Positions 1 through 64,000 of a DNA stretch of 64,000 nt are shown piece after piece. The position numbers were made by a program, and so were the translations under genes. This DNA comes from Bradyrhizobium septentrionale. GTDB taxonomy: Bacteria; Pseudomonadota; Alphaproteobacteria; Rhizobiales; Xanthobacteraceae. Each line of letters begins with the position of its first letter. Within the stretch, counting starts at the first letter, position 1. The stretch covers positions 1,878,501 to 1,942,500 of the forward strand of contig NZ_CP088285.1 in assembly GCF_011516645.4 (NCBI RefSeq), written 5' to 3'. The notes under the pieces were generated by a model, which saw only the letters and a program-made list of their open reading frames with translations, did no database searches and was not told where the DNA came from.

Positions 1-135
1 CGTTGGTTTGCAACTCGCCAGGCAAGGGGTGCGTAGCTGAATCCTCAATTCTGCTGGTGCAGCGCTTACTGTAGGGCCTCGCGCCGCGGAAGGAGTTGCG
101 GCAAATCAAACTGTCTGAGTGCCTGTGCCGGCGGA

Positions 136-1950
136 TCAACGCTGAAGGACATACAAGCCTGGCGCATCATCGAGCGGCGGCCCGCCTTGGGGCGCATGAA
201 GCGACGGCTGCGCCGGCACCCAGGCATCCGAATGCGACGTGAGGAAGCGAACCCACTCCAGCCACCAGGATCCCTCCCGATGAGCCGCCCTCTGCAGCCA
301 CTCGTCGGGACCGACATAAGGTCCATCGGCCTTCTTATCCAGCAGCTGATAGCTACGCCCTTCCTCCAACGGCGGTGCAACTATGCCGGCATTGTGGCCG
401 CCGCTCGCCAGCACGAATTCAATATCTGCCTCCGCGAGCAAATGGATCTTGTGAACCGAGTGCCACGGCGCGACATGATCGCGCAATGTGCCGACCACGA
501 ACATCGGCGCGCGGAGGTCCGACAGTGCGATCGGCTGTCCGTCTACAAAATAGCGCCCTTCGGCGAGGTCGTTCTCAAGAAAGAGCTTGCGCAGATACTC
601 CGAATGCATGCGGTACGGCATGCGGGTAGCGTCGGCATTCCACGACATGAGGTCGCTCGGGGCGGCGCGTTCGCCGATGAGATAGTCGCGCACCAGACGC
701 GACCAGATCATGTCGTTCGACCGAAGCAGCCGGAATGCGCCGGCCATCTGCGCCGCCTCGAGCACGCCGCGCTGCCACATCATGTCTTCGAGGAACGCGA
801 CCTGGCTCTCGTTGATAAACAGCGTGAGCTCGCCTGCTTTCGTGAAGTCGACCTGGGCGGCCAAGAGCGTCACAGACCTGAGGCAGCCAGGGCGCTCCTT
901 TTGTAGCCGAGCTGCAGCAATCGCGAGCAGTGTCCCGCCGAGGCAATAACCGGTTGCATGGATCGGGCGTTCAGGTACGAGCTGATTGATCACGTTAATT
1001 GCAGCGTCGACCCCGAGCTTGCGATAGTCGTCGAGGCCAAGATCGCGATCGGCCGGTCCCGGGTTGCGCCATGAGATCATGAATACGGTGAAGCCGCGTT
1101 CGACCAGGAAGCGTACCAGCGAATTCTCTGGTGACAGATCGAGAATGTAGTACTTCATGATCCACGCCGGCACGATGAGCACGGGATCCGGGCAAACATC
1201 TGTGGTCACGGGCGCGTATTGAATGAGCTCGATCAGCTCGTTGCGGTAGACGACCTTTCCCCTTGTTACAGCAATATCTTTGCCGACCATGAAATGCGTT
1301 GGCTCGGATGGCTGAACCCCGAACAAATTCCTGCAGTCTTCCAGACAGTTGTGCCAACCCGACACGAAGTTGCCGCCACCGGTCTCCATCATCCGTCGCA
1401 GCACCTCGGGATTACAGACCGCAAAATTGGACGGCGCCACGGTGTCGACGTACTGACGAATAACGAAATCCACAATTGCGGCATTTCCCTTAGAGACGCC
1501 ATGCAATCCGCTCACCGCGGAATGCCACCACTGCTCGCCGAGCAGGAACGCCTGGGCCATGACATTAAAGGCCGGCAACGCCCAGTCCGGTCCGGAAAAC
1601 CGGTTGTCGCCCGGTTGAGGTTTGATCATGAACCACGGCTCCCAAGTCGCATGTGGCGTCGACACCATCCGCACGAAGCGCGAGCCGTCGCCAAATGCCT
1701 TCGATGCAAGCTCAAACCGCTTGCCGGGTGATGCAGCCAGGTGCTGCAGCCAATCGGCGAAGGCAAGCGCGAGACTTTCCGGTGAAAGCCCGCCGGTCCA
1801 CTGCGCCGTCGCGGCATGGACGAGGTAATCGACAGCATCAGCGCCTGTCGAGGCGTCATTCCGGGGTAGCACAGGGGAAAGCGCCTTTGCCGTGGCCGCG
1901 TCGTCATTGGCTGGAGCTGCGGCGCTTTCAGATGCCGTCAAGGTCTTCAT
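136..1950 (-). CDS. phaC: Class I poly(3-hydroxyalkanoate) synthase
   Basis: This 604-residue protein polymerises hydroxyacyl-CoA into PHA granules. The lipase-like box GYCLGG puts the catalytic Cys at about residue 336. Asp491 (in RDHVAPW) and His519 (in GGHNAG) complete the triad. An N-terminal PhaC domain (about 80-250) precedes the alpha/beta-hydrolase fold, and the length is usual for class I enzymes. Its ATG overlaps the stop of the upstream gene as ATGA, so translation is probably coupled. It is the last gene of a phaB(pseudo)-CBS-eRF1-like-phaC unit whose promoter region carries a FixK-type box at 3685-3698. No PhaE or PhaR subunit is nearby, which fits class I. Confidence 0.93.
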   Translation of the reverse strand: MKTLTASESAAAPANDDAATAKALSPVLPRNDASTGADAVDYLVHAATAQWTGGLSPESLALAFADWLQHLAASPGKRFELASKAFGDGSRFVRMVSTPHATWEPWFMIKPQPGDNRFSGPDWALPAFNVMAQAFLLGEQWWHSAVSGLHGVSKGNAAIVDFVIRQYVDTVAPSNFAVCNPEVLRRMMETGGGNFVSGWHNCLEDCRNLFGVQPSEPTHFMVGKDIAVTRGKVVYRNELIELIQYAPVTTDVCPDPVLIVPAWIMKYYILDLSPENSLVRFLVERGFTVFMISWRNPGPADRDLGLDDYRKLGVDAAINVINQLVPERPIHATGYCLGGTLLAIAAARLQKERPGCLRSVTLLAAQVDFTKAGELTLFINESQVAFLEDMMWQRGVLEAAQMAGAFRLLRSNDMIWSRLVRDYLIGERAAPSDLMSWNADATRMPYRMHSEYLRKLFLENDLAEGRYFVDGQPIALSDLRAPMFVVGTLRDHVAPWHSVHKIHLLAEADIEFVLASGGHNAGIVAPPLEEGRSYQLLDKKADGPYVGPDEWLQRAAHREGSWWLEWVRFLTSHSDAWVPAQPSLHAPQGGPPLDDAPGLYVLQR

Positions 1951-2423
1951 GACTCACATTCCTTGTTCCTGATTGCAAGAACTCGGCCTTCATCTCCAGC
2001 CGCGCGTTTGCTTTCCGCTTGCAACGAAAGAGCGCGCGTGCGAGGTCGAAATGGAAACGCCCTGCGACCAAGCGTCACGATTTCCCGTTCGGTCGGATGG
2101 TCGCTCGACTCAACATGAAGATTGAGATCGGGCCGCGCCGCCTTCAGATAATTCATCAACTCGGTCTTCACAGTGCCCGGCCCAATGATCAGAAGATCGG
2201 TGCGTTGACGCAGGGCCGCGCCGACCCGGACGAGGAACGTTGAGTCCTCCAGAACACGACCATCGCCGACTGCATTTGCCGTGTAATGAAGATGTTGCGA
2301 TGGCAGCTGAGCCCGCACGGCTTCCGCGCTGACGCCCTTCAGCCCAATCGTGAATATCTTCGCGACCAGGTGATCGATCCAAACGACGGCGTGTCTATGC
2401 GTCTGAGAAGTCATCCCGCTCAT
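1947..2423 (-). CDS. eRF1-domain-like ('translational machinery') protein
   Basis: This 158-residue soluble protein resembles the small bacterial proteins with an eRF1/pelota domain-3-like fold. Features are an N-terminal VVWIDHLVAKIF strand-turn, a central DLLIIGPGTVKTEL segment and a C-terminal region ending near ALSLQAESK. Its biochemical role is not known. It overlaps both neighbours by ATGA (CBS gene upstream, phaC downstream), so it is embedded in the PHA operon. A second protein of the broader host-attachment/eRF1-like group lies at 18498-18962. The family call comes from motif memory and is moderate. Confidence 0.6.
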   Translation of the reverse strand: MSGMTSQTHRHAVVWIDHLVAKIFTIGLKGVSAEAVRAQLPSQHLHYTANAVGDGRVLEDSTFLVRVGAALRQRTDLLIIGPGTVKTELMNYLKAARPDLNLHVESSDHPTEREIVTLGRRAFPFRPRTRALSLQAESKRAAGDEGRVLAIRNKECES

Positions 2424-2905
2424 GAAGTCACTCCGGTGCTTGCTTGTTCTGCCGCTCTCAATCGTCGCGCCAATGCCGCAAGCAGTTCCCTGCGACTGAC
2501 AATGCCAACGACGGCTCCGGCGCAGACCACCGGAACCTGGACAACATCGTAGATATCCATCTGCGCGACGACGTCCTCGATCGAGGCTTCGACATCGACG
2601 GTGATCGGCGAGCCACTCATGAGCGAGCCGACCTGCAGCGTGCGCATGCGCTCCCGTTCAGGTGTATTCTCCGCAATGCCGAGCAGCGACTCCAGCCAGT
2701 TCCCGGACGGCGGGCTGATGCCAAGCTCATCGCGGTGAAGGAAATCGCCCTCCGAAACTATGCCGACGAGGTCGCCGGCATCGTCGATCACTGGCAGGCC
2801 GCGCTGATCGGTCTCAAGCAGCAGCTCGACGGCATTGAGCACCGTGGCTGTCGGCTTGATCGTCGCGAATGAACTGCGCATCACGTCGGTCGCGAGCATG
2901 GTCAT
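2420..2905 (-). CDS. Two-CBS-domain protein
   Basis: This 161-residue protein is a pair of CBS motifs (about residues 8-60 and 88-145), a Bateman module that usually binds adenine nucleotides. Visible landmarks are DVMRSSFATIKP at the N-terminus, GLPVIDDAGDLVGIVSEGDF at the end of the first CBS, and VPVVCAGAVVGIVSRREL at the end of the second. No catalytic domain is attached, so it is probably a regulatory or energy-sensing partner. It follows the phaB remnant by about 10 bases and overlaps the next gene by ATGA. It is a close paralogue of the protein at 17801-18262. Confidence 0.85.
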   Translation of the reverse strand: MTMLATDVMRSSFATIKPTATVLNAVELLLETDQRGLPVIDDAGDLVGIVSEGDFLHRDELGISPPSGNWLESLLGIAENTPERERMRTLQVGSLMSGSPITVDVEASIEDVVAQMDIYDVVQVPVVCAGAVVGIVSRRELLAALARRLRAAEQASTGVTS

Positions 2906-2914
2906 CCCTCCTCT

Positions 2915-3631
2915 TCAGCAGTTGGCCGCCATTGATCGAAAGCGTCGATCCGGTGATGAACCCTGCTTGGTCGGCCGCAAGGAATGCGACGGCACGGGCA
3001 ATTTATTCCGGCTGCCCCGGCCGCCCGACCGAGATCTGCGGCAGAATGGAGTTCTGCATGACATCTGCCGGCACCGCGGCCAGCATCTCGGTGTTGATGT
3101 AACCCGGGCAGATCGCATTGACCGTGATCCCAAACCGCGCACTTTCAAGCGCGGGGGTGAAGCCGAGTTCGGCGGCCTTCGCCGCGGCATAGTTCGTCTG
3201 ACCGACCTGGCCCTTCTGCCCACTGCTCGACGAGATGTCGATGATCCGCCCGAACTTGCGCGCGCCCGCATGCCCTCGATAAGGGGCCGGCACGTGTTGA
3301 ACAGCGACTCGAGATCGGTCCGGATCACTGCGTCCCATTGCGGCTTGGTCATTCGATGCAGTGTGGCGTCGCGCACGATACCGGCGTTGTTGACCAAGAT
3401 GTCGATTGGGCCCAGCGCCGCCTCTACCTCGCGGAGGCCGGCTGCACAGGCCCTGAAGTTCGCGACATCCCACTGGAATACGCGAGTTCCGGTCTGATCC
3501 TGAAACGACCACGCGGCCCCCGCATTTCCGGCAAAGCAGGCCGCGACCCTGCATCCGGCAGTAGCGAGAGCACGCGAAATCGCCGCGCCAATTCCTCTGC
3601 TACCAAGCGTAACCAATGCGACGTGCGCCAT
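2915..3631 (-). pseudogene. phaB: Acetoacetyl-CoA reductase remnant (short-chain dehydrogenase)
   Basis: The translation starts as a typical SDR (VALVTLGSRGIGAAISRAL, then DILVNNAGIVRDATL) but leaves frame near 3257-3265. There a run of alternating C and G appears to carry extra bases. The catalytic part (RIIDISSSSGQKGQ, then TNYAAAKA with the YxxxK motif) continues in another frame. That frame meets TAA at 3003-3005 where a GAG/GAA codon would be expected, and beyond it comes the recognisable tail IARAVAFLAADQAG. With two lesions the gene looks inactive, unless the lesions are sequencing errors. It would have supplied 3-hydroxybutyryl-CoA to the PhaC encoded downstream. Full length would be about 240 residues. 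Confidence 0.82.
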
Positions 3632-3684
3632 GCCGGCTCCTCCAAGCTGCGCGCAATATTTGAGCGAAGTACACGCTCGATGAA

Positions 3685-3698
3685 TTGATCTCGCTCAA
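3685..3698. promoter_or_regulatory. FixK/FNR-type box
   Basis: TTGATCTCGCTCAA matches TTGA-N6-TCAA. It lies between the leftward pha operon (start 3631) and the rightward universal stress gene (start 3795), so it could serve both. Confidence 0.75.
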
Positions 3699-3794
3699 TC
3701 AGAATTCACGAATGCGCATGAGGCAGATCAAATTAGCCCGCCTCGACCCGTGCTTTGATGGCACTTGCTCTTCCATCCCTTTGGAGAACGGCTC

Positions 3795-4631
3795 ATGTTC
3801 AAGAACATCCTGGTCCACATCCCTACGGAGCTGTCGCCACGTCCCGCGGTCGACGGATCGGTTTCGTTCGCGCTCGGCACCGGCGCGCATCTCGACGCAA
3901 TGGCGATCGGCTACGAGACTGCCAGCGTACCGCTGGTCGTCGAAGGGGGCATGGCGGTCGCCTCGGTGATCGAGGTAGAACACGCACAGGCCCTCGAACG
4001 CGCCGAGGCTGCGCTGCGCGTCTTCGATGTCGAGGCACGGAATGCGGGGATATCCTACGCGACCCGTGCCGTGGGTGCGCTCCCCATCGAAGCTCGCGAG
4101 ATGATATGCGCGAGCGCGCGACTGCATGACCTGACCGTGGTAGTGCAGCCGCTGGGCGAATACGACAGCTACGACAACGTGATCCCGCGCGAGCTATTGT
4201 TCCAGGCCGGCGGCCCCGTCCTGTTTATGCCCTATACATTCCACGGTGCATTTTCGGCGAAGCGAATCGGTATCTGCTGGGACGGCAGCCGGCTTGCTGC
4301 CCGCGCCCTCCATGACGCAATGCCGCTGCTGCGCGCCGCTGATTCTCTCGCTGTCATCACCATCGATGGCGCCGATCCGATCCCCTCAGAAAGCTCCACC
4401 GATCATCTGGTGCGCTATCTTGCAAAGGAAGGGCTTCCGGCCAAGATCACGTCGTTGCCGGCGTCCCGTTCGGAAATTCAGTCAATCCTGCTGTCGATCG
4501 CGGCGGATGAAAGCCTCGACCTGCTTGTGATGGGCGGATACGGCCACTCCCGCCTGCAGGAAACTCTGCTCGGCGGCGTGACGCGCGACATGCTGCGCGC
4601 GATGACCGTCCCGGTCCTGATGTCTCACTAA
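3795..4631 (+). CDS. Universal stress protein, tandem UspA domains
   Basis: This 278-residue protein has two Usp-like halves. The C-terminal half is well conserved: RIGICWDGSRLAARAL starts it and the nucleotide-binding loop MGGYGHSRLQETLLGG ends it (G-2x-G-9x-G type). The N-terminal half is more diverged. The start at MFKNILVHIP is preferred because GGAG stands about 9 bases upstream and the paralogue at 16784 begins the same way; an upstream in-frame ATG at 3765 is less likely. The FixK box at 3685-3698 suggests low-oxygen induction. The cytochrome gene begins 14 bases downstream. Confidence 0.88.
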   Translation: MFKNILVHIPTELSPRPAVDGSVSFALGTGAHLDAMAIGYETASVPLVVEGGMAVASVIEVEHAQALERAEAALRVFDVEARNAGISYATRAVGALPIEAREMICASARLHDLTVVVQPLGEYDSYDNVIPRELLFQAGGPVLFMPYTFHGAFSAKRIGICWDGSRLAARALHDAMPLLRAADSLAVITIDGADPIPSESSTDHLVRYLAKEGLPAKITSLPASRSEIQSILLSIAADESLDLLVMGGYGHSRLQETLLGGVTRDMLRAMTVPVLMSH

Positions 4632-4645
4632 GCGCGAGCCGAACT

Positions 4646-5002
4646 GTGAAGCATCCCGCCAGGACATTTCGGAGCCATGTCGCTCGTGGCTTCGTCATCA
4701 TCGGTACGATCTGCGCTACGCTGACTCCAGCCGCCGCGAACCAGGAGCAAGGCCGTCGCCTTGCGCAGCTCTACTGCGCCCGCTGCCATGCAATCGACCG
4801 AGTAAGCCCGAGTCCGCTGCGGATAGCGCCTCCGTTCCGGACACTGCACGAACGCTATCCGGTCGAGATGCTGCAAGAATCGCTGGCGGAAGGAATTATT
4901 ACCGGCCATCCAACCATGCCCCAGTTCAGCTTCGAGGCGGACCAGGTGGGCGACTTCATGCTGTTCTTGAAATCTCTGGAGCGCGGCCAAGCAGACCGTT
5001 GA
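4646..5002 (+). CDS. Small exported c-type cytochrome
   Basis: This 118-residue protein has an N-terminal hydrophobic signal (about residues 12-31, ending TPAAA). One haem site CARCH lies at residues 44-48, and a likely axial Met91 is in HPTMPQF. It should act as a periplasmic single-haem electron carrier. The start is a GTG 14 bases after the stress protein stop, so the two are probably co-transcribed. The stop codon region overlaps the FixK box of the next gene. No attached enzyme domain identifies its electron partner. Confidence 0.85.
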   Translation: MKHPARTFRSHVARGFVIIGTICATLTPAAANQEQGRRLAQLYCARCHAIDRVSPSPLRIAPPFRTLHERYPVEMLQESLAEGIITGHPTMPQFSFEADQVGDFMLFLKSLERGQADR

Positions 5003-5012
5003 GCCAGGTCAA
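4999..5012. promoter_or_regulatory. FixK/FNR-type box
   Basis: TTGAGCCAGGTCAA lies 52 bases upstream of the CBS-BON start at 5065, a spacing that fits a class II FNR/FixK promoter. Confidence 0.75.
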
Positions 5013-5064
5013 TGTGCGCAACGCATGGAGCATTATTGTTTCGTTTCTCAACCCGGAGGTCGAC

Positions 5065-5787
5065 ATGCGCGCGCATCAGATCATGACCAAGCAGATCATT
5101 GCCGTCAGTCCGCACACAAAGATCCTGGATGCGGCCAACATCATGCTGCGATGCCAGCTCAGCGGTCTGCCGGTGATGGACGAAGACGGCACGCTCAGGG
5201 GTATGGTGTCCGAGGGAGATTTCCTGGAGCGCGGCGAGATCGGAACCGGACACAAGCGTTCGGCTTGGCTGGAGCTGTTCACCGGCGTCGGCCGCGCCGC
5301 GACCGATTTCGTGCATGAGCGGGGCCGCAAGGTCGAGGACGTCATGAGCACCAATCCGATTACTGTCGACGAGCAGACGCCGCTCGACGAGATCGTGCAT
5401 CTGATGCACAAGCATGGCGTGAAGCGGGTGCCGGTCGTAAGCGGCAAGATCATGGTCGGGATCGTCACTCGGGCGGACATCTTGCAGGCCGTTGCATCGT
5501 TGGCGCGCGAAGTGCCCGATCCGACCGTCGATGACAGCCATATCCGAGAACGGATTTTGCGTGAAATCAACGCCACCGGCTGGCGCCCCGCTGGCTTCCA
5601 GGTCTGGGTGCGCAACGGCGCCGTGCATCTGCACGGCCTGATCTTCGACGAACGAGCTCGCCGGGCCGCAATCGTGCTCGCCGAGAACACCTCGGGCGTC
5701 AAAGAAGTCCACGATCATTTCTGCTTCATTGACGGTTACTCGGGCTACTACGTGGAATCGCCGGAAGACGTCAAGGCGGCCGGCTGA
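5065..5787 (+). CDS. CBS-CBS-BON domain protein
   Basis: This 240-residue protein has two CBS motifs (about 1-60 and 88-145) and a C-terminal BON-like domain (about 160-225, HIRERILREI then VRNGAVHLHGLIFDE). Landmarks are HQIMTKQIIAVSP, GMVSEGDFLERGE and MVGIVTRADILQAV. CBS pairs sense nucleotides; BON domains usually bind membranes or osmoprotective partners. The ATG at 5065 is chosen because GGAGG sits about 6 bases upstream and the family normally starts M-x-A-x-x-IM. Paralogues lie at 9598 and 19091, and a broken one at 11201. Confidence 0.87.
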   Translation: MRAHQIMTKQIIAVSPHTKILDAANIMLRCQLSGLPVMDEDGTLRGMVSEGDFLERGEIGTGHKRSAWLELFTGVGRAATDFVHERGRKVEDVMSTNPITVDEQTPLDEIVHLMHKHGVKRVPVVSGKIMVGIVTRADILQAVASLAREVPDPTVDDSHIRERILREINATGWRPAGFQVWVRNGAVHLHGLIFDERARRAAIVLAENTSGVKEVHDHFCFIDGYSGYYVESPEDVKAAG

Positions 5788-5806
5788 TCAGATCGAGGGC
5801 TCCAAC

Positions 5807-5965
5807 ATGGCAATAAGTACACTGCTTGTCGTGACAGCCGTCTGTCTCATCTTCGCGATCTTTGCGCTCGTGCTCACCGTCACCGATCGCAACACGACGC
5901 GCTGGCGCCGAGAACAGGACCGAGCCAGCACACGCGCTGCCTATCCTGACAAGAACGGGACCTAG
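5807..5965 (+). CDS. 52-residue single-helix membrane protein
   Basis: This short gene follows the CBS-BON stop by 19 bases and has a GAGGG ribosome-binding site. It encodes one strongly hydrophobic helix (about residues 4-26, LLVVTAVCLIFAIFALVLTV) followed by an arginine-rich cytoplasmic-type tail. No family is recognised. The good initiation signal and operon position make it more than a chance reading frame. Confidence 0.6.
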   Translation: MAISTLLVVTAVCLIFAIFALVLTVTDRNTTRWRREQDRASTRAAYPDKNGT

Positions 5966-6022
5966 CTTCGCTGTCGCGCCAAGCGACCGATGTCTCGGCG
6001 CGAGGCTACTTTGTCCGGCACC

Positions 6023-6053
6023 TACGTATAAATACGTAAGTGGCTTCTACTTA
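6023..6053. promoter_or_regulatory. Palindromic operator upstream of fixK
   Basis: Two TACGTA hexamers (6023-6028 and 6033-6038) stand 10 bases apart. They run into an inverted repeat TAAGT-N7-ACTTA (6037-6053) about 80 bases before the fixK-like start. The TACGTA half-site and GTAAG/CTTAGG pattern resemble FixJ targets in rhizobial fixK promoters. Assigning FixJ as the binder is inference. Confidence 0.5.
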
Positions 6054-6132
6054 GGGAAAATATCCAAATTTCCCGATCTAGGAGATGCGATCAATCTGGC
6101 TCCATCGATCTTCCCATCCATGGAGCGTCGCC

Positions 6133-6810
6133 ATGCAGACCCAGAACGCCATTTCTCTCGAGAACAGCCGTCACCCGACCAGCATCTTCAGCCGGCAGGA
6201 ACGCGTCGAAGGGCCCTTCGGCATGATCGGGATGCCGATGCGGTTCGCACGCAACTGCGAAATTTACGGCGAGGACGAGGCCGCGGAATACTTCTACCAA
6301 GTCGTTTCCGGCGCTGTCCGAACCTACAAAATTCTGGAAGACGGACGTCGTCAGATCGGCGCTTTCTATCTCCCTGGCGACATCTTCGGCTTCGAGGCTG
6401 GCGAGACCCATATCTCCTCGGCTGAAGCCGTCTCCGAGACGCGGGTCATCGTGGTCAAGCGCTCCGCGCTCATGGTTCGCGCGACTCACGAAAAGGATCT
6501 GGCACGGCAAATGTGGGATGCTACGGCCCAGGAGCTGCGCCGTTTCCAGGAGCATCTGATGCTCCTGATCTGCAGCGCCGAAGATCGTGTCGTCGGCTTC
6601 CTCCATGACATGGCGCGCCGCGCCGTCAAGAATGCCGCCATCGAGCTTCCGATGTCGCGTCAGGATATCGCCGACTATCTCGGTCTGACGATTGAAACGG
6701 TGTCGCGCACCTTTACCCAGCTTGAGCAGAACGGCGTGATCTCGCTTCCGACCTCGCGCCGGGTAGAACTGCGCAATCGTGCGATGTCGAACCGAATCAT
6801 GGCGGCATGA
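6133..6810 (+). CDS. fixK: Crp/Fnr-family regulator, FixK type
   Basis: This 225-residue transcription factor has a cNMP-binding-like beta roll (about 35-125), a dimerisation helix and a winged helix (about 170-215). The recognition helix contains ETVSR, the FNR/FixK signature for TTGA half-sites. The N-terminal cysteine cluster that holds the [4Fe-4S] of true FNR is absent; only Cys42 and Cys147 occur. It should therefore depend on an upstream sensor such as FixLJ. The start at MQTQNAIS is preferred over an earlier in-frame ATG at 6085. Many boxes matching its expected target lie in the surrounding 17 kb. Confidence 0.88.
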   Translation: MQTQNAISLENSRHPTSIFSRQERVEGPFGMIGMPMRFARNCEIYGEDEAAEYFYQVVSGAVRTYKILEDGRRQIGAFYLPGDIFGFEAGETHISSAEAVSETRVIVVKRSALMVRATHEKDLARQMWDATAQELRRFQEHLMLLICSAEDRVVGFLHDMARRAVKNAAIELPMSRQDIADYLGLTIETVSRTFTQLEQNGVISLPTSRRVELRNRAMSNRIMAA

Positions 6811-6865
6811 GCGAAGGGTGCGCCAGGCTCCGATGACCGGCCGCGAGTGAGAGGCAAGGAATCGA

Positions 6866-8218
6866 ATGCGGTCGAACCTGGCGATTACCTATGGGCAGGA
6901 CAGGCTGCCGCGCTACACCAGCTATCCCACGGCTCCGCATTTTTCTGCGGAGGTCGGCGAGGCTGATTACCGGACATGGCTCAGGTCGGTTTCAGCCCGG
7001 CGACCGGCCTCGATCTACCTGCATGTGCCGTTTTGCCGGTCGATGTGCTGGTACTGCGGGTGCCACACCTCCATCACCAATCGCGACGAACCGGTCGCCA
7101 TTTACGCCGCCGGCCTTCGAACTGAAGCGCACCTCGTTGCGGAAGCGGTCGGTCAGCGATTGCCCGTCTCCCACATCCACTTCGGGGGCGGCACTCCGAC
7201 GATCATGACGCCCGAAACCTTCGCCGATCTCATCGGCGCGCTACGCTACTCGTTCTTCGTGCGGCCCGATGCCGAGATCGCCGTCGAGATCGATCCGCGC
7301 ACCCTGTCCGAGCCGATGGCGGAGGCATTGGGCTACAGCGGCGTCAACCGCGCGAGCCTTGGCGTCCAGAGCTTCGATCCTGTCGTTCAGCACGCCATCA
7401 ATCGTTCGCAGAGCCTTGAGCAGACCGCGGAAACGCTCGAGCGGCTACGCCGTGCTGGCGTCGGTCGCGTCAACTTCGACCTGCTCTACGGCTTGCCATC
7501 TCAGACTGTGGCTTCCTGCCTGGATACTGTCGACAAATGCGTCGCGTTGCGGCCCGACCGGTTTTCCGTGTTCGGATATGCCCATATTCCCTCCTTCAAG
7601 AAGCACCAGCGCATGATCGACGAAGCGTCGCTGCCGGATAGTCTCGAACGGCATCGTCAGTCCGAAACAATCGCGCAGGCGCTAACCGATGCCGGATACA
7701 TCCGCATCGGTCTCGACCATTTCGCGCTCCCCGGCGACAATCTGGCCATCGCAAAGCGCGAAAACCGGCTGCGGCGTAACTTCCAGGGCTACACGGATGA
7801 TTCTGCCGAGACCCTGATTGGTCTCGGCGCCAGCGCGATCGGCCGCATGTCGCAGGGCTTCGTGCAGAATGCAGTCGCGACACGCGACTACCTTGCGCGC
7901 ATCGCCGAGCACCGGCTTTCCACCGTCAAGGGCTACAAGCTGACCGGGGAGGACCGTTTCCGTGCCGATATCATCGAGCGCATCATGTGCGACATGGCCG
8001 TCGACCTGCCGGGAATGTGCCGCCGGCACCGCCGGGATCTTGGTTCGGCCATCGTCGATCGTTCCCGGCTCGACAGGCTGATCGCGGACGGCGCCGTGAC
8101 GATGATGGGTGATCGCCTCTCGATTAATGATGACGCGGAATTCCTGGTCCGAAGCGTCGCCTCGGCGTTCGACGCTCACCTCGGCCGCGCCACGGCCCGG
8201 CATAGTCGAGCGGTCTAG
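6866..8218 (+). CDS. hemN: Oxygen-independent coproporphyrinogen III oxidase
   Basis: This 450-residue radical-SAM enzyme decarboxylates coproporphyrinogen III for haem synthesis without oxygen. The cluster motif is Cys57-x3-Cys61-x2-Cys64, followed directly by Cys66 as in HemN. FGGGTPTI provides the SAM-binding GGGTP. A HemN C-terminal domain occupies about 370-440. AAGGAA precedes the ATG. It lies 55 bases after fixK and may be read through from it. The length is normal for HemN, not the shorter HemW. Confidence 0.94.
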   Translation: MRSNLAITYGQDRLPRYTSYPTAPHFSAEVGEADYRTWLRSVSARRPASIYLHVPFCRSMCWYCGCHTSITNRDEPVAIYAAGLRTEAHLVAEAVGQRLPVSHIHFGGGTPTIMTPETFADLIGALRYSFFVRPDAEIAVEIDPRTLSEPMAEALGYSGVNRASLGVQSFDPVVQHAINRSQSLEQTAETLERLRRAGVGRVNFDLLYGLPSQTVASCLDTVDKCVALRPDRFSVFGYAHIPSFKKHQRMIDEASLPDSLERHRQSETIAQALTDAGYIRIGLDHFALPGDNLAIAKRENRLRRNFQGYTDDSAETLIGLGASAIGRMSQGFVQNAVATRDYLARIAEHRLSTVKGYKLTGEDRFRADIIERIMCDMAVDLPGMCRRHRRDLGSAIVDRSRLDRLIADGAVTMMGDRLSINDDAEFLVRSVASAFDAHLGRATARHSRAV

Positions 8219-8243
8219 GTTGTGACATGGCGGTGCGCCCCCT

Positions 8244-9438
8244 TTAGAGCAGCTTTGGATGTTGCCTGCTTCGTTTGCTGATCCAGGTCATGCATGTCGC
8301 AAGCAGAACGAGCACCGAGATCCCTGCAGCGCTTACCACGAACTGCGACGCGATGCCGTTGGACACTTCGGTGAGATATAAATCCGCCAGCAGCGATAGC
8401 ACGACGTCCGCGCAATAGGTTTCGAGCGAACGCTCGCCGCAACGAATAGCGCCCTTCAGGACGCACCTCTCAACTCCCTGCCAATTCGGCGGCACGAACC
8501 TCGCCACGACGACCGCGATTGCGAGGAAATTCAGGAGCCGCAGCGGGTCCAGATCCGTCTTGTCGATTGGATAGATCACCCGCGCAATGATGCCCGGGAT
8601 CGCGGCCGCCAGTGGCTCGATCTCCCAGCTCAATGTGATCAAGAGACTAAAACCGAGGTACGCTGTCGCAAGTGCGACGACAGGCCACGAAGCGATTCTC
8701 CGCCAGAACCTTCGATGGCCCCAGATCGTCCACCACGCCCCCAGAACGACCAGGAACTGCTACGCGAGCGGATTAAAGTACCACTGATTGATCGGCCACT
8801 CCGGCAGGTTCCAGCCGTAAAATTGCACCAGCGCATAAATAAACGCGGAGATCAGCAGGGACGCGTTGGGAAACTTCAACACTCCCCAGAGGGCGGGCGC
8901 AAACGATAGATGAAACACCACGAAGGTCGGCAGGACATCCGTGTTCACGGGGCGATACATCAGGATGGCGGCATGGGCCAGCGCTGCGCCCGGCTTTTGC
9001 AGCAGGATATTCACGTTGGCCTGGTCCGCCAGCCGGTCGCTACCCGAGCCATACACGACCACGGCAAGCGCTACGGTCAGGATGAGGAAGGCCGCATAGA
9101 TCTCCCAGCCTCGCAGCAGGGTATGCGCGAAGACTGAAGCCCACCCATCACGTCGGCGAACACCGCTGTAGCTCAGCGCACAGGTCACGCCGGACACGAA
9201 CATGAAGACTTCGGGTCGCATCGCTGAAGCCATAATGGCGCAGGGTCAACCAGCTGAAGACATTATCGGGAATGTGATCGAGGAAGATGCACCAGAGAGG
9301 AACACCTCGGCACAGGTCGAGCCGGAGATCGCGGTCCCAGGGCACGCTGTCATCCTTCCCCGGATGAACCGTCAGGGACGCGGCGTTCCAGTGAACATTC
9401 CGGCCGTTCAGGCGGCCGGTCGAACAATCAGAAGGCAT
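8244..9438 (-). pseudogene. opgC: OpgC-like membrane protein, broken
   Basis: The start reads as OpgC (DLRLDLCRGVPLWCIFLDHI, then a conserved GFSDAT). An extra base in the GGG run at 9213-9215 shifts frame into VFMFVSGVTCALSYSG. That frame continues to WYFNPLA and hits TAG at 8760-8762 where the family has Trp (PLAWQFL). After the stop the same frame runs on through QFLVVLGAWWTIWGHRRFWR to 8244. OpgC proteins succinylate periplasmic glucans and have about ten membrane helices. With a frameshift and a nonsense codon it is very probably inactive. Confidence 0.82.
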
Positions 9439-9522
9439 GAACTGTTACCAGCTGTCGGCCGCTTGCCTAACTCGGTTGCCTGCCCAATCCGGGCATATCA
9501 GCGCAACTGCACGACCGTTCGG

Positions 9523-9536
9523 TTGATAAGGATCAA
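9523..9536. promoter_or_regulatory. FixK/FNR-type box
   Basis: TTGATAAGGATCAA is a perfect palindromic FNR consensus. It lies 61 bases before the CBS-BON start at 9598 and 85 bases before the divergent opgC remnant. Confidence 0.82.
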
Positions 9537-9597
9537 CACACGTTGCTCCTTCAGGAGTTAGCTGGCCTTTATCAACTCATGTCGGAGGATCTACGCC

Positions 9598-10374
9598 GTG
9601 CGCGTACGGGAGATCATGTCACGGAACGTCATCACAATCGATGCCGATGCATCGGTGATCGATGCCATTAAGACGATGCTGTCCCATCACATCAGTGGCC
9701 TTCCTGTCGTCGATCGGGATGGAACGCTTGTCGGGATCCTGTCGGACGGAGATTTCATCCGCCGCGTGGAAGTTGGAACGGAGAAGCGTCGCGGCCGCTG
9801 GCTTGCGATGCTCGCGGGCACGAACCAGGTCGCACTCGACTTCGCCCGCCAACACGGCCGCAAGGTCCGCCAGATCATGTCGCCCAAGCCGATCACCGTT
9901 GAGGAGGACATACCGCTCGAACAGGTCGTCCAGCTCATGGAATCGCACGGCGTCACGCGATTCCCGGTCATGCGCGACAAAAAGCTGGTCGGAATGGTCA
10001 CGCGCACGGATTTCATGACCGCCATCGCGAACCCTCGCCTCGAAGGGTTACCCTCTTCCGGCGATGACGATCAGATCCGTACGTCAGTCATTGCGGCACT
10101 TGCGCATGCGCCTTGGCGACCCGCTGCGCTGAACGTCAGCGTACATGACGGGATCGTCAGCATGCGCGGGAGCATCCGGAGCGACAATGCTCACAAAGCA
10201 GCGATCGTTGCAGCGGAAAACATCGACGGGGTGAAGCGGGTCGAAGACCAATTGGTGAAAATCACCTACCCACCGCCGGAAGAGGATTATGGCGGCGGCG
10301 ACTTTGTCTCGTTGGAGGTAGAGCCTTCGACAGAAGACGATCAGCCTTTGTACGCATGCGAGAGGCCCCGATAA
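9598..10374 (+). CDS. CBS-CBS-BON domain protein
   Basis: This 258-residue paralogue of the 5065 protein has CBS motifs at about 1-58 and 88-145 (VREIMSRNVITIDADASV; LVGMVTRTDFMTAI). A BON-like domain lies at about 160-225 (SVHDGIVSMRGSIRSDNA). An acidic tail rich in Glu and Asp is not shared by the other copies. The start is GTG with GGAGGA about 9 bases upstream. A perfect FixK/FNR box at 9523-9536 suggests anaerobic induction. Confidence 0.87.
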   Translation: MRVREIMSRNVITIDADASVIDAIKTMLSHHISGLPVVDRDGTLVGILSDGDFIRRVEVGTEKRRGRWLAMLAGTNQVALDFARQHGRKVRQIMSPKPITVEEDIPLEQVVQLMESHGVTRFPVMRDKKLVGMVTRTDFMTAIANPRLEGLPSSGDDDQIRTSVIAALAHAPWRPAALNVSVHDGIVSMRGSIRSDNAHKAAIVAAENIDGVKRVEDQLVKITYPPPEEDYGGGDFVSLEVEPSTEDDQPLYACERPR

Positions 10375-10422
10375 ACTTGCCAATGGCGCCTACCTTGCAT
10401 CGACAGATTAGTCCTCAGGTAC

Positions 10423-10633
10423 CTAGGCAGGATAGATCGCCTCCCGGTGAATTTCCTTGCCAGACTCGTCGATGACCACAGCGTGACGATCGACGTCGCC
10501 CGATGGATAGTCGCTGCGAATCCTGCTCGCCATTTGCTTGCTGTGCGTGATCGCGGCGGCGGCGCTCGCGAATTCAAGTCGTCCGATCACGGACCGGGAC
10601 GCCATCCTTCGTGTCGAAGTAGTAGGTCCTCAT
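10423..10633 (-). pseudogene. Small protein of the YYFD...DG type, frameshifted
   Basis: From the ATG at 10633 the frame reads MRTYYFDTKDGVPVRDR, a beginning typical of small rhizobial proteins of the DUF6894 style, but ends at once in a stop. The matching remainder LEFASAAAAITHSKQM to VVIDESGKEIHREAIYPA is in the neighbouring frame. A single-base difference near 10580-10590 would rejoin them into about 69 residues. The family assignment rests on the aromatic N-terminus and the DESGKEI ending and is moderate. No function is known. Confidence 0.55.
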
Positions 10634-10773
10634 CAAGATCTAAGGGTCTCCGACCAAACAAGCCCCGCCCAAAGAAGCTGCCAGCTTGCGGCGGCCGGCA
10701 GCTTCCGTGAGCTGCTGTGCGCTGTTGGGGAATCTGCGCGACCCACGCAAAGCGGATTGCTGCGGCGTCGGAC

Positions 10774-10787
10774 TTGATCCGCATCAA
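10774..10787. promoter_or_regulatory. FixK/FNR-type box
   Basis: TTGATCCGCATCAA is an exact palindrome. It overlaps the 3' end of the small gene at 10784-10948 and lies about 140 bases upstream of the frameshifted small gene. Confidence 0.65.
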
Positions 10788-10948
10788 TCCGGCTTGCGAT
10801 CTTCTGTCGCGCCTTGAGACCCAACCTGTCTCGCCTCTTCATCCGCCAACAGCTTGAGCACGACCTTGCGTTCCTCGTCCGTCAGCCGCGGATCTGCGAG
10901 CTTCTTCCTGAATAAGGCCAGGTTCTCGTGATGAATAAATCCCTCCAT
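10784..10948 (-). CDS. 54-residue hydrophilic protein of unknown function
   Basis: This short charged protein begins MEGFIHHENLALFRKKLADP and has a helical core LTDEERKVVLKLLADEEARQ. No signal peptide or membrane segment is present. An in-frame ATG seven codons upstream (10969) is an alternative start. The amphipathic helix with an acidic/basic pattern looks like a genuine small protein. No function can be assigned from sequence. Confidence 0.5.
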   Translation of the reverse strand: MEGFIHHENLALFRKKLADPRLTDEERKVVLKLLADEEARQVGSQGATEDRKPD

Positions 10949-11200
10949 GGAACAGCTTTCTCTACCCATTCGCGTGCTTGAAAAATTAATCGTAGCCGCG
11001 CACGCGCCGGCCAGCAAGCAGCGGGCGTGGCCTGGTCCAGCTCGCCTGACTTGGAGTAAGAATTTCCTCCCTTTGCCAAAGACTTACCTCCCCAGGGACA
11101 TGGGTCGCCCACCGCCCCGAGTCGCTTGAGCCGCATCAACCTCGCACCCACGAGCCGCCCTATGATTAATGCCAATTCTTTCCAGCAGCGCGAGACTCTC

Positions 11201-11897
11201 ATGCCGCTCAAGCCGTCTACGTATGGGCCAGCCGTTGAAGTGTTCTGGCGGGAGCCAACCGATTCGCTCTTGCGCAGTCTCGACACCCAACGGTGCGGTC
11301 TGCGCCAGCAACAGGCCGAGAAGCGGCTCGCCCGGATCGGCCCAAACCTCGCAGGGCCGTCGCGGACGCGATCGATCCTGCAGAAGATCGTGCATCGTTT
11401 GGTCAATCCGCTGATTGCCATCCCGAAAGGTCTCGGAGATCATGACACGCGCGCCGGTCACCGTGGCCGAAGATGCACCGTTGACGACGGTCGTCGAACT
11501 AATGGAAAAAACAACGTCAAGCGGCTGCCGGTGGTTCGCGGCGGCAAGCCTGTCGGCATGATCACCCGCAGGAACTTGCTGCGAGCGGTGGCGAGCCTTG
11601 CACGCGACGTACCTGCTCCGACCGTGAACGACGACCAGATCCGGCGGCGCATTCTGGACGAGATCGAACGGAACGCGTGGTGCCCGTTGGGACTCAGCGT
11701 CATCGTCCGGGACGGCATTGTCCACTTGAGCGGCGTGATTACCGAAAGCAGATTTCGCTAAGGCCGCGATCGTCGCGGCCGAGAACGTTCCCGGAGTCCT
11801 CGAGGTGCACGATCACCTCTGCTGGGGTGATAGCTTCTCGGGATTCTACTTGAAATCTTCCGAAGGTCAGGAACTGGAGGAGAAGCAGACCCACTGA
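11201..11897 (+). pseudogene. Chimeric remnant: P-type ATPase 5' end fused to CBS-BON 3' part
   Basis: The first ~74 codons resemble the cytoplasmic N-terminus of MgtA/PacL-type cation P-type ATPases (FWREPTDSLLRSLDTQ, LVNPLIAI). Near 11423-11433 the sequence changes to the second CBS motif of a CBS-BON protein (VSEIMTRAPVTVAEDAPL, in a different frame). A short A run near 11505 (six A where seven would keep frame) and another shift at about 11757 break the rest. The last frame, AKAAIVAAENVPGV to the stop at 11895-11897, ends as the intact paralogues do. It is best read as a deletion fusion followed by decay. Confidence 0.75.
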
Positions 11898-12550
11898 CGG
11901 CGACTTGGCGAGGAATATCTCAGGTGAAACGTCGATGGCGTGGACAATCTCCAAACCGTATGTCGCTCTGTTGACCCAGAGCAACAACATTCCGCTGCGA
12001 TGCACTCGCCTTCGGACCACGCGCATTCGGAGTTTCTGGTATGACCACTGAAATGGCAAAAGCTATTTTGATGATTTTCCTGTTCGGGTCGCTTTGTAGC
12101 GCCATCCACCTGTCGGAAAGTATCGCGACGAAGCGGCTGAGAGCATTGGCGCTGCAGGTGCTACGCCGCGCTCACCCTCGCCGGGCTCAAAATCGAGATC
12201 TTCGTGCGCCTCCCCGCGGCGGGTTTGGCCCTTGCTGTTGAAGTCGCGTTTGCACTCCTTTTGGAGCTTCTTATAATCTTGGTCGGCATCGGACCGCGCC
12301 TCGCGCTCGCCCTTATCACCAGTCACATGCCGTCTGAAGCATCAAGAATCACCGAGCAAATTGATTTCGGCGCGATACCCGGCCGGAAGGGATTTTTTCG
12401 GCGACTTGTCCGCTGCTAGCACCTGCGGCGCGCCGAGTTGGCGGATTGCGGGGGTCTGACACACCCCGTAACCTGGATGCCGAGAAACTCGCAGTCCGTG
12501 ATGTCTGCGGTCGCCCGGCTCGCCCCCTTTCGCCCTAGGTTTATGAGGCG
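11898..12550. other. No confident gene
   Basis: A 66-codon frame at 12041-12241 has GGAG 8 bases before its ATG and a hydrophobic N-terminus (AKAILMIFLFGSLCSAIHL), but its remainder is arginine-rich and unconvincing. A second frame at 12204-12419 is hydrophobic without a ribosome-binding site. Both may be debris from the neighbouring ATPase fusion. Nothing else is seen here. Confidence 0.4.
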
Positions 12551-12564
12551 TTGACGCAGATCAA
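12551..12564. promoter_or_regulatory. FixK/FNR-type box
   Basis: TTGACGCAGATCAA lies 49 bases upstream of the RTX gene. A class II promoter using it would start transcription just before the AAAGGAAAGG ribosome-binding region. Confidence 0.75.
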
Positions 12565-12613
12565 TTCTCAAACCATGCAGAGTGCTTTGCTACCTTAAAG
12601 GAAAGGATCGGCC

Positions 12614-13819
12614 ATGGCGGGTACAATTCTCACCAATGCGGATGACACATTCCTGACCGGCGGGTTTCTTTTTCCGGCTACGGTCTACGCACTGGATGGT
12701 AATGACACGGTCGCCACAGACCCCAGTTCTGCCGCAATTTTCTATGGCGGTGACGGCAACGATTTTCTGACCGGCAGCCTCATGCCGGACATTCTCTATG
12801 GCGGAGAGGGCAATGATGCCCTCTCCGGAGACGTCAACAGCGACTACATCGAGGGCGGCGGAGGCAATGACGCCATCTATGGCGGGCCCTCCGTCGTATA
12901 TGCGTCTCCGGGCCATTTCCTTGGCACCGATTCACTGTACGGCGGGGCCGGCAATGACGTCATTTTTACGGGTGAGGAGATTCAGGTCGTTACCCTGATC
13001 GGTACTTCAACGCAGGTCGTTACCCGCCAAACCAACGTCGTCTACGGCGGTGACGGTGACGACATCGTCTACGGGGGCAGCGCGTTCCAGGACCATATCG
13101 ACGGCGGCGCCGGCAATGATTCAATCTATGGCGGAGGAGGCATTGTCCTCGGCGGCGAAGGCAACGACCTGATCGTCGGCGACGGATTGATCTATGGTGG
13201 CCTCGGCAATGACAGCCTGTACGGCGAGTCCGGAAACGACACGCTCGTTGGCGACGCCGGCATCGATCTCCTTGAAGGCGGCGGCGGCAATGACTGGCTC
13301 TATCTGGCAAGCAGCGGCGGCTCCGCCTATGGCGGCGACGGGAATGACATTGCCATCGGCTCGCAAAATATCGATGTCCTGAACATGGATGCAGGAGACG
13401 ATTACGCCTACGGGTACGGCGGCAACGATTATGTCTATGCCGGCTCTGGCAACGATATCATGTTCGGCGGAGATGGCGTTGACGTTCTGATCGGGAGTGC
13501 GGGCGACGACTATTTCGACGGCGGTGCCGGGGTGAACTATTATTTCGGCGGAGACGGCGGCGGTCCGGGCACCGGCGTGGGCAACGACACATTCGTCGTC
13601 AACGATGTTCCCGGAGTGCAGGTCGTGCAGGACTGGACACCGAGCTTGGATGTCGTGCAACTGAGCGGCTCGGAATTTTCCTCCTTCACGGACGTTCTTT
13701 CGCATTCCTACCAGAACGGCGCCTACTTCGTGGTACAGGTTGATGCTGACACCAGCGTTTGGCTGAACGGCGCAACCGCCAGCACGATTTCTGCGGCGAA
13801 CTTCGCGATTGCCAGCTAG
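12614..13819 (+). CDS. RTX (haemolysin-type calcium-binding repeat) protein
   Basis: This 401-residue acidic protein is built almost entirely from GGxGxDxxx nonapeptides, with about a dozen recognisable copies between residues 35 and 320 (GGDGNDFL, GGAGNDSIYGG, GGEGNDLIVGD and others). Such repeats form Ca2+-stabilised beta rolls. The C-terminal ~75 residues (DTFVVNDVPGVQVVQDW onward) are non-repetitive and resemble the type I secretion tail region. No Sec signal is present, and no HlyB/HlyD/TolC exporter genes adjoin it. No enzymatic domain is visible, so it may be structural or surface-attached. The FixK box at 12551-12564 suggests microaerobic expression. Confidence 0.85.
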   Translation: MAGTILTNADDTFLTGGFLFPATVYALDGNDTVATDPSSAAIFYGGDGNDFLTGSLMPDILYGGEGNDALSGDVNSDYIEGGGGNDAIYGGPSVVYASPGHFLGTDSLYGGAGNDVIFTGEEIQVVTLIGTSTQVVTRQTNVVYGGDGDDIVYGGSAFQDHIDGGAGNDSIYGGGGIVLGGEGNDLIVGDGLIYGGLGNDSLYGESGNDTLVGDAGIDLLEGGGGNDWLYLASSGGSAYGGDGNDIAIGSQNIDVLNMDAGDDYAYGYGGNDYVYAGSGNDIMFGGDGVDVLIGSAGDDYFDGGAGVNYYFGGDGGGPGTGVGNDTFVVNDVPGVQVVQDWTPSLDVVQLSGSEFSSFTDVLSHSYQNGAYFVVQVDADTSVWLNGATASTISAANFAIAS

Positions 13820-13947
13820 TCCGAACGCCGGTAGGAACGAATTTAGACACTCAACCAGGCCCCGCCTTCTGTACTGCGGCCTCAATCGCAATAGTGTTCC
13901 CGCGACGGTGGCGCGCCGGCAATCTTCGGCTTTCCTTCGCAGACCAT

Positions 13948-15336
13948 CTATAGATCAAACCCGTCGCCCAGACGCGGCAGCTCAACTCGCTGTCCCTCCA
14001 AATGCGCAGCGAGCGCCTGCATTGCAAGCTCTTCGCCGTGGACCAGGAACGTTGCCTCGCATCCCTCGATCGCGCGTCGCCATGCGAGCAGCTCCTGCTG
14101 GTCCGCGTGAGCTGAGAATCCGTTGATTGTGTAGATCGCGCTGCGGACCGCAATGTCTTCGCCGAACAGCCGAACGGACTTGGCCCCATCGATGATCTGC
14201 CGCGCAATCGTTCCCGAGGCGGCGTATCCGACGAACACCACCGCGGATTCGTTGCGCCAGATATTGTGCCGGAGATGATGGCGAACTCTGCCGCCGGTGC
14301 CCATCCCGGACCCGGCCATGATGACGGCACCGCCGGTTATCCTGTTGATGGCGACCGAATCGGCACTCTCGCGGACCAGGCGCAGATTTGCCGGCTGAAG
14401 TGGGTCCCGCCCTTCGCGAAACATAGAGGCGGCCTCGGAGCTGAGACATTCGGAATGCCGCTTGAATATCTCGGTCGCCGAGATCGCCATCGGCGAGTCC
14501 AGGAAGATTTGCATGGTCGGCGGCAGCCTGCTCCGCTCCACCCCTTGGTTCAGGACATAGAGGATCTCCTGGGCGCGCTCGAGCGCAAAGGTCGGGATGA
14601 TGACGTTGCCGCCTCGCGCCAACGTGCTGCTGATCGCGCCGTAAAGCTCCTCGATGGAGTCTTTCAGCGACCGATGGCGCCTGTCTCCATACGTCGATTC
14701 CATGACGACAATGTCGGCACGAGCGGGAGGACTCGGGAGCCGCAGCAGCGGACGACCGGCGTTACCAAGATCACCCGAGAACAGAACCGAACGCGTGCTC
14801 CCGCGCTCGGCAGCCTCGATCAGGATGCTCGCAGAGCCCAGGATATGGCCGGCATCGAAAAAGGTCGCGCGGAGTTCCTCTGCGAGCTGTAATGGCTGTC
14901 CATATTCAGCCGTCCTTCCAAATCGATCGAAGCAATCGAGCGCATCGACGACGTTGTAGAGCGGCTGCGACGCATCCTCTTCCCCGCGCCTGCGCCGTTG
15001 GCGGGCTCTCCGCTGTGCGTCTTCCTCCTGAAGATGCGCGGTATCGACCAGCACGAGACGGGCCAGCTCGCGAGTCGCCGCAGTCGTGATCACCTCACCC
15101 CTGAAACCTCGCTTCGCGAGCAATGGAATCCTGCCGCAGTGATCCAGGTGGGCATGGGTCAGCAGAACATAGTCGATGGTTGCAGGATCGAACCCGAAGG
15201 CGGCGACGTTCTCTTCCACCAGATCGCGGTTTCCCTGAAAAAGACCGCAATCGATCAGAATGCGCTGATTCAGGCATTCGACCAGATGACAGGACCCGGT
15301 CACCGCTCGAGCGGCGCCATGAAAGGATAACTTCAC
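13948..15336 (-). CDS. MBL-fold beta-CASP ribonuclease-type hydrolase
   Basis: This protein of about 462 residues is a metallo-beta-lactamase-fold nuclease of the beta-CASP class. It starts KLSFHGAARAVTGSCHLVE, has the metal motif THAHLDHCGRIP, a FDAGHILGSA motif, and ends with the RMMBL feature NGFSAHADQQEL. Enzymes of this kind process RNA. The GTG at 15336 is chosen because it overlaps the stop of the upstream LOG gene as GTGA and matches the family N-terminus; longer frames add an unconserved arginine-rich stretch. It is the third gene of a short operon preceded by a FixK-type box. Confidence 0.87.
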   Translation of the reverse strand: MKLSFHGAARAVTGSCHLVECLNQRILIDCGLFQGNRDLVEENVAAFGFDPATIDYVLLTHAHLDHCGRIPLLAKRGFRGEVITTAATRELARLVLVDTAHLQEEDAQRRARQRRRRGEEDASQPLYNVVDALDCFDRFGRTAEYGQPLQLAEELRATFFDAGHILGSASILIEAAERGSTRSVLFSGDLGNAGRPLLRLPSPPARADIVVMESTYGDRRHRSLKDSIEELYGAISSTLARGGNVIIPTFALERAQEILYVLNQGVERSRLPPTMQIFLDSPMAISATEIFKRHSECLSSEAASMFREGRDPLQPANLRLVRESADSVAINRITGGAVIMAGSGMGTGGRVRHHLRHNIWRNESAVVFVGYAASGTIARQIIDGAKSVRLFGEDIAVRSAIYTINGFSAHADQQELLAWRRAIEGCEATFLVHGEELAMQALAAHLEGQRVELPRLGDGFDL

Positions 15337-16352
15337 GATTTGACCTCTTGACTGACCGGCTTGTCCCGTGAGGCGTCGTCTCCAACCGTAAGGAGCGGCC
15401 GGCCGGCCGCCTCGTGCCACCTCAGAATACTCTGCCAGGCCTCCTCGGCGGACTCTGCAAACCAAAACAAGTCCCTGTCTTCCGGATCGATGACACCCTC
15501 GTCAGCGAGGAAGTCCGGATCAAACGCGCGACGCCAATACGATTCGCCAACCAGAACGACCGGCACCGGCGCGATCTTTCGGGTTTGTGCCAACGACAGC
15601 ACTTCGAACAGTTCGTCCATCGTGCCAAAGCCGCCCGGGAATGCCACCAGCGCCCGGGCGCGCATCAAAAGATGCAACTTGCGCATCGCAAAATAGTGGA
15701 ACCTGAAGCAGAGCTCGGGCGTGACGTATGGGTTAGGGTCCTGCTCCTTCGGAAGCCTGATGTTCAGTCCGATCGACTGGGCCCCGACATCGTGCGCGCC
15801 CCTGTTGGCGGCTTCCATGATGCCGGGGCCGCCACCAGTCATGATCATGAGGCGGCCGCCGATGGCCTTTTCGCTTGCGACGCCGACAATCTGGCCGAAC
15901 TCACGCGCCATCCTGTAGTACTTGCTCTTGGCCGCGATACTCCGTGCCGTCTTGAGACGGCGCTGCAAGCTGTCATCGTCGGGATTCAACGACAGCGCGT
16001 CAACTGGCGATGCGACCGACCAGCGCGCCGCCTGTGCTTCGCGGATGCGAGTGCTGCCAAAGACGACGATCGTATGAGCGACCTGATGCTCCCGGAGCAG
16101 AGTTTCGGCCTTGAGGAAATCAAGTTGGAGACGAATGCCGCGCGTGGCTTCGCTCTGCAGGAACTTTTCGTCCTGATCCGCCTCTTGATAGCTTGGCGAT
16201 CGCAGGATTCCGCGCAGAGTGTCGGGCACGCGGATGTCCTTCTCGGCGCTCTCGGGCTCCTCGCCCGTGAGTGCCGCAGTCCTGTCGACACTGTGGGCCG
16301 GCTTCGGGATCGAGCTCGGACGGTTTGATCGCAGACCGCCCTCGTCAATCAT
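15333..16352 (-). CDS. LOG family (TIGR00730-type) Rossmann protein
   Basis: This 339-residue protein carries both LOG signatures: GGGPGIMEA at about 173-181 and PGGFGTMDE at about 239-247. Family members hydrolyse nucleoside 5'-monophosphates, including cytokinin ribotides, and many were misnamed lysine decarboxylases. It has an N-terminal extension of about 85 residues beyond the minimal ~190-residue LOG proteins, like the longer bacterial group. It overlaps the 62-residue gene upstream by 8 bases and the MBL gene downstream by GTGA. Confidence 0.87.
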   Translation of the reverse strand: MIDEGGLRSNRPSSIPKPAHSVDRTAALTGEEPESAEKDIRVPDTLRGILRSPSYQEADQDEKFLQSEATRGIRLQLDFLKAETLLREHQVAHTIVVFGSTRIREAQAARWSVASPVDALSLNPDDDSLQRRLKTARSIAAKSKYYRMAREFGQIVGVASEKAIGGRLMIMTGGGPGIMEAANRGAHDVGAQSIGLNIRLPKEQDPNPYVTPELCFRFHYFAMRKLHLLMRARALVAFPGGFGTMDELFEVLSLAQTRKIAPVPVVLVGESYWRRAFDPDFLADEGVIDPEDRDLFWFAESAEEAWQSILRWHEAAGRPLLTVGDDASRDKPVSQEVKS

Positions 16353-16533
16353 ACACCGCTCTGCCGTCTGCTTTGGGGGGGGTGAGCGCCGCTTGATGCT
16401 TTAGAACCTCACGAACGTCGTCGTCTTCCAACAGATCAAGAAGCCAGCGGCGATCACCGGGTTTTTCGTATCCGACATCTGCTCCGTACTTTTCTTGTTG
16501 CTCGACGACGGGCAACTTCACTTCGTCAGTCAT
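16345..16533 (-). CDS. 62-residue acidic protein of unknown function
   Basis: This small soluble protein (MTDEVKLPVVEQQEKYGADV start, with RRWLLDLLEDDDVREVL in the middle) opens the LOG-MBL operon and overlaps the LOG start by 8 bases. It has no signal or membrane segment. Its position and the FixK box 66 bases upstream support it as real. No family is recognised. Confidence 0.6.
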   Translation of the reverse strand: MTDEVKLPVVEQQEKYGADVGYEKPGDRRWLLDLLEDDDVREVLKHQAALTPPKADGRAVYD

Positions 16534-16598
16534 GGCAGCGCCTCGTCAGCAGCAGTCGATGACGTTGCCTAGCATCCGCGACGGCCTGCACCCGCGCC

Positions 16599-16612
16599 TT
16601 GAGCAAGGTCAA
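16599..16612. promoter_or_regulatory. FixK/FNR-type box
   Basis: TTGAGCAAGGTCAA lies 66 bases upstream of the leftward small gene-LOG-MBL operon. Confidence 0.72.
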
Positions 16613-16702
16613 TTCATAGGCACCGGAGCGATAGGCATTCTCGCCCTGCTCGGCCTTTGGAACTAGAGGATGTGAGCTGACGGCGGACCGATCGCCTGCT
16701 CT

Positions 16703-16716
16703 CTGACATGGATCAA
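16703..16716. promoter_or_regulatory. Near-consensus FixK/FNR-type box
   Basis: CTGACATGGATCAA matches seven of the eight conserved positions and lies 67 bases upstream of the second universal stress gene. Confidence 0.55.
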
Positions 16717-16783
16717 TACGCGACAGCGGGCTGCCAATTAAAAGTCAGGAGAGACGGTCACCACTGGCTAAAGGAGCTCCCTT

Positions 16784-17620
16784 ATGTTCAAGAATATGCT
16801 GGCTTTGATTCCGTCTGAACGGCCGGTCCAACCCGTCGTGGATGGCTCGATTTCCCTTGCCGCCGCTTGCAGCGCATATATTTCCGCGTTGGCGATTGGT
16901 TATGAGTCAACCAATATCCCGATCGCGGCAGTCGTATCTCCCACGACCCCGATGGTTTTTGAGGAAGAGCGACTTCGTGCCATGGAGCGCGCGGAGAACG
17001 CCATCAACGCGTTTGAGAGCGAGGTCACGAAGACGGGTCTTGCCTACACTTGCCGTACCATCAGCGCAATTCCCGCGAATGCCATCTCGTTCGCGGCTGC
17101 GGCCGCACGACTCCATGATCTGACCATCGTATCCCAGCCCGACTTCGAACGATCAACGTTCGATAACGATCTGTCCACGGAAATCCTATTCCAATCGGGC
17201 GGCCCCGTGCTGTTCATGCCCTACACGTTCCGGGGGCCGCTCTCGCCACGACGTATCGGAATCTGCTGGGATGGAAGCCGCCTCGCCAGCCGTGCCTTGC
17301 GGGACGCCATGCCGTTGCTCAAGAATGCAGAAGCCATCACGATCGCGACGATCGATAACTCGGCAACCATATCCGACGAGGCTAGTCCGGAGCGGCTGGT
17401 CCAGCAGCTGGCACGAACGGCCCTGTCAGCAAAAATCGTTAAGGTTTGCGCACAGCATTCAGAAATTCAGCCGACGCTTCTCTCGGTCGCGGCGGATCAG
17501 AGGCTGGACCTTCTGGTGATGGGCGGCTACGGCCATTCACGCTTCCAGGAGAGGCTCCTCGGAGGGGTCACGCGAGAAATGCTGCAATGCATGCCCCTCC
17601 CAACGCTCATGTCGCATTGA
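16784..17620 (+). CDS. Universal stress protein, tandem UspA domains
   Basis: This 278-residue protein has exactly the length of its paralogue at 3795 and shares MFKNxL at the start, SGGPVLFMPYTFRGPLS in the middle, RIGICWDGSRLASRAL at the second domain and MGGYGHSRFQERLLGG near the end. The last motif is the ATP-binding loop of UspA-type domains. The N-terminal domain is again the more diverged. GGAG precedes the ATG. A near-consensus FixK box lies upstream. Confidence 0.88.
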   Translation: MFKNMLALIPSERPVQPVVDGSISLAAACSAYISALAIGYESTNIPIAAVVSPTTPMVFEEERLRAMERAENAINAFESEVTKTGLAYTCRTISAIPANAISFAAAAARLHDLTIVSQPDFERSTFDNDLSTEILFQSGGPVLFMPYTFRGPLSPRRIGICWDGSRLASRALRDAMPLLKNAEAITIATIDNSATISDEASPERLVQQLARTALSAKIVKVCAQHSEIQPTLLSVAADQRLDLLVMGGYGHSRFQERLLGGVTREMLQCMPLPTLMSH

Positions 17621-17800
17621 TCAATGCGGTGAGTTCAAGAAGCACAAGGCGCTGCGCTAGGGGCGCCCTCGCCGCCGGCTCTTCATTGGAACACTGCCGA
17701 CCGCCGAGCTGGGATATTCCGGCTGCTTGTCGCTGTTCTTGCGCTCGACCGGAAGCGCGCTCGGATCAGATCGCACGCTCCACAATTGCCTGCTTCTGCG

Positions 17801-18262
17801 TCAGTCGCCCTCGGATCGCGCGAGTATTCGCTCAAGCGCGATGATCAGCTGCACGCGTCCAACGATGCCAACGACCCGCGTATCCCGGAGAACAATAACT
17901 TGCGATATCTGATGCTTGTCCATTTCGACAACGATCTCGTCCACCGTCGCGCATTCATCGACGCAGACGGGCTTACGGCTCATCACAGCGTCGACGCTCA
18001 AGGCCCGGGTCCGCTCGCGGATCAGCCACCCCTCCTCTCTGCTCAGCAGCCATTCGAGCCAAAAGCCCTCTGGCCAATGCACGCCCAGTTCGCGACGGTG
18101 AAGGAAGTCGCCTTCGGAGATAACACCGACCAGCGCCCCCGAGCTCTCGAGCACAGGCAAGCCGCGCTGGCCAGTTTCCAACAATAAACGAACGGCATCG
18201 AGCAATGGCGCGCCCGGTTTGATCGTCGCGAAAGACGTGCGCATAACATCCAAAGCCAACAT
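17801..18262 (-). CDS. Two-CBS-domain protein
   Basis: This 153-residue paralogue of the PHA-operon CBS protein starts LALDVMRTSFATIKPGAPLL and keeps GLPVLESSGALVGVISEGDF. The second CBS motif ends VIVLRDTRVVGIVGRVQLI. It has no other domain. It stands alone, leftward, with a one-mismatch FixK box 66 bases upstream at 18328-18341. A nucleotide-sensing regulatory role is inferred from the family. Confidence 0.85.
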   Translation of the reverse strand: MLALDVMRTSFATIKPGAPLLDAVRLLLETGQRGLPVLESSGALVGVISEGDFLHRRELGVHWPEGFWLEWLLSREEGWLIRERTRALSVDAVMSRKPVCVDECATVDEIVVEMDKHQISQVIVLRDTRVVGIVGRVQLIIALERILARSEGD

Positions 18263-18327
18263 GGCGAACTCCTAGAGCTTCGTGTACGCGATAATGTGCC
18301 AGCATAGTTCAAAAACGGCGCGCTAGG

Positions 18328-18341
18328 CTGACCTGGATCAA
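18328..18341. promoter_or_regulatory. Near-consensus FixK/FNR-type box
   Basis: CTGACCTGGATCAA matches seven of eight conserved positions, upstream of the leftward CBS gene. Confidence 0.55.
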
Positions 18342-18497
18342 TAAGAGCCGTGCGGCTTATGTAGCCGCTGGTTTTGGCTGCAGGACCATCCGGCGAGCTG
18401 TCCGCTCCGCCAAAACTGTCCTCAGGGAGCAATCGCGAATTTTCGAAGCGCGCTCCTGAGGCGCGGCTCCGCGCATTAGAGGACTGGCCGCACGGCA

Positions 18498-18962
18498 CTA
18501 TCGTGTGCGCGACGCAAGCGCTTCCACAACGTGCTTTTCGATTTCCCCGACGGGAAGCCTGGTCAGATCCCTGGGTATCTCCGCAATGATTTGGCGTTTG
18601 ACATCGGGAGCCAGTGTCGCCCGAAGCTGTGCCAGAGTACGCGGCGGAGCGACGATGACAAACGCCGTCGCCTTTCCACGCCGGACAATGTCCTCCGCGG
18701 CCCGCGCAACTCGCCTCGTAAACGGATACTCCTCGAGCTCGTGCCAGTTCGTAGGTGCGACGGCTCCCCGCTGACCAGAGACGATCCCCTTTATGAAGTG
18801 ACCCGGGCGGTCCATACCTTGCAGATGCGTTGGCGGGTTCTGATGTTCGAAAACAGCCTCCGCCTTCAGGTTAGGGAGCCGATCGTCACCTTCGTTGCGA
18901 AGAAACAGCGCCTTGCGCCCGTCTCCGGCAAACACGAGCGCGTTCTTTGGAATTCCCGCCAT
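18498..18962 (-). CDS. Host-attachment-family protein
   Basis: This 154-residue soluble protein resembles the family first annotated as 'protein required for attachment to host cells'. It starts with a strand carrying NALVFAGDGRKALFLRNEGD. ELEEYPFTRRVARAAEDIV lies centrally, and VIVAPPRTLAQLRATLAPDV introduces the C-terminal half. Structural relatives have eRF1 domain-like folds; their activity is unproven. It diverges from the CBS-BON gene at 19091, and the FixK box at 19016-19029 lies between them. Confidence 0.8.
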   Translation of the reverse strand: MAGIPKNALVFAGDGRKALFLRNEGDDRLPNLKAEAVFEHQNPPTHLQGMDRPGHFIKGIVSGQRGAVAPTNWHELEEYPFTRRVARAAEDIVRRGKATAFVIVAPPRTLAQLRATLAPDVKRQIIAEIPRDLTRLPVGEIEKHVVEALASRTR

Positions 18963-19015
18963 ATCGACATCCTCCGCTTCAGCGACTCCTATACTGCCTG
19001 GGAACTCCAGATCGA

Positions 19016-19029
19016 TTGATCGGGGTCAA
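19016..19029. promoter_or_regulatory. FixK/FNR-type box
   Basis: TTGATCGGGGTCAA lies in the divergent space between the host-attachment protein (start 18962) and the CBS-BON protein (start 19091). Confidence 0.78.
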
Positions 19030-19090
19030 ATCACGCATGCGCGCGATCCCGCAGAATGTAACATCTTCCCGTCTACAGAGAGCACCGATC

Positions 19091-19777
19091 ATGCAAGCAC
19101 GCGACGTCATGGTGTCACCCGTCGTCACGGTGGCCTCCGATGCAACGGTGCGGCGAGTTGCTTCCCTGCTGCTCCAGCACCGCATCAGTGCCGTTCCCGT
19201 TGTGGGCAAGGACAGCGAACTCGTCGGGATTGTCACGGAAAGCGACCTGATGCATCGGACTGAGGCGGGCACCGAGCGCCCGTATTCGTGGTGGCTGCGG
19301 CTTCTGGTCGGAGACGCGAAAATAGCGTCCGACTACGTGAAATCCCATGCTGTCAAGATCGCCGACATCATGACCCGTAAGGTCGTGACCGCCACGCCGG
19401 AGACGCCTCTGCATGAAATTGCAATGCTGCTCGAGAAGCACGGTATCAAGCGTGTCCCCATCGTCGATGAAACCGGCCAGCTCATTGGCATTGTCAGTCG
19501 AGCCAACCTGCTTCAAGCCGTCACAAGCGCCCAACCGAAGCTGGAGATATCACCTGCCGATTCTGTCATCAGGAAGAAATTGCTCGGCGAGCTTTGCGAG
19601 CAACCATGGGCACACCCTTTCAATCTGACTGCGACCGTGCAGAACGGCGTCGTCGACCTGTGGGGATATGCGCCATCCGCCGCCGAGCGCACGGCGATCC
19701 GGATTGCCGCGGAGGCTATCCCGGGCGTCGTTGCAGTGAACGATCATCTTCTGGAAACGCCTATAATGGCCTATTGA
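19091..19777 (+). CDS. CBS-CBS-BON domain protein
   Basis: This 228-residue protein has CBS motifs at about 1-58 (ARDVMVSPVVTVASDATV, LVGIVTESDLMHRTEAG) and 85-142 (ADIMTRKVVTATPETPL, LIGIVSRANLLQAV). A BON-like domain lies at about 155-225 (TVQNGVVDLWGYAPSAAERT). The start at MQARDVM matches the other copies; an in-frame reading frame continues upstream without support. It is the most diverged of the three intact copies. Confidence 0.86.
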   Translation: MQARDVMVSPVVTVASDATVRRVASLLLQHRISAVPVVGKDSELVGIVTESDLMHRTEAGTERPYSWWLRLLVGDAKIASDYVKSHAVKIADIMTRKVVTATPETPLHEIAMLLEKHGIKRVPIVDETGQLIGIVSRANLLQAVTSAQPKLEISPADSVIRKKLLGELCEQPWAHPFNLTATVQNGVVDLWGYAPSAAERTAIRIAAEAIPGVVAVNDHLLETPIMAY

Positions 19778-19862
19778 TCTCGGTGGTCGGTCATTAAGCG
19801 GCCACCAAATCGGTCTGCGGATCAAACGGCCTCACCTCAAAACCCGCGATCCCGCGGAACGC

Positions 19863-20267
19863 CTAATTCATTCTAATGTAGAGGCGATCGATGGCATCCG
19901 AGGCCGGATCGTGACACATTTCCGCAAACGCCCGATTGATGAGGTCGAGACACTCGAGGAGTTCCGTGATGTTCTCCAAACCAGCACGGCGCTGAAGATT
20001 GAGGAGTCGGAACGTCACGACTGGCGGCTCGCCGAAGGAGATCTCGGGATGAGCGAGTCCGAAGAACACTTCGACAGCAGATGGCGCCTGTCTAATTCGA
20101 TTGAGAAGGTTGGCCGCCTGAGCTTCCGTGCAAGCAACCAAGCGAGGCGACGACCCTCCGGATGCCGACCTTGGACCGAGAACCGCCGATATCTGCTGCT
20201 CGAACCAGCGGTGAACGGGAGCCGGGATGTTCTGAATTTTCTGAGCGTCAAGCAGTATGCTGGTCAT
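19863..20267 (-). CDS. 134-residue protein of unknown function
   Basis: The start at MTSILLDAQKIQNIPAP is chosen because GGAGGATCAACG precedes it; a longer frame upstream lacks a ribosome-binding site. The protein is soluble, with helical segments VHRWFEQQISAVLG and EAQAANLLNRIRQAP and a C-terminal helix ITELLECLDLINRAFAEM. No family is recognised. A FixK box lies 53 bases upstream, so it is probably expressed at low oxygen. Confidence 0.62.
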   Translation of the reverse strand: MTSILLDAQKIQNIPAPVHRWFEQQISAVLGPRSASGGSSPRLVACTEAQAANLLNRIRQAPSAVEVFFGLAHPEISFGEPPVVTFRLLNLQRRAGLENITELLECLDLINRAFAEMCHDPASDAIDRLYIRMN

Positions 20268-20319
20268 CGTTGATCCTCCACTTTCCATATGACCACTAGC
20301 GACTTTACTCACAGCGCCC

Positions 20320-20333
20320 TTGACCAGGATCAA
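20320..20333. promoter_or_regulatory. FixK/FNR-type box
   Basis: TTGACCAGGATCAA lies 53 bases upstream of the leftward 134-residue gene. Confidence 0.76.
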
Positions 20334-20446
20334 TGTTGCGCGTGGCGGCCTTCGCGCGCGCAGGGTGCTGCTCATCTATTGCAGCAGATTGCGTCGCCGC
20401 GGCCGAGCCACGCCGGGCATAGCGGCCCCGAGCGCTTTCGCCGCCG

Positions 20447-20896
20447 CTACTTCTGCTGAATTCGGTTCAGATAATCGATCACGGCGAGGATGCGCGTTCG
20501 CACGACGACTTCCCGCAAATCTCGCGAAGGATCGAGCGCATCGTAGGCCGGATCGAGAATGTGAGGGACATTCATGATGAGGTTGAATCGCTCTCCCCAA
20601 ATGGGCATTTCACGCGTGCCGCGAGCGGGAATTTTCCTGCGTCCATCTATGGTTTCGTAAACCGCGCTAGTCGGAAAGACACCGTTGTTGCTCCTGGCCA
20701 AGGTCGTCAAATCGGCAGGTGGCATCTTCAGTAGCTCGCTGACCGGTCCTTTGCCCTTTCCGTCCGCCCCATGGCAGCTCGCGCACGACGCCTGGAATTC
20801 GGCCTTGCCGACATCGCCGTCTTCAGCGTGAGCAGCCGTAGCGAAAACAGCGGTCAGACCGAGAACCATCGGCAACTTCAGGCAATGGGTCATCAT
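20447..20896 (-). CDS. Exported c-type cytochrome
   Basis: This 149-residue protein has a signal peptide (about 1-24, ending TAAHA) and one haem-binding motif CASCH at residues 38-42. A likely axial Met97 is in TREMPIWG. The class I fold is close to small periplasmic electron carriers and to the cytochrome-c subunit domains of oxidases. It stands alone with a FixK box 56 bases upstream, so it probably serves low-oxygen respiration. The partner is not evident. Confidence 0.88.
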   Translation of the reverse strand: MMTHCLKLPMVLGLTAVFATAAHAEDGDVGKAEFQASCASCHGADGKGKGPVSELLKMPPADLTTLARSNNGVFPTSAVYETIDGRRKIPARGTREMPIWGERFNLIMNVPHILDPAYDALDPSRDLREVVVRTRILAVIDYLNRIQQK

Positions 20897-20951
20897 ATCG
20901 CCCTCTGGCTTTCGGATGGATTCTATTTAGCGGTCTTGGGTTTCCGTCAGC

Positions 20952-20965
20952 TTGACGCAGGTCAA
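20952..20965. promoter_or_regulatory. FixK/FNR-type box
   Basis: TTGACGCAGGTCAA lies 56 bases upstream of the leftward cytochrome c gene. Confidence 0.76.
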
Positions 20966-21072
20966 TGGACCGTATTTCTGCAGCTTGCGGCAGCCGGCCG
21001 GTCGATGCCTCGGCTGCATGATCACGGATGCTCAGCCTGCAACTCCTCGACAATCCGTCCGGCAGGAGGCGT

Positions 21073-21167
21073 CTTACTATCTTTCCTAAATTAGTAAGGT
21101 AGAATGTCGCATGATGCGAGGCTAGGGAAAAGGAAATGTCGCGCGGTGCGAGGCCAGGGGAACGACG
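21073..21167 (+). repeat. Short hairpin and imperfect 32-bp tandem repeat at a gene start
   Basis: CTTACTA (21073-21079) and TAGTAAG (21092-21098) form an inverted repeat. Directly after it, ATGTCGC...TGCGAGGC.AGGG occurs twice, at 21104 and at 21136, offset by 32 bases. The second copy is the start of the 159-residue gene. The first copy would also encode a start but is in a different frame. Confidence 0.5.
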
Positions 21168-21615
21168 CGGCGGCCGCGGCAAAGGAAGCTTAAACAAAGC
21201 GACGATCGAGCGCGCCTTGGTCGCCGAGCGCATCGTAAACGAAGCGACCTTGAACGGGAGAAGGCTCGCGAAGGAGGTGCTGCAGGATTTCGTTGAACTC
21301 TTTACGGGGCTAGCGGCAGCACATCAACCAACCGGCACATCGCCCGGAGAACTGACGCTTTGGAAAGCTGATGGTCGCGAGCCATATTTCGAAAAGTACG
21401 CCAGGCTGGCGGTCGCGACCGCGAAGGATCTCGCGCAGTATCAATCACCGAAGCTCGCCGCGGTTCAAGTGGTGGCCCCGGCACCAAACGCCGACCCAGT
21501 GCGCAAGAGATTTTCCGTGTCGATCTTTGACCATTCAGGGCGTCCGCTGCCTAAAGCGATCGAGGTCACGAAGTTGGCAACCGCTAAGCTCAGGCATTCG
21601 CCTCATGATGAATAG
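21136..21615 (+). CDS. 159-residue protein of unknown function
   Basis: The N-terminus is basic and glycine-rich (RPGERRGGRGKGSLNKATI), like many short alphaproteobacterial and phage-associated proteins whose GxxKGTxNK start suggests nucleic-acid contact. The rest is helical (RRLAKEVLQDFVELF, KYARLAVATAKDLAQ) and ends in a polar tail. No enzymatic motif is visible. It lies at the edge of the conserved block and the mobile region, so it could belong to either. Confidence 0.55.
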   Translation: MSRGARPGERRGGRGKGSLNKATIERALVAERIVNEATLNGRRLAKEVLQDFVELFTGLAAAHQPTGTSPGELTLWKADGREPYFEKYARLAVATAKDLAQYQSPKLAAVQVVAPAPNADPVRKRFSVSIFDHSGRPLPKAIEVTKLATAKLRHSPHDE

Positions 21616-22156
21616 CGGAAGAACCACTGAAGCATGGGCTCTCGGCGCTTCAGCCCGCGATGGGCAGCGAGTGAAAAGCGTTCTAGTAGTTGGTAGTTCT
21701 GCTGGTATTTGGCAGAGCGGTTGAGTCCGAAGTCATTTGAGATCAAGCTTTTATCCGATCATTGGGGCGCCGACCCGCGGCAACGAAGTGGAATAATCTG
21801 GCCGAAATGGCGCCTAAGCTATCTCAGCCCCATGGACCGACGAATAAGAGTCATCGGCGGGTCACCTAGCCTTGGAACTCGTCAGCTCAGCTGGCGCGCC
21901 TGAGATACAGTCGGAGGAGAGGGCGCCCCCTTAAACGATATAGAGGAGCTCAGCAGACCCGTATTTCCGCTCCGGCGGCATACAAACAGCATGCCCGATT
22001 AATGGGTAATTTTGTTACCGGTTTGGTCCATCCGAAGCTCATCGAGGAAACTAAGTTTCCTTGATGGCGCCCCGCTACCCTTCGAATTCCCGTCGTCCAT
22101 CACACCCCAGATTTCGAAGGCAAATCATGCTCTTTATCTTGTTCGGTTGGCCCATA
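21616..22156. other. No gene seen
   Basis: About 540 bases without a frame that has both a ribosome-binding site and a protein-like composition. No clear terminator or FixK box was found. Confidence 0.5.
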
Positions 22157-23968
22157 TCAGCCCAACGAGCGCATCAATTCTGCCGCGGCCTGGAGATCCG
22201 CTGTCTCAAACCCTTCGGTGAAGCGGCCGTAGACCGGCTGAAGCGTCTCCTTCGCTTCCTTACGACGTCTGCGATCGGCCAGCAGTGCCGCAAGATCGGT
22301 TGCCGTGCGGAGCTCAAAAGAACCAGAGCCCTGCATGCGCGCAAGCTTGAGCGCTTCTCGGAAGCAGCGCTCCGCTTCGTCATGAATTGATTGCGTCGAG
22401 CGAAGGAGCGCGCCCTTTATACGTAGTAACTCCGGCATCTGGAACAACTCGCCACTTCCTTCCACCCGAACTATCGTCTCATTGACGATATTCAGGCCGG
22501 TTTCCGCCTGACCGAGTGCAAGAAGACCCAAGGCAAGCTCCATGTTGAACTCGGTCGTGAGAAGCTCGTGCCGCGCCGCGTGAATGGGCTTAAGGCCGGC
22601 TCGCAAATCATCGACGCCTTGCCTTACATTGCCACGACGGATTGTAAGCTCGGCCTTGCGGCACCGACTGATTGCCATCAGAGGACCCATGGCATTTGCT
22701 TCGGCCAGCGAATAGGAGCGATCGATGTAGCGCTGCGCGGAGTCGAGGTCGCCGCGCCAGAGCGAAACAGTTGTAGCGCCGGCCAGCACCAACGCCAGAG
22801 CAGCCGAATGACCCGTGGCTTCAGATACCTCGATCGCTTGCTTGATGCGAGCAGACGCCTGGTCCGGGTAGCCTTGCAGCCACAGCGTCCGCGCCAGGGC
22901 GACGATCGATCGGTAATGTGGATCGTAGCCGAGGAGCACCGAGCTCTGCTGCGAATTCAGAATAATTTCAGTCACAGCTTCGAGCTCGCCACGCGAACCA
23001 CCGAGATCTCCCGAAAACTGCAACGCCATTCCGCGAGCGGAGTGAGCCAGCGCCCTGATCGCAAGATCGTCCGACCGCTCGGCGAGACCGCGGCAGCGCT
23101 CGGCGTATTCAAGTAAAATCCTGAAATGCCCGCTTCGACCATGGAAGATGTACTGCATGTTGAGCAGCCCGGCCTCGTAGACCATGTCCCCGGTCGATTC
23201 AGCAATGGCTAGGCTTCTGTTCAGGGCGTCATTGACAGCATCGCTCTCGCCGTACATCTGGGACGACCAGACGCCCAAGCCCGCCTGAAGGCGCATTTCG
23301 TCCGGACTTCCGACGGTCTCGGCATCGAGTGCAATGAGCGCACGTTGAGACCAGCGGTGACACTCCGCAAGCAGGGACATTGCCAGAAAGACTTCGACTG
23401 CAGCAGCGGCGAGCCGGATGCCAAGCCTGGCATTGCCGTGTTCGCCAAAGCACCATTCGAGCGCCGCCCGCACATTGTTCATTTTCGCGAAATGGTACGT
23501 CCGTTCCTGCCCGCTTGACAGCGTCGACCAGTTGCGCCCCCATTGCCGAAGCCATCCGACGCAATAGGTCGCGTGCCTTACGGCAAGATCAAAGGCTTCG
23601 GTTTCGTCGATCTGGATGTCGAGAGCGTAGGCGCGCGTGGTATCCAGGAGACGATAGCTCATCACCGTTCCGACAGGGCGCGTTGCGACCATCGATTTGG
23701 CGATGAGGCTGTCGATCGTGTTCAGGATATCGTTCCGGCTGACATCGTGTCCACAGACGGCAGTTACGGCATCGAGCGTGAAGTGTCCAACGAACACGGC
23801 TAACCGGCGTAGAGCGGTACGCTCGATTTCGGACAGAAGGTTGTAGCTCCAATCCATCGTGGCATGCAAAGTCCGCTGGCGTGGCGGCGCGCTTCTCGGC
23901 CCAAGCCACGAAAGCGCAAGTCTCTGGTCCAGCAGTTCGGCGGTCCCATGGACGCCGTAGGTCGCCAT
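22157..23968 (-). pseudogene. C-terminal part of an ATPase/TPR transcriptional regulator, 5' truncated
   Basis: The 603 residues start inside a known architecture. LSWLGPRSAPPRQRTLHATM then WSYNLLSEIERTALRRLAVF is the region that normally follows a winged-helix domain and an NB-ARC-like ATPase. The remaining ~480 residues are helical TPR-like repeats. The winged helix, Walker A and Walker B that should precede it (roughly 300 residues) are missing. Its ATG directly abuts the TAG of the Xis-like gene, so it may be translated from the neighbour's signals, but it cannot bind DNA or ATP as the family does. Confidence 0.75.
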
Positions 23969-24199
23969 CTAGACCACCTCAATACTAGCGGCCGCGATTA
24001 GAGCGAGGTAGTATTGGTGAAGGTTTTGAGCTGTGACATTGCGCCGGCTCCCATTTGGAATGAGAATGAAAGCCCCTTCTTTGGCGAGTTCGTAAAAGCG
24101 ACTGTGACCTACGCTCGCGATCTGACACGCTGTCTTGATGTCGACCAGCGGCCCAAGTTTGTGTGCGCGCACAAATTCTTCGTAAGAAAGCTGATCCAA
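23969..24199 (-). CDS. Small helix-turn-helix protein, excisionase-like
   Basis: This 76-residue protein starts at TTG with a strong GGAGG 8 bases upstream. The core LVDIKTACQIASVGHSRFYE, then LAKEGAFILIPNGSRRNVT, matches the MerR/AlpA-like helix-turn-helix fold of element-borne regulators and excisionases. It lies with a 299-residue protein and an integrase, the usual company of such proteins. Whether it is an Xis or a transcription factor cannot be told from sequence. Confidence 0.6.
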   Translation of the reverse strand: MDQLSYEEFVRAHKLGPLVDIKTACQIASVGHSRFYELAKEGAFILIPNGSRRNVTAQNLHQYYLALIAAASIEVV

Positions 24200-24339
24200 G
24201 ATTACCTCCGTCTCGATCCGCAGAAGTGCGGTTCAATCCGCGAGGTCTAAATCAGTAATCGAGAACTCGTCGTCCCCTGCTGCGCTAATTCGCGACGATC
24301 TCGGAATTAATTCATTTGGACAACCATCTGATTATTTTC

Positions 24340-25239
24340 TCATTTTTGATTGAGGATTAGTTCATTGTATAATTTTCTAAGCCATCTGGAGGCAGGAACA
24401 TCGCCGCTCATTCGGCTCTTCACCCCCTCGAGAAAGGTGGCAACCGTCCAATTCGGACGGTCAGAGCGCGGATGCCCACGCTGTTTTATTAGTTCGTTCA
24501 TGATGCGCTTTATTTCATCTCGATCGAACTGTCGTCGCCGGCCTGCCTTGGAAGGTCCTGTTTTTTGCGTTGCTGCACTGGTTCCGCTTATGGTTGACGG
24601 CGAAACTCCAAGTTCGTACACACGGTGCCCGTCTTCAGTCAGCGCATCGTCGAGCTCGAGATCTTCATCAAGGTACGACTCACGATTGATCGGCTTAATT
24701 TTCATGCGCCGGAGAAGTCGATAGTCCAAGGGTTCTCGCGGGGAATTCAAGCCTCCCAGATGACAGGTGACCACCGCAATCCCCTCCTGCAGTGCTCGCT
24801 GGAAGCTCATCTTCATTTTTCTGATTAGCGCGTTACAAAAAGTATTAATTTCCTCGTGACCACTCTTCAGAAAACTAGCTACCTGTCGGTCTGTAAGTTT
24901 TTCTAGGAATCGATCAGGAGGCGCAAGCAAGCCGCCCCAAACTTTTGGCACAAAATCCTCTTGGTCGTGGTAGCCCCGTTCGCAGAGGTAGAAGAGCCCG
25001 CCGATTCCGTCGACTGCCACTTCACAACAATCAAATTCGATCAAAGCCATCCGATCTGCATAACCTTTATCGTGGACACGGGCTTCAATACGCAAATTCC
25101 TAGCCGTCTCTTTGATCAGCGCTTTGAACTCTCGGAACCAATCTCCCTTTGACAAAAACCTTGGCGCAAAGAGGAAGGGGCCACGATGCAGAGGGAATGG
25201 ACCCGGCCCGAGCGAATTGTGAGGTTTCGTCTTCTTCAC
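24340..25239 (-). CDS. 299-residue island protein of unknown function
   Basis: This soluble protein overlaps the integrase stop by 4 bases (ATGA). It has a cysteine pair in EFDCCEVAVDG, an aromatic loop GLFYLCERGYHDQEDF, and a C-terminal basic region (KAGRRRQFDRDEIKRIMNEL) that could contact nucleic acid. Base composition is lower in GC than the first 20 kb. No family is recognised. Coupling to the integrase suggests it belongs to the same element. Confidence 0.6.
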   Translation of the reverse strand: MKKTKPHNSLGPGPFPLHRGPFLFAPRFLSKGDWFREFKALIKETARNLRIEARVHDKGYADRMALIEFDCCEVAVDGIGGLFYLCERGYHDQEDFVPKVWGGLLAPPDRFLEKLTDRQVASFLKSGHEEINTFCNALIRKMKMSFQRALQEGIAVVTCHLGGLNSPREPLDYRLLRRMKIKPINRESYLDEDLELDDALTEDGHRVYELGVSPSTISGTSAATQKTGPSKAGRRRQFDRDEIKRIMNELIKQRGHPRSDRPNWTVATFLEGVKSRMSGDVPASRWLRKLYNELILNQK

Positions 25240-26270
25240 GATAGCGGGCCCGCAATATTCGCTGTGGTCCCGTCCACAGCGTGAAGGCGTCCCTTGTCAC
25301 GCAATTCGTCTAAGAAATCTGCCCACCAGTTCATCATTTGAACGCGGACGGCCCAGAGCTCTGCATGATTGTAGGCTGCTCGCGTCTCATTCTCTTCTTG
25401 ATGTGCGAGTTGCCGTTCGATGGCATCAACATGCCATCGAGCACTCTCGTTAAGGAGTGTGGATGCGGTCGACCGGAAGCCATGCGCGGTCATCTGCGTT
25501 TTGTCGTAACCAAGTCGGCGCAACGCGGCATTCAACGTCCCGTCAGAAATTGGGCGGTGCCAAGAACGAATTTGCGGGAAGAGATACTTTGAGCTGCCCG
25601 TTAGTTCGCGTAGGTCTGATATTAGAGCGATAGCTTGGCGCGCTAGCGGCACACGATGCGGCCGAGGCAGCTTCATTTTCTCGGCGGGAATGTTCCACAC
25701 TGCATTGGGCAGGTCGAACTCCGACCATTCAGCGTATCGTAGCTCGCCTGGACGAACGAACGTAAGCGAGATGAGCTTAAGTGCCATTCTGGTCGTCATC
25801 TGACCGTCGAGTTCATCGATAGCTCTCAGGAGCGCCCCGACAGCTTTCGGGTCTGTAATTGCTGCCCGATGTTGCACCCTGGGTGACACGAGGGCTCCAG
25901 CCAAGTCGATAGAGGGATCTCGTTCTGCCCTTCCAGTGGCGATCGCATATTTGAATACGCGGCCGGCAAGACTTCGAGCGCGCCGAGCTGTGTCATGGCG
26001 GCCACGACGTTCAATCTTGCGCAGAGCGTCGAGCAGCTCCGGCGCCTTAATTTCAGCTATTGGCCTGTCACCCAGATCGGCGACGATGAAATCCAACAGC
26101 CACTTCTTCTTATGAAGAGTTTTTGTATCATCGCCCTCAAGCTTGAATTTCTCCAAGAGCTCGGCACTTACGATGCTGAAGGTGTTTGAGCGGGCAAGCT
26201 TATAAGCCTTCTCGCGAAGTTTAGTCGTGCGACAAGTCGTGTCCGATATTGGCAAGCTAATTCTCCCCAA
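25236..26270 (-). CDS. Tyrosine recombinase (P4-type integrase), N-terminal domain mostly deleted
   Basis: This 344-residue integrase has the full catalytic set: Arg173 (VRPGELR), His263 and Arg266 (HGFR), His290 (QLAH) and Tyr300 (RAAYNHAE). P4-type integrases start with a ~90-residue DUF4102 arm-binding domain. Here it begins correctly (SDTTCRTTKLREKAYKLA) but jumps to SNTFSIVSAELLEKFK, losing roughly 65 residues in frame. The start is TTG with a weak ribosome-binding site. Catalysis may survive while arm-site binding is impaired. The tRNA-Phe fragment lies 158 bases upstream, where the attachment site of such an element is expected. Confidence 0.85.
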   Translation of the reverse strand: MGRISLPISDTTCRTTKLREKAYKLARSNTFSIVSAELLEKFKLEGDDTKTLHKKKWLLDFIVADLGDRPIAEIKAPELLDALRKIERRGRHDTARRARSLAGRVFKYAIATGRAERDPSIDLAGALVSPRVQHRAAITDPKAVGALLRAIDELDGQMTTRMALKLISLTFVRPGELRYAEWSEFDLPNAVWNIPAEKMKLPRPHRVPLARQAIALISDLRELTGSSKYLFPQIRSWHRPISDGTLNAALRRLGYDKTQMTAHGFRSTASTLLNESARWHVDAIERQLAHQEENETRAAYNHAELWAVRVQMMNWWADFLDELRDKGRLHAVDGTTANIAGPLS

Positions 26271-26427
26271 TCTACCAACAGCTCGGCTTCACAAGTACCA
26301 ACGTCGATACCAACAAAGCTCGCGCTTTGACGCGGACGTCCGCGGATAACTGCGGACAAAAACGCTAGATTATTGAAGGGATTATAGTTGATCTACGGAG
26401 AGAGATGGAAGGCCGCGGAAGCGGTCA

Positions 26428-26472
26428 TGGTGCCCAGGGGCGGGATCGAACCACCGACACTGCGATTTTCAG
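26428..26472 (-). other. tRNA-Phe 3' fragment (attachment-site remnant)
   Basis: Read leftward, the 45 bases run from the anticodon region (CTGAAAATC, anticodon GAA) through the T arm (GGTTCGATCCC) to GGGCACCA. The 5' half of the tRNA is absent; the flank at 26473 onward does not fold into a D arm. Such 3' fragments are the direct repeat left where an element integrates at the tRNA-Phe 3' end. Confidence 0.8.
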
Positions 26473-26593
26473 GCTCATTTTTCACCAATAGATTCAGTGT
26501 GATGGAGAATCTTTAGCTGTCTAATCCGCCCACGAGGATCAATGAGTTATCCCAGATTCGTCTAACCTTGTCCGGTCATCTCGGTCCCGCCAC

Positions 26594-29023
26594 CTAAACC
26601 AGCCACCCCCGTTCGTCGAAGGCAGAAAGATCAGTCCCGGGTGGGGCATACCATCCCCCTGATCCGTAGCGGGCACCGAGCTTCAGAGCGATTTCCTTGT
26701 TGCCATATGGAATCCGCAGCGGCGTCCTGCTTGAGTTTGCTGACACGGGAGCCGTCGAATAGGCATCGGCGTCAACGTTTTGCTTTCGAGACCTCTTCAG
26801 CGGCGCAGCCTGGGATGCAACCGACCCTGCCGCTCTGTTGAAGGTCTTGCGACTGGGCTTGCGGCGTTTTTTGCCTCGATTCATTTCAATCCATGCGGAC
26901 ATCGCGACCGAGTTGGACCTCGCATCATCGGGGATAATGAGACCTTTCCCCTGCGCCAGCTTCTTGGCGTACAACAATTGTGCAGGACTTACCGGTTTGG
27001 GGTCGAGCTTACCGGCCGTTTCGCCGTCTGACCTTTTAGACGCGTGTTCGCTAAGGAATTTGCGGCAGATCGATATCGACGTCTTATAGCCGAGCGGTGG
27101 TTTGATGCCCTTTTGCCAGACGAGGCTGTCAGCAAAGCGTTTCATCGCAGGCGTCGGTGGATACGTTCCTGTGCCATTGTCCCCTGCACTGCCAAGCAAG
27201 GGAGGTCCCACCGCGGTAGCCCCCTCCTTCAGCTTGCTGATAATGCGCTCGGCGACATCGCATACGGCGTCAATCGCGCCGACCATCTCCTGTTTGCCTA
27301 CAACGACGTCGTCGAGCAGGCATTCAAGTTGCGCGGTCACACCAGGATCGACTAGCGCCGGATCGGCTTGTTTGAGAACGCCGAACAACGACAGACCAGT
27401 CTCGGTCGGCACGATATTCTTCCCCTGGGGAGTCAGAAAACCCTGCTTCTTCAGACCTCCGATAATCTCGGCCCGGGTTGCAGGCGTACCGATACCCTTT
27501 GCTTCCTTCAAGCGATCTCGCAGAACCTCGTTGTCAACAAAACGCCATGCATTCTGCATCGCCTCGATTAGAGTGCCTTCGTTGTAGCGCGGCGGCGGTC
27601 GGGTCTCCTTGTTCTCGATTTTTGGATCTTGCAGTTGCGCCATCTCGCCGTCGCGCAGCGGCGGCAGCATCTGCGCCTCATCGCCCTTTTCGTCGGCGGG
27701 TTGCCACTCCGGGAATGCTGCTCGCCAGCCGAGATCAATGGGCTGACGACCGGCTGCGCGGAATTCGAAGCCGCGCACATCGAGCGTTGCGGTTGTCTGC
27801 CGGTAACGGAAGTCGGGCATCAGGGCGGCCAGGTATGCCCTTGCGATAACGTCAAAGAGTTTCTTCTCGTCAGACGATAGGCGAGGCCAGACCTCCGGCA
27901 GCTTGTCGATGGTGTTGACGTTGGGAATGACGGCATGATGGCTCGCACCCTCCAGCCCCTTGTCGTAGAAGGTGCCGCTCGCGCCTCTACGAATCACCGG
28001 CGGATCGGGTACAGGGATCGCTCCGAACGATTGGCCCACTCGCAGTCCGGCGATGATACGCGGCACATCCGATATCAAGCTCTGCGGCAGGTAGCGCACT
28101 TCGGCACGAGGATAGGTGATGATCTTCTTGCCTTGGCCGTCATACAGCTCCTGCGCCACTTCGAGCGTTTTGCTGGCCGACCAGCCGAAGCGCGAGCCGC
28201 AGAGTTTCTGCAGCGAAGGCAAATCATGCAGCTTGGGTGGCCCTTGCCGCTTATCCTCGACGCGCACGGTAAGCGCGCCCTCGAAACCTTCAGCCGCTTT
28301 GACTACGTCCTGGGCGATCTCGCGCTTAACAATTCGGTCCTGCGGCGCGTGCCGCATCTGGAATTGCCCGCCCGCAACTTTCGCGGTGGCGACAATCTCA
28401 AAATAGGCCAGCGGCACGAAGTTTCGGATTTCCAATTCACGCTTGCATACAATGGCTAATGTCGGCGTCTTCACACGACCAACTCCAATCACTCTTCGCG
28501 CGCCTTGTCCAAGGATGACGGTTGCGGTGCGAGTGAGCGACAGGTTGTAAATCTGATCGGCCTGTCGGCGCGCAACCGCGGCGGCGTATAGGCGAGAGTA
28601 TTCGGTATTGGGTTTTGCGCGACCGAATGCGTCGCGGATGGTCTGCGAATCCTGCGCGGTGAACAGCACTCGCATCACCTGGCCGCGATAATCGTAATGC
28701 TCAAGAATTTCCTGACCGATCAGCTGACCCTCGCGGTCGCAATCGGTTGCAAGCCAAACGCGCTTGGCAGTGCGCAACGCCTCGCGAATGGCCTTGAGCT
28801 TGGCCGCTTTGTTACCGCCCTCTGCCGGGCAGGTACCGTAAAGACCTTCAGGCCGTAAAAGTATCGGCGACCATCGCTTCCAGGCCGGAACAACATCCTC
28901 CGGTTCGAGGAGATCGAACAAATGGCCCTCAGCTGGAAGAACATCACCGTAGCGAGAACCAATTGCGGCGCGGACGTCTTTGGCCTGGCTGGTTTTCTCC
29001 GTGATGACGATCTGATCTGCCAT
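26594..29023 (-). CDS. topB: DNA topoisomerase III (type IA)
   Basis: This 809-residue enzyme relaxes or decatenates DNA through a single-strand break. The N-terminal Toprim domain (VITEKTSQAKDVRAAIG; WLATDCDREGQLIGQEI) and the active-site tyrosine in IITYPRAEVRYLP are both present. A mid-region (RYNEGTLIEAMQ, GIGTPATRAEIIGGL) completes the type IA core. The C-terminus carries a linker and a short island-type tail. Second copies of topB are typical of integrative conjugative elements and plasmids, which fits the surroundings. No conjugation genes are in view. Confidence 0.92.
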   Translation of the reverse strand: MADQIVITEKTSQAKDVRAAIGSRYGDVLPAEGHLFDLLEPEDVVPAWKRWSPILLRPEGLYGTCPAEGGNKAAKLKAIREALRTAKRVWLATDCDREGQLIGQEILEHYDYRGQVMRVLFTAQDSQTIRDAFGRAKPNTEYSRLYAAAVARRQADQIYNLSLTRTATVILGQGARRVIGVGRVKTPTLAIVCKRELEIRNFVPLAYFEIVATAKVAGGQFQMRHAPQDRIVKREIAQDVVKAAEGFEGALTVRVEDKRQGPPKLHDLPSLQKLCGSRFGWSASKTLEVAQELYDGQGKKIITYPRAEVRYLPQSLISDVPRIIAGLRVGQSFGAIPVPDPPVIRRGASGTFYDKGLEGASHHAVIPNVNTIDKLPEVWPRLSSDEKKLFDVIARAYLAALMPDFRYRQTTATLDVRGFEFRAAGRQPIDLGWRAAFPEWQPADEKGDEAQMLPPLRDGEMAQLQDPKIENKETRPPPRYNEGTLIEAMQNAWRFVDNEVLRDRLKEAKGIGTPATRAEIIGGLKKQGFLTPQGKNIVPTETGLSLFGVLKQADPALVDPGVTAQLECLLDDVVVGKQEMVGAIDAVCDVAERIISKLKEGATAVGPPLLGSAGDNGTGTYPPTPAMKRFADSLVWQKGIKPPLGYKTSISICRKFLSEHASKRSDGETAGKLDPKPVSPAQLLYAKKLAQGKGLIIPDDARSNSVAMSAWIEMNRGKKRRKPSRKTFNRAAGSVASQAAPLKRSRKQNVDADAYSTAPVSANSSRTPLRIPYGNKEIALKLGARYGSGGWYAPPGTDLSAFDERGWLV

Positions 29024-29341
29024 GACGGCCTAATTGGGAGGGTGCATTTAACGCCTGGAACATACCATGAACACACAGAAGAGCAAGCTACAATTAATCC
29101 AACTCCTGATAGTGCCCTGCTTGGAGGTTATTTACGGCGCGTGTCGGCGGACGGCATCCAGGGGGACTGCTTGCGCTCGTTCTTCACAACCGAACGCGAA
29201 GACAACGGCGATGAAGCGGTCCAGCATCGCCGTCTGTATAACGCCCTTAACCGCAGGTCATACACAACGGAGGATGACGCATCAAAAAAGCGTTCGCGGA
29301 TGGGCGCGGCTGTAGTACGATTCGTGTAGAGAGGATCTATC
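29024..29341. other. Divergent intergenic region, nothing recognised
   Basis: This 318-base gap between topB and the AAA+ ATPase must hold both promoters. No operator or repeat stands out. AGAGAGG precedes the GTG start of the ATPase. Confidence 0.5.
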
Positions 29342-30343
29342 GTGTCGAGCGCCAAGCAGATTCTAGCTATGTTGAGAAGCCGTGCTGAGGGTGATGAAGA
29401 TGGGTTCTTTTCCATCGCGCTTCAGATCGCAGCTTCAGAAGCTCGGCAAGGCCGGCGCGACACCGCACAAGAGATGCGAACTGAAATCGACAAAGCGCGC
29501 TCGCGCAATTCGCGGGGGGCGTCGGTCGCGATTCCGTTTGCAAGTCCGCGTGGCAGTCTAGAGGGGCTGCTTGAAATGCGCGACCCACGTTACAAGCTGA
29601 AGGATGTTGTTTTAGGCGACCGCTTGCTGGGCCGCTTTAGCGATGTTTTACGTCAGCAGCGCAAACGTGACTGGTTGCGCGAACATGGCAAAACTCCTAA
29701 TCGGCGCGTCCTGTTTGTGGGGCCACCCGGCTCAGGGAAGACGATGTCTGCCGAGGCTTTGGCGGGTGAGCTTCACCTTCCGCTGTTCATTATCCGCCTT
29801 GAAGGGATGATAACGCGTTATATGGGTGAGACGGCCGCGAAGCTGCGCTTTATTTTTGATGAGACCGCCAAGCGCCGCGGTGTTTACCTGTTCGACGAGT
29901 TTGATGCGGTCGGCGGTCAACGAACGGCCACGAATGACGTAGCCGAAATGCGACGCGTTCTGAATTCTTTCCTTCAGTTTATGGAGGAAGGTAACTCGAC
30001 CGATAGCGTTATCATTTGCTCGACCAATCATCCGTCACTCCTCGACCGGGCCTTGTTGCGCCGTTACGACCAAGTTCTGGAGTTTGACGCGCCGACCTCA
30101 GCACAGATCAAAACGCTCATCACGGCCAACGTCATTCCGATGAAAGTGGTCCGTCCGGCGTGGAAACATATCATTCATGCGGCTGAGGGCTTAAGCCAAT
30201 CAGAAATTGTCAGAGCGGCAGACGATGCTGTGAAGACGGCGATATTGGATGAGCGAAAGCAGCTCACCACGGAAGACCTTGTTGACCGTCTCCAAGAGCG
30301 TCACGCCATGCGAACGGCCTTTATGGACACAGAAGGTTCGTAA
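29342..30343 (+). CDS. AAA+ ATPase paired with a subtilase
   Basis: This 333-residue AAA+ protein has Walker A GPPGSGKT at 127-134, Walker B VYLFDEFD at 181-188, sensor-like ICSTNHPSLLD and arginine-finger-like ALLRRYDQ. The N-terminal ~85 residues are helical and unlike FtsH or ClpX. The start is GTG. The next gene begins 3 bases after the stop and encodes an S8-type peptidase. This ATPase-subtilase pairing recurs on mobile islands, probably as an ATP-gated protease module; a defence role is possible but unproven here. Confidence 0.85.
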   Translation: MSSAKQILAMLRSRAEGDEDGFFSIALQIAASEARQGRRDTAQEMRTEIDKARSRNSRGASVAIPFASPRGSLEGLLEMRDPRYKLKDVVLGDRLLGRFSDVLRQQRKRDWLREHGKTPNRRVLFVGPPGSGKTMSAEALAGELHLPLFIIRLEGMITRYMGETAAKLRFIFDETAKRRGVYLFDEFDAVGGQRTATNDVAEMRRVLNSFLQFMEEGNSTDSVIICSTNHPSLLDRALLRRYDQVLEFDAPTSAQIKTLITANVIPMKVVRPAWKHIIHAAEGLSQSEIVRAADDAVKTAILDERKQLTTEDLVDRLQERHAMRTAFMDTEGS

Positions 30344-30346
30344 TGT

Positions 30347-30889
30347 ATGCCGTCGCGTTTCAACCTACCCCACATTGACATAATCGCATTTGCGACTTCG
30401 CAAGGCTATGTCGGCGAGCAAGGAGGCGGTTCAGGTGCTGTTCGTGAACGTGCCGCGCATGGTCAACGTGTTCAAAATGAACTGCGTGTTGCACTCGCGG
30501 CAGCTGACGCCGTCAAACCGACGGATACGCGCCTAGAGCCGCCCACCGGCACATTCGTCGAAGTTGAATTGAAGCGGGGCACGCCGCCTGACGTGCTCGA
30601 CATGAAAACGCAAGATATACGCACCGGCGCGGTCAAAACGACCGAAGCAAATGACCGCGTGATCGCGCTGTATATTCCTGATCATGCACGTCCGGTTCTT
30701 GAAGAAATTCTCAACGACTATCTAAGCGGGCCGCTGAGCAAAGTAGGAAACAATCCTCCGAACAAAAAGAAGGTGGAGTCTATCGAGGCTATTCGCACAG
30801 CGCAATTCCGGAGGAAGGGCGTCGATTCGGGCCGGGCTCCATACCTCGCGATCGGCGGACATCGAAGCGAGTGCTACCGCCTGCGTTGA
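30347..30889 (+). pseudogene. S8-family peptidase, N-terminal fragment
   Basis: The first ~150 residues match the N-terminal region of ATPase-associated subtilases (MPSRFNLPHIDIIAFATSQG; VEVELKRGTPPDVLDMKTQD; YIPDHARPVLEEILNDYLSG). At about 30805-30815 the sequence switches to non-homologous DNA, the antisense of a small gene in the czc operon. The remaining codons to 30889 are foreign. The catalytic domain with its Asp/His/Ser triad is entirely missing, so the partner ATPase has lost its protease. Confidence 0.78.
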
Positions 30890-30945
30890 GCCGATGGCGA
30901 GCGCAGCGAACAGCAAGGCCGCGCAGAAAAGAACGAAGCGTGTCA

Positions 30946-30946
<1 letters not shown>
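30722..30946 (-). pseudogene. Truncated small exported protein downstream of czcA
   Basis: The frame starts ATG overlapping the czcA stop as TAATG. It has a clear signal peptide (FVLFCAALLFAALAIGSTQA) followed by DREVWSPARIDALPPELR. After about 48 codons it runs into the antisense of the subtilase fragment, so its own C-terminus is lost. Its role in metal efflux is unknown. Confidence 0.6.
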
Positions 30947-34131
<3,185 letters not shown>

Positions 34132-34155
34132 TCACCTCGTTGCATGACGATACAC

Positions 34156-35133
34156 TTACTCACCGGCAGCTCCACCCTTGTACATTTCGGCCTTCGCGAC
34201 GAAGCTGTTCTCGGCCACGTATCGTTCGCCCTCGGAAAGTCCTGATTTCACCTCGGCATGTTGAGCATCGGACTCGCCGATCAGCACCGGCCGGGCTTCG
34301 ATCTTGTCACCTTCGCGCACGAACACGATTGTCTTGCTCTCGAGCGTTTGGATCGCGCCGACGCGGACGGCTACCGGTGCATTGCGTTTCGCCAAGACGA
34401 GTCGCGCCGTCACGAACAGCCCCGGCCGGAGCCGGCCGTCCGGATTGGTGAGGACGGCGCGCGCGAGGGCGGTCTGTGTGTCACTCGCGCCGACCGGTGA
34501 GACGTAAGAGATCGTCGCCTTTATATTCTCCCCACCATCATCCGGATCAATCAGGACTTCATCGCCGATACGGACGCGCTTGAAATCGTGACGGTACACC
34601 GAAAGATCCACCCAGATCGTCGACAGGTCCGCGACCACGAAAGCCGGCTTCTGCTCGGATGCGTACTCGCCGAGCGATATTTGCCTCTCAATGATCGTGC
34701 CGCTGATGGGCGCCTTGAGATCATATGCGGTAAGACTCTGGTTGCTCTCGATCGAGGCGAGTTGGTCGCCCTTGACCACGGCGTCGCCGATTCGCTTGCG
34801 GATGTCGCGCACGACGCCAGGAAACCGAGGTGTGACCTGCACGACGGATTCCTGGTTCGCCCGCAGCATGCCGTTGAGGTGCAGCGTCTCGCTGAGCACG
34901 GCACTTCCCGCGGCGCCCAAGGCTACGCCGCCCGCGGCCAATTTGGCGTCACTGATGAAGACGCGGTCCGCGCCGTGCTCATCCGGCTCCGCACGACCCT
35001 CTGCCATCCTCGTCCTTTGGTCCGGCGTCTTCGCCAAGCCAGTCTTGGCGGCTGGCGAAAGCACCTTGAATCCGACAAAACCGAAGACGGCGACCGACAG
35101 GCCGACGGTCAAAATTCTAAAAGTCTTTTTCAT
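34156..35133 (-). CDS. czcB: Heavy-metal efflux membrane fusion protein
   Basis: This 325-residue adaptor has an N-terminal membrane anchor (RILTVGLSVAVFGFVGFKVL), a lipoyl-like half-motif (VVQVTPRFPGVVRDIRKRIG; KGDQLASIESNQSL), a beta-barrel domain and a C-terminal membrane-proximal domain ending NSFVAKAEMYKGGAAGE. That ending is typical of CzcB, without the His-rich tail seen in some. The alpha hairpin is short. It overlaps czcC by ATGA and precedes czcA by 30 bases. Confidence 0.9.
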   Translation of the reverse strand: MKKTFRILTVGLSVAVFGFVGFKVLSPAAKTGLAKTPDQRTRMAEGRAEPDEHGADRVFISDAKLAAGGVALGAAGSAVLSETLHLNGMLRANQESVVQVTPRFPGVVRDIRKRIGDAVVKGDQLASIESNQSLTAYDLKAPISGTIIERQISLGEYASEQKPAFVVADLSTIWVDLSVYRHDFKRVRIGDEVLIDPDDGGENIKATISYVSPVGASDTQTALARAVLTNPDGRLRPGLFVTARLVLAKRNAPVAVRVGAIQTLESKTIVFVREGDKIEARPVLIGESDAQHAEVKSGLSEGERYVAENSFVAKAEMYKGGAAGE

Positions 35134-36404
35134 CGTGCGCTCTCCCGCGCGAGTGCGAATGGATTGCCGACAAGCCCCTCAATAGTGGCGACGGCGATGT
35201 GGAAGTTTTGCTGCGCTTCCTGCTCTCGCAGTCGCGCCTGCGCTACGCTGGCCTGCGCGTCGAGGACCTCCAGCAGGCTGAAGCGTCCTTGCGCATATCC
35301 TTCGAAGATTGCATCCGCCGCCTGGCGCGATTTCGGGATCGTGGAATCGCGCAGGATCGCAAGTTCGCGCTGCGCACCCTGCAGCGAATCGTAGGCGCGG
35401 CCGGCAAGAACGATCAATGCGGCGCGGTTTGCTTCTCGTTCTGCACGGGTCTTCTCCAGGCTCTGTTCGGCGGAGATGACGTAGCCCTGGTTTTGGTCGA
35501 ACACCGGGATGGGGATCGAAACGCCCAAGCGCACGGCGTCGTCGCCGGCGTCGTTGAAATGCCGCCAGCCGGCGCTCAGCCGCACGTCCGGATAGGGCCT
35601 GAGGCGCGCCATCAGAAGTTCAGCGTTGCGTTGCGCGTACACCGCGGTCCATCGCACCAATTGAGGGTTGGCGTCGATCGCGGCGACGACAGACTGGAAC
35701 GACGACGGCCGTCCCACTGCCTCAAGCCTTCCGGATACGGCGGAGTATTTGGGCGATGTGTCGCCCATGATCACCGCGAGTTCGCGGCGCGCACTCGCGA
35801 GCACTGCGCGGACCCGCTCCCGGTCGGCTTTCACCAAATCGGAAGCGACCTGAGCCCGGCCGGTCTCGGCCGGCGAGGATGCGCCGGCGTCGACCCGTCG
35901 CTGCAGCAACGGCGTCAGCCGGTCGATAGCGGTGACGTGCTCGTCGAGGATTTGGATGCGACGTTGAATACCGAGCACGCCCAGGAATGCGATGGCCGTT
36001 TCGGAGAGAACTTCCAGCCGCACCGCCTTGCGCTGGATGGTGGCCGTGTCAAGCGCCGCTCTGCCAGCGGCGATGCGCGCATCACGCTTGCCGAACAGTT
36101 CGAAGAGCTGACTGATCTGCAGTGTCGTCTCCGCCGATCGCGTACCGCGGTAACGACCTGAACCAAAGGAATTGTCCTGTTCGTACGACAGTTCCGGATT
36201 GATGAGCGCGCCGGCCTGGATACTCTGGCCGGATGCGATGCCGACGTCGCGCTCCGCCGCGGTCAGCCGAGGGTTCGCGGCCAACGCGCGCTGCAGCGCC
36301 GTCTGAAGGGATAACGACTGGGAATGGGACATGCCCGTCAGCCAGGGGCCAACAAGCAATACCGACGCGCACGCGAACCGCGTGGCGGCACGAATCAACA
36401 ACAT
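35130..36404 (-). CDS. czcC: Outer-membrane efflux protein of the TolC family
   Basis: This 424-residue protein has a signal peptide (FACASVLLVGPWLTGMSHSQ) and two OEP repeats typical of TolC-like channels: ALAANPRLTAAERDVGIASG for the first, and KSRQAADAIFEGYAQGRFSL, LLEVLDAQASVAQARLREQE for the second. It forms the outer-membrane exit duct of the CzcCBA complex. No lipobox cysteine is evident at the cleavage site. It overlaps czcB by 4 bases. Confidence 0.9.
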   Translation of the reverse strand: MLLIRAATRFACASVLLVGPWLTGMSHSQSLSLQTALQRALAANPRLTAAERDVGIASGQSIQAGALINPELSYEQDNSFGSGRYRGTRSAETTLQISQLFELFGKRDARIAAGRAALDTATIQRKAVRLEVLSETAIAFLGVLGIQRRIQILDEHVTAIDRLTPLLQRRVDAGASSPAETGRAQVASDLVKADRERVRAVLASARRELAVIMGDTSPKYSAVSGRLEAVGRPSSFQSVVAAIDANPQLVRWTAVYAQRNAELLMARLRPYPDVRLSAGWRHFNDAGDDAVRLGVSIPIPVFDQNQGYVISAEQSLEKTRAEREANRAALIVLAGRAYDSLQGAQRELAILRDSTIPKSRQAADAIFEGYAQGRFSLLEVLDAQASVAQARLREQEAQQNFHIAVATIEGLVGNPFALARESAR

Positions 36405-36458
36405 GGAGACAACCTGATGAACGACAACATACGGGCCCGAAAGCCCGGCGAAGTGTGG

Positions 36459-36839
36459 TCAGGTCAGGTATCTTGGCGGAGGGGTTTCGATCGCAGCCAG
36501 CGAGTCCGGGTGAGAAGTCCGCGGCTCCCTAAGCAAAATCGATGGAGGCTTGACGAGAGCCAACACAAACATCTGCTCAAGCGTTTTCACGGAGAAACTA
36601 TCGTCTTTGTCATGCTCCGCGACGACGTTTGCTCGGGATATCTCGATCTTTCCCGAGGAGCCGATGTTTGTGATCAACGATTCCACAGCGGTCGGCCGAA
36701 CCATTGCCTCATTCACTTGGAGATCGCGCAACTGATGCAACGCCCCCGCCAGAAGACAGACGAGCGCAATAAGAAATGCCACGACAGCGCCAGAGCTGCG
36801 CGGATGCAGATTTCTGAACTGGCTCGATCTGGATTTCAC
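36459..36839 (-). CDS. 126-residue single-span protein leading the czc operon
   Basis: This protein has one N-terminal membrane or signal segment (GAVVAFLIALVCLLAGALHQ) and a periplasmic-type remainder ending IETPPPRYLT. It lies 54 bases upstream of czcC on the same strand, where accessory genes such as czcI often sit. The sequence is not clearly CzcI: no metal-binding histidine cluster is seen. An overlapping longer frame starting at 36978 is less convincing. Confidence 0.55.
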   Translation of the reverse strand: MKSRSSQFRNLHPRSSGAVVAFLIALVCLLAGALHQLRDLQVNEAMVRPTAVESLITNIGSSGKIEISRANVVAEHDKDDSFSVKTLEQMFVLALVKPPSILLREPRTSHPDSLAAIETPPPRYLT

Positions 36840-37033
36840 TTTGCGGGGGACTCACGAAGTCGGTGTCTAAGAGTAACATGCGCAATCGATGGCGTCGACC
36901 GCGCTGCAGCATAACGAGGACGCCGACGATTAGCAGCGATCCCACACCAACGCCATCCCTTTCGAAGCGAGACCACACTCCAATATGAATTATTTCACTC
37001 GAACGTGCGAACGATTTTCATTTGCGAGGACCT

Positions 37034-37606
37034 TCAAAAGGTCATGACGCCAGAATGCTCAGCCTTGTTGCCGGGTTCAACGTGAATGGTTATCAGCGAT
37101 TCGCCAATTTCCTCCTTAATCGCCTTTTCAAGCCGATCGCAAATGTCATGCGCGGTTGAAACAGTGGTGCTGCCGTCGACGACAAGATGGAAGTCAACAA
37201 ACGTCATGCGGCCGGCATGTCGGGTCCGTAGATCATGTGCTTCAATCGCGCCCTTCGCCTCGGCCAAAATGATCTCTCTAATTCGTACCAATGTCTCGGG
37301 TGCGACTGCTTCATCCATTAACCCGCTGACCGACTCCCACATGAGACCCCAGCCGGACCACAAAATATTCAAGGCAACCGCCGCTGCCAGCGCAGGATCA
37401 AGAACGGCCCAACCGGAAATCGCCGCAATCCCTACTCCACCCAGCACCCCAACCGAAGAAAGCACGTCCGTGAAAAGATGGCGCCCATCGGCGACGAGAG
37501 CCGGTGATCTAAGCTGCCGCCCTCGACGGATCAAAAGCCATGACCATCCAGCGTTGATGAAACCCGCCACGCCGTTCACCGCAAGGCCCACCCAAGGCGC
37601 CTCTAG
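37034..37606 (-). pseudogene. Cation diffusion facilitator, C-terminal part
   Basis: From 37602 leftward the frame reads LEAPWVGLAVNGVAGFINAG then LVADGRHLFTDVLSSVGVLG. The helix-5 HxxxD motif (HLFTD) is intact, and the cytoplasmic ZT-dimer domain follows (VDFHLVVDGSTTVSTAHDIC to the stop). The first three to four helices are absent: an IS1182-type element begins exactly at 37607. Residues upstream in the open frame are read-through of that element. The family exports Zn, Co or Cd, and this copy should be non-functional. Confidence 0.82.
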
Positions 37607-39050
37607 GAGCTTGTCTGGATAGTCGCTGTTCAAATCTGGTCGGGTCTGATTCAACATTGGGCGATGAGCGAGTATTTTCGGCCTTGGAACATCGATCAGA
37701 CGCTGCTTCTGCCGCCGAATGTGCAGGACTTCGTGCCGAAAGGCCATGTCTCGCGGTTTATGGTTGATCTGGTGCGGGAGAGCCTCGATCTCAGGGAGAT
37801 CATGGGCAGCTATGTGAGCGGGCTTGGGCAGCCGCCGTTTGATCCGCGGATGATGGTGGCGCTGCTGCTGCATAGCTATGCGAGTGGGCTGTATTCGTCG
37901 CGTCGGATTGCCAAGGCCTGCCGGGAGCGGAACGATTTTGTGATGATCGTGGCGCTGGATGCGCCGGATTTTCGGACGATCAGCGACTTTCGCAAGCGAC
38001 ATTTGAAGGCGCTCGGCGCGCTATTCGTGCAGGTTCTGAAGTTGTGCGAGACGGCCGGGCTGGTCAAGCTCGGTCATGTCGCGCTGGATGGTACGAAGAT
38101 CAAGGCGAACGCGTCGAAACACAAGGCGATGAGTTATGAGCGCATGAAGAAGCGCGAGGCGGAATTGAAGGCCGAGGTCGCTCGCATGCTGGCGGCCGCC
38201 GAGGCGGCGGATGCCTCGGAGGATGAGACTTTCGGCAACAGCGACGAACTGCCGGACTGGACCGTCGACAAGCAGAAACGGCTGGCGAAGATCCAGCAAG
38301 CGATGGCGGCGCTGGAAGCGGACGCCAAACTGGCGGCGGAGGAAGAGCGCCGCATCGAGGCCGAAAAGGAACAGCAGCGCCAGGCCGAAGGCCGCAAGAA
38401 GCCGGGCAAACCGGCGGCGCTGCCATCGGAGGAACCCAATCCCAAGGCGCAACGCAACTTCACCGATCCGGAAAGCCGCATCATGAAGTCGAAGGATGGC
38501 TTCGTTCAGGCCTATAATGCCCAGGCGGCCGTCGATGCACATGCCCAGATCATTGTCGCGCAAGAACTGACCCAGCACGGCAGCGATCAGGGCCAGTTGG
38601 TGCCCCTGATCGAGGCCATCGAGAGCAATCTTGGCCGCAAGCCGCGGCAGGCCTCAGCGGATTCCGGCTACTGCAGCGAAGCCAATCTCGAAGCGCTCGA
38701 CACACGCAGCATCGATGGCTATGTCGCGCCCGGACGCGCCAAGCACCCGACAGTAGCGAACGGAAAAGTCGGCGGCCCGCTGACACAGGCCATGCGAAAG
38801 AAGATCGACGATGGCGGCTTCGAAACACCCTACCGATTGCGAAAGCAAGTGGCGGAGCCGGTGTTCGGACAGATCAAACAGGCAAGAGGCTTCCGCCAGT
38901 TCCTGTTGCGGGGCATCGAGAAAGTGCGCGCCGAGTGGACAATGATCTGCACCGTCCATAACCTCCTCAAGCTGTTCAACCTCGCAAACGCAGCCTGAGC
39001 CTGCTACTCTACAACAAATGCCCGTCACGAAAACATATCTGGACGGGCTC
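37607..39050 (+). mobile_element. IS1182-family insertion sequence
   Basis: The 1444-bp element has imperfect terminal inverted repeats beginning GAGCTTGTCTGGATA on the left and, reverse-complemented, GAGCCCGTCCAGATA on the right (11 of 15 match). CTAG flanks both ends (37603-37606 and 39051-39054). It contains one intact transposase gene. It lies at the truncated 5' end of the CDF gene. Confidence 0.88.
37664..38998 (+). CDS. IS1182-family transposase
   Basis: This 444-residue DDE transposase starts YFRPWNIDQTLLLPPNVQDF, the IS1182 hallmark. Catalytic context is seen in HVALDGTKIKANASKHKAMS and DSGYCSEANL. The C-terminal region PVFGQIKQARGFRQFLLRG carries the final acidic-motif neighbourhood. 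A long alanine/glutamate-rich helical insertion (about 165-255) is normal in the family. The frame is uninterrupted. Confidence 0.93.
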   Translation: MSEYFRPWNIDQTLLLPPNVQDFVPKGHVSRFMVDLVRESLDLREIMGSYVSGLGQPPFDPRMMVALLLHSYASGLYSSRRIAKACRERNDFVMIVALDAPDFRTISDFRKRHLKALGALFVQVLKLCETAGLVKLGHVALDGTKIKANASKHKAMSYERMKKREAELKAEVARMLAAAEAADASEDETFGNSDELPDWTVDKQKRLAKIQQAMAALEADAKLAAEEERRIEAEKEQQRQAEGRKKPGKPAALPSEEPNPKAQRNFTDPESRIMKSKDGFVQAYNAQAAVDAHAQIIVAQELTQHGSDQGQLVPLIEAIESNLGRKPRQASADSGYCSEANLEALDTRSIDGYVAPGRAKHPTVANGKVGGPLTQAMRKKIDDGGFETPYRLRKQVAEPVFGQIKQARGFRQFLLRGIEKVRAEWTMICTVHNLLKLFNLANAA

Positions 39051-39054
39051 CTAG

Positions 39055-39911
39055 TCTGACTGAGTCACAAAACCGCCGGCCAGAATCAGCGATGGATGAA
39101 GCACGGACCATCAGTCGAGAGGCCGACATGAGCGGGCGTGGCACCAAGACGAGCGAGAAGCGATTTGCGACGTATTTGGAAGGGCTTGCCAGTGTCATCG
39201 GTCATGCTGATCGGAAGGCGCCGCTGCGCGACTATTGGGTCGGCCTGATGGCCTGTGGCGGTCGCAAGAGCGTGGAGCCGATGGCGGCGGTGACAGCTCC
39301 GGAACGGACGGCCGCCCAGCATCAATCGCTGCTGCATTTCGTCGGCAGCGGCGCCTGGTCGGATGAGAAGGTGCTGGGCAAGGTACGTGAGATGGTCCTG
39401 CCGGCGATTGAACGCCAGGGCCCCATCGAAGCCTGGATCATCGACGATACCGGATTTCCAGAGGACCAGCCTACCAAATACTGGCTCTCGACATTGCCGG
39501 AGGATGTGGCATTCCGGACTCTCGTTGAGACGGCTAAATTGCGCTGGCGCATCGAACGCGACTATCAGGAACTCAAGCAGGAGGTCGGGCTCGGCCACTT
39601 CGAGGGACGCGGCTGGCGCGGCTTTCATCATCACGCAACAATGTGCATCGCAGCCTACGGATTCGTGATCTCCGAGCGGGAGACGATTCCCCCTCAGGCA
39701 CTCGGCACGCCCGGCCGATCCTGCTCGATCGCATTCCCGCAGATTACAGACCCCGCGGATTTGGCGCTGCGGACCCAACGTCACATTCCAAATTCGATCG
39801 CGACGATGCGACGGCGCCTCGAACATGGGCTCGTCCGAACGCTGTCGAGATGTCCTTGTTGTGCGATCAAGTTCGACCACTAGACAGATCATCGTTTGTG
39901 ACGCAGTAGGA
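39055..39911 (+). mobile_element. IS701-like element, internally deleted
   Basis: The ends TCTGACTGAGTCACAAA and (reverse-complemented) TCCTACTGCGTCACAAA match at 14 of 17 positions. CTAG flanks the left (39051-39054) and the right (39912-39915). At 857 bp it is much shorter than intact IS701-type elements because its transposase gene lacks a central segment. The left CTAG is shared with the IS1182 element. Confidence 0.78.
39092..39883 (+). CDS. IS701-like transposase with internal deletion
   Basis: The 263-residue frame has the N-terminal IS701 part (RFATYLEGLASVIGHADRKA; GSGAWSDEKVLGKVREMVLP) up to AWIIDDTGFP, which carries the first catalytic Asp. It then jumps straight to KYWLSTLPEDVAFRTLVETA near the C-terminal catalytic region (RWRIERDYQELKQEVGLGHF). 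Roughly 130 residues including the second catalytic Asp region appear lost, in frame. The protein should be inactive, though the ends could be mobilised by a related transposase. Confidence 0.8.
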   Translation: MDEARTISREADMSGRGTKTSEKRFATYLEGLASVIGHADRKAPLRDYWVGLMACGGRKSVEPMAAVTAPERTAAQHQSLLHFVGSGAWSDEKVLGKVREMVLPAIERQGPIEAWIIDDTGFPEDQPTKYWLSTLPEDVAFRTLVETAKLRWRIERDYQELKQEVGLGHFEGRGWRGFHHHATMCIAAYGFVISERETIPPQALGTPGRSCSIAFPQITDPADLALRTQRHIPNSIATMRRRLEHGLVRTLSRCPCCAIKFDH

Positions 39912-39915
39912 CTAG

Positions 39916-41019
39916 GGACGTTAAAAGGAAATCGCAGCAGCCCGCTGCCAAAAAGATCCAGGTGCATTCGGATTCGCGGACCCGCTCGCAGCTCGGATCT
40001 GAGATCATTGAATGCGCATCTAACTGGTGGCATGTGCCAAGTCTCACTTGGCACGTCTTCGATTCGATCACCACGCGGGCTGTATCTCTATGTGGCGCCG
40101 AGCATCGGCTCACCCATCATCAAGCTCGCTCATGGCCTCATCCATATCCGACTGGGAATCGCTTATGACTTGCGTGGCGACGGAAACGAGAGCCTTTTCG
40201 AATGCTCGGCGCAGTAGCGCTGCACGCGTGTCATCGCCGCCGCTCTCGGCGGTATCGGAGGGGGCGCCAACCTGCGGCGCTGTTGCATTAATATCGGCTG
40301 CGTTCATGTCGTAACACCCGGATAGCGGCGTCGCCGCGAGATGACCTATCCGCTTCATGCTAGCAGGGGCAGCTTGCGAAAAGCTGACTAAGATCGAGCC
40401 CCCTTGGCGGCTTCATCCATGACCACGCAAGTGAGGACAACCGCTGTGCCGGCAAGGTCATTACTGCGATCGGAGCTCTGGTAAATCATGGCGCCAAAAC
40501 ACTTGGCCACGTCAGCAAGCGCGACGGCGACTGTTGCGCGTTGAAGGCTCAGTGGTACCACAAGCATTTGTGGAGCTATCGTGCTCGATCTGGCGCGCGC
40601 GGCAAGCCACCGAGATCGCACGATCATGGCAGGGACGCACCTCACGCCAGTTCCACAAGAAGAGCAACACCTTGCTGGCGCAGCTCGATCGCATTCTCGA
40701 CCGCTTTGAATTGCAAGCCAAACGTTGCGCGTCATGAGATTATCCCTCGCCAGCATCGCCCAGAACCTTCGCCGAACGGATTCCTATCCAACGCGGGCTC
40801 GCATAGGCACCCGTCATCGCGACGGAGCATCGAAATCAAAATGCTGCCACTCTTTTCACGGAATGGGCCGAAGCAGGGGGGGGCATTTGCTCGAACAGAG
40901 CGTTGCGGGCCCGGACCCGGAGCGGACGTGGCGTCCTGCGTCTCGACTCCCCTGGCACAAGCCTTGACGAATCTCGACGCGCGGCGTCTGTATGTAGATC
41001 TGCCACGGTCTTCCATTCT
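39916..41019. other. No confident gene; one possible small frame
   Basis: About 1.1 kb of apparently degenerate DNA. The best candidate is a 65-residue leftward frame at 40110-40307 (MNAADINATAPQ; RRAFEKALVSVATQVISDSQ), helical and acidic but with a weak ribosome-binding site. Frames at 40388-40756 and 40534-40737 overlap on opposite strands and show no family features. Confidence 0.4.
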
Positions 41020-41190
41020 GCATCTAGTAGGATGGAAGCTAAGAGGGAACCCGGTGCGCCGGTAACGGCTATTCCGGGGCTGCCCCCGCAACTGTAAGCG
41101 GCGAGCGGTTGTCATAATGGTCACTGGCCGCGACAGCACCGGGAAGGCCGACAGCCGCAGCGACCCGCGAGCCAGGAGACCTGCCGCGAC
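41020..41190 (+). promoter_or_regulatory. Cobalamin riboswitch
   Basis: The conserved B12-riboswitch elements appear in order: GGGAACCCGGTG with CCGGGGCTGCCCCCGCAACT (41045-41092), the core GTAAGCGGCGAGCG, GTCACTGGCCGCGACAGC, CCGGGAAGGCCGACAG, and the B12 box AGCCAGGAGACCTGCC at 41170-41185. Downstream, AACGTCC and GGACGTT about 40 bases apart could form an expression-platform stem. It precedes nrdA by about 120 bases on the same strand. Confidence 0.94.
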
Positions 41191-41306
41191 AGAATAGAAC
41201 GTCCTCGGGCGGGGTGCCCCGTGCGTCGCTTGCAGCCTGGGACGTTTGACCCGTCTCCTCGCAAGTCGTGCGCGTGGCTTCACCCCCTAACATCGCGGGG
41301 TTGCCG

Positions 41307-43250
41307 ATGTCGCCGTCTTACGATTTCAATCAGCATGGTCATCTAATTGAGTGGCCGAGTGTGCGGCCGTGGCCGGCGCGGCCAAAGTCTGCCGCGCCTC
41401 AGCGGTGTGTTGTGCCGCCGCCGTCATCGGCTCCGCTGCCGCGGCCTCTCGCGCCATTGCCAAAGCCGTCCGATCTCACGCTCGATCGATCGCGCGACGG
41501 CCTGCTGACCGCGTTCGGCAAGCTAACGCTGACCGATCGCTATCTGCTCGTCGGCGAAAGCATCCAGGACATGTTCGCGCGGGTGTCCTGTGCCTTCGCG
41601 GACGATGTTGCGCACGCCCAACGTCTCTATGACGCGATGTCTCGGCTGTGGTTCATGCCAGCCACGCCGGTGCTGTCCAATGGCGGCACCACGCGCGGCC
41701 TGCCAATCTCGTGCTTCCTTAACTCGGTGTCGGACTCGCTCGAAGGAATCGTTGGCACCTGGGACGAAAACGTGTGGCTTGCCTCCAACGGGGGCGGTAT
41801 CGGCACGTACTGGGGCAATGTTCGCTCGATCGGAGAGAAGGTGAAGGGCGGCGTCAGCTCAGGCGTCATCCCGTTCATCCACGTCATGGACGGCCTGACG
41901 CTGGCGATCAGCCAGGGCTCGTTGCGGCGCGGCTCGGCGGCGGTCTATCTCGATATCCAGCATCCCGAGATCGAGGAGTTTCTCGAGATCCGCAAGGCGT
42001 CCGGCGACTTCAACCGCAAGAGCCTCAACCTGCATCACGGCATCAACCTCACCGACGAGTTCATGCGTGCCGTGGGCGCCGGCACCGCGTTCGCTCTGCG
42101 CAGCCCGAAGACGAACGAGGTCGTCCGCGAGATCGACGCGCGACAGCTATGGCAACGCATTCTTGAGAACCGGTTGCAGACAGGCGAGCCTTATCTCTTG
42201 TTCATCGACACCGTGAATCGCGCGCTTCCCAAGCACCAGCGCGAGCTCGGTCTCAAGGTCTCGACCTCCAACCTGTGCAGCGAGATTACGCTCCCGACCG
42301 GCATCGACCATCGCGGCGAGGAGCGCACCGCGGTGTGCTGTCTGTCATCGCTCAACCTCGAGACCTGGGACCAATGGAATGAGGAACCCGGCTTCATCGA
42401 GGACGTCATGCGCTTCCTTGACAACGTGCTCACCCACTTCATCACGACGGCGCCGGAGGGTATGAAGCGGGCCCGCTACGCCGCCCTGCGCGAGCGCTCC
42501 GTCGGACTTGGCGTGATGGGCTTCCACTCGTTCCTCCAGGCGAATGGCATTCCAATGGAGAGTGGCTTGGCGAAATCATTCAATCTAAAGATGTTTCGGA
42601 AGATCCGGGGTGATGCCGACGCGGCATCCGTCGCCCTTGCTCGCGAGCGTGGCCCGTGCCCGGATGCCCTGGAACGTGGCGTGATGGAGCGCTTCAGCCA
42701 GAAGATCGCGATCGCGCCGACTGCTTCGATCAGCATCATCTGCGGCGGCACCAGCGCATGCATCGAGCCGATCCCGGCCAACATCTACACCCACAAGACG
42801 TTGTCTGGTGCCATCTCGGTACGTAATCCTCATCTGACCAGGGTACTGATCGCCAAGGGCGCCGACACCCCGGTGACCTGGCAGTCGATCATTGCGCAGG
42901 AGGGTTCGGTCGCCCATCTCGACATTCTGTCGGAACACGAGAAAGCGGTGTTTCGCACCGCCTTCGAGGTCGACCAGCGCTGGATCGTCGAGCTTGCAGG
43001 CGACCGGGCCGCATTCATCTGCCAGAGCCAGTCAATCAACCTCTATCTGCCGGCCGAGGTCGATAAGTGGGACCTCCACATGCTGCACTGGACGGCGTGG
43101 AAGCGTGGGGTGAAGAGCCTTTATTACTGCCGTTCAAAATCGATCTCGCGCGCGGCGTTCGCCGGCAAGATCGTCGACGATGACGAGGCCGCGCCGCGGC
43201 AGCCGCCTGCGCAGCGCGCCGATTATGAGGAGTGCCTCGCATGTCAATGA
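41307..43250 (+). CDS. nrdA: Class I ribonucleotide reductase, alpha subunit
   Basis: This 647-residue catalytic subunit reduces ribonucleotides. Redox and radical residues are visible: Cys136 (LPISCFLN), the NLCSE motif with Asn322, Cys324 and Glu326, and a Cys pair at about 344-345. PTASISIICGGTSACIEP is the conserved late loop. The tail ends ECLACQ, the CxxC that takes electrons from thioredoxin or glutaredoxin. An N-terminal ATP-cone is not evident. The ATG at 41307 is favoured; an in-frame GTG lies at 41268. The cobalamin riboswitch upstream should repress it when B12 is plentiful. Confidence 0.92.
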   Translation: MSPSYDFNQHGHLIEWPSVRPWPARPKSAAPQRCVVPPPSSAPLPRPLAPLPKPSDLTLDRSRDGLLTAFGKLTLTDRYLLVGESIQDMFARVSCAFADDVAHAQRLYDAMSRLWFMPATPVLSNGGTTRGLPISCFLNSVSDSLEGIVGTWDENVWLASNGGGIGTYWGNVRSIGEKVKGGVSSGVIPFIHVMDGLTLAISQGSLRRGSAAVYLDIQHPEIEEFLEIRKASGDFNRKSLNLHHGINLTDEFMRAVGAGTAFALRSPKTNEVVREIDARQLWQRILENRLQTGEPYLLFIDTVNRALPKHQRELGLKVSTSNLCSEITLPTGIDHRGEERTAVCCLSSLNLETWDQWNEEPGFIEDVMRFLDNVLTHFITTAPEGMKRARYAALRERSVGLGVMGFHSFLQANGIPMESGLAKSFNLKMFRKIRGDADAASVALARERGPCPDALERGVMERFSQKIAIAPTASISIICGGTSACIEPIPANIYTHKTLSGAISVRNPHLTRVLIAKGADTPVTWQSIIAQEGSVAHLDILSEHEKAVFRTAFEVDQRWIVELAGDRAAFICQSQSINLYLPAEVDKWDLHMLHWTAWKRGVKSLYYCRSKSISRAAFAGKIVDDDEAAPRQPPAQRADYEECLACQ

Positions 43251-44314
43251 TCGATCTCTCGTCTGTCGATCCGCGCACGCTGATCGGCAAGGGGCGCGTT
43301 GGTCTCCTTGACTCGACGGGCAGCTATGACGTTGATCGCTACGCTTGGGCCTACGAGTTCTGGAAGCGTCAGCAGCAGACGCATTGGATGGCCGAGGAGG
43401 TGCCGCTCGGCAACGACCTCAAGGACTGGGCGTCGGACCGCGTCACCGCCAGCGAGCGCGCGCTGCTCACCCAGATCTTTCGCTTCTTTACTCAGTCGGA
43501 CATCGAGGTCGGTGACAATTATCTCAAGCGATACATCCCGATTTTCCAGCCGCTCACCGTCCAGATGATGATGGCGGCCTTCACGAACATGGAGACGGTC
43601 CACATCGACGCCTATGCGCTGCTGCTCAAGACGCTCGGCATGCCCAAGACCGAGTTCGAGGCATTTCGCAGCTATGCGCAAATGCGCGCCAAGGCGGACT
43701 ACATGCACGAGTTCGGCGTTGACACCGTGGCCGATGTCGCGCGCACCCTGGCTATGTTCGGCGCCTTTACCGAAGGCATGGCGTTGTTCGCGAGCTTCGC
43801 TATGCTGCTCAATTTTCCGCGCCACAACAAGATGAACGGCATGGGACAGATCGTAAGCTGGTCGGTGCGCGACGAGAGTCTCCACTGCGAGGGCGTCATC
43901 AAGCTGTTTCACGAATGGCACCGCGAGACCGGCGCCGTGACGCGCTCGGTCCGTGACGACATCGTCGATGTCGCCAGAACGATGGTAAAGCTGGAGGAGA
44001 ACTTCGTCGATCTCGCCTTTGGCCTGGGCAAGATCGAGGGCATGCGTCCTGAGCAGATCCACGCCTACGTCCGTTATGTCGCCGACTGGCGACTGACCCA
44101 ACTCCGGATTGCCCCGGTTTTCGGCTTCTTCAAGGCCGAGGAGGATGGGTTCACGCAGCTCAAGCCGCATCCGCTGCCTTGGCTCGTCGAGATTCTCAAT
44201 GGGGTCGAGCACGCCAATTTCTTCGAGCAGCGCGCCACGGAGTACTCCAAGGCGGCGAGCCGAGGCAGCTGGGACGGCGAGGACGGGGTGTGGGCGGCTT
44301 TCGGCCGTATGTAG
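43241..44314 (+). CDS. nrdB: Class I ribonucleotide reductase, beta subunit
   Basis: This 357-residue radical-generating subunit has the full di-metal site: Glu89, Glu118 and His121 (NMETVHIDAY), Glu178 (FTEG), and Glu212 and His215 (DESLH). Tyr125 is placed seven residues after Glu118 as in tyrosyl-radical enzymes, so it should be a class Ia/Ib-like oxygen-dependent beta. The start overlaps the nrdA stop; ATG at 43241 is chosen for GAGGAG eight bases upstream, with another ATG two codons on. It is co-expressed with nrdA under riboswitch control. Confidence 0.92.
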   Translation: MSMIDLSSVDPRTLIGKGRVGLLDSTGSYDVDRYAWAYEFWKRQQQTHWMAEEVPLGNDLKDWASDRVTASERALLTQIFRFFTQSDIEVGDNYLKRYIPIFQPLTVQMMMAAFTNMETVHIDAYALLLKTLGMPKTEFEAFRSYAQMRAKADYMHEFGVDTVADVARTLAMFGAFTEGMALFASFAMLLNFPRHNKMNGMGQIVSWSVRDESLHCEGVIKLFHEWHRETGAVTRSVRDDIVDVARTMVKLEENFVDLAFGLGKIEGMRPEQIHAYVRYVADWRLTQLRIAPVFGFFKAEEDGFTQLKPHPLPWLVEILNGVEHANFFEQRATEYSKAASRGSWDGEDGVWAAFGRM

Positions 44315-44518
44315 GCAACCGGAACAGCATGCGTCCGTTCATACATCTTGGAGGTTCGCGGAAGTCCTCTGCTGCGGCTTCCGGCGGCACAGCGGACTCA
44401 AGCGGCATCATCCACGCCGCTCGAAAATCATAACGGGGGAACACCCGCCCACGGGGCTGATGTACCAAAGTGAAGTCTGATCTTGTGTAACCGGTATGAG
44501 CTCCCACGTCTGCGGAGA

Positions 44519-45142
44519 TCAGCGGGCGCGTGGGTAGCGGATCGGCATCCAATATTGGCGCATGGCCTCGACGACCGCTGGAATATCGGCGTAGGCGTTA
44601 CGCAGAAAGTCGGCAGTCTCGCGGCCGCTTCGGGGGGATCCGAGCATCGGCTGCCCCTGATCGTCGCGACAGTGCAACAGAATGGGCAGAAGCAGGCCGT
44701 GATTGACATTGCTGGTGTCCAGCATCGGCGCCCACGCCGACAGCCTGAGCCGCATCGCGGCATGGAAACCCTGGCACCAGGGACGCGGATCGACGTCGCC
44801 ATTGGGGTTGCGCCGGTGTATCGGCTCGAACCGATCGGGGGCAGTCGAGAGGGTGTTGCTGATGTCGTTGTGGCGCAGCGCAACGGCGGAGATCGCGGCG
44901 AACTCCGGCGTGCCGCCATGGTTGAACGCGTCGGCATCGATCGCGAGCAGCGGGCAGATCCAATCGAGCGGGCTCATCGAGACCGGTCCGGCTACGATCG
45001 CGGCAGCATAGCCGTCGAGCATGGGAATGCTAGTGGCGGCAGGATGGCGATCGATGCGAGCCTGGAGCCATCGCTCGAGGTCCGCAAGCGGCATCGCGGC
45101 TGACGGCATCGACGATGCTGCTTTATGGCGACGTGGGCTCAT
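44519..45142 (-). CDS. UPF0149-family passenger gene of the IS66 element
   Basis: This 207-residue soluble protein is of the YecA/UPF0149 type. Visible features are PMLDGYAAAIVAGPVSMSPL near the start, GFHAAMRLRLSAWAPML centrally and ADIPAVVEAMRQYW at the end. The C-terminal SEC-C zinc motif of long YecA proteins is missing. It overlaps tnpC by ATGA and lies 32 bases inside the element end, so it moves with the element. Its function is unknown; a regulator of transposition or passenger cargo are both possible. Confidence 0.75.
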   Translation of the reverse strand: MSPRRHKAASSMPSAAMPLADLERWLQARIDRHPAATSIPMLDGYAAAIVAGPVSMSPLDWICPLLAIDADAFNHGGTPEFAAISAVALRHNDISNTLSTAPDRFEPIHRRNPNGDVDPRPWCQGFHAAMRLRLSAWAPMLDTSNVNHGLLLPILLHCRDDQGQPMLGSPRSGRETADFLRNAYADIPAVVEAMRQYWMPIRYPRAR

Positions 45143-46716
45143 GCCGCTGCCTGCGGTGTGCGCCGGCGCGCCGCCTTCCAGTTCCAGGCGAGCAGCTCGT
45201 GCAGCTGATGGCTCTTGGTTCGCCCGGACACGATGCGCTCCAGCACATCGGCCAGGTAGGCCTGCGGGTCGAGCTCATGGAGTTTTGCCGTGTTCACGAG
45301 CGACGCCAGGATCGCCCAGCTCTCGGCGCCGCCTTCGCTGCCGCTGAACAATGAGTTGCGTCTTCCCATCGCAATCGGGCGCATGGAACGCTCGACTGTG
45401 TTGCTGTCAACCTCGACACGGCCGTCGCGGAGAAACAGCGTCAACCCGTCCCAGTGATTGAGTGCGTAGTTGATGGCCTCCGCCAGCTTCGATTGGGAGA
45501 AGAGCTGGCCGACCATTGTGGTCAGGCGCGTCCTGAGCGCCTCCATCAATGGAGCGGACCTGGTGCGGCGGGTGGCCAGCCGCTGCTCGGCATTGCTGCC
45601 GCGGATCTCTGCTTCGATGGCATAGACCGCCTGCAGGCGCTCGATCACTTCGCGAGCGAACGGCGACTGGGTCGTCTTATACACGTCGACGAATTTGCGT
45701 CGGGCGTGGGCGAGACAAAAGGCGAGCTGGATCGCGTCGCCATGATCGCGGGCGAGCGCTTTGTAGGCCGCATAACCGTCGACCTGCAGAATGCCGGAAA
45801 AGCCCGTCAACTGTCTGGCGATCTCCGCCGTGCCGCGGCCGTCGGCGAACACGTAGGCCACCGCCGGCGGCGAGGGGCCGCCCCATGGCCGGTCATCCAT
45901 CGCATGCGCCAAGAACTGGCAGATGCGCGGGCGATGTCGTCCGGGATCGAGCACCGGCATCGGCGTCTCGTCGCAGAACAGGCGCGGCGCAGCCTGGATG
46001 GTGCGCAGCTGGAGCTCATAGAGGCTCCTGAGCCACCAGGCCGCTCGCTTCACCCAGCCGGCGAGCGTCGCCCGGTCGAGATGGACACCCTGGCCGGCCA
46101 GAATTTGCACCTGTCGGTAAAGCGGCAGATACCAGGCGAACTTCGAGACTACCACGTGGCTCACGAGTGCCGTCGAGGCCATGCCGCTCTCGATTAGGCG
46201 CGGCAGCACCTTCGCCTGGATCACACCATCGGTGCAGCGGCGGCAGCCGTACTTGGGACGGACCGTCCGCAACACCCGCAGGATCGCCGGGATGATGTCC
46301 AGCACCTCGCTGACGTCCTCGCCGATCTTGTGAAGCTGGCCCTGACAACACGGGCATGCGGTCGCCTCCGGCTCCAGCACCTGCTCGCAGCGCGGCAGGT
46401 GCTTGGGCAGCGCGCCGATGTTGCGGCGCGCCTTCTTCCGCAGTGGTTTGCCGGGCGGCTTTGCCGCGGCTGCATCGTCGTTGGCAGCTGCAGGCGGCGT
46501 GACGCCGGTCTCAAGGTCGCCAAGCTCAAGTGCGAGCTGCTCGGCCACGAGCGCGGCAAGCCGCTCCGAGCGCTTCCCGAAGATCATGTCCTTGAACGTC
46601 TGCATTGCTACGCGCAGCTTCTCGTTCTCAGCGTCAAGCGCGAGCACCATCTCGGTCAGAGCTGCTGGATCGGCCGGAAGAGCGTCGGGGCGAATCGCCA
46701 TGATCAGACGATACAT
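45139..46716 (-). CDS. tnpC: IS66 transposase
   Basis: This ~525-residue DDE transposase starts MYRLIMAIRPDALPADPAAL, has an N-terminal coiled coil (VLALDAENEKLRVAMQTFKD), a zinc-binding domain (ATACPCCQGQLHKIGEDVSE) and the catalytic region (RLFCDETPMPVLDPGRHRPR; QVDGYAAYKALA; a late DSNTVERSMRPIAMGRRNSL). A longer upstream frame to 46989 runs over tnpB and is not used. The frame is intact. Confidence 0.92.
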   Translation of the reverse strand: MYRLIMAIRPDALPADPAALTEMVLALDAENEKLRVAMQTFKDMIFGKRSERLAALVAEQLALELGDLETGVTPPAAANDDAAAAKPPGKPLRKKARRNIGALPKHLPRCEQVLEPEATACPCCQGQLHKIGEDVSEVLDIIPAILRVLRTVRPKYGCRRCTDGVIQAKVLPRLIESGMASTALVSHVVVSKFAWYLPLYRQVQILAGQGVHLDRATLAGWVKRAAWWLRSLYELQLRTIQAAPRLFCDETPMPVLDPGRHRPRICQFLAHAMDDRPWGGPSPPAVAYVFADGRGTAEIARQLTGFSGILQVDGYAAYKALARDHGDAIQLAFCLAHARRKFVDVYKTTQSPFAREVIERLQAVYAIEAEIRGSNAEQRLATRRTRSAPLMEALRTRLTTMVGQLFSQSKLAEAINYALNHWDGLTLFLRDGRVEVDSNTVERSMRPIAMGRRNSLFSGSEGGAESWAILASLVNTAKLHELDPQAYLADVLERIVSGRTKSHQLHELLAWNWKAARRRTPQAAA

Positions 46717-46751
46717 CCGTGTGACCCACGCTCCAGCGAAATCCTCACTTC

Positions 46752-47105
46752 TCAGCCGACAATGACCGGCTGCTTCACAGGCTTGGGCGACACACGCGTC
46801 CACTCGAGGCCGTCGAGTAGCATCGCAAGCTGCGTCGCACTGAGATGCACAACGCCGTCGCGGATCGGTGGCCAGGTGAAACGCCCCTGGTGCAACCACT
46901 TCGTTACCAACACCATGCCGCTGCCGTCCCACGCCAGAAGCTTCACTCTGTCCATGCGCTTGCTGCGGAACACGAAGACGTCGCCGCAATATGGGTTCGC
47001 GCGCAGTGCTTCGCTCACCAGCGCCGACAGCGTATGCACCGACTTACGAAAGTCGACCGGCTGGGCCGCCAGCACCACCTTGAGGTCTGACCGTAGCGCA
47101 ATCAC
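46752..47105 (-). CDS. tnpB: IS66 accessory protein
   Basis: This 117-residue IS66 Orf2 protein has the characteristic VDFRKSVHTLSALV, GDVFVFRSKRMDRVKLLAWD and GMVLVTKWLHQGRF segments. It is required for transposition in this family but its activity is not known. It overlaps tnpA by ATGA. Confidence 0.92.
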   Translation of the reverse strand: MIALRSDLKVVLAAQPVDFRKSVHTLSALVSEALRANPYCGDVFVFRSKRMDRVKLLAWDGSGMVLVTKWLHQGRFTWPPIRDGVVHLSATQLAMLLDGLEWTRVSPKPVKQPVIVG

Positions 47106-47620
47106 CGGATCCCTCGAAGCGCCGATAGCACCATCGAAAGCGTCGCCAGCTCCACGCCCGGCTCGACGCGGATGCGCGCCCCGTTCACCTCGATCTCGAC
47201 CGCTCCACAGACCTTGGCCGGCGGCGCGGCAATCTCCAAGGGCTTCATCTTACCCGGCGAAATACACTCGGACTCGCCAGCCCTCCCGCCATCGCTCTCG
47301 GCGCCAATTTGGATAGGCACGAAGTTCTGGGCTTTGCCGGCCATCGCCGCCGCTACCTGGCGTCGCCACACCGTGAGCAGTCCGCGGGAAACACCATTGC
47401 GCCGCGCCACCTCGGAGATGTTCGTCCCCTCCTCAAAGCTCTCCGCCGCGATCCGGGCCTTCTCCTCGCGCGTCCACCGTCGCCGCCGGCGCTCCCCAGT
47501 GATCACCTCAACGCGGCGATAAGAGTCACCTTCCTGCCTGGCATCAAGCATGGCATTTGCCATCGCTTCACCTCCACCCATCAGCTCATCCCAGGCTGTA
47601 TCCCAAGCGAACCGCGCCAT
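47102..47620 (-). CDS. tnpA: IS66 helix-turn-helix protein
   Basis: This 172-residue Orf1 protein has RRRRRWTREEKARIAAESFE and a helix-turn-helix TNISEVARRNGVSRGLLTVW, typical of the DNA-binding subunit of IS66. The N-terminal ~40 residues are variable; a later ATG (MANAMLD) is possible. It is the first gene of the element's operon. Confidence 0.9.
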   Translation of the reverse strand: MARFAWDTAWDELMGGGEAMANAMLDARQEGDSYRRVEVITGERRRRRWTREEKARIAAESFEEGTNISEVARRNGVSRGLLTVWRRQVAAAMAGKAQNFVPIQIGAESDGGRAGESECISPGKMKPLEIAAPPAKVCGAVEIEVNGARIRVEPGVELATLSMVLSALRGIR

Positions 47621-47656
47621 GACGAGGTGGAGGCCTCATGCCGGTTACGATCTTGT

Positions 47657-48294
47657 GCTGAGTTGCTTCGGTGCGGCAGACTTCGAAAAGGCGATCACAA
47701 TCGTTGCAATTTGCAGGACCAAGCGCGGGCATTGGTCGGCGATCTTTGAGGCGCGCTCGCCTTGCGGGAAAGTCGGCGTGACCTCATCGATGCGGACCAA
47801 TGGAACCGGTTTATGCACACCTGCACAAAAGGGCGGCGAAAGCCTGAGTGGAAGCCGCCAGTCTGTTCAGGGCGACCGTGCATGCGATGACGGCGCTTGA
47901 TGATCAGGGTCATCGACGCGGCCGTCTCCATACAGCAAACGGCCGGGAGGCGAGTAGAGTGAGGAGGCCAGTTGGTGATCGCTCCTCTTCAGCCGTACAG
48001 CTAGACAATTTCGATCAGGTTTCCGCATATCGAGTGGACGCCTTGAAAGGAACTTGGCCGGCGGAGTATCCGCCAGCCAAGAGCGATCGTCATCACGTGC
48101 TCCTGCTGTTGGCGGAGACAATCTATCAACCTTCGCACATGGCCCTTGTCGCGGCTAAAGCTATGGGCACTAGCCCGTCTTATTCGTCAGAGTGCGCCTG
48201 AGAGGCTGGCGAGCGTGGTGTAAAGCGCTGATGCGGCGTAGGATTCGGTTGCAAAGCCACCCCATCACCTTCAGCCGCGAACACCACGCCCGCC
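47657..48294. other. No gene seen
   Basis: About 640 bases between the IS66 target duplication and the IS1380 fragment. Frames on both strands look antisense-like and lack ribosome-binding sites. GCAAAGCCACCCCATCACC just before 48295 probably belongs to the IS1380 end. Confidence 0.45.
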
Positions 48295-48923
48295 ATGACC
48301 GATGATACGATTCTGCCCTTCTCGTTTCCAGCCGTTCACGCCAAGAAAGTCACAGCTGCCTTCGAAGGCGGTCGGCTGACCTCGAACGGGGGCGTGATGC
48401 TTCTGGCGATGGCCGAGCGGCGTCTCGGCTTGGCCGACAATTTGGCCCGGGTGTTCCCGGATCGGCGCGATCCGACGCGGGTCGTGCACAGCCTTGTCGA
48501 TATGTTCCGCGCGCGCATGTTCGCGATCTGCTGCGGCTACGAGGACGCCGACGACCCCGATCATCTGCGGTCCGATCCCGCATTCAAGCTGGCCTGCGGA
48601 CGGCTGCCGGACACGGGTCGCGATCTGTGTTCCCAACCGACGCTGTCGCGGCTGGAGAATGCTCCGCGCCTGCGCGACGTGATCCGACTGACCTACACTT
48701 TGGTCGACGCATGGATGGATAGCTACCCGCGCGAGCCGGCATCCGTCACGCTCGACATCGATGATACCTGCGATGTCGTCCACGGCCATCAGCAGCTCTC
48801 GCTGTTCAACGCTCATTATGACGAACGCTGCTTCCTGCCGATCCACGTCTACGACACGGAGAAGAGCCGGCCCGTGGCGGTCGTGCTGCGGCCCGGCAAG
48901 ACGCCGGGCGGCGTCGAGGTGCG
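48295..48923 (+). pseudogene. IS1380-family transposase, N-terminal fragment
   Basis: The frame begins as an IS1380 transposase (FEGGRLTSNGGVMLLAMAER; CGYEDADDPDHLRSDPAFKL; SQPTLSRLENAP; VTLDIDDTCDVVHGHQQLSL). It is cut after PGKTPGGVEVR at about 48923. The rest, with the later catalytic residues, is replaced by antisense IS66 sequence. About 210 of the usual ~450 residues remain. Confidence 0.85.
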
Positions 48924-49508
48924 TCCGCCAGCGGTCGGCTTTTCTGTTGCCGAACGAGACAGCGCTCCTCGGCGCTACGGCCACGGATGTCCTTCTCGAT
49001 GGCATAGAACTCGGCGATATGCTTGAGCGCCTCGCCCGCAATGGGCGCGGGACCGGGGGCGGCGAGTTCGTAGAAGTTACGCCGCATGTGGGACCAGCAG
49101 AATGCAAGCTGAACGTCGCCACGCTCGGCCAGCTTGCCATAGCCAGCATAGCCATCGACCTGCAGGATCCCCTTGAAGCCTGCCAGATGGGCGATTGGTC
49201 GGTCGGCTTTGCGATCGGGAGCATAGACATAGGCGACGCCCGGCGGATCGGCGCCGCCCCATGGCTGGTCGTCCGCTGCATCGGCCCAGAGCTGACCGGT
49301 CTTGGTGCGCCCTCGGCCGGGATCGAGCACCGGCATCGTCGTCTCGTCGGCGAACAGCTTTGGCCGTCGCCTGAGCTTGCCGAGGAGGCGCTCATGCAAC
49401 GGACGCAGGTGGAAGGCTGCTTGTCCCACCCAGTCCGCCAGCGTCGAACGATCGAGCTCAATGCCCTGGCGGGCGTAAATCTGAGCCTGCCGATAGAGCG
49501 GCAAGCGA
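48924..49508 (-). pseudogene. IS66 tnpC central fragment
   Basis: The leftward frame reads LPLYRQAQIYARQGIELDRS, KLFADETTMPVLDPGRGRTK, QVDGYAGYGKLAERGDVQLA and EERCLVRQQKSRPLAD, the central catalytic part of an IS66 TnpC. On the left it is fused to IS1380 at about 48923. On the right it is interrupted by a group II intron, whose 3' end sits just before codons for RLPLYR. Both ends of the gene are missing. Confidence 0.85.
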
Positions 49509-51168
49509 GTCGCGCGGGGGAATCTCACCCCCGCGCGCTCCCAGAACCGTACGTGAACCTCTCGGCTCATACGGCTCCCAGCGTTCGGCCTCGGCCATAG
49601 AGAAGCGGCCAATGAGCGAAGAGTTCGGGCTGAGCCCGGACCAACCGCGCCAGCCACGCCCGAGCGTCACGGGGACGCTGACGAAAGCGCTTGAACTTGC
49701 GAGCCGCCCATCTGAGGACATGCGCATCTATCCGACGCATCGTCGAATAGAGAGCAGATTTGTAGAAGTGGCTGTAGTAGCCGATCCAACCCCGGATGCA
49801 GGGATTGAACATCCGAGCGAGATCGTGCAGCACTTTGTCGCTGCGCCGCTGAAGGCCCCAATTACGCAACGTACGCCGGATATCCTTCAGCGCCGTCGGA
49901 CTTGCTGCCGGCAAGAACGAGACCACATAGAGGCCGCCCCGCCATTTCGCCAGCCTCGGACGGAACGTGTATCCGAGGAAGTCGAAGCTGATACATCCGT
50001 ATTCGCCTTTTCGGTTGGTATCCTTGCAGTAGACCAGTTTGGTCTTCTGCGGATGGAGGACCAGACCGCAGGCGGCGAACCGTTCATCAACAGCACGCCA
50101 CAACCTCAGCGCTTCACGTTCAGTCTGGCAGTGACAGATGATGTCATCAGCACATCGTTCGAACAATATGCCAGGCATCTCCCGCTCTATCCAGATGTCG
50201 AACGCGTAGTGCAGGAACAGGTTTGCGAGTAGCGGCGAGATGACACCGCCCTGTGGCGTTCCCCGTTCCCTCGCGACAAGCTTGCCATTGTCGAGCATCG
50301 CGGGCGCCTTCAGCCAGCGTTCGATATAGAGCCGAACCCAGGCGCAATCCGTGTGCTTGCACACAGCCCTGAGGAGCAGCTCGTGATCGATGCTGTCGAA
50401 AAAGCCCTTGATATCGATGTCGAGCACCCAATCGGAGCGCCAGCACCGCTGACGCGCCACCCGGATAGCATCGACTGCCGAGCGCTTGGGGCGATAGCCG
50501 TAGGAGTCGGCGTGGAAAATAGGTTCCAGCGACGGCTCCAGTCGGCGTCGAACAACCTCTTGCGCAATACGGTCGGCGACGGTGGGGATTCCCAACGGCC
50601 GCGTTCCGCCATTCGCCTTCGGGATGTCCACCCGGCGCACCGGCTGCGGCATATAGCTGCCTGAGGACAGTCGATTCCAGAGCTTGTAGAGATTGGCCGA
50701 AAGCCGGCTCTCAAATTCTTCGATCGACTGCCCGTCAACTCCAGCCGCTCCTTGGTTGGCCTTCACTCTCTTGAAGGCTTCCCATACCTCCCGCTTCGGG
50801 ATGGCGAACGGCTTTGCCCGCGTCATACGGCTCCTCCCGTCACCGGTTGGCCGCAGCCGAGAGCTGAACGCCACGGCCCCTTCGGTCCGGCGCCATTACG
50901 GCGCCTTCATCCCTACTACGAACCGTTTTGCCCCTGTGTCCCGCATCGGTACGCTGGATCTCGCAGGGTTCGCCCGCTCGACCGTCTTCCTTAGCATCGG
51001 AACGACAGGTTCTCCTGTTCCACGTAAGAGCCTGATCCAAGTTCACGCCGCCTTCGAGCCGGACGCCGCACAGGCCGGTCTTCAGGACTCCGCCTGCACT
51101 AATCCCCGGGCGACCACCAGCGTACGCATACGACGGAGGCCGCCTGATTGACGCATGCGCGCGGGCAC
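49509..51168 (-). mobile_element. Group II intron with reverse transcriptase
   Basis: Read leftward, a domain V hairpin (GAGCCGTATGAGCCGAGAGG then TTCACGTACGGTTC, 49537-49575) and a GC-rich domain VI stem follow the reverse-transcriptase frame. The 3' end is placed at 49509-49510 (AC) because IS66 coding resumes immediately after. The 5' end is less certain: GTGCCC at 51168 is preferred, GTGCG at 51071 is an alternative. Sequence 5' of the intron does not continue the interrupted IS66 gene. Confidence 0.8.
49567..50826 (-). CDS. ltrA: Group II intron reverse transcriptase/maturase
   Basis: This 419-residue protein starts MTRAKPFAIPKREVWEAFKR with GGAGGAG upstream. RT motifs are present: RPLGIPTVADRIAQEVVRR, SYGYRPKRSAVDAI, LDIDIKGFFDSIDHELLL, and GTPQGGVISPLLANLFLHYA. 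The normally invariant YADD box is CADD (FERCADDIICH), a Tyr-to-Cys change that a single base substitution explains. The maturase X domain (RGWIGYYSHFYKSALYSTMR) is present. No C-terminal endonuclease domain is visible. Reverse transcription may be impaired. Confidence 0.88.
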   Translation of the reverse strand: MTRAKPFAIPKREVWEAFKRVKANQGAAGVDGQSIEEFESRLSANLYKLWNRLSSGSYMPQPVRRVDIPKANGGTRPLGIPTVADRIAQEVVRRRLEPSLEPIFHADSYGYRPKRSAVDAIRVARQRCWRSDWVLDIDIKGFFDSIDHELLLRAVCKHTDCAWVRLYIERWLKAPAMLDNGKLVARERGTPQGGVISPLLANLFLHYAFDIWIEREMPGILFERCADDIICHCQTEREALRLWRAVDERFAACGLVLHPQKTKLVYCKDTNRKGEYGCISFDFLGYTFRPRLAKWRGGLYVVSFLPAASPTALKDIRRTLRNWGLQRRSDKVLHDLARMFNPCIRGWIGYYSHFYKSALYSTMRRIDAHVLRWAARKFKRFRQRPRDARAWLARLVRAQPELFAHWPLLYGRGRTLGAV

Positions 51169-51205
51169 GGCGAGGTCTATGATGGCATTGGGTGAAGGGT
51201 GAAGG

Positions 51206-52880
51206 TCAGGCGGCCTGCTGATTGGCTGGCTTGTCGGCCTGGCGCAGGAGCTTCCATTCCCAGGGCAAGAGCTCGTGCAGACGCGATGCGGGATGATCGG
51301 CGATACGGGCCAGGACGTCGGCGAGCCAGGCCTTGGGATCGACGTCGTTGAGGCGACAGGTCGTGATCATCGTCAGCATGATGGCGGCACGGTCGGCGCC
51401 GCGTTGGCTGCCGGCGAAGGTCCAGTTGCGCCTTCCCAAGGCGATGCCTCTCAATGCGCGCTCAGCGCAATTGTTGGTCAAGCAGATCCTGCCGTCGTCG
51501 AGGAAGCGGGCGAAGCCGTCCCAGCGCCTGAGCATGTAGTTAATCGGCTTCAGGACCTCGGAGGAACGCGAGAGGGTTTCGCGCTCGCGGAGCAGCCAGG
51601 CATGCATGTCCTCGAGAAGTGACTTACTCTGTTCCTGGCGAGCGGCACGCCGCTCGCCGGCACCGCGGCCGGTTGATGGCGCGCTCGATCTCGAACAACG
51701 TATCGAGGCGTCTGACAGCCTCCAGCGCGATCGGGGAGACCGGTTTGCCTTTCTTGCCTTCCCGAGCATTTTTCTCGATATCAGCCAGCTCGAAGAAGCC
51801 CCGCCGCGCATGGGCCACGCAAAATGCCGGTGTCATCGGCAGCGCCTTCTTCTGCGGGTCGAACAGCGGCTCGAAGCCGCTGTAGCAATCCGCCTGCAAG
51901 ATGCCGGCGAAGGCGGCCAGATGTCTCTGTGGATGCTCGCCTCGTCGGTCGCTCGAGGCGTAATAGACCGCTGCCGGCGGCGCAGGCCCGGCGAACGGCC
52001 GGTCATCCCGCACATAAGTCCAGATCCGCCCGGTCGTGCACTTGCCCTTCGCCAGAATACGGATGGTGGTGTCGTCGCCATGAAGGCGCTCGGCAGCGAG
52101 CACGTGGCGTTCGATCAAGTGGAAGAGCGGCATGACGGCGAAGGTCCCGTGGCCGACCTGGTCGGCCAGCGTCGACAACGGCAGGTCGATCCCCTCGGCC
52201 TTAAAGCGCGCACTCTGGCGGTTGAGCGGGATATGCATGCCGAACTTGTCGAACAGGATCGTCGCCAGCAATTGTGGGCCGATGAAGCCGCGCGGCGTGG
52301 CATGGAACGGCGCGGGCGGCTGGCTGATCTTCTCGCAATCGCGGCAGGTGAACTTCTCGCGTACCGTCTCGATCAGCTTGAAGCGGCGCGGGATCTCCTC
52401 CAGCGTCTTGGTCACATCCTCACCGATCTTCGCCAGCCGCGATCCACCGCAGCAGGCGCAGGTCGTTGGAGTCTCAATGACGACGCGCTCGCGTTCGATA
52501 TCGTCAGGCCATGGCTTGCGCACCGGCCGCTTGCGCATGAAGGGGCGGACGTTCTGCGTCTTCGCCGCTGCGGCCTGTGCGGCAAGCTCATCCTCGCTCG
52601 CCGTGGTGACGAGTTCTTCGAGCTCCAACTCCAACTGCTCGAGCAGCCGTGCCGAGCGCTCGGATCGCTGCCCGTGCAGTTCGCGTTTCAGCTTCTCGAT
52701 GCGCAACTCGAGATGAGCGATCAGCGCCTCGGTATCCGACAGTTTCGCCTGCGCATTCGCGGCTTGCGCCTGCCAGTTGGCGGCCTTCGCCTCGGCTTTC
52801 TGTCGCGCCTCACGCTCGGCCTGCAGCGCCGCCAGGGCACTGACAAGGTCCGATGGAAGATCATCCGGCTTCGATATCAT
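51206..52880 (-). pseudogene. tnpC: IS66 transposase tnpC, frameshifted
   Basis: The frame from 52880 has the coiled coil, zinc domain (CACCGGSRLAKIGEDVTKTL) and catalytic core (RLHGDDTTIRILAKGKCTTG; QADCYSGFEPLFDPQ) and reaches FEIERAIN near 51675. There one extra C (AACCGGCC for AACGGCC) throws it into a short false end. The other frame resumes with GRGAGERRAARQEQSK and carries the conserved end NNCAERALRGIALGRRNWTF to 51206. Removing one base restores about 558 codons. Confidence 0.85.
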
Positions 52881-52926
52881 GGAGCCATTGAATCAGATCG
52901 AGCCGCAGATTCAAACCGTAAAACGA

Positions 52927-53274
52927 CTATCCGACCCGCGTCGGACGCTGGGTTTCTTGAGGGTTGCGCCAATCGATCCCGGACAACAGATAGCTCAACT
53001 GCGCCGGAGAGATCGTTACCGATTCACCAGCAACCGATGGCCAGATGAACCTGCCTCTCTCGAGTCTTTTGGTGAACAAGCAGGCGCCCTGGCCATCGTG
53101 CCAAATGACCTTCAATAGATCACCGCGTTTGCCCCGGAAGCAGAAAAGACCGCCGCCCATGGCGTCGCGCTTGAGCACTTCCTGCACGCGCAGAGCCAGG
53201 CTCGGAAAGCCGCACCGCATGTCGGTATGGCCCGTCGCCAGCCACACCCGCACGCCCGTCGGGATCGGGATCAT
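52927..53274 (-). CDS. tnpB: IS66 accessory protein
   Basis: This 115-residue Orf2 protein starts MIPIPTGVRVWLATGHTDMR, with GGGLFCFRGKRGDLLKVIWH and GACLFTKRLERGRFIWPSVA. The frame is intact and overlaps tnpA by ATGA. Confidence 0.9.
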   Translation of the reverse strand: MIPIPTGVRVWLATGHTDMRCGFPSLALRVQEVLKRDAMGGGLFCFRGKRGDLLKVIWHDGQGACLFTKRLERGRFIWPSVAGESVTISPAQLSYLLSGIDWRNPQETQRPTRVG

Positions 53275-53666
53275 CGGCGCGCCAGGCCCCGAGCAATTCG
53301 AACGACCGCCTCGATATCCGCACCGGGGCCGAAGACCACGCGCAGCCCCTGAGGGCTCACGATTTCGATCTGACCTGTCTCGACAGCTTCCGTCGTTGGC
53401 GGCGTACTTGCCGCAACTATCGCAGGGACGAATGTCGGGCCGATCGAATCCTCTTCGGCCGGATCATGACAGGTCCAAGCCTTGCGCCAGCTCAGCAGAA
53501 GCTGACGTGATATCCCATACCGGCGAGCCGTCGCCGACACCAGTCGTGGCCCCGAGAAGCCCTCCTCTACGATTCTGAGCTTCTCCGCACGCGTCCAGCG
53601 TCGCCGCCGACCGGTCTCCACCAAATCCATGCGGCTCAGCACCGCACTGTCCTTATGTACGTCCAT
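53271..53666 (-). CDS. tnpA: IS66 helix-turn-helix protein
   Basis: This 131-residue Orf1 protein has TGRRRRWTRAEKLRIVEEGF and helix-turn-helix SATARRYGISRQLLLSWRKA. The true start may be the internal ATG of MDLVETG, since the first 12 codons lie in a perfect 11-bp inverted repeat (53646-53656 with 53665-53675) at the element boundary. Confidence 0.87.
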   Translation of the reverse strand: MDVHKDSAVLSRMDLVETGRRRRWTRAEKLRIVEEGFSGPRLVSATARRYGISRQLLLSWRKAWTCHDPAEEDSIGPTFVPAIVAASTPPTTEAVETGQIEIVSPQGLRVVFGPGADIEAVVRIARGLARR

Positions 53667-53725
53667 AAGGACAGTCAGCTACAGATCGGAAAAACTCGCA
53701 AGACGGCCGCCCTCGGACGGATACG

Positions 53726-54409
53726 ATGGTGCTGAAGACCCGCGCTCTTCTAGTGCGGCAGCGAACGCAGGCGGTCAACGCGTTGCGCGCGCACCTAGCC
53801 GAATTGGGGATCATCGCCACCGCCGGCCTGGCAAAGGTTGAGGTGCTGGTCGCAATCGTGCGGGACGAGACAGATGCTCGCCTGCCCGCAGCGGCGCGCT
53901 TCGCGCTCATGGCTATTGCCGACGAGATTGAAGCTTCAGCTGACCAGATTGAGAGGCTCGAGCGCGCAATCGTCATGGAGGCCAAGCACGACGAGGACAT
54001 GCGCCGGTTGACTACCATCCCTGGCGTCGGCGCCATTACGGCGGCGACCATCAAGGCGCTTGTGCCGGATCCTGGCGGGTTCAAGTCGGCTCGCCACTTT
54101 GCCGCCTGGCTGGGATTGACGCCGCGGTCTCATTCAAGCGGAGGCAAAGAGCGGCTGGGACGCATATCGAAGATGGGAAATCCGGAACTCCGCTCTCTCC
54201 TCGTTGTCGGGGCAACGGCCGTCTTGCGGGGCGTCCGAAACGACGCTCGGGCGCGGCCGTGGCTGAAGGCGCTTCTCGCCAGACGGCCCGTCAAGGTTGT
54301 CGCCGTCGCGCAGGCCAATAAGACGGCGCGGATCATCTGGGCGCTCCTGAACAAGGGCGGAATTTATCGGCGTCCCGAACCACTGGCGATTACAGCGGTG
54401 ACGCAGTGA
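53726..54409 (+). pseudogene. IS110-family transposase, C-terminal part
   Basis: These 227 residues hold the linker and C-terminal transposase domain of IS110: LLVRQRTQAVNALRAHLAEL, LTTIPGVGAITAATIKALVP, HFAAWLGLTPRSHSSGGKER and GNPELRSLLVVGATAVLRGV with the catalytic Ser region. The N-terminal RuvC-like DEDD domain (about 110 residues) is missing, although a stub reading VHKDSQ occurs at 53660-53680 in another frame. It is likely inactive. Confidence 0.82.
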
Positions 54410-54739
54410 CCGCCAAAACGATCTGACTGGCGCAGGCCGGCAGAGGGCAAGGTGCAACAACAGGCGATGAACCCATGGGACGAAATCCCGAAACGAGTGA
54501 AGCTACTGCCCCCAATGCGCTCAAGCGCGTAAACTTGATTTAGCTCCTCGTTCCGCGGATCTCATCGAGGCCAGCGGCGATATTGTGCCGCGCGCAAAGG
54601 CCGGACATATGACCGCACCGTTCCAATGTGTGAAATCGACTGAAAAAGCTCTTGCCACGCGGGCCGTTCCACATATGGGGGCAAGGTCACTCAGCCCATT
54701 CCGTAACCGCTCATTCCGCGAAAGCCGGCCCCCTGCCCT
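54410..54739. other. No gene seen
   Basis: This 330-base stretch between the IS110 remnant and the palindromic repeat cluster has no protein-like frame. It may include the IS110 right end. Confidence 0.45.
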
Positions 54740-54870
54740 CAACTGATAAGGTTTGTACTAATTCCTTATCAGTCTGCGAACTGACTCCATTTCTCCAATT
54801 TTGCTTATCGGTCAGCTAACTGTCTCCATTGTGCTGTTTTGCTTATCAGTTAGCCTACTGTCTCCAATTG
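54740..54870 (+). repeat. Palindromic repeat cluster, left copy
   Basis: CAACTGATAAGG (54740-54751) and CCTTATCAGT (54764-54773) form a dyad with a 12-base spacer. A ~31-base direct repeat occurs three times from 54762, 54801 and 54839 (spacing 39 and 38), with core CTTATC(A/G)GT(C/T)(A/T)GC and a following CT(G)(A/T)CTCCA. A related dyad plus one repeat recurs at 62660-62714 in the same orientation. Confidence 0.8.
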
Positions 54871-55073
54871 TACGAGTGGCGCTCTTTGATTTGGTCTTGC
54901 CTCACCGTCCTCCCTTTGACCGGTCCACCGCGAAAACCCAGTTTGGCTTTCGCCACTTACTGACGCTGCCACGTCGACCGCTTAACGAGGCCTTATCGAG
55001 TTCATTGGCTAGATCAGATGACGGAGCCAATAGCCATGCCCGTGCTTTTGTAGCGAGGCTCAAAGCCGCGATT

Positions 55074-55982
55074 CTATCGCCTCAGTGATTGGATCAGCAG
55101 CTTATTATTCAATTGCTGAAGGATGCCATCAAGCTTTAAGCGCGTCAGAACGCCGACTTTCACGGCGACACCGTCCGGTTCTCTGACGACTCGATCAGGC
55201 AATCTTTTTTTGATAGTCTTTGGAATATTGCTTTCGCGCAACATCTCCGGCGACATATCTTTGAGTGCTGGGTTTTCGATATCGATCACCCTGCCTGGAA
55301 TACGAACTTCTCTAAAGCGCTTTGCGAAGTCAGCCGGGCTCAGCTCGACCATGGCTATGTCGACGGAATGAGTTGACTTGGCCTCTAGACTGAAAGCAGC
55401 TTTCGTTCCTGTCGCATTAGCAATCAGAAAATTGGGCGTAGCGCCTGCTGTGAGCGTGAGCAGAAATTCGATATTGTACCCAATCGATTTTTCCCCGTCG
55501 AACCCAGATTGCAGCGTCGAATTTTGATTGACGAGGTATTGAGACTCGAAGACTCGAACAATCCATTGACCAAGGCCGAGATGCCCTTCAATGAGAATGG
55601 GGCTAGCGGGAGGACATGGATGCCGTGCGGCCTCAATAAAGGCTACGTAAACATTCAGCAGAGCAGTCCTTTTTGCATTCAAAGAGGCGCCGGCGTTGAG
55701 CTCAAGAGGGCTGATGCTTCCAAATGGGCCCGTAAGCGACGATGACGTAACAATGCCGCCCGTCGAATCGACCGAAAGCGTCAATGCCAGACCGGCAGCC
55801 CACCTGCTTAAGTCCGGATACCGCTCGTCAGCTCGAAGAATGCGGTATGCTTCGCCGATTTCACACTTCACCCGTTCTTCGACGGCCGCCAGAGAAACCT
55901 GATCGACTGCCTCGATGGGAAAATTGGCGCAGCCGGTCAGACACATGCCTGCGACTGCAGCCGCGATGCCACGTTTGCCCAT
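55074..55982 (-). CDS. Lipoprotein of unknown function
   Basis: This 302-residue protein has a signal peptide with lipobox LTGC (lipidated Cys18), so it should be membrane-anchored on the periplasmic side. The rest has no recognised domain. A beta-rich middle (GYNIEFLLTLTAGATPNFLI) and a basic C-terminal segment (IPKTIKKRLPDRVVREPDGV) are visible. It lies downstream of the three-protease operon on the same strand, separated by about 560 bases. Association with the proteases is inferred from position only. Confidence 0.7.
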   Translation of the reverse strand: MGKRGIAAAVAGMCLTGCANFPIEAVDQVSLAAVEERVKCEIGEAYRILRADERYPDLSRWAAGLALTLSVDSTGGIVTSSSLTGPFGSISPLELNAGASLNAKRTALLNVYVAFIEAARHPCPPASPILIEGHLGLGQWIVRVFESQYLVNQNSTLQSGFDGEKSIGYNIEFLLTLTAGATPNFLIANATGTKAAFSLEAKSTHSVDIAMVELSPADFAKRFREVRIPGRVIDIENPALKDMSPEMLRESNIPKTIKKRLPDRVVREPDGVAVKVGVLTRLKLDGILQQLNNKLLIQSLRR

Positions 55983-56539
55983 TATTGCCCCTCGCGCATA
56001 TCAACGGTTCCACAACTCCAAAGCGAGCGCAACTCGCTAATCCAAGGTGACGCACGGAAATGGGATCGTGTGACAATAAGGTCGCAGAGGTGGGACCATT
56101 CATCATGCGCTTGTTGTCGCGCAATCGCTCGACGAAACGGCCAATGCCTAGCGCAAAGCGACGAGATTTATGCGCCGTTCGCTTGCGCATTGGGAAAATG
56201 CTTCCACAGAGGTTTAGAAAATCGTTCCAAACTTTCTGATCAGCCGCATCAGCTTTGGCGGCTCGGGCTCTTAGTGCCCAGCAGTTGTCCATTCACGGTT
56301 TAACTCCTCGAAATCGATAGAAAGCTCCGTGGTGTAATCTGCGACCCCTGGAGTTGAAAACCTTATTCAGAGACACACTTCGACTGGGACGTTTTCCAGA
56401 CCGATACTCTCGGCCGAGATTGGACTCGACCAGAACGGCAATCCCTGCGGCCGTACCTCGAATGTCGTGCGTCTTCCACCAGCCTGAAAATTCGGGACAG
56501 CCTAATGCGCACCGTCGACCGCCGTCTAATCTGTGGCAG
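55983..56539. other. No confident gene
   Basis: This 557-base gap separates the lipoprotein and the trypsin-like protease. A leftward 143-codon frame (56292-55861) overlaps the lipoprotein start and is cysteine- and arginine-rich in its second half, so it is not accepted. No terminator stands out. Confidence 0.4.
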
Positions 56540-57745
56540 CTATTCCTTTTGGATGCGGTCGTATACGGGTCGCAACTGTTCTTCGAGATATTTAACTATC
56601 GCAGACGCCTTGGTGCCCTTGTTCTTATTATCGAGCGCATTACAAGCTGCATCCCTGTCGAAACCTGAGTGGTGCAGACCCACCAGGCGTCCGTCGTAAT
56701 CAAAGATCGGGGCCCCAGATGCTCCTGGTTCCGTATCGCAATAGTGTTGGAGCGTGGGTCCTTGGTCCCCCACAGTTGCGACCAGCGAACAGGCGCTGAC
56801 AAGTTTTGGACGACACAGCGCATGATGGACTACGAACACTTGAGCAGGCTTTGCTTGCGAAATTCTTGCTTGAGGTGGCTGTCCCACGCTGGCGCTCACG
56901 CCGAGAGTTGGTTTGACCCGCAAGAATGCGATATCGAGGTCCTTATCTGGCTTAAGAACCTCTTCGCAACTATATTGGCGACTGAGCTTGCTATCGTCGT
57001 AGGACAGGTCAACAATCGCATTGCGACAAACGTCCTTACTCCAATAACTCGTCGAGCTCATGCCCAGACTGCCCCCGCAATGCCAGTTGGTCATGAAAAT
57101 ATCGCTCGCAATCATCACACCCGAGCAACACCAGGAGCGCTTGATGCCGTCTGTGTCGTAGGTCGCGGTCGCAAGCATGCCGACCGTGTCGCCGGCTCGC
57201 TTCATAACGGCATTGCTCACGCTGTAAAGCGCGTCCCAGCGCGGGGTAGCCTGCTGACTAGAAAATAGTCGGACATCAGTCGTTTCAAGCGGATATGCGA
57301 TGCCGGACGTCAATTCGACGACAATGTCGGACGTCGCAGACGCAACTAGATCAACGAGCACCACTCCCTTTGACAAGCGGCCGGTCCAGCGTGTTGTCGC
57401 ATCTGGCGAGAAATCGGAAGGCCCGAAAGACGCAAGCACGTGGTAGTCAAGATCACGTACAACGACGTACCAACCCTTGTCCTGCCCCGACCGTATGGTG
57501 AAGAAAAGCTTCAATGAACTATAAGTCGGGCCAAACCCTGGATTGGCTCGATGAGAGGTGTAGGTGCGGCTCAGTGCAGCACCATCATCAAACCACCGTC
57601 CGAATTCCGTCGTAGCTTCTTTTGGTCGGCATACCAGTGCTTGCGCTAAAGCGTTACCCGACTCAAAAAACAGAAAAAATATAAGGAGGCTGAGCTTACT
57701 TGCAATCCGCAGGCCGAAACCCCTGTTTGGCAACAACCAAGTCAT
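56540..57745 (-). CDS. Exported trypsin-like serine protease (S1 fold)
   Basis: This 401-residue protein has a signal peptide (about 12-35, SKLSLLIFFLFFESGNALAQ). A beta-rich N-terminal domain of about 150 residues has no match that I recognise. A chymotrypsin-fold domain follows, with catalytic His222 (TNWHCGG), Asp271 (KDLDIAFLRV) and Ser343 (EPGASGAPIF). Several cysteines suggest disulphides in the periplasm or outside. Its first 50 bases overlap the end of the subtilase gene, so the two are co-transcribed. Confidence 0.87.
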   Translation of the reverse strand: MTWLLPNRGFGLRIASKLSLLIFFLFFESGNALAQALVCRPKEATTEFGRWFDDGAALSRTYTSHRANPGFGPTYSSLKLFFTIRSGQDKGWYVVVRDLDYHVLASFGPSDFSPDATTRWTGRLSKGVVLVDLVASATSDIVVELTSGIAYPLETTDVRLFSSQQATPRWDALYSVSNAVMKRAGDTVGMLATATYDTDGIKRSWCCSGVMIASDIFMTNWHCGGSLGMSSTSYWSKDVCRNAIVDLSYDDSKLSRQYSCEEVLKPDKDLDIAFLRVKPTLGVSASVGQPPQARISQAKPAQVFVVHHALCRPKLVSACSLVATVGDQGPTLQHYCDTEPGASGAPIFDYDGRLVGLHHSGFDRDAACNALDNKNKGTKASAIVKYLEEQLRPVYDRIQKE

Positions 57746-59816
57746 CTACCTCCTCCAATCGCAGCGCCGTCGTACCCGACGCGCCGCAAAACTGAGCGAT
57801 AGCCGTGGAGCCGCTAAGCGCCTGCAGTGGGCCTAACCGCTTAATTTCATTTGCTACAGCATCTGTCGGTGCGGCGTAGTCAACGTAGAGCGTCCAACGC
57901 GAGGCTCCCGCTCCTGGCATTCGATATATGCGCCGCACGTCGCGGAGCCTTACCCGCACGTCTTCTGCCGACGTTGAATCCCGAAAATCAAACGCATTTG
58001 CTGGCGCTAGTTTTACGTCGCGCCATTTTCCGTTTTGTTTCAGCCAATGCTTCGTCGGATTAAGAAGAGCCAGAATGGGATCAACCACACCGGCGTTGAT
58101 CTTTGGGTTATCTGGATGGGGTACGCCAAAGCTGCCCGTAAGTGGCCGAGAAGTAACCTGTAGTCGTGCCTTCAGTGCGCTACCTTCTTTATAGCTTTGC
58201 GGAAAGTTGCTGATCATCGCGGTCGCGACACCGGCGACATAAGCTGCCGCCTGCGATGTTCCGGGCGTCGCGCTTATTGCTTTCTCTGAAACCCAACCGG
58301 GAACGTTTTCGCCGCCCGGCGCCGCTATGTGGACGAACTTTCGGTCCCCCGCTCCAAAGTTCGCGCTTGGCATAAGTCGTGTGTTCGCGACGCCACAGGG
58401 CCCGCATGCTGTGACCACGAGCACGCTAGGCAGGTCGCCCAGATTCATAGGAAAAAGTGGTGTCGTATTATAGAGTGCCTCACCCGCCGTCCCATCGGCA
58501 GTTTGCCCCGCTGCCGCCACGAGGAATGGCCCATACTGCTTGATTCTACGTTCCAGTGTCCGAACAAAACGCATATTCTCCTGAGGGAGCTGTCCGTATT
58601 GGAGCGCAAATTCCCACTGGTCGAACGAGACCGCTGCAACGAATACGTTGAGCGGCAGTGGATCGTAACTGCGGGCCTGAATTTCGTCGCCCAGTCTGAT
58701 GTGGCGGTCGGCGCTTGAGGGTTCAATTTTGTCCTCAGAAGACACGGTGCCCCACTCAAACGCATCTACTTTCGCGCCTTTTGATAGACCTTGAAACCCA
58801 TACTGCCCGTTGCTCGCGATAATGCCCGCCATGTGGGTCGAATGGTGCAAACCCGACTTGAATTCTACCCACTGGCACATCCAATCCTTCGCGGGCGCCG
58901 TGTCGCCGAATGAAGGGTAGAGGTTTGGCGCTTTGGTCAACGGCACATCGATCAAGGTTACCGTGACCGGGGCCGACGAGTCCGGCAACCCGCGTTCTAC
59001 AGCTGTTTGCGCGTCGAGATCGGGCTCTGCAAGCGTTACGTAATCGTACGGCTCAGCAATGGGAGCACCCGTCTTACAACTATCGCGCAACGCTTGCAGC
59101 GGCATCGCGGCGTAAGCTTTGGCGGGCGGCCGCTGCAGACGCAGCATATCGAAAGAAATGGCGGTTGATTTGAGATCAATGATGTTTGACGCAAAGTCTG
59201 CCGACTGAATATCGCTTTGCGTCTTGAAAAACAGCTGGAAGGCATCGAAATCGACCGCGCCCTTGTTACCCGCGGTCAGATTATTCTCGAGGCCCTCGGT
59301 CAGCTTGGCGTTGAGGTCACCCCAGTTGCTCAGCACCGCTTTACTGCGGGCGACCTCTCGCTCGATCGTTTTTGAATACGATATGGAGGAGCGATACTTA
59401 ACCAGCCCGACATCGGGCACGAGGATGGTTTGATTAGGCTGCAGCTTATACAGTAGTGCCTGCTGCTTGTCGCCCGGATTCATCAAGCCCAACACTTGGA
59501 GGAACGGCTCACAGGGTGGCGGGTATCCAAGTGATACAATGATCTTGCACAAATTATCCGATGGTCCCACCGTGTAGGGTCGACTAGCCAGCAGGCCCGC
59601 GCGCGCGGCAACCGTGAGGACCGCAGCCATGTTCTGGCCAGCGTTACCGCCTTCAAAAGAAACGACAACACCGGGCGCTGTTCGCTTTGTCGGGTCAAAT
59701 GATTGCGAAACTTTACCGCTTTCCGGCAGTGGCTTTTTGTCTTGCGCGACCGAAGCCACCGGCAGCGCGCTCGAAACAAAAAGTGACAGGATCGTAATGC
59801 CTGCAAAGTATCTCAT
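57696..59816 (-). CDS. Exported subtilase with LysM-like N-terminus
   Basis: This 706-residue protein has a signal peptide (ends SVAQ) and a LysM-like segment at about 81-135 (YTVGPSDNLCKIIVSLGY to LQPNQTILVPD) that could bind peptidoglycan. The diverged S8 domain holds Asp290 (VTLIDVP, where DTG is usual), His328 (STHMAGIIAS) and Ser521 (GTSQAAAYVAG). The oxyanion-hole Asn is replaced by Gln438 (AAAGQTADG). A C-terminal domain of about 150 residues ends in a Cys-containing tail. It is the middle gene of a metzincin-subtilase-trypsin operon. Confidence 0.85.
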   Translation of the reverse strand: MRYFAGITILSLFVSSALPVASVAQDKKPLPESGKVSQSFDPTKRTAPGVVVSFEGGNAGQNMAAVLTVAARAGLLASRPYTVGPSDNLCKIIVSLGYPPPCEPFLQVLGLMNPGDKQQALLYKLQPNQTILVPDVGLVKYRSSISYSKTIEREVARSKAVLSNWGDLNAKLTEGLENNLTAGNKGAVDFDAFQLFFKTQSDIQSADFASNIIDLKSTAISFDMLRLQRPPAKAYAAMPLQALRDSCKTGAPIAEPYDYVTLAEPDLDAQTAVERGLPDSSAPVTVTLIDVPLTKAPNLYPSFGDTAPAKDWMCQWVEFKSGLHHSTHMAGIIASNGQYGFQGLSKGAKVDAFEWGTVSSEDKIEPSSADRHIRLGDEIQARSYDPLPLNVFVAAVSFDQWEFALQYGQLPQENMRFVRTLERRIKQYGPFLVAAAGQTADGTAGEALYNTTPLFPMNLGDLPSVLVVTACGPCGVANTRLMPSANFGAGDRKFVHIAAPGGENVPGWVSEKAISATPGTSQAAAYVAGVATAMISNFPQSYKEGSALKARLQVTSRPLTGSFGVPHPDNPKINAGVVDPILALLNPTKHWLKQNGKWRDVKLAPANAFDFRDSTSAEDVRVRLRDVRRIYRMPGAGASRWTLYVDYAAPTDAVANEIKRLGPLQALSGSTAIAQFCGASGTTALRLEEVDDLVVAKQGFRPADCK

Positions 59817-59835
59817 GGTTGTAACTCTAGCTCGG

Positions 59836-60687
59836 TTAGCGGTACAGGTCCCGGTGGCCGCGCTGATCGCTTTCCGAGATCACGAGGTTCATCGTGCCGC
59901 CGCCTCCGCAAAAGTAATGCATGACGGACTTTGGGTCGTACTCCGTCAGCGGCTTGAAGTTATTGTCTTCAAGGTAGCAGCCTGGAACGCCGCGGATCTG
60001 CTCGTGCCGGTAGCCAATAACGTGCCCGAGTTCGTGGCGTAGCACCCCCGTGCGGTCGAAGATAGTCGTGTAAAATTGCGGACCGACGTTTAGATAGCGC
60101 TTGCTTTCGGGATCGGCCGGGAAAAACGAGGCTGCAATGAAGCGCTTTTCTCCCGGCACGTACCGCACGATAAACAACACCTTGTCGAGTTGCGGATTGC
60201 CATCAAACTCCTCCTTGTACTTTATCGACAGCCCGCATTCAGGACACACCCCCTCCCAATCCGCCGCGGCCTTTTTCATATGCTCCACTACCGTTTTGTA
60301 TTCTTCGGGGGAGGAAAACGATTGGCGCGCGACCGCGTAGGTCAGTTCGCGTTTCCCTTTGGCCCAGAAGGTCGGTACGCCGTTCTTGGTCATCACGAGC
60401 AGTTCACCCGTTGGCTTCGTTGCGGGTTGGAAGCCGCGCGCTTGGAACTGGATCGTGGATTTCACCTGTTCCCGGCTCATGAGCAAATCGCCCTCAAGAA
60501 GGTAATAGGTACGGGCAGCGCCGTCCTCTGTAGTCGAAATGGTAGGCAGCTTTTTGAGAAACGCTTCAAATACGCCGTCGTTATCCGGATCGGCGAGTAC
60601 CGCCTTATACTCGTCCTGGCTTTGCGCAACGCAGGCGCCGGAGAGCATCGCGAAAAACGTCAATGCCAGAGCTGTAATTCTGAACAT
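59836..60687 (-). CDS. Exported metzincin-type metalloprotease
   Basis: This 283-residue protein has a signal peptide (ending GACVAQ) and a zinc site HELGHVIGYRHEQ at 218-230, with ligands His218, His222 and His228 and base Glu219. The Met-turn is SVMHYFC at 254-260, so the fold is astacin-like. Cys149/Cys152 (VCPECG) and later cysteines may form disulphides. A propeptide-like region of about 110 residues precedes the catalytic domain. It is the first gene of the leftward protease operon, 20 bases before the subtilase. Confidence 0.88.
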   Translation of the reverse strand: MFRITALALTFFAMLSGACVAQSQDEYKAVLADPDNDGVFEAFLKKLPTISTTEDGAARTYYLLEGDLLMSREQVKSTIQFQARGFQPATKPTGELLVMTKNGVPTFWAKGKRELTYAVARQSFSSPEEYKTVVEHMKKAAADWEGVCPECGLSIKYKEEFDGNPQLDKVLFIVRYVPGEKRFIAASFFPADPESKRYLNVGPQFYTTIFDRTGVLRHELGHVIGYRHEQIRGVPGCYLEDNNFKPLTEYDPKSVMHYFCGGGGTMNLVISESDQRGHRDLYR

Positions 60688-60854
60688 ACCTATTCCTTTC
60701 TAAAAACCTTAACGATAAAAAACGGTCCCGAACGCATGGCGGGCTAATTCCGCGCACGCACAACCCCAGGGTGACGCCTGAGGCTCAACCTTAAAGGTAG
60801 CACAAACATCGTTAGCATATTATAGATTGAGTCTATTTTCTGTCCAGATGAATT

Positions 60855-62543
60855 ATGAAGAAATCGGCTATGCCAAAGATCAGTCGGCGTACCAGTCTCG
60901 CACTCCTCTCTGCCTCTGCTGCCGCGGTGCTCGGGCAAAGGCGCGCCTGGGCCGAAGCGTCGCCGCGTCTTATCGACGTGCATGCGCATCTTTTCAACGC
61001 GACTGACATCCCCGCTCGCAGTTTTCTGAAGATCGTGGTGCTTGATCATTACCCCGAGCAGGGTGTCGAGCGCATGCTAGATTTCGGCGAGCCAGGCGTA
61101 ACGGACTGGCTTGTCTCTCTGTTTGTCTGGATCGTCGCAGGACGCGCGCCCACCGCTCGGGCGGAAATTGATTTTCTGAGCGGTCGCGGTGGTAGCTCAC
61201 TGCCAGCCAGTGTCGATGCTTCGACTGCGGTTACGAAGGAGAAGTTGCGCCAGTTCCTTCAGAGCGCCGGCTCATCGGCCATGGCGAACATGTCGGTGCG
61301 ACCGAATGGATTTGCATCACCGGGTGATGCCGGACGGGAAAAGTTTGTCGACGCTATCCGCAAGGCCGCCGCCCGCGGATTTCAACTATCTCCTGACGCA
61401 CTTACCGACGAACAGACACTTGCCGAAGCGGCATTTCTTTCTCCAACTGACGTGGGATCGTATCTTCGGTGGTTCAATCTCTTTGCGCTCTATCGTCATG
61501 CGCTCGCCGAGCAATTGACGGCCACCTATCGAGCGCAGCAGCTGACGCCCCAACTTATCTGTCCGGCCGCCGTCAACTATTCGCATTGGCTCGATGAATA
61601 TCCTACCTCGCCCTTTGCGGACCAGGTTGAGGTGATGGGACTGGTAGCCAAGCGCTCTCGTGACGTGATGATTCACGGGTATATTGGCTACGATCCGCTC
61701 GCGCAGGTCCATTTTCGGCGCCAGATCGCTGGCAGTACCGATCAACTAGCGCTTATAAGAACCGCGGTGCTTGAGCACGGCTTCCTCGGCGTTAAGCTCT
61801 ATCCACCCATGGGATTTAAGCCCATGGGGAATGCGCCAGGGCAAACATATCCCCAACCTATCCTTGACCGGTTGGGCGGCCACGTAAGCGAAGGTCTAAA
61901 CGAGGCCATGGAAGAGCTGTTTGCACTCTGCACACAACTCGACATCCCGATCCTAGCGCATGCAGCCGCATCAAACGGCGCGGGTCCTGAATACGCCGAC
62001 CGCGCTGATCCAGCGTTCTGGTTGCCGGTGTTTACAAAATACCCGACGCTTAGGCTGTGCCTCGCGCATTTTGGCCGGTTCGATCATCGCTCGAGCGGCG
62101 CCGCACCAGGGAGCGTCTTGCCGGCCGCGAGCTGGGAGTGGGAGCTCGGCAAGTTCGTGAAATCTCACTCGCAACAGCGGCTCTTTGTTGACCTCAGTTA
62201 CCTGTCGCAGGCGCAAGACGTCGACGTCGCCAATCGCAAGAAGCTTGGGACCATCATTAGAAACTTCTTGAATGAGTTTGATCCAAGCGCAGAGCGGATA
62301 CTGTACGGATCTGACTGGATCATGCTTGGTCGTGAATCGAAGAGCGATACCTTCGCGACTGATCTCTTCTCGTTCCTTCGCCATGATGTTGGCCTATCGC
62401 AAGACGCGATTGAACGAGTTTGTTTCCGGAATGCCATTCGCTTCCTCGGCCTTAGCCAAGGCTCGGCGACCCGATCACGCCTTGCAAGTCTCTATCAACG
62501 TTGGCAGCTACCGTCTAAGCGTCTGGCGTTGTTCGACTCGTAG
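60855..62543 (+). CDS. Tat-exported amidohydrolase-family protein
   Basis: This 562-residue protein has a twin-arginine signal (ISRRTSLALLSASAAAVLG) with cleavage expected near AWAEA. The amidohydrolase-2-type barrel is shown by DVHAHLF (His43 and His45), GFLGVKLYPPMGF with the conserved Lys, ILAHAA and LAHFGRF strands, and YGSDWIM with the final Asp. It probably hydrolyses or decarboxylates a small cyclic or amide substrate in the periplasm. It diverges from the metzincin gene with about 170 bases between. Confidence 0.82.
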   Translation: MKKSAMPKISRRTSLALLSASAAAVLGQRRAWAEASPRLIDVHAHLFNATDIPARSFLKIVVLDHYPEQGVERMLDFGEPGVTDWLVSLFVWIVAGRAPTARAEIDFLSGRGGSSLPASVDASTAVTKEKLRQFLQSAGSSAMANMSVRPNGFASPGDAGREKFVDAIRKAAARGFQLSPDALTDEQTLAEAAFLSPTDVGSYLRWFNLFALYRHALAEQLTATYRAQQLTPQLICPAAVNYSHWLDEYPTSPFADQVEVMGLVAKRSRDVMIHGYIGYDPLAQVHFRRQIAGSTDQLALIRTAVLEHGFLGVKLYPPMGFKPMGNAPGQTYPQPILDRLGGHVSEGLNEAMEELFALCTQLDIPILAHAAASNGAGPEYADRADPAFWLPVFTKYPTLRLCLAHFGRFDHRSSGAAPGSVLPAASWEWELGKFVKSHSQQRLFVDLSYLSQAQDVDVANRKKLGTIIRNFLNEFDPSAERILYGSDWIMLGRESKSDTFATDLFSFLRHDVGLSQDAIERVCFRNAIRFLGLSQGSATRSRLASLYQRWQLPSKRLALFDS

Positions 62544-62659
62544 GGAAGGATGGGTCTGGGTCGAGCGCTAACGCTACCGACTTCGACATGCATTACCCTG
62601 TCGTGAAGTTCGAGTCCGCTGAGGCGCCGGTGCCTAAGCTGGAAGCGGGATAGAAGCCA

Positions 62660-62714
62660 TTGACTGATAAGGAATTTGCCATTTGCTTATCAGTCAGCGC
62701 TCCGTCTCTGGATT
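62660..62714 (+). repeat. Palindromic repeat, right copy
   Basis: TTGACTGATAAGG (62660-62672) and CTTATCAGTCAGC (62686-62698) form a dyad like that at 54740-54773. The unit TTGCTTATCAGTCAGC then CGTCTCTGGATT aligns with the three repeats there. Orientation is the same, so the pair are direct repeats about 7.9 kb apart. Confidence 0.8.
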
Positions 62715-62716
62715 CC

Positions 62717-63442
62717 TCAATGCTCACACGCGTAGGAAGTTGGTCCCGTCCGTACCGGCCGGCACGGAGTTGGGGGCCCAGTAGTACGCGCGCCAGGACT
62801 GAAGCCACCCTCCACAACCGGCGCTAGGCCGCCACATTGTGAACCTTGTTCGTACCCGCGCTTGAGAGCTTCGAGCCGCAACGCACGCGGTGGATACAAG
62901 GACGAGCCCTGCTCTGCATATTTGGAAGCAGCGGTAGCGAACACTTGACCAAACAAACTTCGGCCATGATACACCTCAAATCGCTTGATAGACGCGCCGC
63001 CGAACTGATCGGCCTCTAATTCAATCTGCCAGCGGTTCCTGCGAACGTCGCCGACGGAATGTCCGCAAAAGTGATGTCCGGCTTCATGTCCCAGGACTAA
63101 ATAAAACCCTGGTGTATCGCCCGCGGCCCAATCTGGATCATAGGCGATAGTTCGATAGCCTTCTCCTTCGAGTGCAGCGGCGTTGTTCAATCCTAGTATC
63201 CTTCGTATCTGCAACCGCAACGCATTTATCTTGGTGGTGTTGGGAAGCCCCACCAGTTCAACAAGGATTTCGACGTCACTCACGATAGCAGCTTCCATTT
63301 TCATGTTGAGGTCCCGGAATTTTTCCTCGTGGAAGGCGAAGACATCCTTCCCGATCGTCACGCGTTGCGTCGATTGCGATAAAGCCGAGCTCCAACAAAG
63401 GAGAGCCACAAGGCAGCCTGCTCCAGTGCAGATGAATCTCAT
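62717..63442 (-). CDS. Exported HExxH metalloprotease-like protein
   Basis: This 241-residue protein has a signal peptide (GCLVALLCWSSALSQ) and an M48-like zinc site: HEAGHHFCGH at 119-128, with a downstream ELEADQFGG at 141-149 supplying the glutamate ligand. A short proline/threonine-rich tail ends the protein. The start at MRFICTG is chosen for GGGAG six bases upstream. Its stop lies three bases from the right palindromic repeat. Unlike HtpX it has no multiple membrane spans. Confidence 0.78.
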   Translation of the reverse strand: MRFICTGAGCLVALLCWSSALSQSTQRVTIGKDVFAFHEEKFRDLNMKMEAAIVSDVEILVELVGLPNTTKINALRLQIRRILGLNNAAALEGEGYRTIAYDPDWAAGDTPGFYLVLGHEAGHHFCGHSVGDVRRNRWQIELEADQFGGASIKRFEVYHGRSLFGQVFATAASKYAEQGSSLYPPRALRLEALKRGYEQGSQCGGLAPVVEGGFSPGARTTGPPTPCRPVRTGPTSYACEH

Positions 63443-63569
63443 AGTTTTCTCCCTACCCTGAATGGTTGCCATTTTCTAGCGCAGAGAGTATCCTGCGACT
63501 TGCACAACGAAAACATATTTAAGTCTCTGAGATTGCTCGGCGCGCTGCGCGCGTGTTAGGGGGGCTTTT

Positions 63570-63827
63570 GTGCGATTGATTTTGCGGATAGTTCTCATTG
63601 CCATATTGAGCGTTGCCAGGGCTGCACCTGGCCTATGTCAATCTGGCAATTCCGCCATCCTTCGTGGCGGCGCACCTATTGGCTTTAACGTCTTACCGTC
63701 TCTCCCACCAAATGGGTTCTATGCGTGGTGCGAAACACCGAGGGGACTATGTGCGGTCCGTGGGAACGCACCAATTGCGCCGGGGTCATCATGTCACTGC
63801 GCTGAATATGCAGGGCGCACCGTTTGA
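63570..63827 (+). CDS. Small exported cysteine-containing protein
   Basis: This 85-residue protein starts at GTG and has a signal peptide (LILRIVLIAILSVARAAPGL then CQS). The mature part is about 60 residues with Cys in WCETPRGLCAV and SCHCAEYAG, suggesting disulphides. The following frame overlaps its stop as TTGA. No family is recognised. Confidence 0.6.
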   Translation: MRLILRIVLIAILSVARAAPGLCQSGNSAILRGGAPIGFNVLPSLPPNGFYAWCETPRGLCAVRGNAPIAPGSSCHCAEYAGRTV

Positions 63828-64000
63828 AGCCAGATTCATCGACCACACACAACGCCCCCATCACGCAGGATCACCCGGCCGGCACGGGCGATGACGCAGG
63901 TACCCCGCTTCGAAACCTTCATGAAAGGTCAGTTGCGCTATATGGATTCTTGGTTTTGACTGCGGTTGCTGGATTGCTGATCGGTCTGTTTGTCGGGCAT
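63824..64000 (+). CDS. Membrane protein, 5' part (runs off the window)
   Basis: The frame begins at TTG overlapping the preceding TGA stop. It encodes a polar N-terminus (LKPDSSTTHNAPITQDHPAG) followed by a membrane helix (SVALYGFLVLTAVAGLLIGL) at the edge. The rest is outside the window. Coupling to the small exported protein suggests they work together. No family can be given from 59 residues. Confidence 0.55.
   Translation, partial: MKPDSSTTHNAPITQDHPAGTGDDAGTPLRNLHERSVALYGFLVLTAVAGLLIGLFVGH

Follow-up and report, generated by a model that had tools for sequence, protein, structure and literature searches.

An astacin-like, a subtilisin-like and a trypsin-like protease encoded side by side in Bradyrhizobium septentrionale and other Proteobacteria

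Do three proteases of different catalytic class whose genes lie side by side work together, or are they chance neighbors? An earlier note on 64,000 nucleotides of Bradyrhizobium septentrionale (contig NZ_CP088285.1; this whole stretch is called the window here) raised the question by proposing that exported trypsin-like, subtilisin-like and astacin-like proteases form a proteolytic cascade, accompanied by a lipoprotein, an amidohydrolase and an M48-like protease. The features are the following:

55074–55982, minus strand: predicted lipoprotein, 302 aa (lipobox LTGC by eye; no Pfam family)
56540–57745, minus strand: S1, exported trypsin-like protease, 401 aa (H222, D271, S343; Asp six positions before the catalytic Ser)
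57696–59816, minus strand: S8, exported divergent subtilase, 706 aa (triad D290, H325, S521)
59836–60687, minus strand: MP, exported astacin-like metzincin, 283 aa (EGD at E65–D67; HELGHVIGYRHEQ at 218–230; SVMHY at 254–258)
60846–60819, minus strand: sigma-70-like promoter TGGACA-16-TATAAT (consensus match only, 11/12)
60855–62543, plus strand: amidohydrolase with Tat leader (Amidohydro_2, E 5e-20; twin-arginine leader by eye)
62717–63442, minus strand: exported HEAGH protein, weakly M48-like (M48, E 0.16, below cut-off)

The ORFs lie where the earlier note had placed them, with MP, S8 and S1 all on the minus strand, and this core triplet spans positions 56540–60687 with intact catalytic residues. 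The spacing claimed, about 20 bases followed by an overlap of 50, was likewise borne out, as the ORF coordinates give a gap of 19 bp between MP and S8 and an overlap of 50 bp between S8 and S1. This spacing suggests that the three genes form one transcript. The promoter-like sequence sits in the 167-bp gap between the amidohydrolase and MP, approximately 130 bp upstream of MP; the number of such sites in the region, seven versus 4.5 expected, is in itself not significant. In agreement with the claimed signal peptides, a hydrophobic N-terminal segment is present in all six named proteins, and a hydrophobic leader was found in 31 of 32 core proteins examined, the exception being a protein of L010 whose start codon is uncertain.

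S8 is a subtilase by its Pfam match (Peptidase_S8, E 9e-11, 42.1 bits versus a cut-off of 21.8), and its triad is invariant across the alignments. The N-terminal part of approximately 280 residues has no family assignment; a LysM-like fold, plausible by eye, was rejected, as no LysM turned up among 14 members scanned against Pfam at E values up to 1. S1 is trypsin-like (Trypsin_2, E 3e-14, 54.3 bits versus a cut-off of 27.6), its triad is invariant in 30 sequences, and its profile matches PDB entry 1arb (E 8.5e-11). Its catalytic domain resembles those of lysyl endopeptidase and V8-type S1 proteases, from which S1 differs in having an extra conserved N-terminal region, without a Pfam match, and in its genomic partners. 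With MP, the Pfam matches to Matrixin (E 7e-4, 19.9 bits versus a cut-off of 24) and Astacin (E 5e-3, 17.0 bits versus a cut-off of 22.5) remained below the cut-offs, and because of the Astacin score we call the protein astacin-like and do not class it as an astacin. Astacins are nevertheless the best PDB matches of its profile (E 4e-5), and MP carries both astacin motifs, the HExxHxxGxxHE zinc motif (HELGHVIGYRHEQ) and the SxMHY Met-turn (SVMHY).

Conservation of the three protease genes

The triplet is not confined to the window, as the proposal of a common system demanded, but recurs in 10 further loci and is joined there by MP–S8 fusions. We opened 16 loci with S8 and S1 (the window, L002, L003, L005–L015, L035, and L045). 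Besides the window, S8 searches led to 14 of them and an MP search to one (L045), so that it is the presence of the other genes that counts. S8 and S1 are adjacent in these 16 loci, which come from alpha-, beta-, and gammaproteobacteria, and MP is present in 11 of them. A scan with the S8 alignment of one genome per species (84,980 species) gave 10 loci. All nine strong ones have S1 adjacent to S8, and six also have MP, as a neighboring gene or as a fusion (L007, L008, L009, L010, L012, and L014; the ORFs of L014 are broken). The tenth, L016, has a weak S8 (tblastn E 9e-6, profile 4.5e-15), lacks both S1 and MP, and was not counted as a module locus.

The arrangement varies between lineages. 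L035, from a genome of the window's order, has MP-S8-S1 with again a 50-bp overlap between S8 and S1, the order in Bosea (L008) is changed to MP-S1-S8, and Roseateles (L009) and a betaproteobacterium (L010) have MP and S8 fused into a single protein. In a set of 5.8 billion proteins, such fusions make up four of the 11 S8 homologues (P0005, P0006, P0009, and P0011); P0011 has two MP domains, and the MP part of P0009 has HALGH, in which the catalytic Glu is lost. That the three proteases are kept together across distant lineages, and are sometimes fused, suggests that they work as one unit. Three protease classes that stay together through fusion and rearrangement in three proteobacterial classes are a defined and testable unit, and genes annotated as "hypothetical" or "matrixin" thereby gain a functional context.

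Plasmids also carry the genes. Among 72,556 plasmid records, tblastn with S8 found six, and the best six of the 20 S1 matches were the same six records; the other 14 were left out of the counts, and two of them that we opened (L033 and L034) have no S8. Four of the six records were opened: two have MP-S8-S1 in the window's order, with S8 split in one, on plasmids typed conjugative, and the other two lack MP and have S8 and S1 together with a di-haem protein. The plasmid records NZ_CP053443 and CP050519, which hold S8 and S1, are not among the 16 loci. MP queries of the plasmid records also gave weaker matches. A Corynebacterium plasmid has an MP without S8 or S1, which counts against an obligate grouping.

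As each broad protein superfamily is common, chance neighborhood of exoenzymes in an accessory island had to be considered, and the setting could be taken to favor it: GC content is 54–56% in the stretch from 54 to 64 kb, compared with 53–65% and mostly near 60% in the other 2-kb steps of the window, and transposase-like ORFs are seen by eye to the left of the cluster, which thus sits in an IS-flanked island of low GC. The specific families are rare, though. S8 was found in one of 385 class, two of 397 order and one of 398 phylum genomes, the window's own included each time, and in one of 18 genomes of the G740 family. These counts are lower bounds, since no more than two S8 candidates per genome were initially scored in the three large samples. 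A single-sequence MP search of 60 relatives returned only the window's MP, and a profile search of 337 class genomes gave two carriers, the window and G213 (locus L045), both with full triplets. In G213, the triplet is part of a string of five genes for an animal-type haem peroxidase, an amidohydrolase, MP, S8 and S1, the last two of which match S8 and S1 of the module in profile comparisons by hhalign (E 4e-13 for S8 and 6e-29 for S1). An S1 profile search of the 337 genomes at E 1e-40 found the window only and missed S1 of G213; its S8 was missed by earlier cut-offs. Of the nine genomes behind L007–L015, six have exactly one MP at E 1e-10, which is always the module's own, and three have none at this threshold.

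The pairwise divergences of MP, S8 and S1 correlate over nine loci (Mantel r 0.68, 0.62, and 0.79, reached in 2, 1, and 0 of 5000 permutations; L014 and L045 excluded, S8 of L003 partial), to which common descent of the hosts may contribute. Given 11 loci with the triplet in three proteobacterial classes, the fusions and altered gene order among them, and the correlated divergence, chance neighborhood is refuted, and we regard it as extremely improbable. Contigs of equal size in the S1 list (66 entries) and the MP list (best 120 of 667) coincide six times, versus 0.47 after jitter, a hint of further S1/MP co-locations.

The MP prodomain motif and the S1 pocket

As the proposed cascade requires that one protease activates another, the putative prodomain of MP is of particular interest. 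An EGD motif in this region is invariant in all 32 aligned sequences and lies ahead of the zinc motif in 118 of the best 120 of 667 MP homologues, compared with 3.3% in shuffles. Among the same 120, the zinc motif is present in 113 and SxMHY in all; the last Glu of the zinc motif is Met in L008 and L035. Variants of the prodomain motif are NGD in L045 and DGD in the Corynebacterium MP (L004). According to a 2023 review, animal astacin prodomains share FXGDI, the Asp of which replaces the catalytic water on the zinc, and bacterial astacins are proposed to be transfers, mostly in animal-associated hosts (PMC9848320). The same text describes myroilysin, a bacterial member of the astacin family with a solved zymogen structure, as lacking the FXGDI Asp motif and using a Cys switch instead (PMC9848320). 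The GD motif of MP resembles the astacin aspartate switch without being an exact FXGDI, as Phe precedes EGD in only one of the best 120 homologues. MP shares with the astacins (M12A), as presented there, the zinc and Met-turn motifs, signal peptide, prodomain, catalytic domain and an FXGDI-resembling motif (PMC9848320). It differs from them in that the motif is EGD, NGD or DGD, and in the Astacin score below the cut-off.

The putative counterpart in S1 is the residue six positions before the catalytic Ser, which we take to correspond to Asp189 of trypsin. This residue is Asp in 10 of the 11 loci with MP (Thr in L012) and Thr or Ser in all five loci without MP. The correlation is confounded by kinship, the five loci without MP being closely related. 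In 66 S1 homologues taken irrespective of context, the position is Asp in 48, Thr in seven, Asn in seven, Ala in three, and unreadable in one. The EGD motif and the S1 Asp are compatible with activation of pro-MP by S1, and also with other causes. With a zymogen-like motif in MP and a trypsin-type Asp in S1, the proteolytic cascade proposed in the earlier note has only circumstantial support, and an activation chain among the proteases appears plausible.

Partner genes and possible roles of the proteases

Beyond the three proteases, the composition of the loci is variable. RoxA-like di-haem proteins were detected by profile in eight of the 16 loci (L005, L006, and L010–L015), and PF21419 was confirmed in all four of these that were scanned (L005, L010, L012, and L014). 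A tyrosinase occurs beside the module once (L014), as does an animal-type peroxidase (L045), which has no clear leader. Beside the window triplet, no RoxA-like protein, tyrosinase or animal-type peroxidase was found; the genome has three RoxA-like matches above the cut-off, but none of them is near the triplet, and they were rejected as partners. Murein hydrolases stand beside the module in three of 16 loci: in L035, MP is preceded within a few bases by a gene for an M23 protein; L002 has a homologue of this M23 protein and an Amidase_3-like protein (match below cut-off); and L008 has a GH19-like protein (match below cut-off) that carries a peptidoglycan-binding domain.

The other genes that the earlier note had assigned to the cluster fared differently. 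The amidohydrolase adjoins the triplet in three of the 16 loci, namely the window, L014 (Sphingomonas; 33% identity over 536 aa, in one reading frame with the tyrosinase) and L045 (29% over 541 aa), and is therefore a part-time partner and not a fixed member. Its family is also found without the triplet; homologues occur in 28 plasmid records, and five of these (L026–L030) gave no S8, S1, MP or RoxA-like match within 7 kb. The lipoprotein and the M48-like gene have no homologues at E 0.01 in the 15 other loci and are probably outside the module. The latter has HEAGH and matches M48 only below the cut-off, at E 0.16.

Taking these data together, we tentatively favor, with slightly more doubt than belief, a mobile module of S8 and S1, usually with MP, that acts jointly via MP activation. 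Such a module would move horizontally, and its proteases would be co-expressed, exported and active together outside the cytoplasm. MP would be synthesized as a zymogen and kept in check by the Asp of the xGD prodomain motif, as in animal astacins, until S1, with Asp at its S1-pocket position, cuts after Lys or Arg in the prodomain linker and releases MP. The mature enzymes would then degrade an extracellular or envelope target, optionally with a RoxA-like protein, tyrosinase or peroxidase, amidohydrolase or murein hydrolase. What was seen directly is that the genes co-occur, lie close together or overlap, are in some cases fused and diverge in a correlated way, and that the proteins have leader-like N-termini and catalytic residues; the activation step, a putative prodomain cleavage, is read from motifs. 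Partner enzymes differ between the loci and point to no particular target.

The same genes could simply constitute a nutritional exoenzyme set, in which complementary proteases, an oxidase and an amidohydrolase degrade a composite biopolymer without any activation chain. The polymer is pictured as protein with lipid, polyisoprenoid or phenolics. RoxA relatives are described as cleaving rubber (PMC6311187) or oxidizing oleate (PMC4496055), and their frequency beside the module, together with the tyrosinase of L014, the peroxidase of L045 and the soil or plant association of several hosts, suits this explanation. However, the window triplet stands without a redox partner, the Asp position of S1 tracks the presence of MP, and conservation of the prodomain motif points to regulated proteolysis more than to bulk degradation. 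We consider a purely nutritional role possible but rather unlikely. Still more doubtful is a role in envelope conflict or defense, in which a chain of proteolytic steps would bring lytic or oxidative effectors to bear on competitors, predators or phage, pictured as an exported counterpart of the alphaproteobacterial trypsin/subtilisin/NucA "System 3". A complete Lamassu system (LmuB, LmuC, LmuA) lies 4–10 kb beyond the right edge of the window, so the cluster is near a defense locus, and the conjugative plasmids and adjacent murein hydrolases would also fit, as would the combination of trypsin and S8 peptidases with peptidoglycan effectors in System 3 (PMC7159879). Against it speak the leader-like N-termini of the core proteins, the scanned module proteins, none of which matched a NucA-type nuclease or an NTPase, the PADLOC result (weak trypsin and subtilase matches only), and the failure of S8 to match any of 50,697 phage records. 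A phage origin was rejected on the latter result, and no MP relative was confirmed in viral contigs.

A more elaborate form of the favored activation model would be a mobile extracellular system of Proteobacteria with an Asp-switched pro-astacin, a dedicated S1 activator, a subtilase, and an exchangeable oxidase (RoxA-like, tyrosinase or animal-type peroxidase) and amidohydrolase, directed at an envelope or extracellular target. Its logic would be analogous to that of the arthropod prophenoloxidase cascade, not related by descent. We regard this combination as improbable.

System 3 is the closest described kind. It combines a NucA-like endonuclease with a trypsin-like peptidase and, in some cases, an S8 peptidase (PMC7159879), and the window cluster contains peptidases of both these types. 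The module shares with System 3 a mostly alphaproteobacterial occurrence, the pairing of trypsin-like and subtilisin-like peptidases, a proposed proteolytic cascade and peptidoglycan-attacking partners (PMC7159879). Unlike System 3, the module proteins look exported and have a metzincin as third member. No Pfam match to the NucA-type endonuclease of the System 3 core was found in the window cluster or in the other module and neighbor proteins scanned, which covered part of the ORFs at the other loci, and no STAND NTPase was found among the module proteins scanned. If the zymogen logic holds, MP would represent a bacterial family with an aspartate-switch-like prodomain, in contrast to myroilysin, which according to the review lacks the motif (PMC9848320). 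It would also mean that a bacterial proteolytic cascade is encoded in one operon. The view that no named system has this composition is in keeping with our searches of open-access full text, in which we recognized none.

A further comparison is the staphylococcal cascade of the metalloprotease aureolysin, the serine protease SspA and the cysteine protease SspB. Both consist of secreted proteases of different catalytic class with a zymogen chain, proposed in our case, that includes an S1 protease. The module differs in its families (astacin-like, S8, S1), in its single string of overlapping genes and Gram-negative hosts, and in that the proposed order of activation would be reversed, from S1 onto the metalloprotease.

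Fusions and split genes among the protease homologues

Among the database proteins homologous to the divergent subtilase (S8) of the window, the astacin-like metalloprotease (MP)–S8 fusion P0009 (944 aa) carries an MP domain with a zinc motif altered to HALGH, and in another such fusion, P0006, the zinc motif of the second MP domain reads, by eye, HQLGH. These altered MP domains are perhaps pseudo-enzymes that were retained as scaffolds. On plasmid pRlX4 of Rhizobium johnstonii TP60 (L003 8887-10936), the S8 gene is broken up across two reading frames. On pOM4 of Mesorhizobium onobrychidis, a Trypsin_2 domain is fused with an Exo_endo_phos domain (L034 5674-7788), which calls to mind peptidase–nuclease conflict systems.

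M23 proteins and amidohydrolases

Two loci encoding S8 and the trypsin-like protease also encode M23 proteins:

L035 6089-7756, M23 protein
L002 12573-14498, M23 protein

Conservation between the two extends outside the M23 region to another stretch, which matches at 36% over 181 aa and has no Pfam name.

In Sphingomonas sediminicola (L014 13394-16687), a single reading frame of 1097 aa comprises a tyrosinase and an amidohydrolase, but this fusion may be an artefact, as the middle part of the frame appears, by eye, to be frame-shifted. A homologue of the window amidohydrolase is also present on p42a of Rhizobium etli CFN 42 (L026 7001-14022), where it is followed about 1.4 kb downstream by a JAB-type and E2-fold gene pair and then by a TIR and caspase pair.

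Lamassu-type operon right of the window

A complete Lamassu-type defence operon lies to the right of the window:

L023 8541-14676 (about 1946541-1952676 on the window's own genome, G000:C2), LmuB, LmuC and LmuA

The N-terminus of LmuA resembles FAD-dependent oxidoreductases, and the protein also has the ABC-3C C-terminal domain 2.
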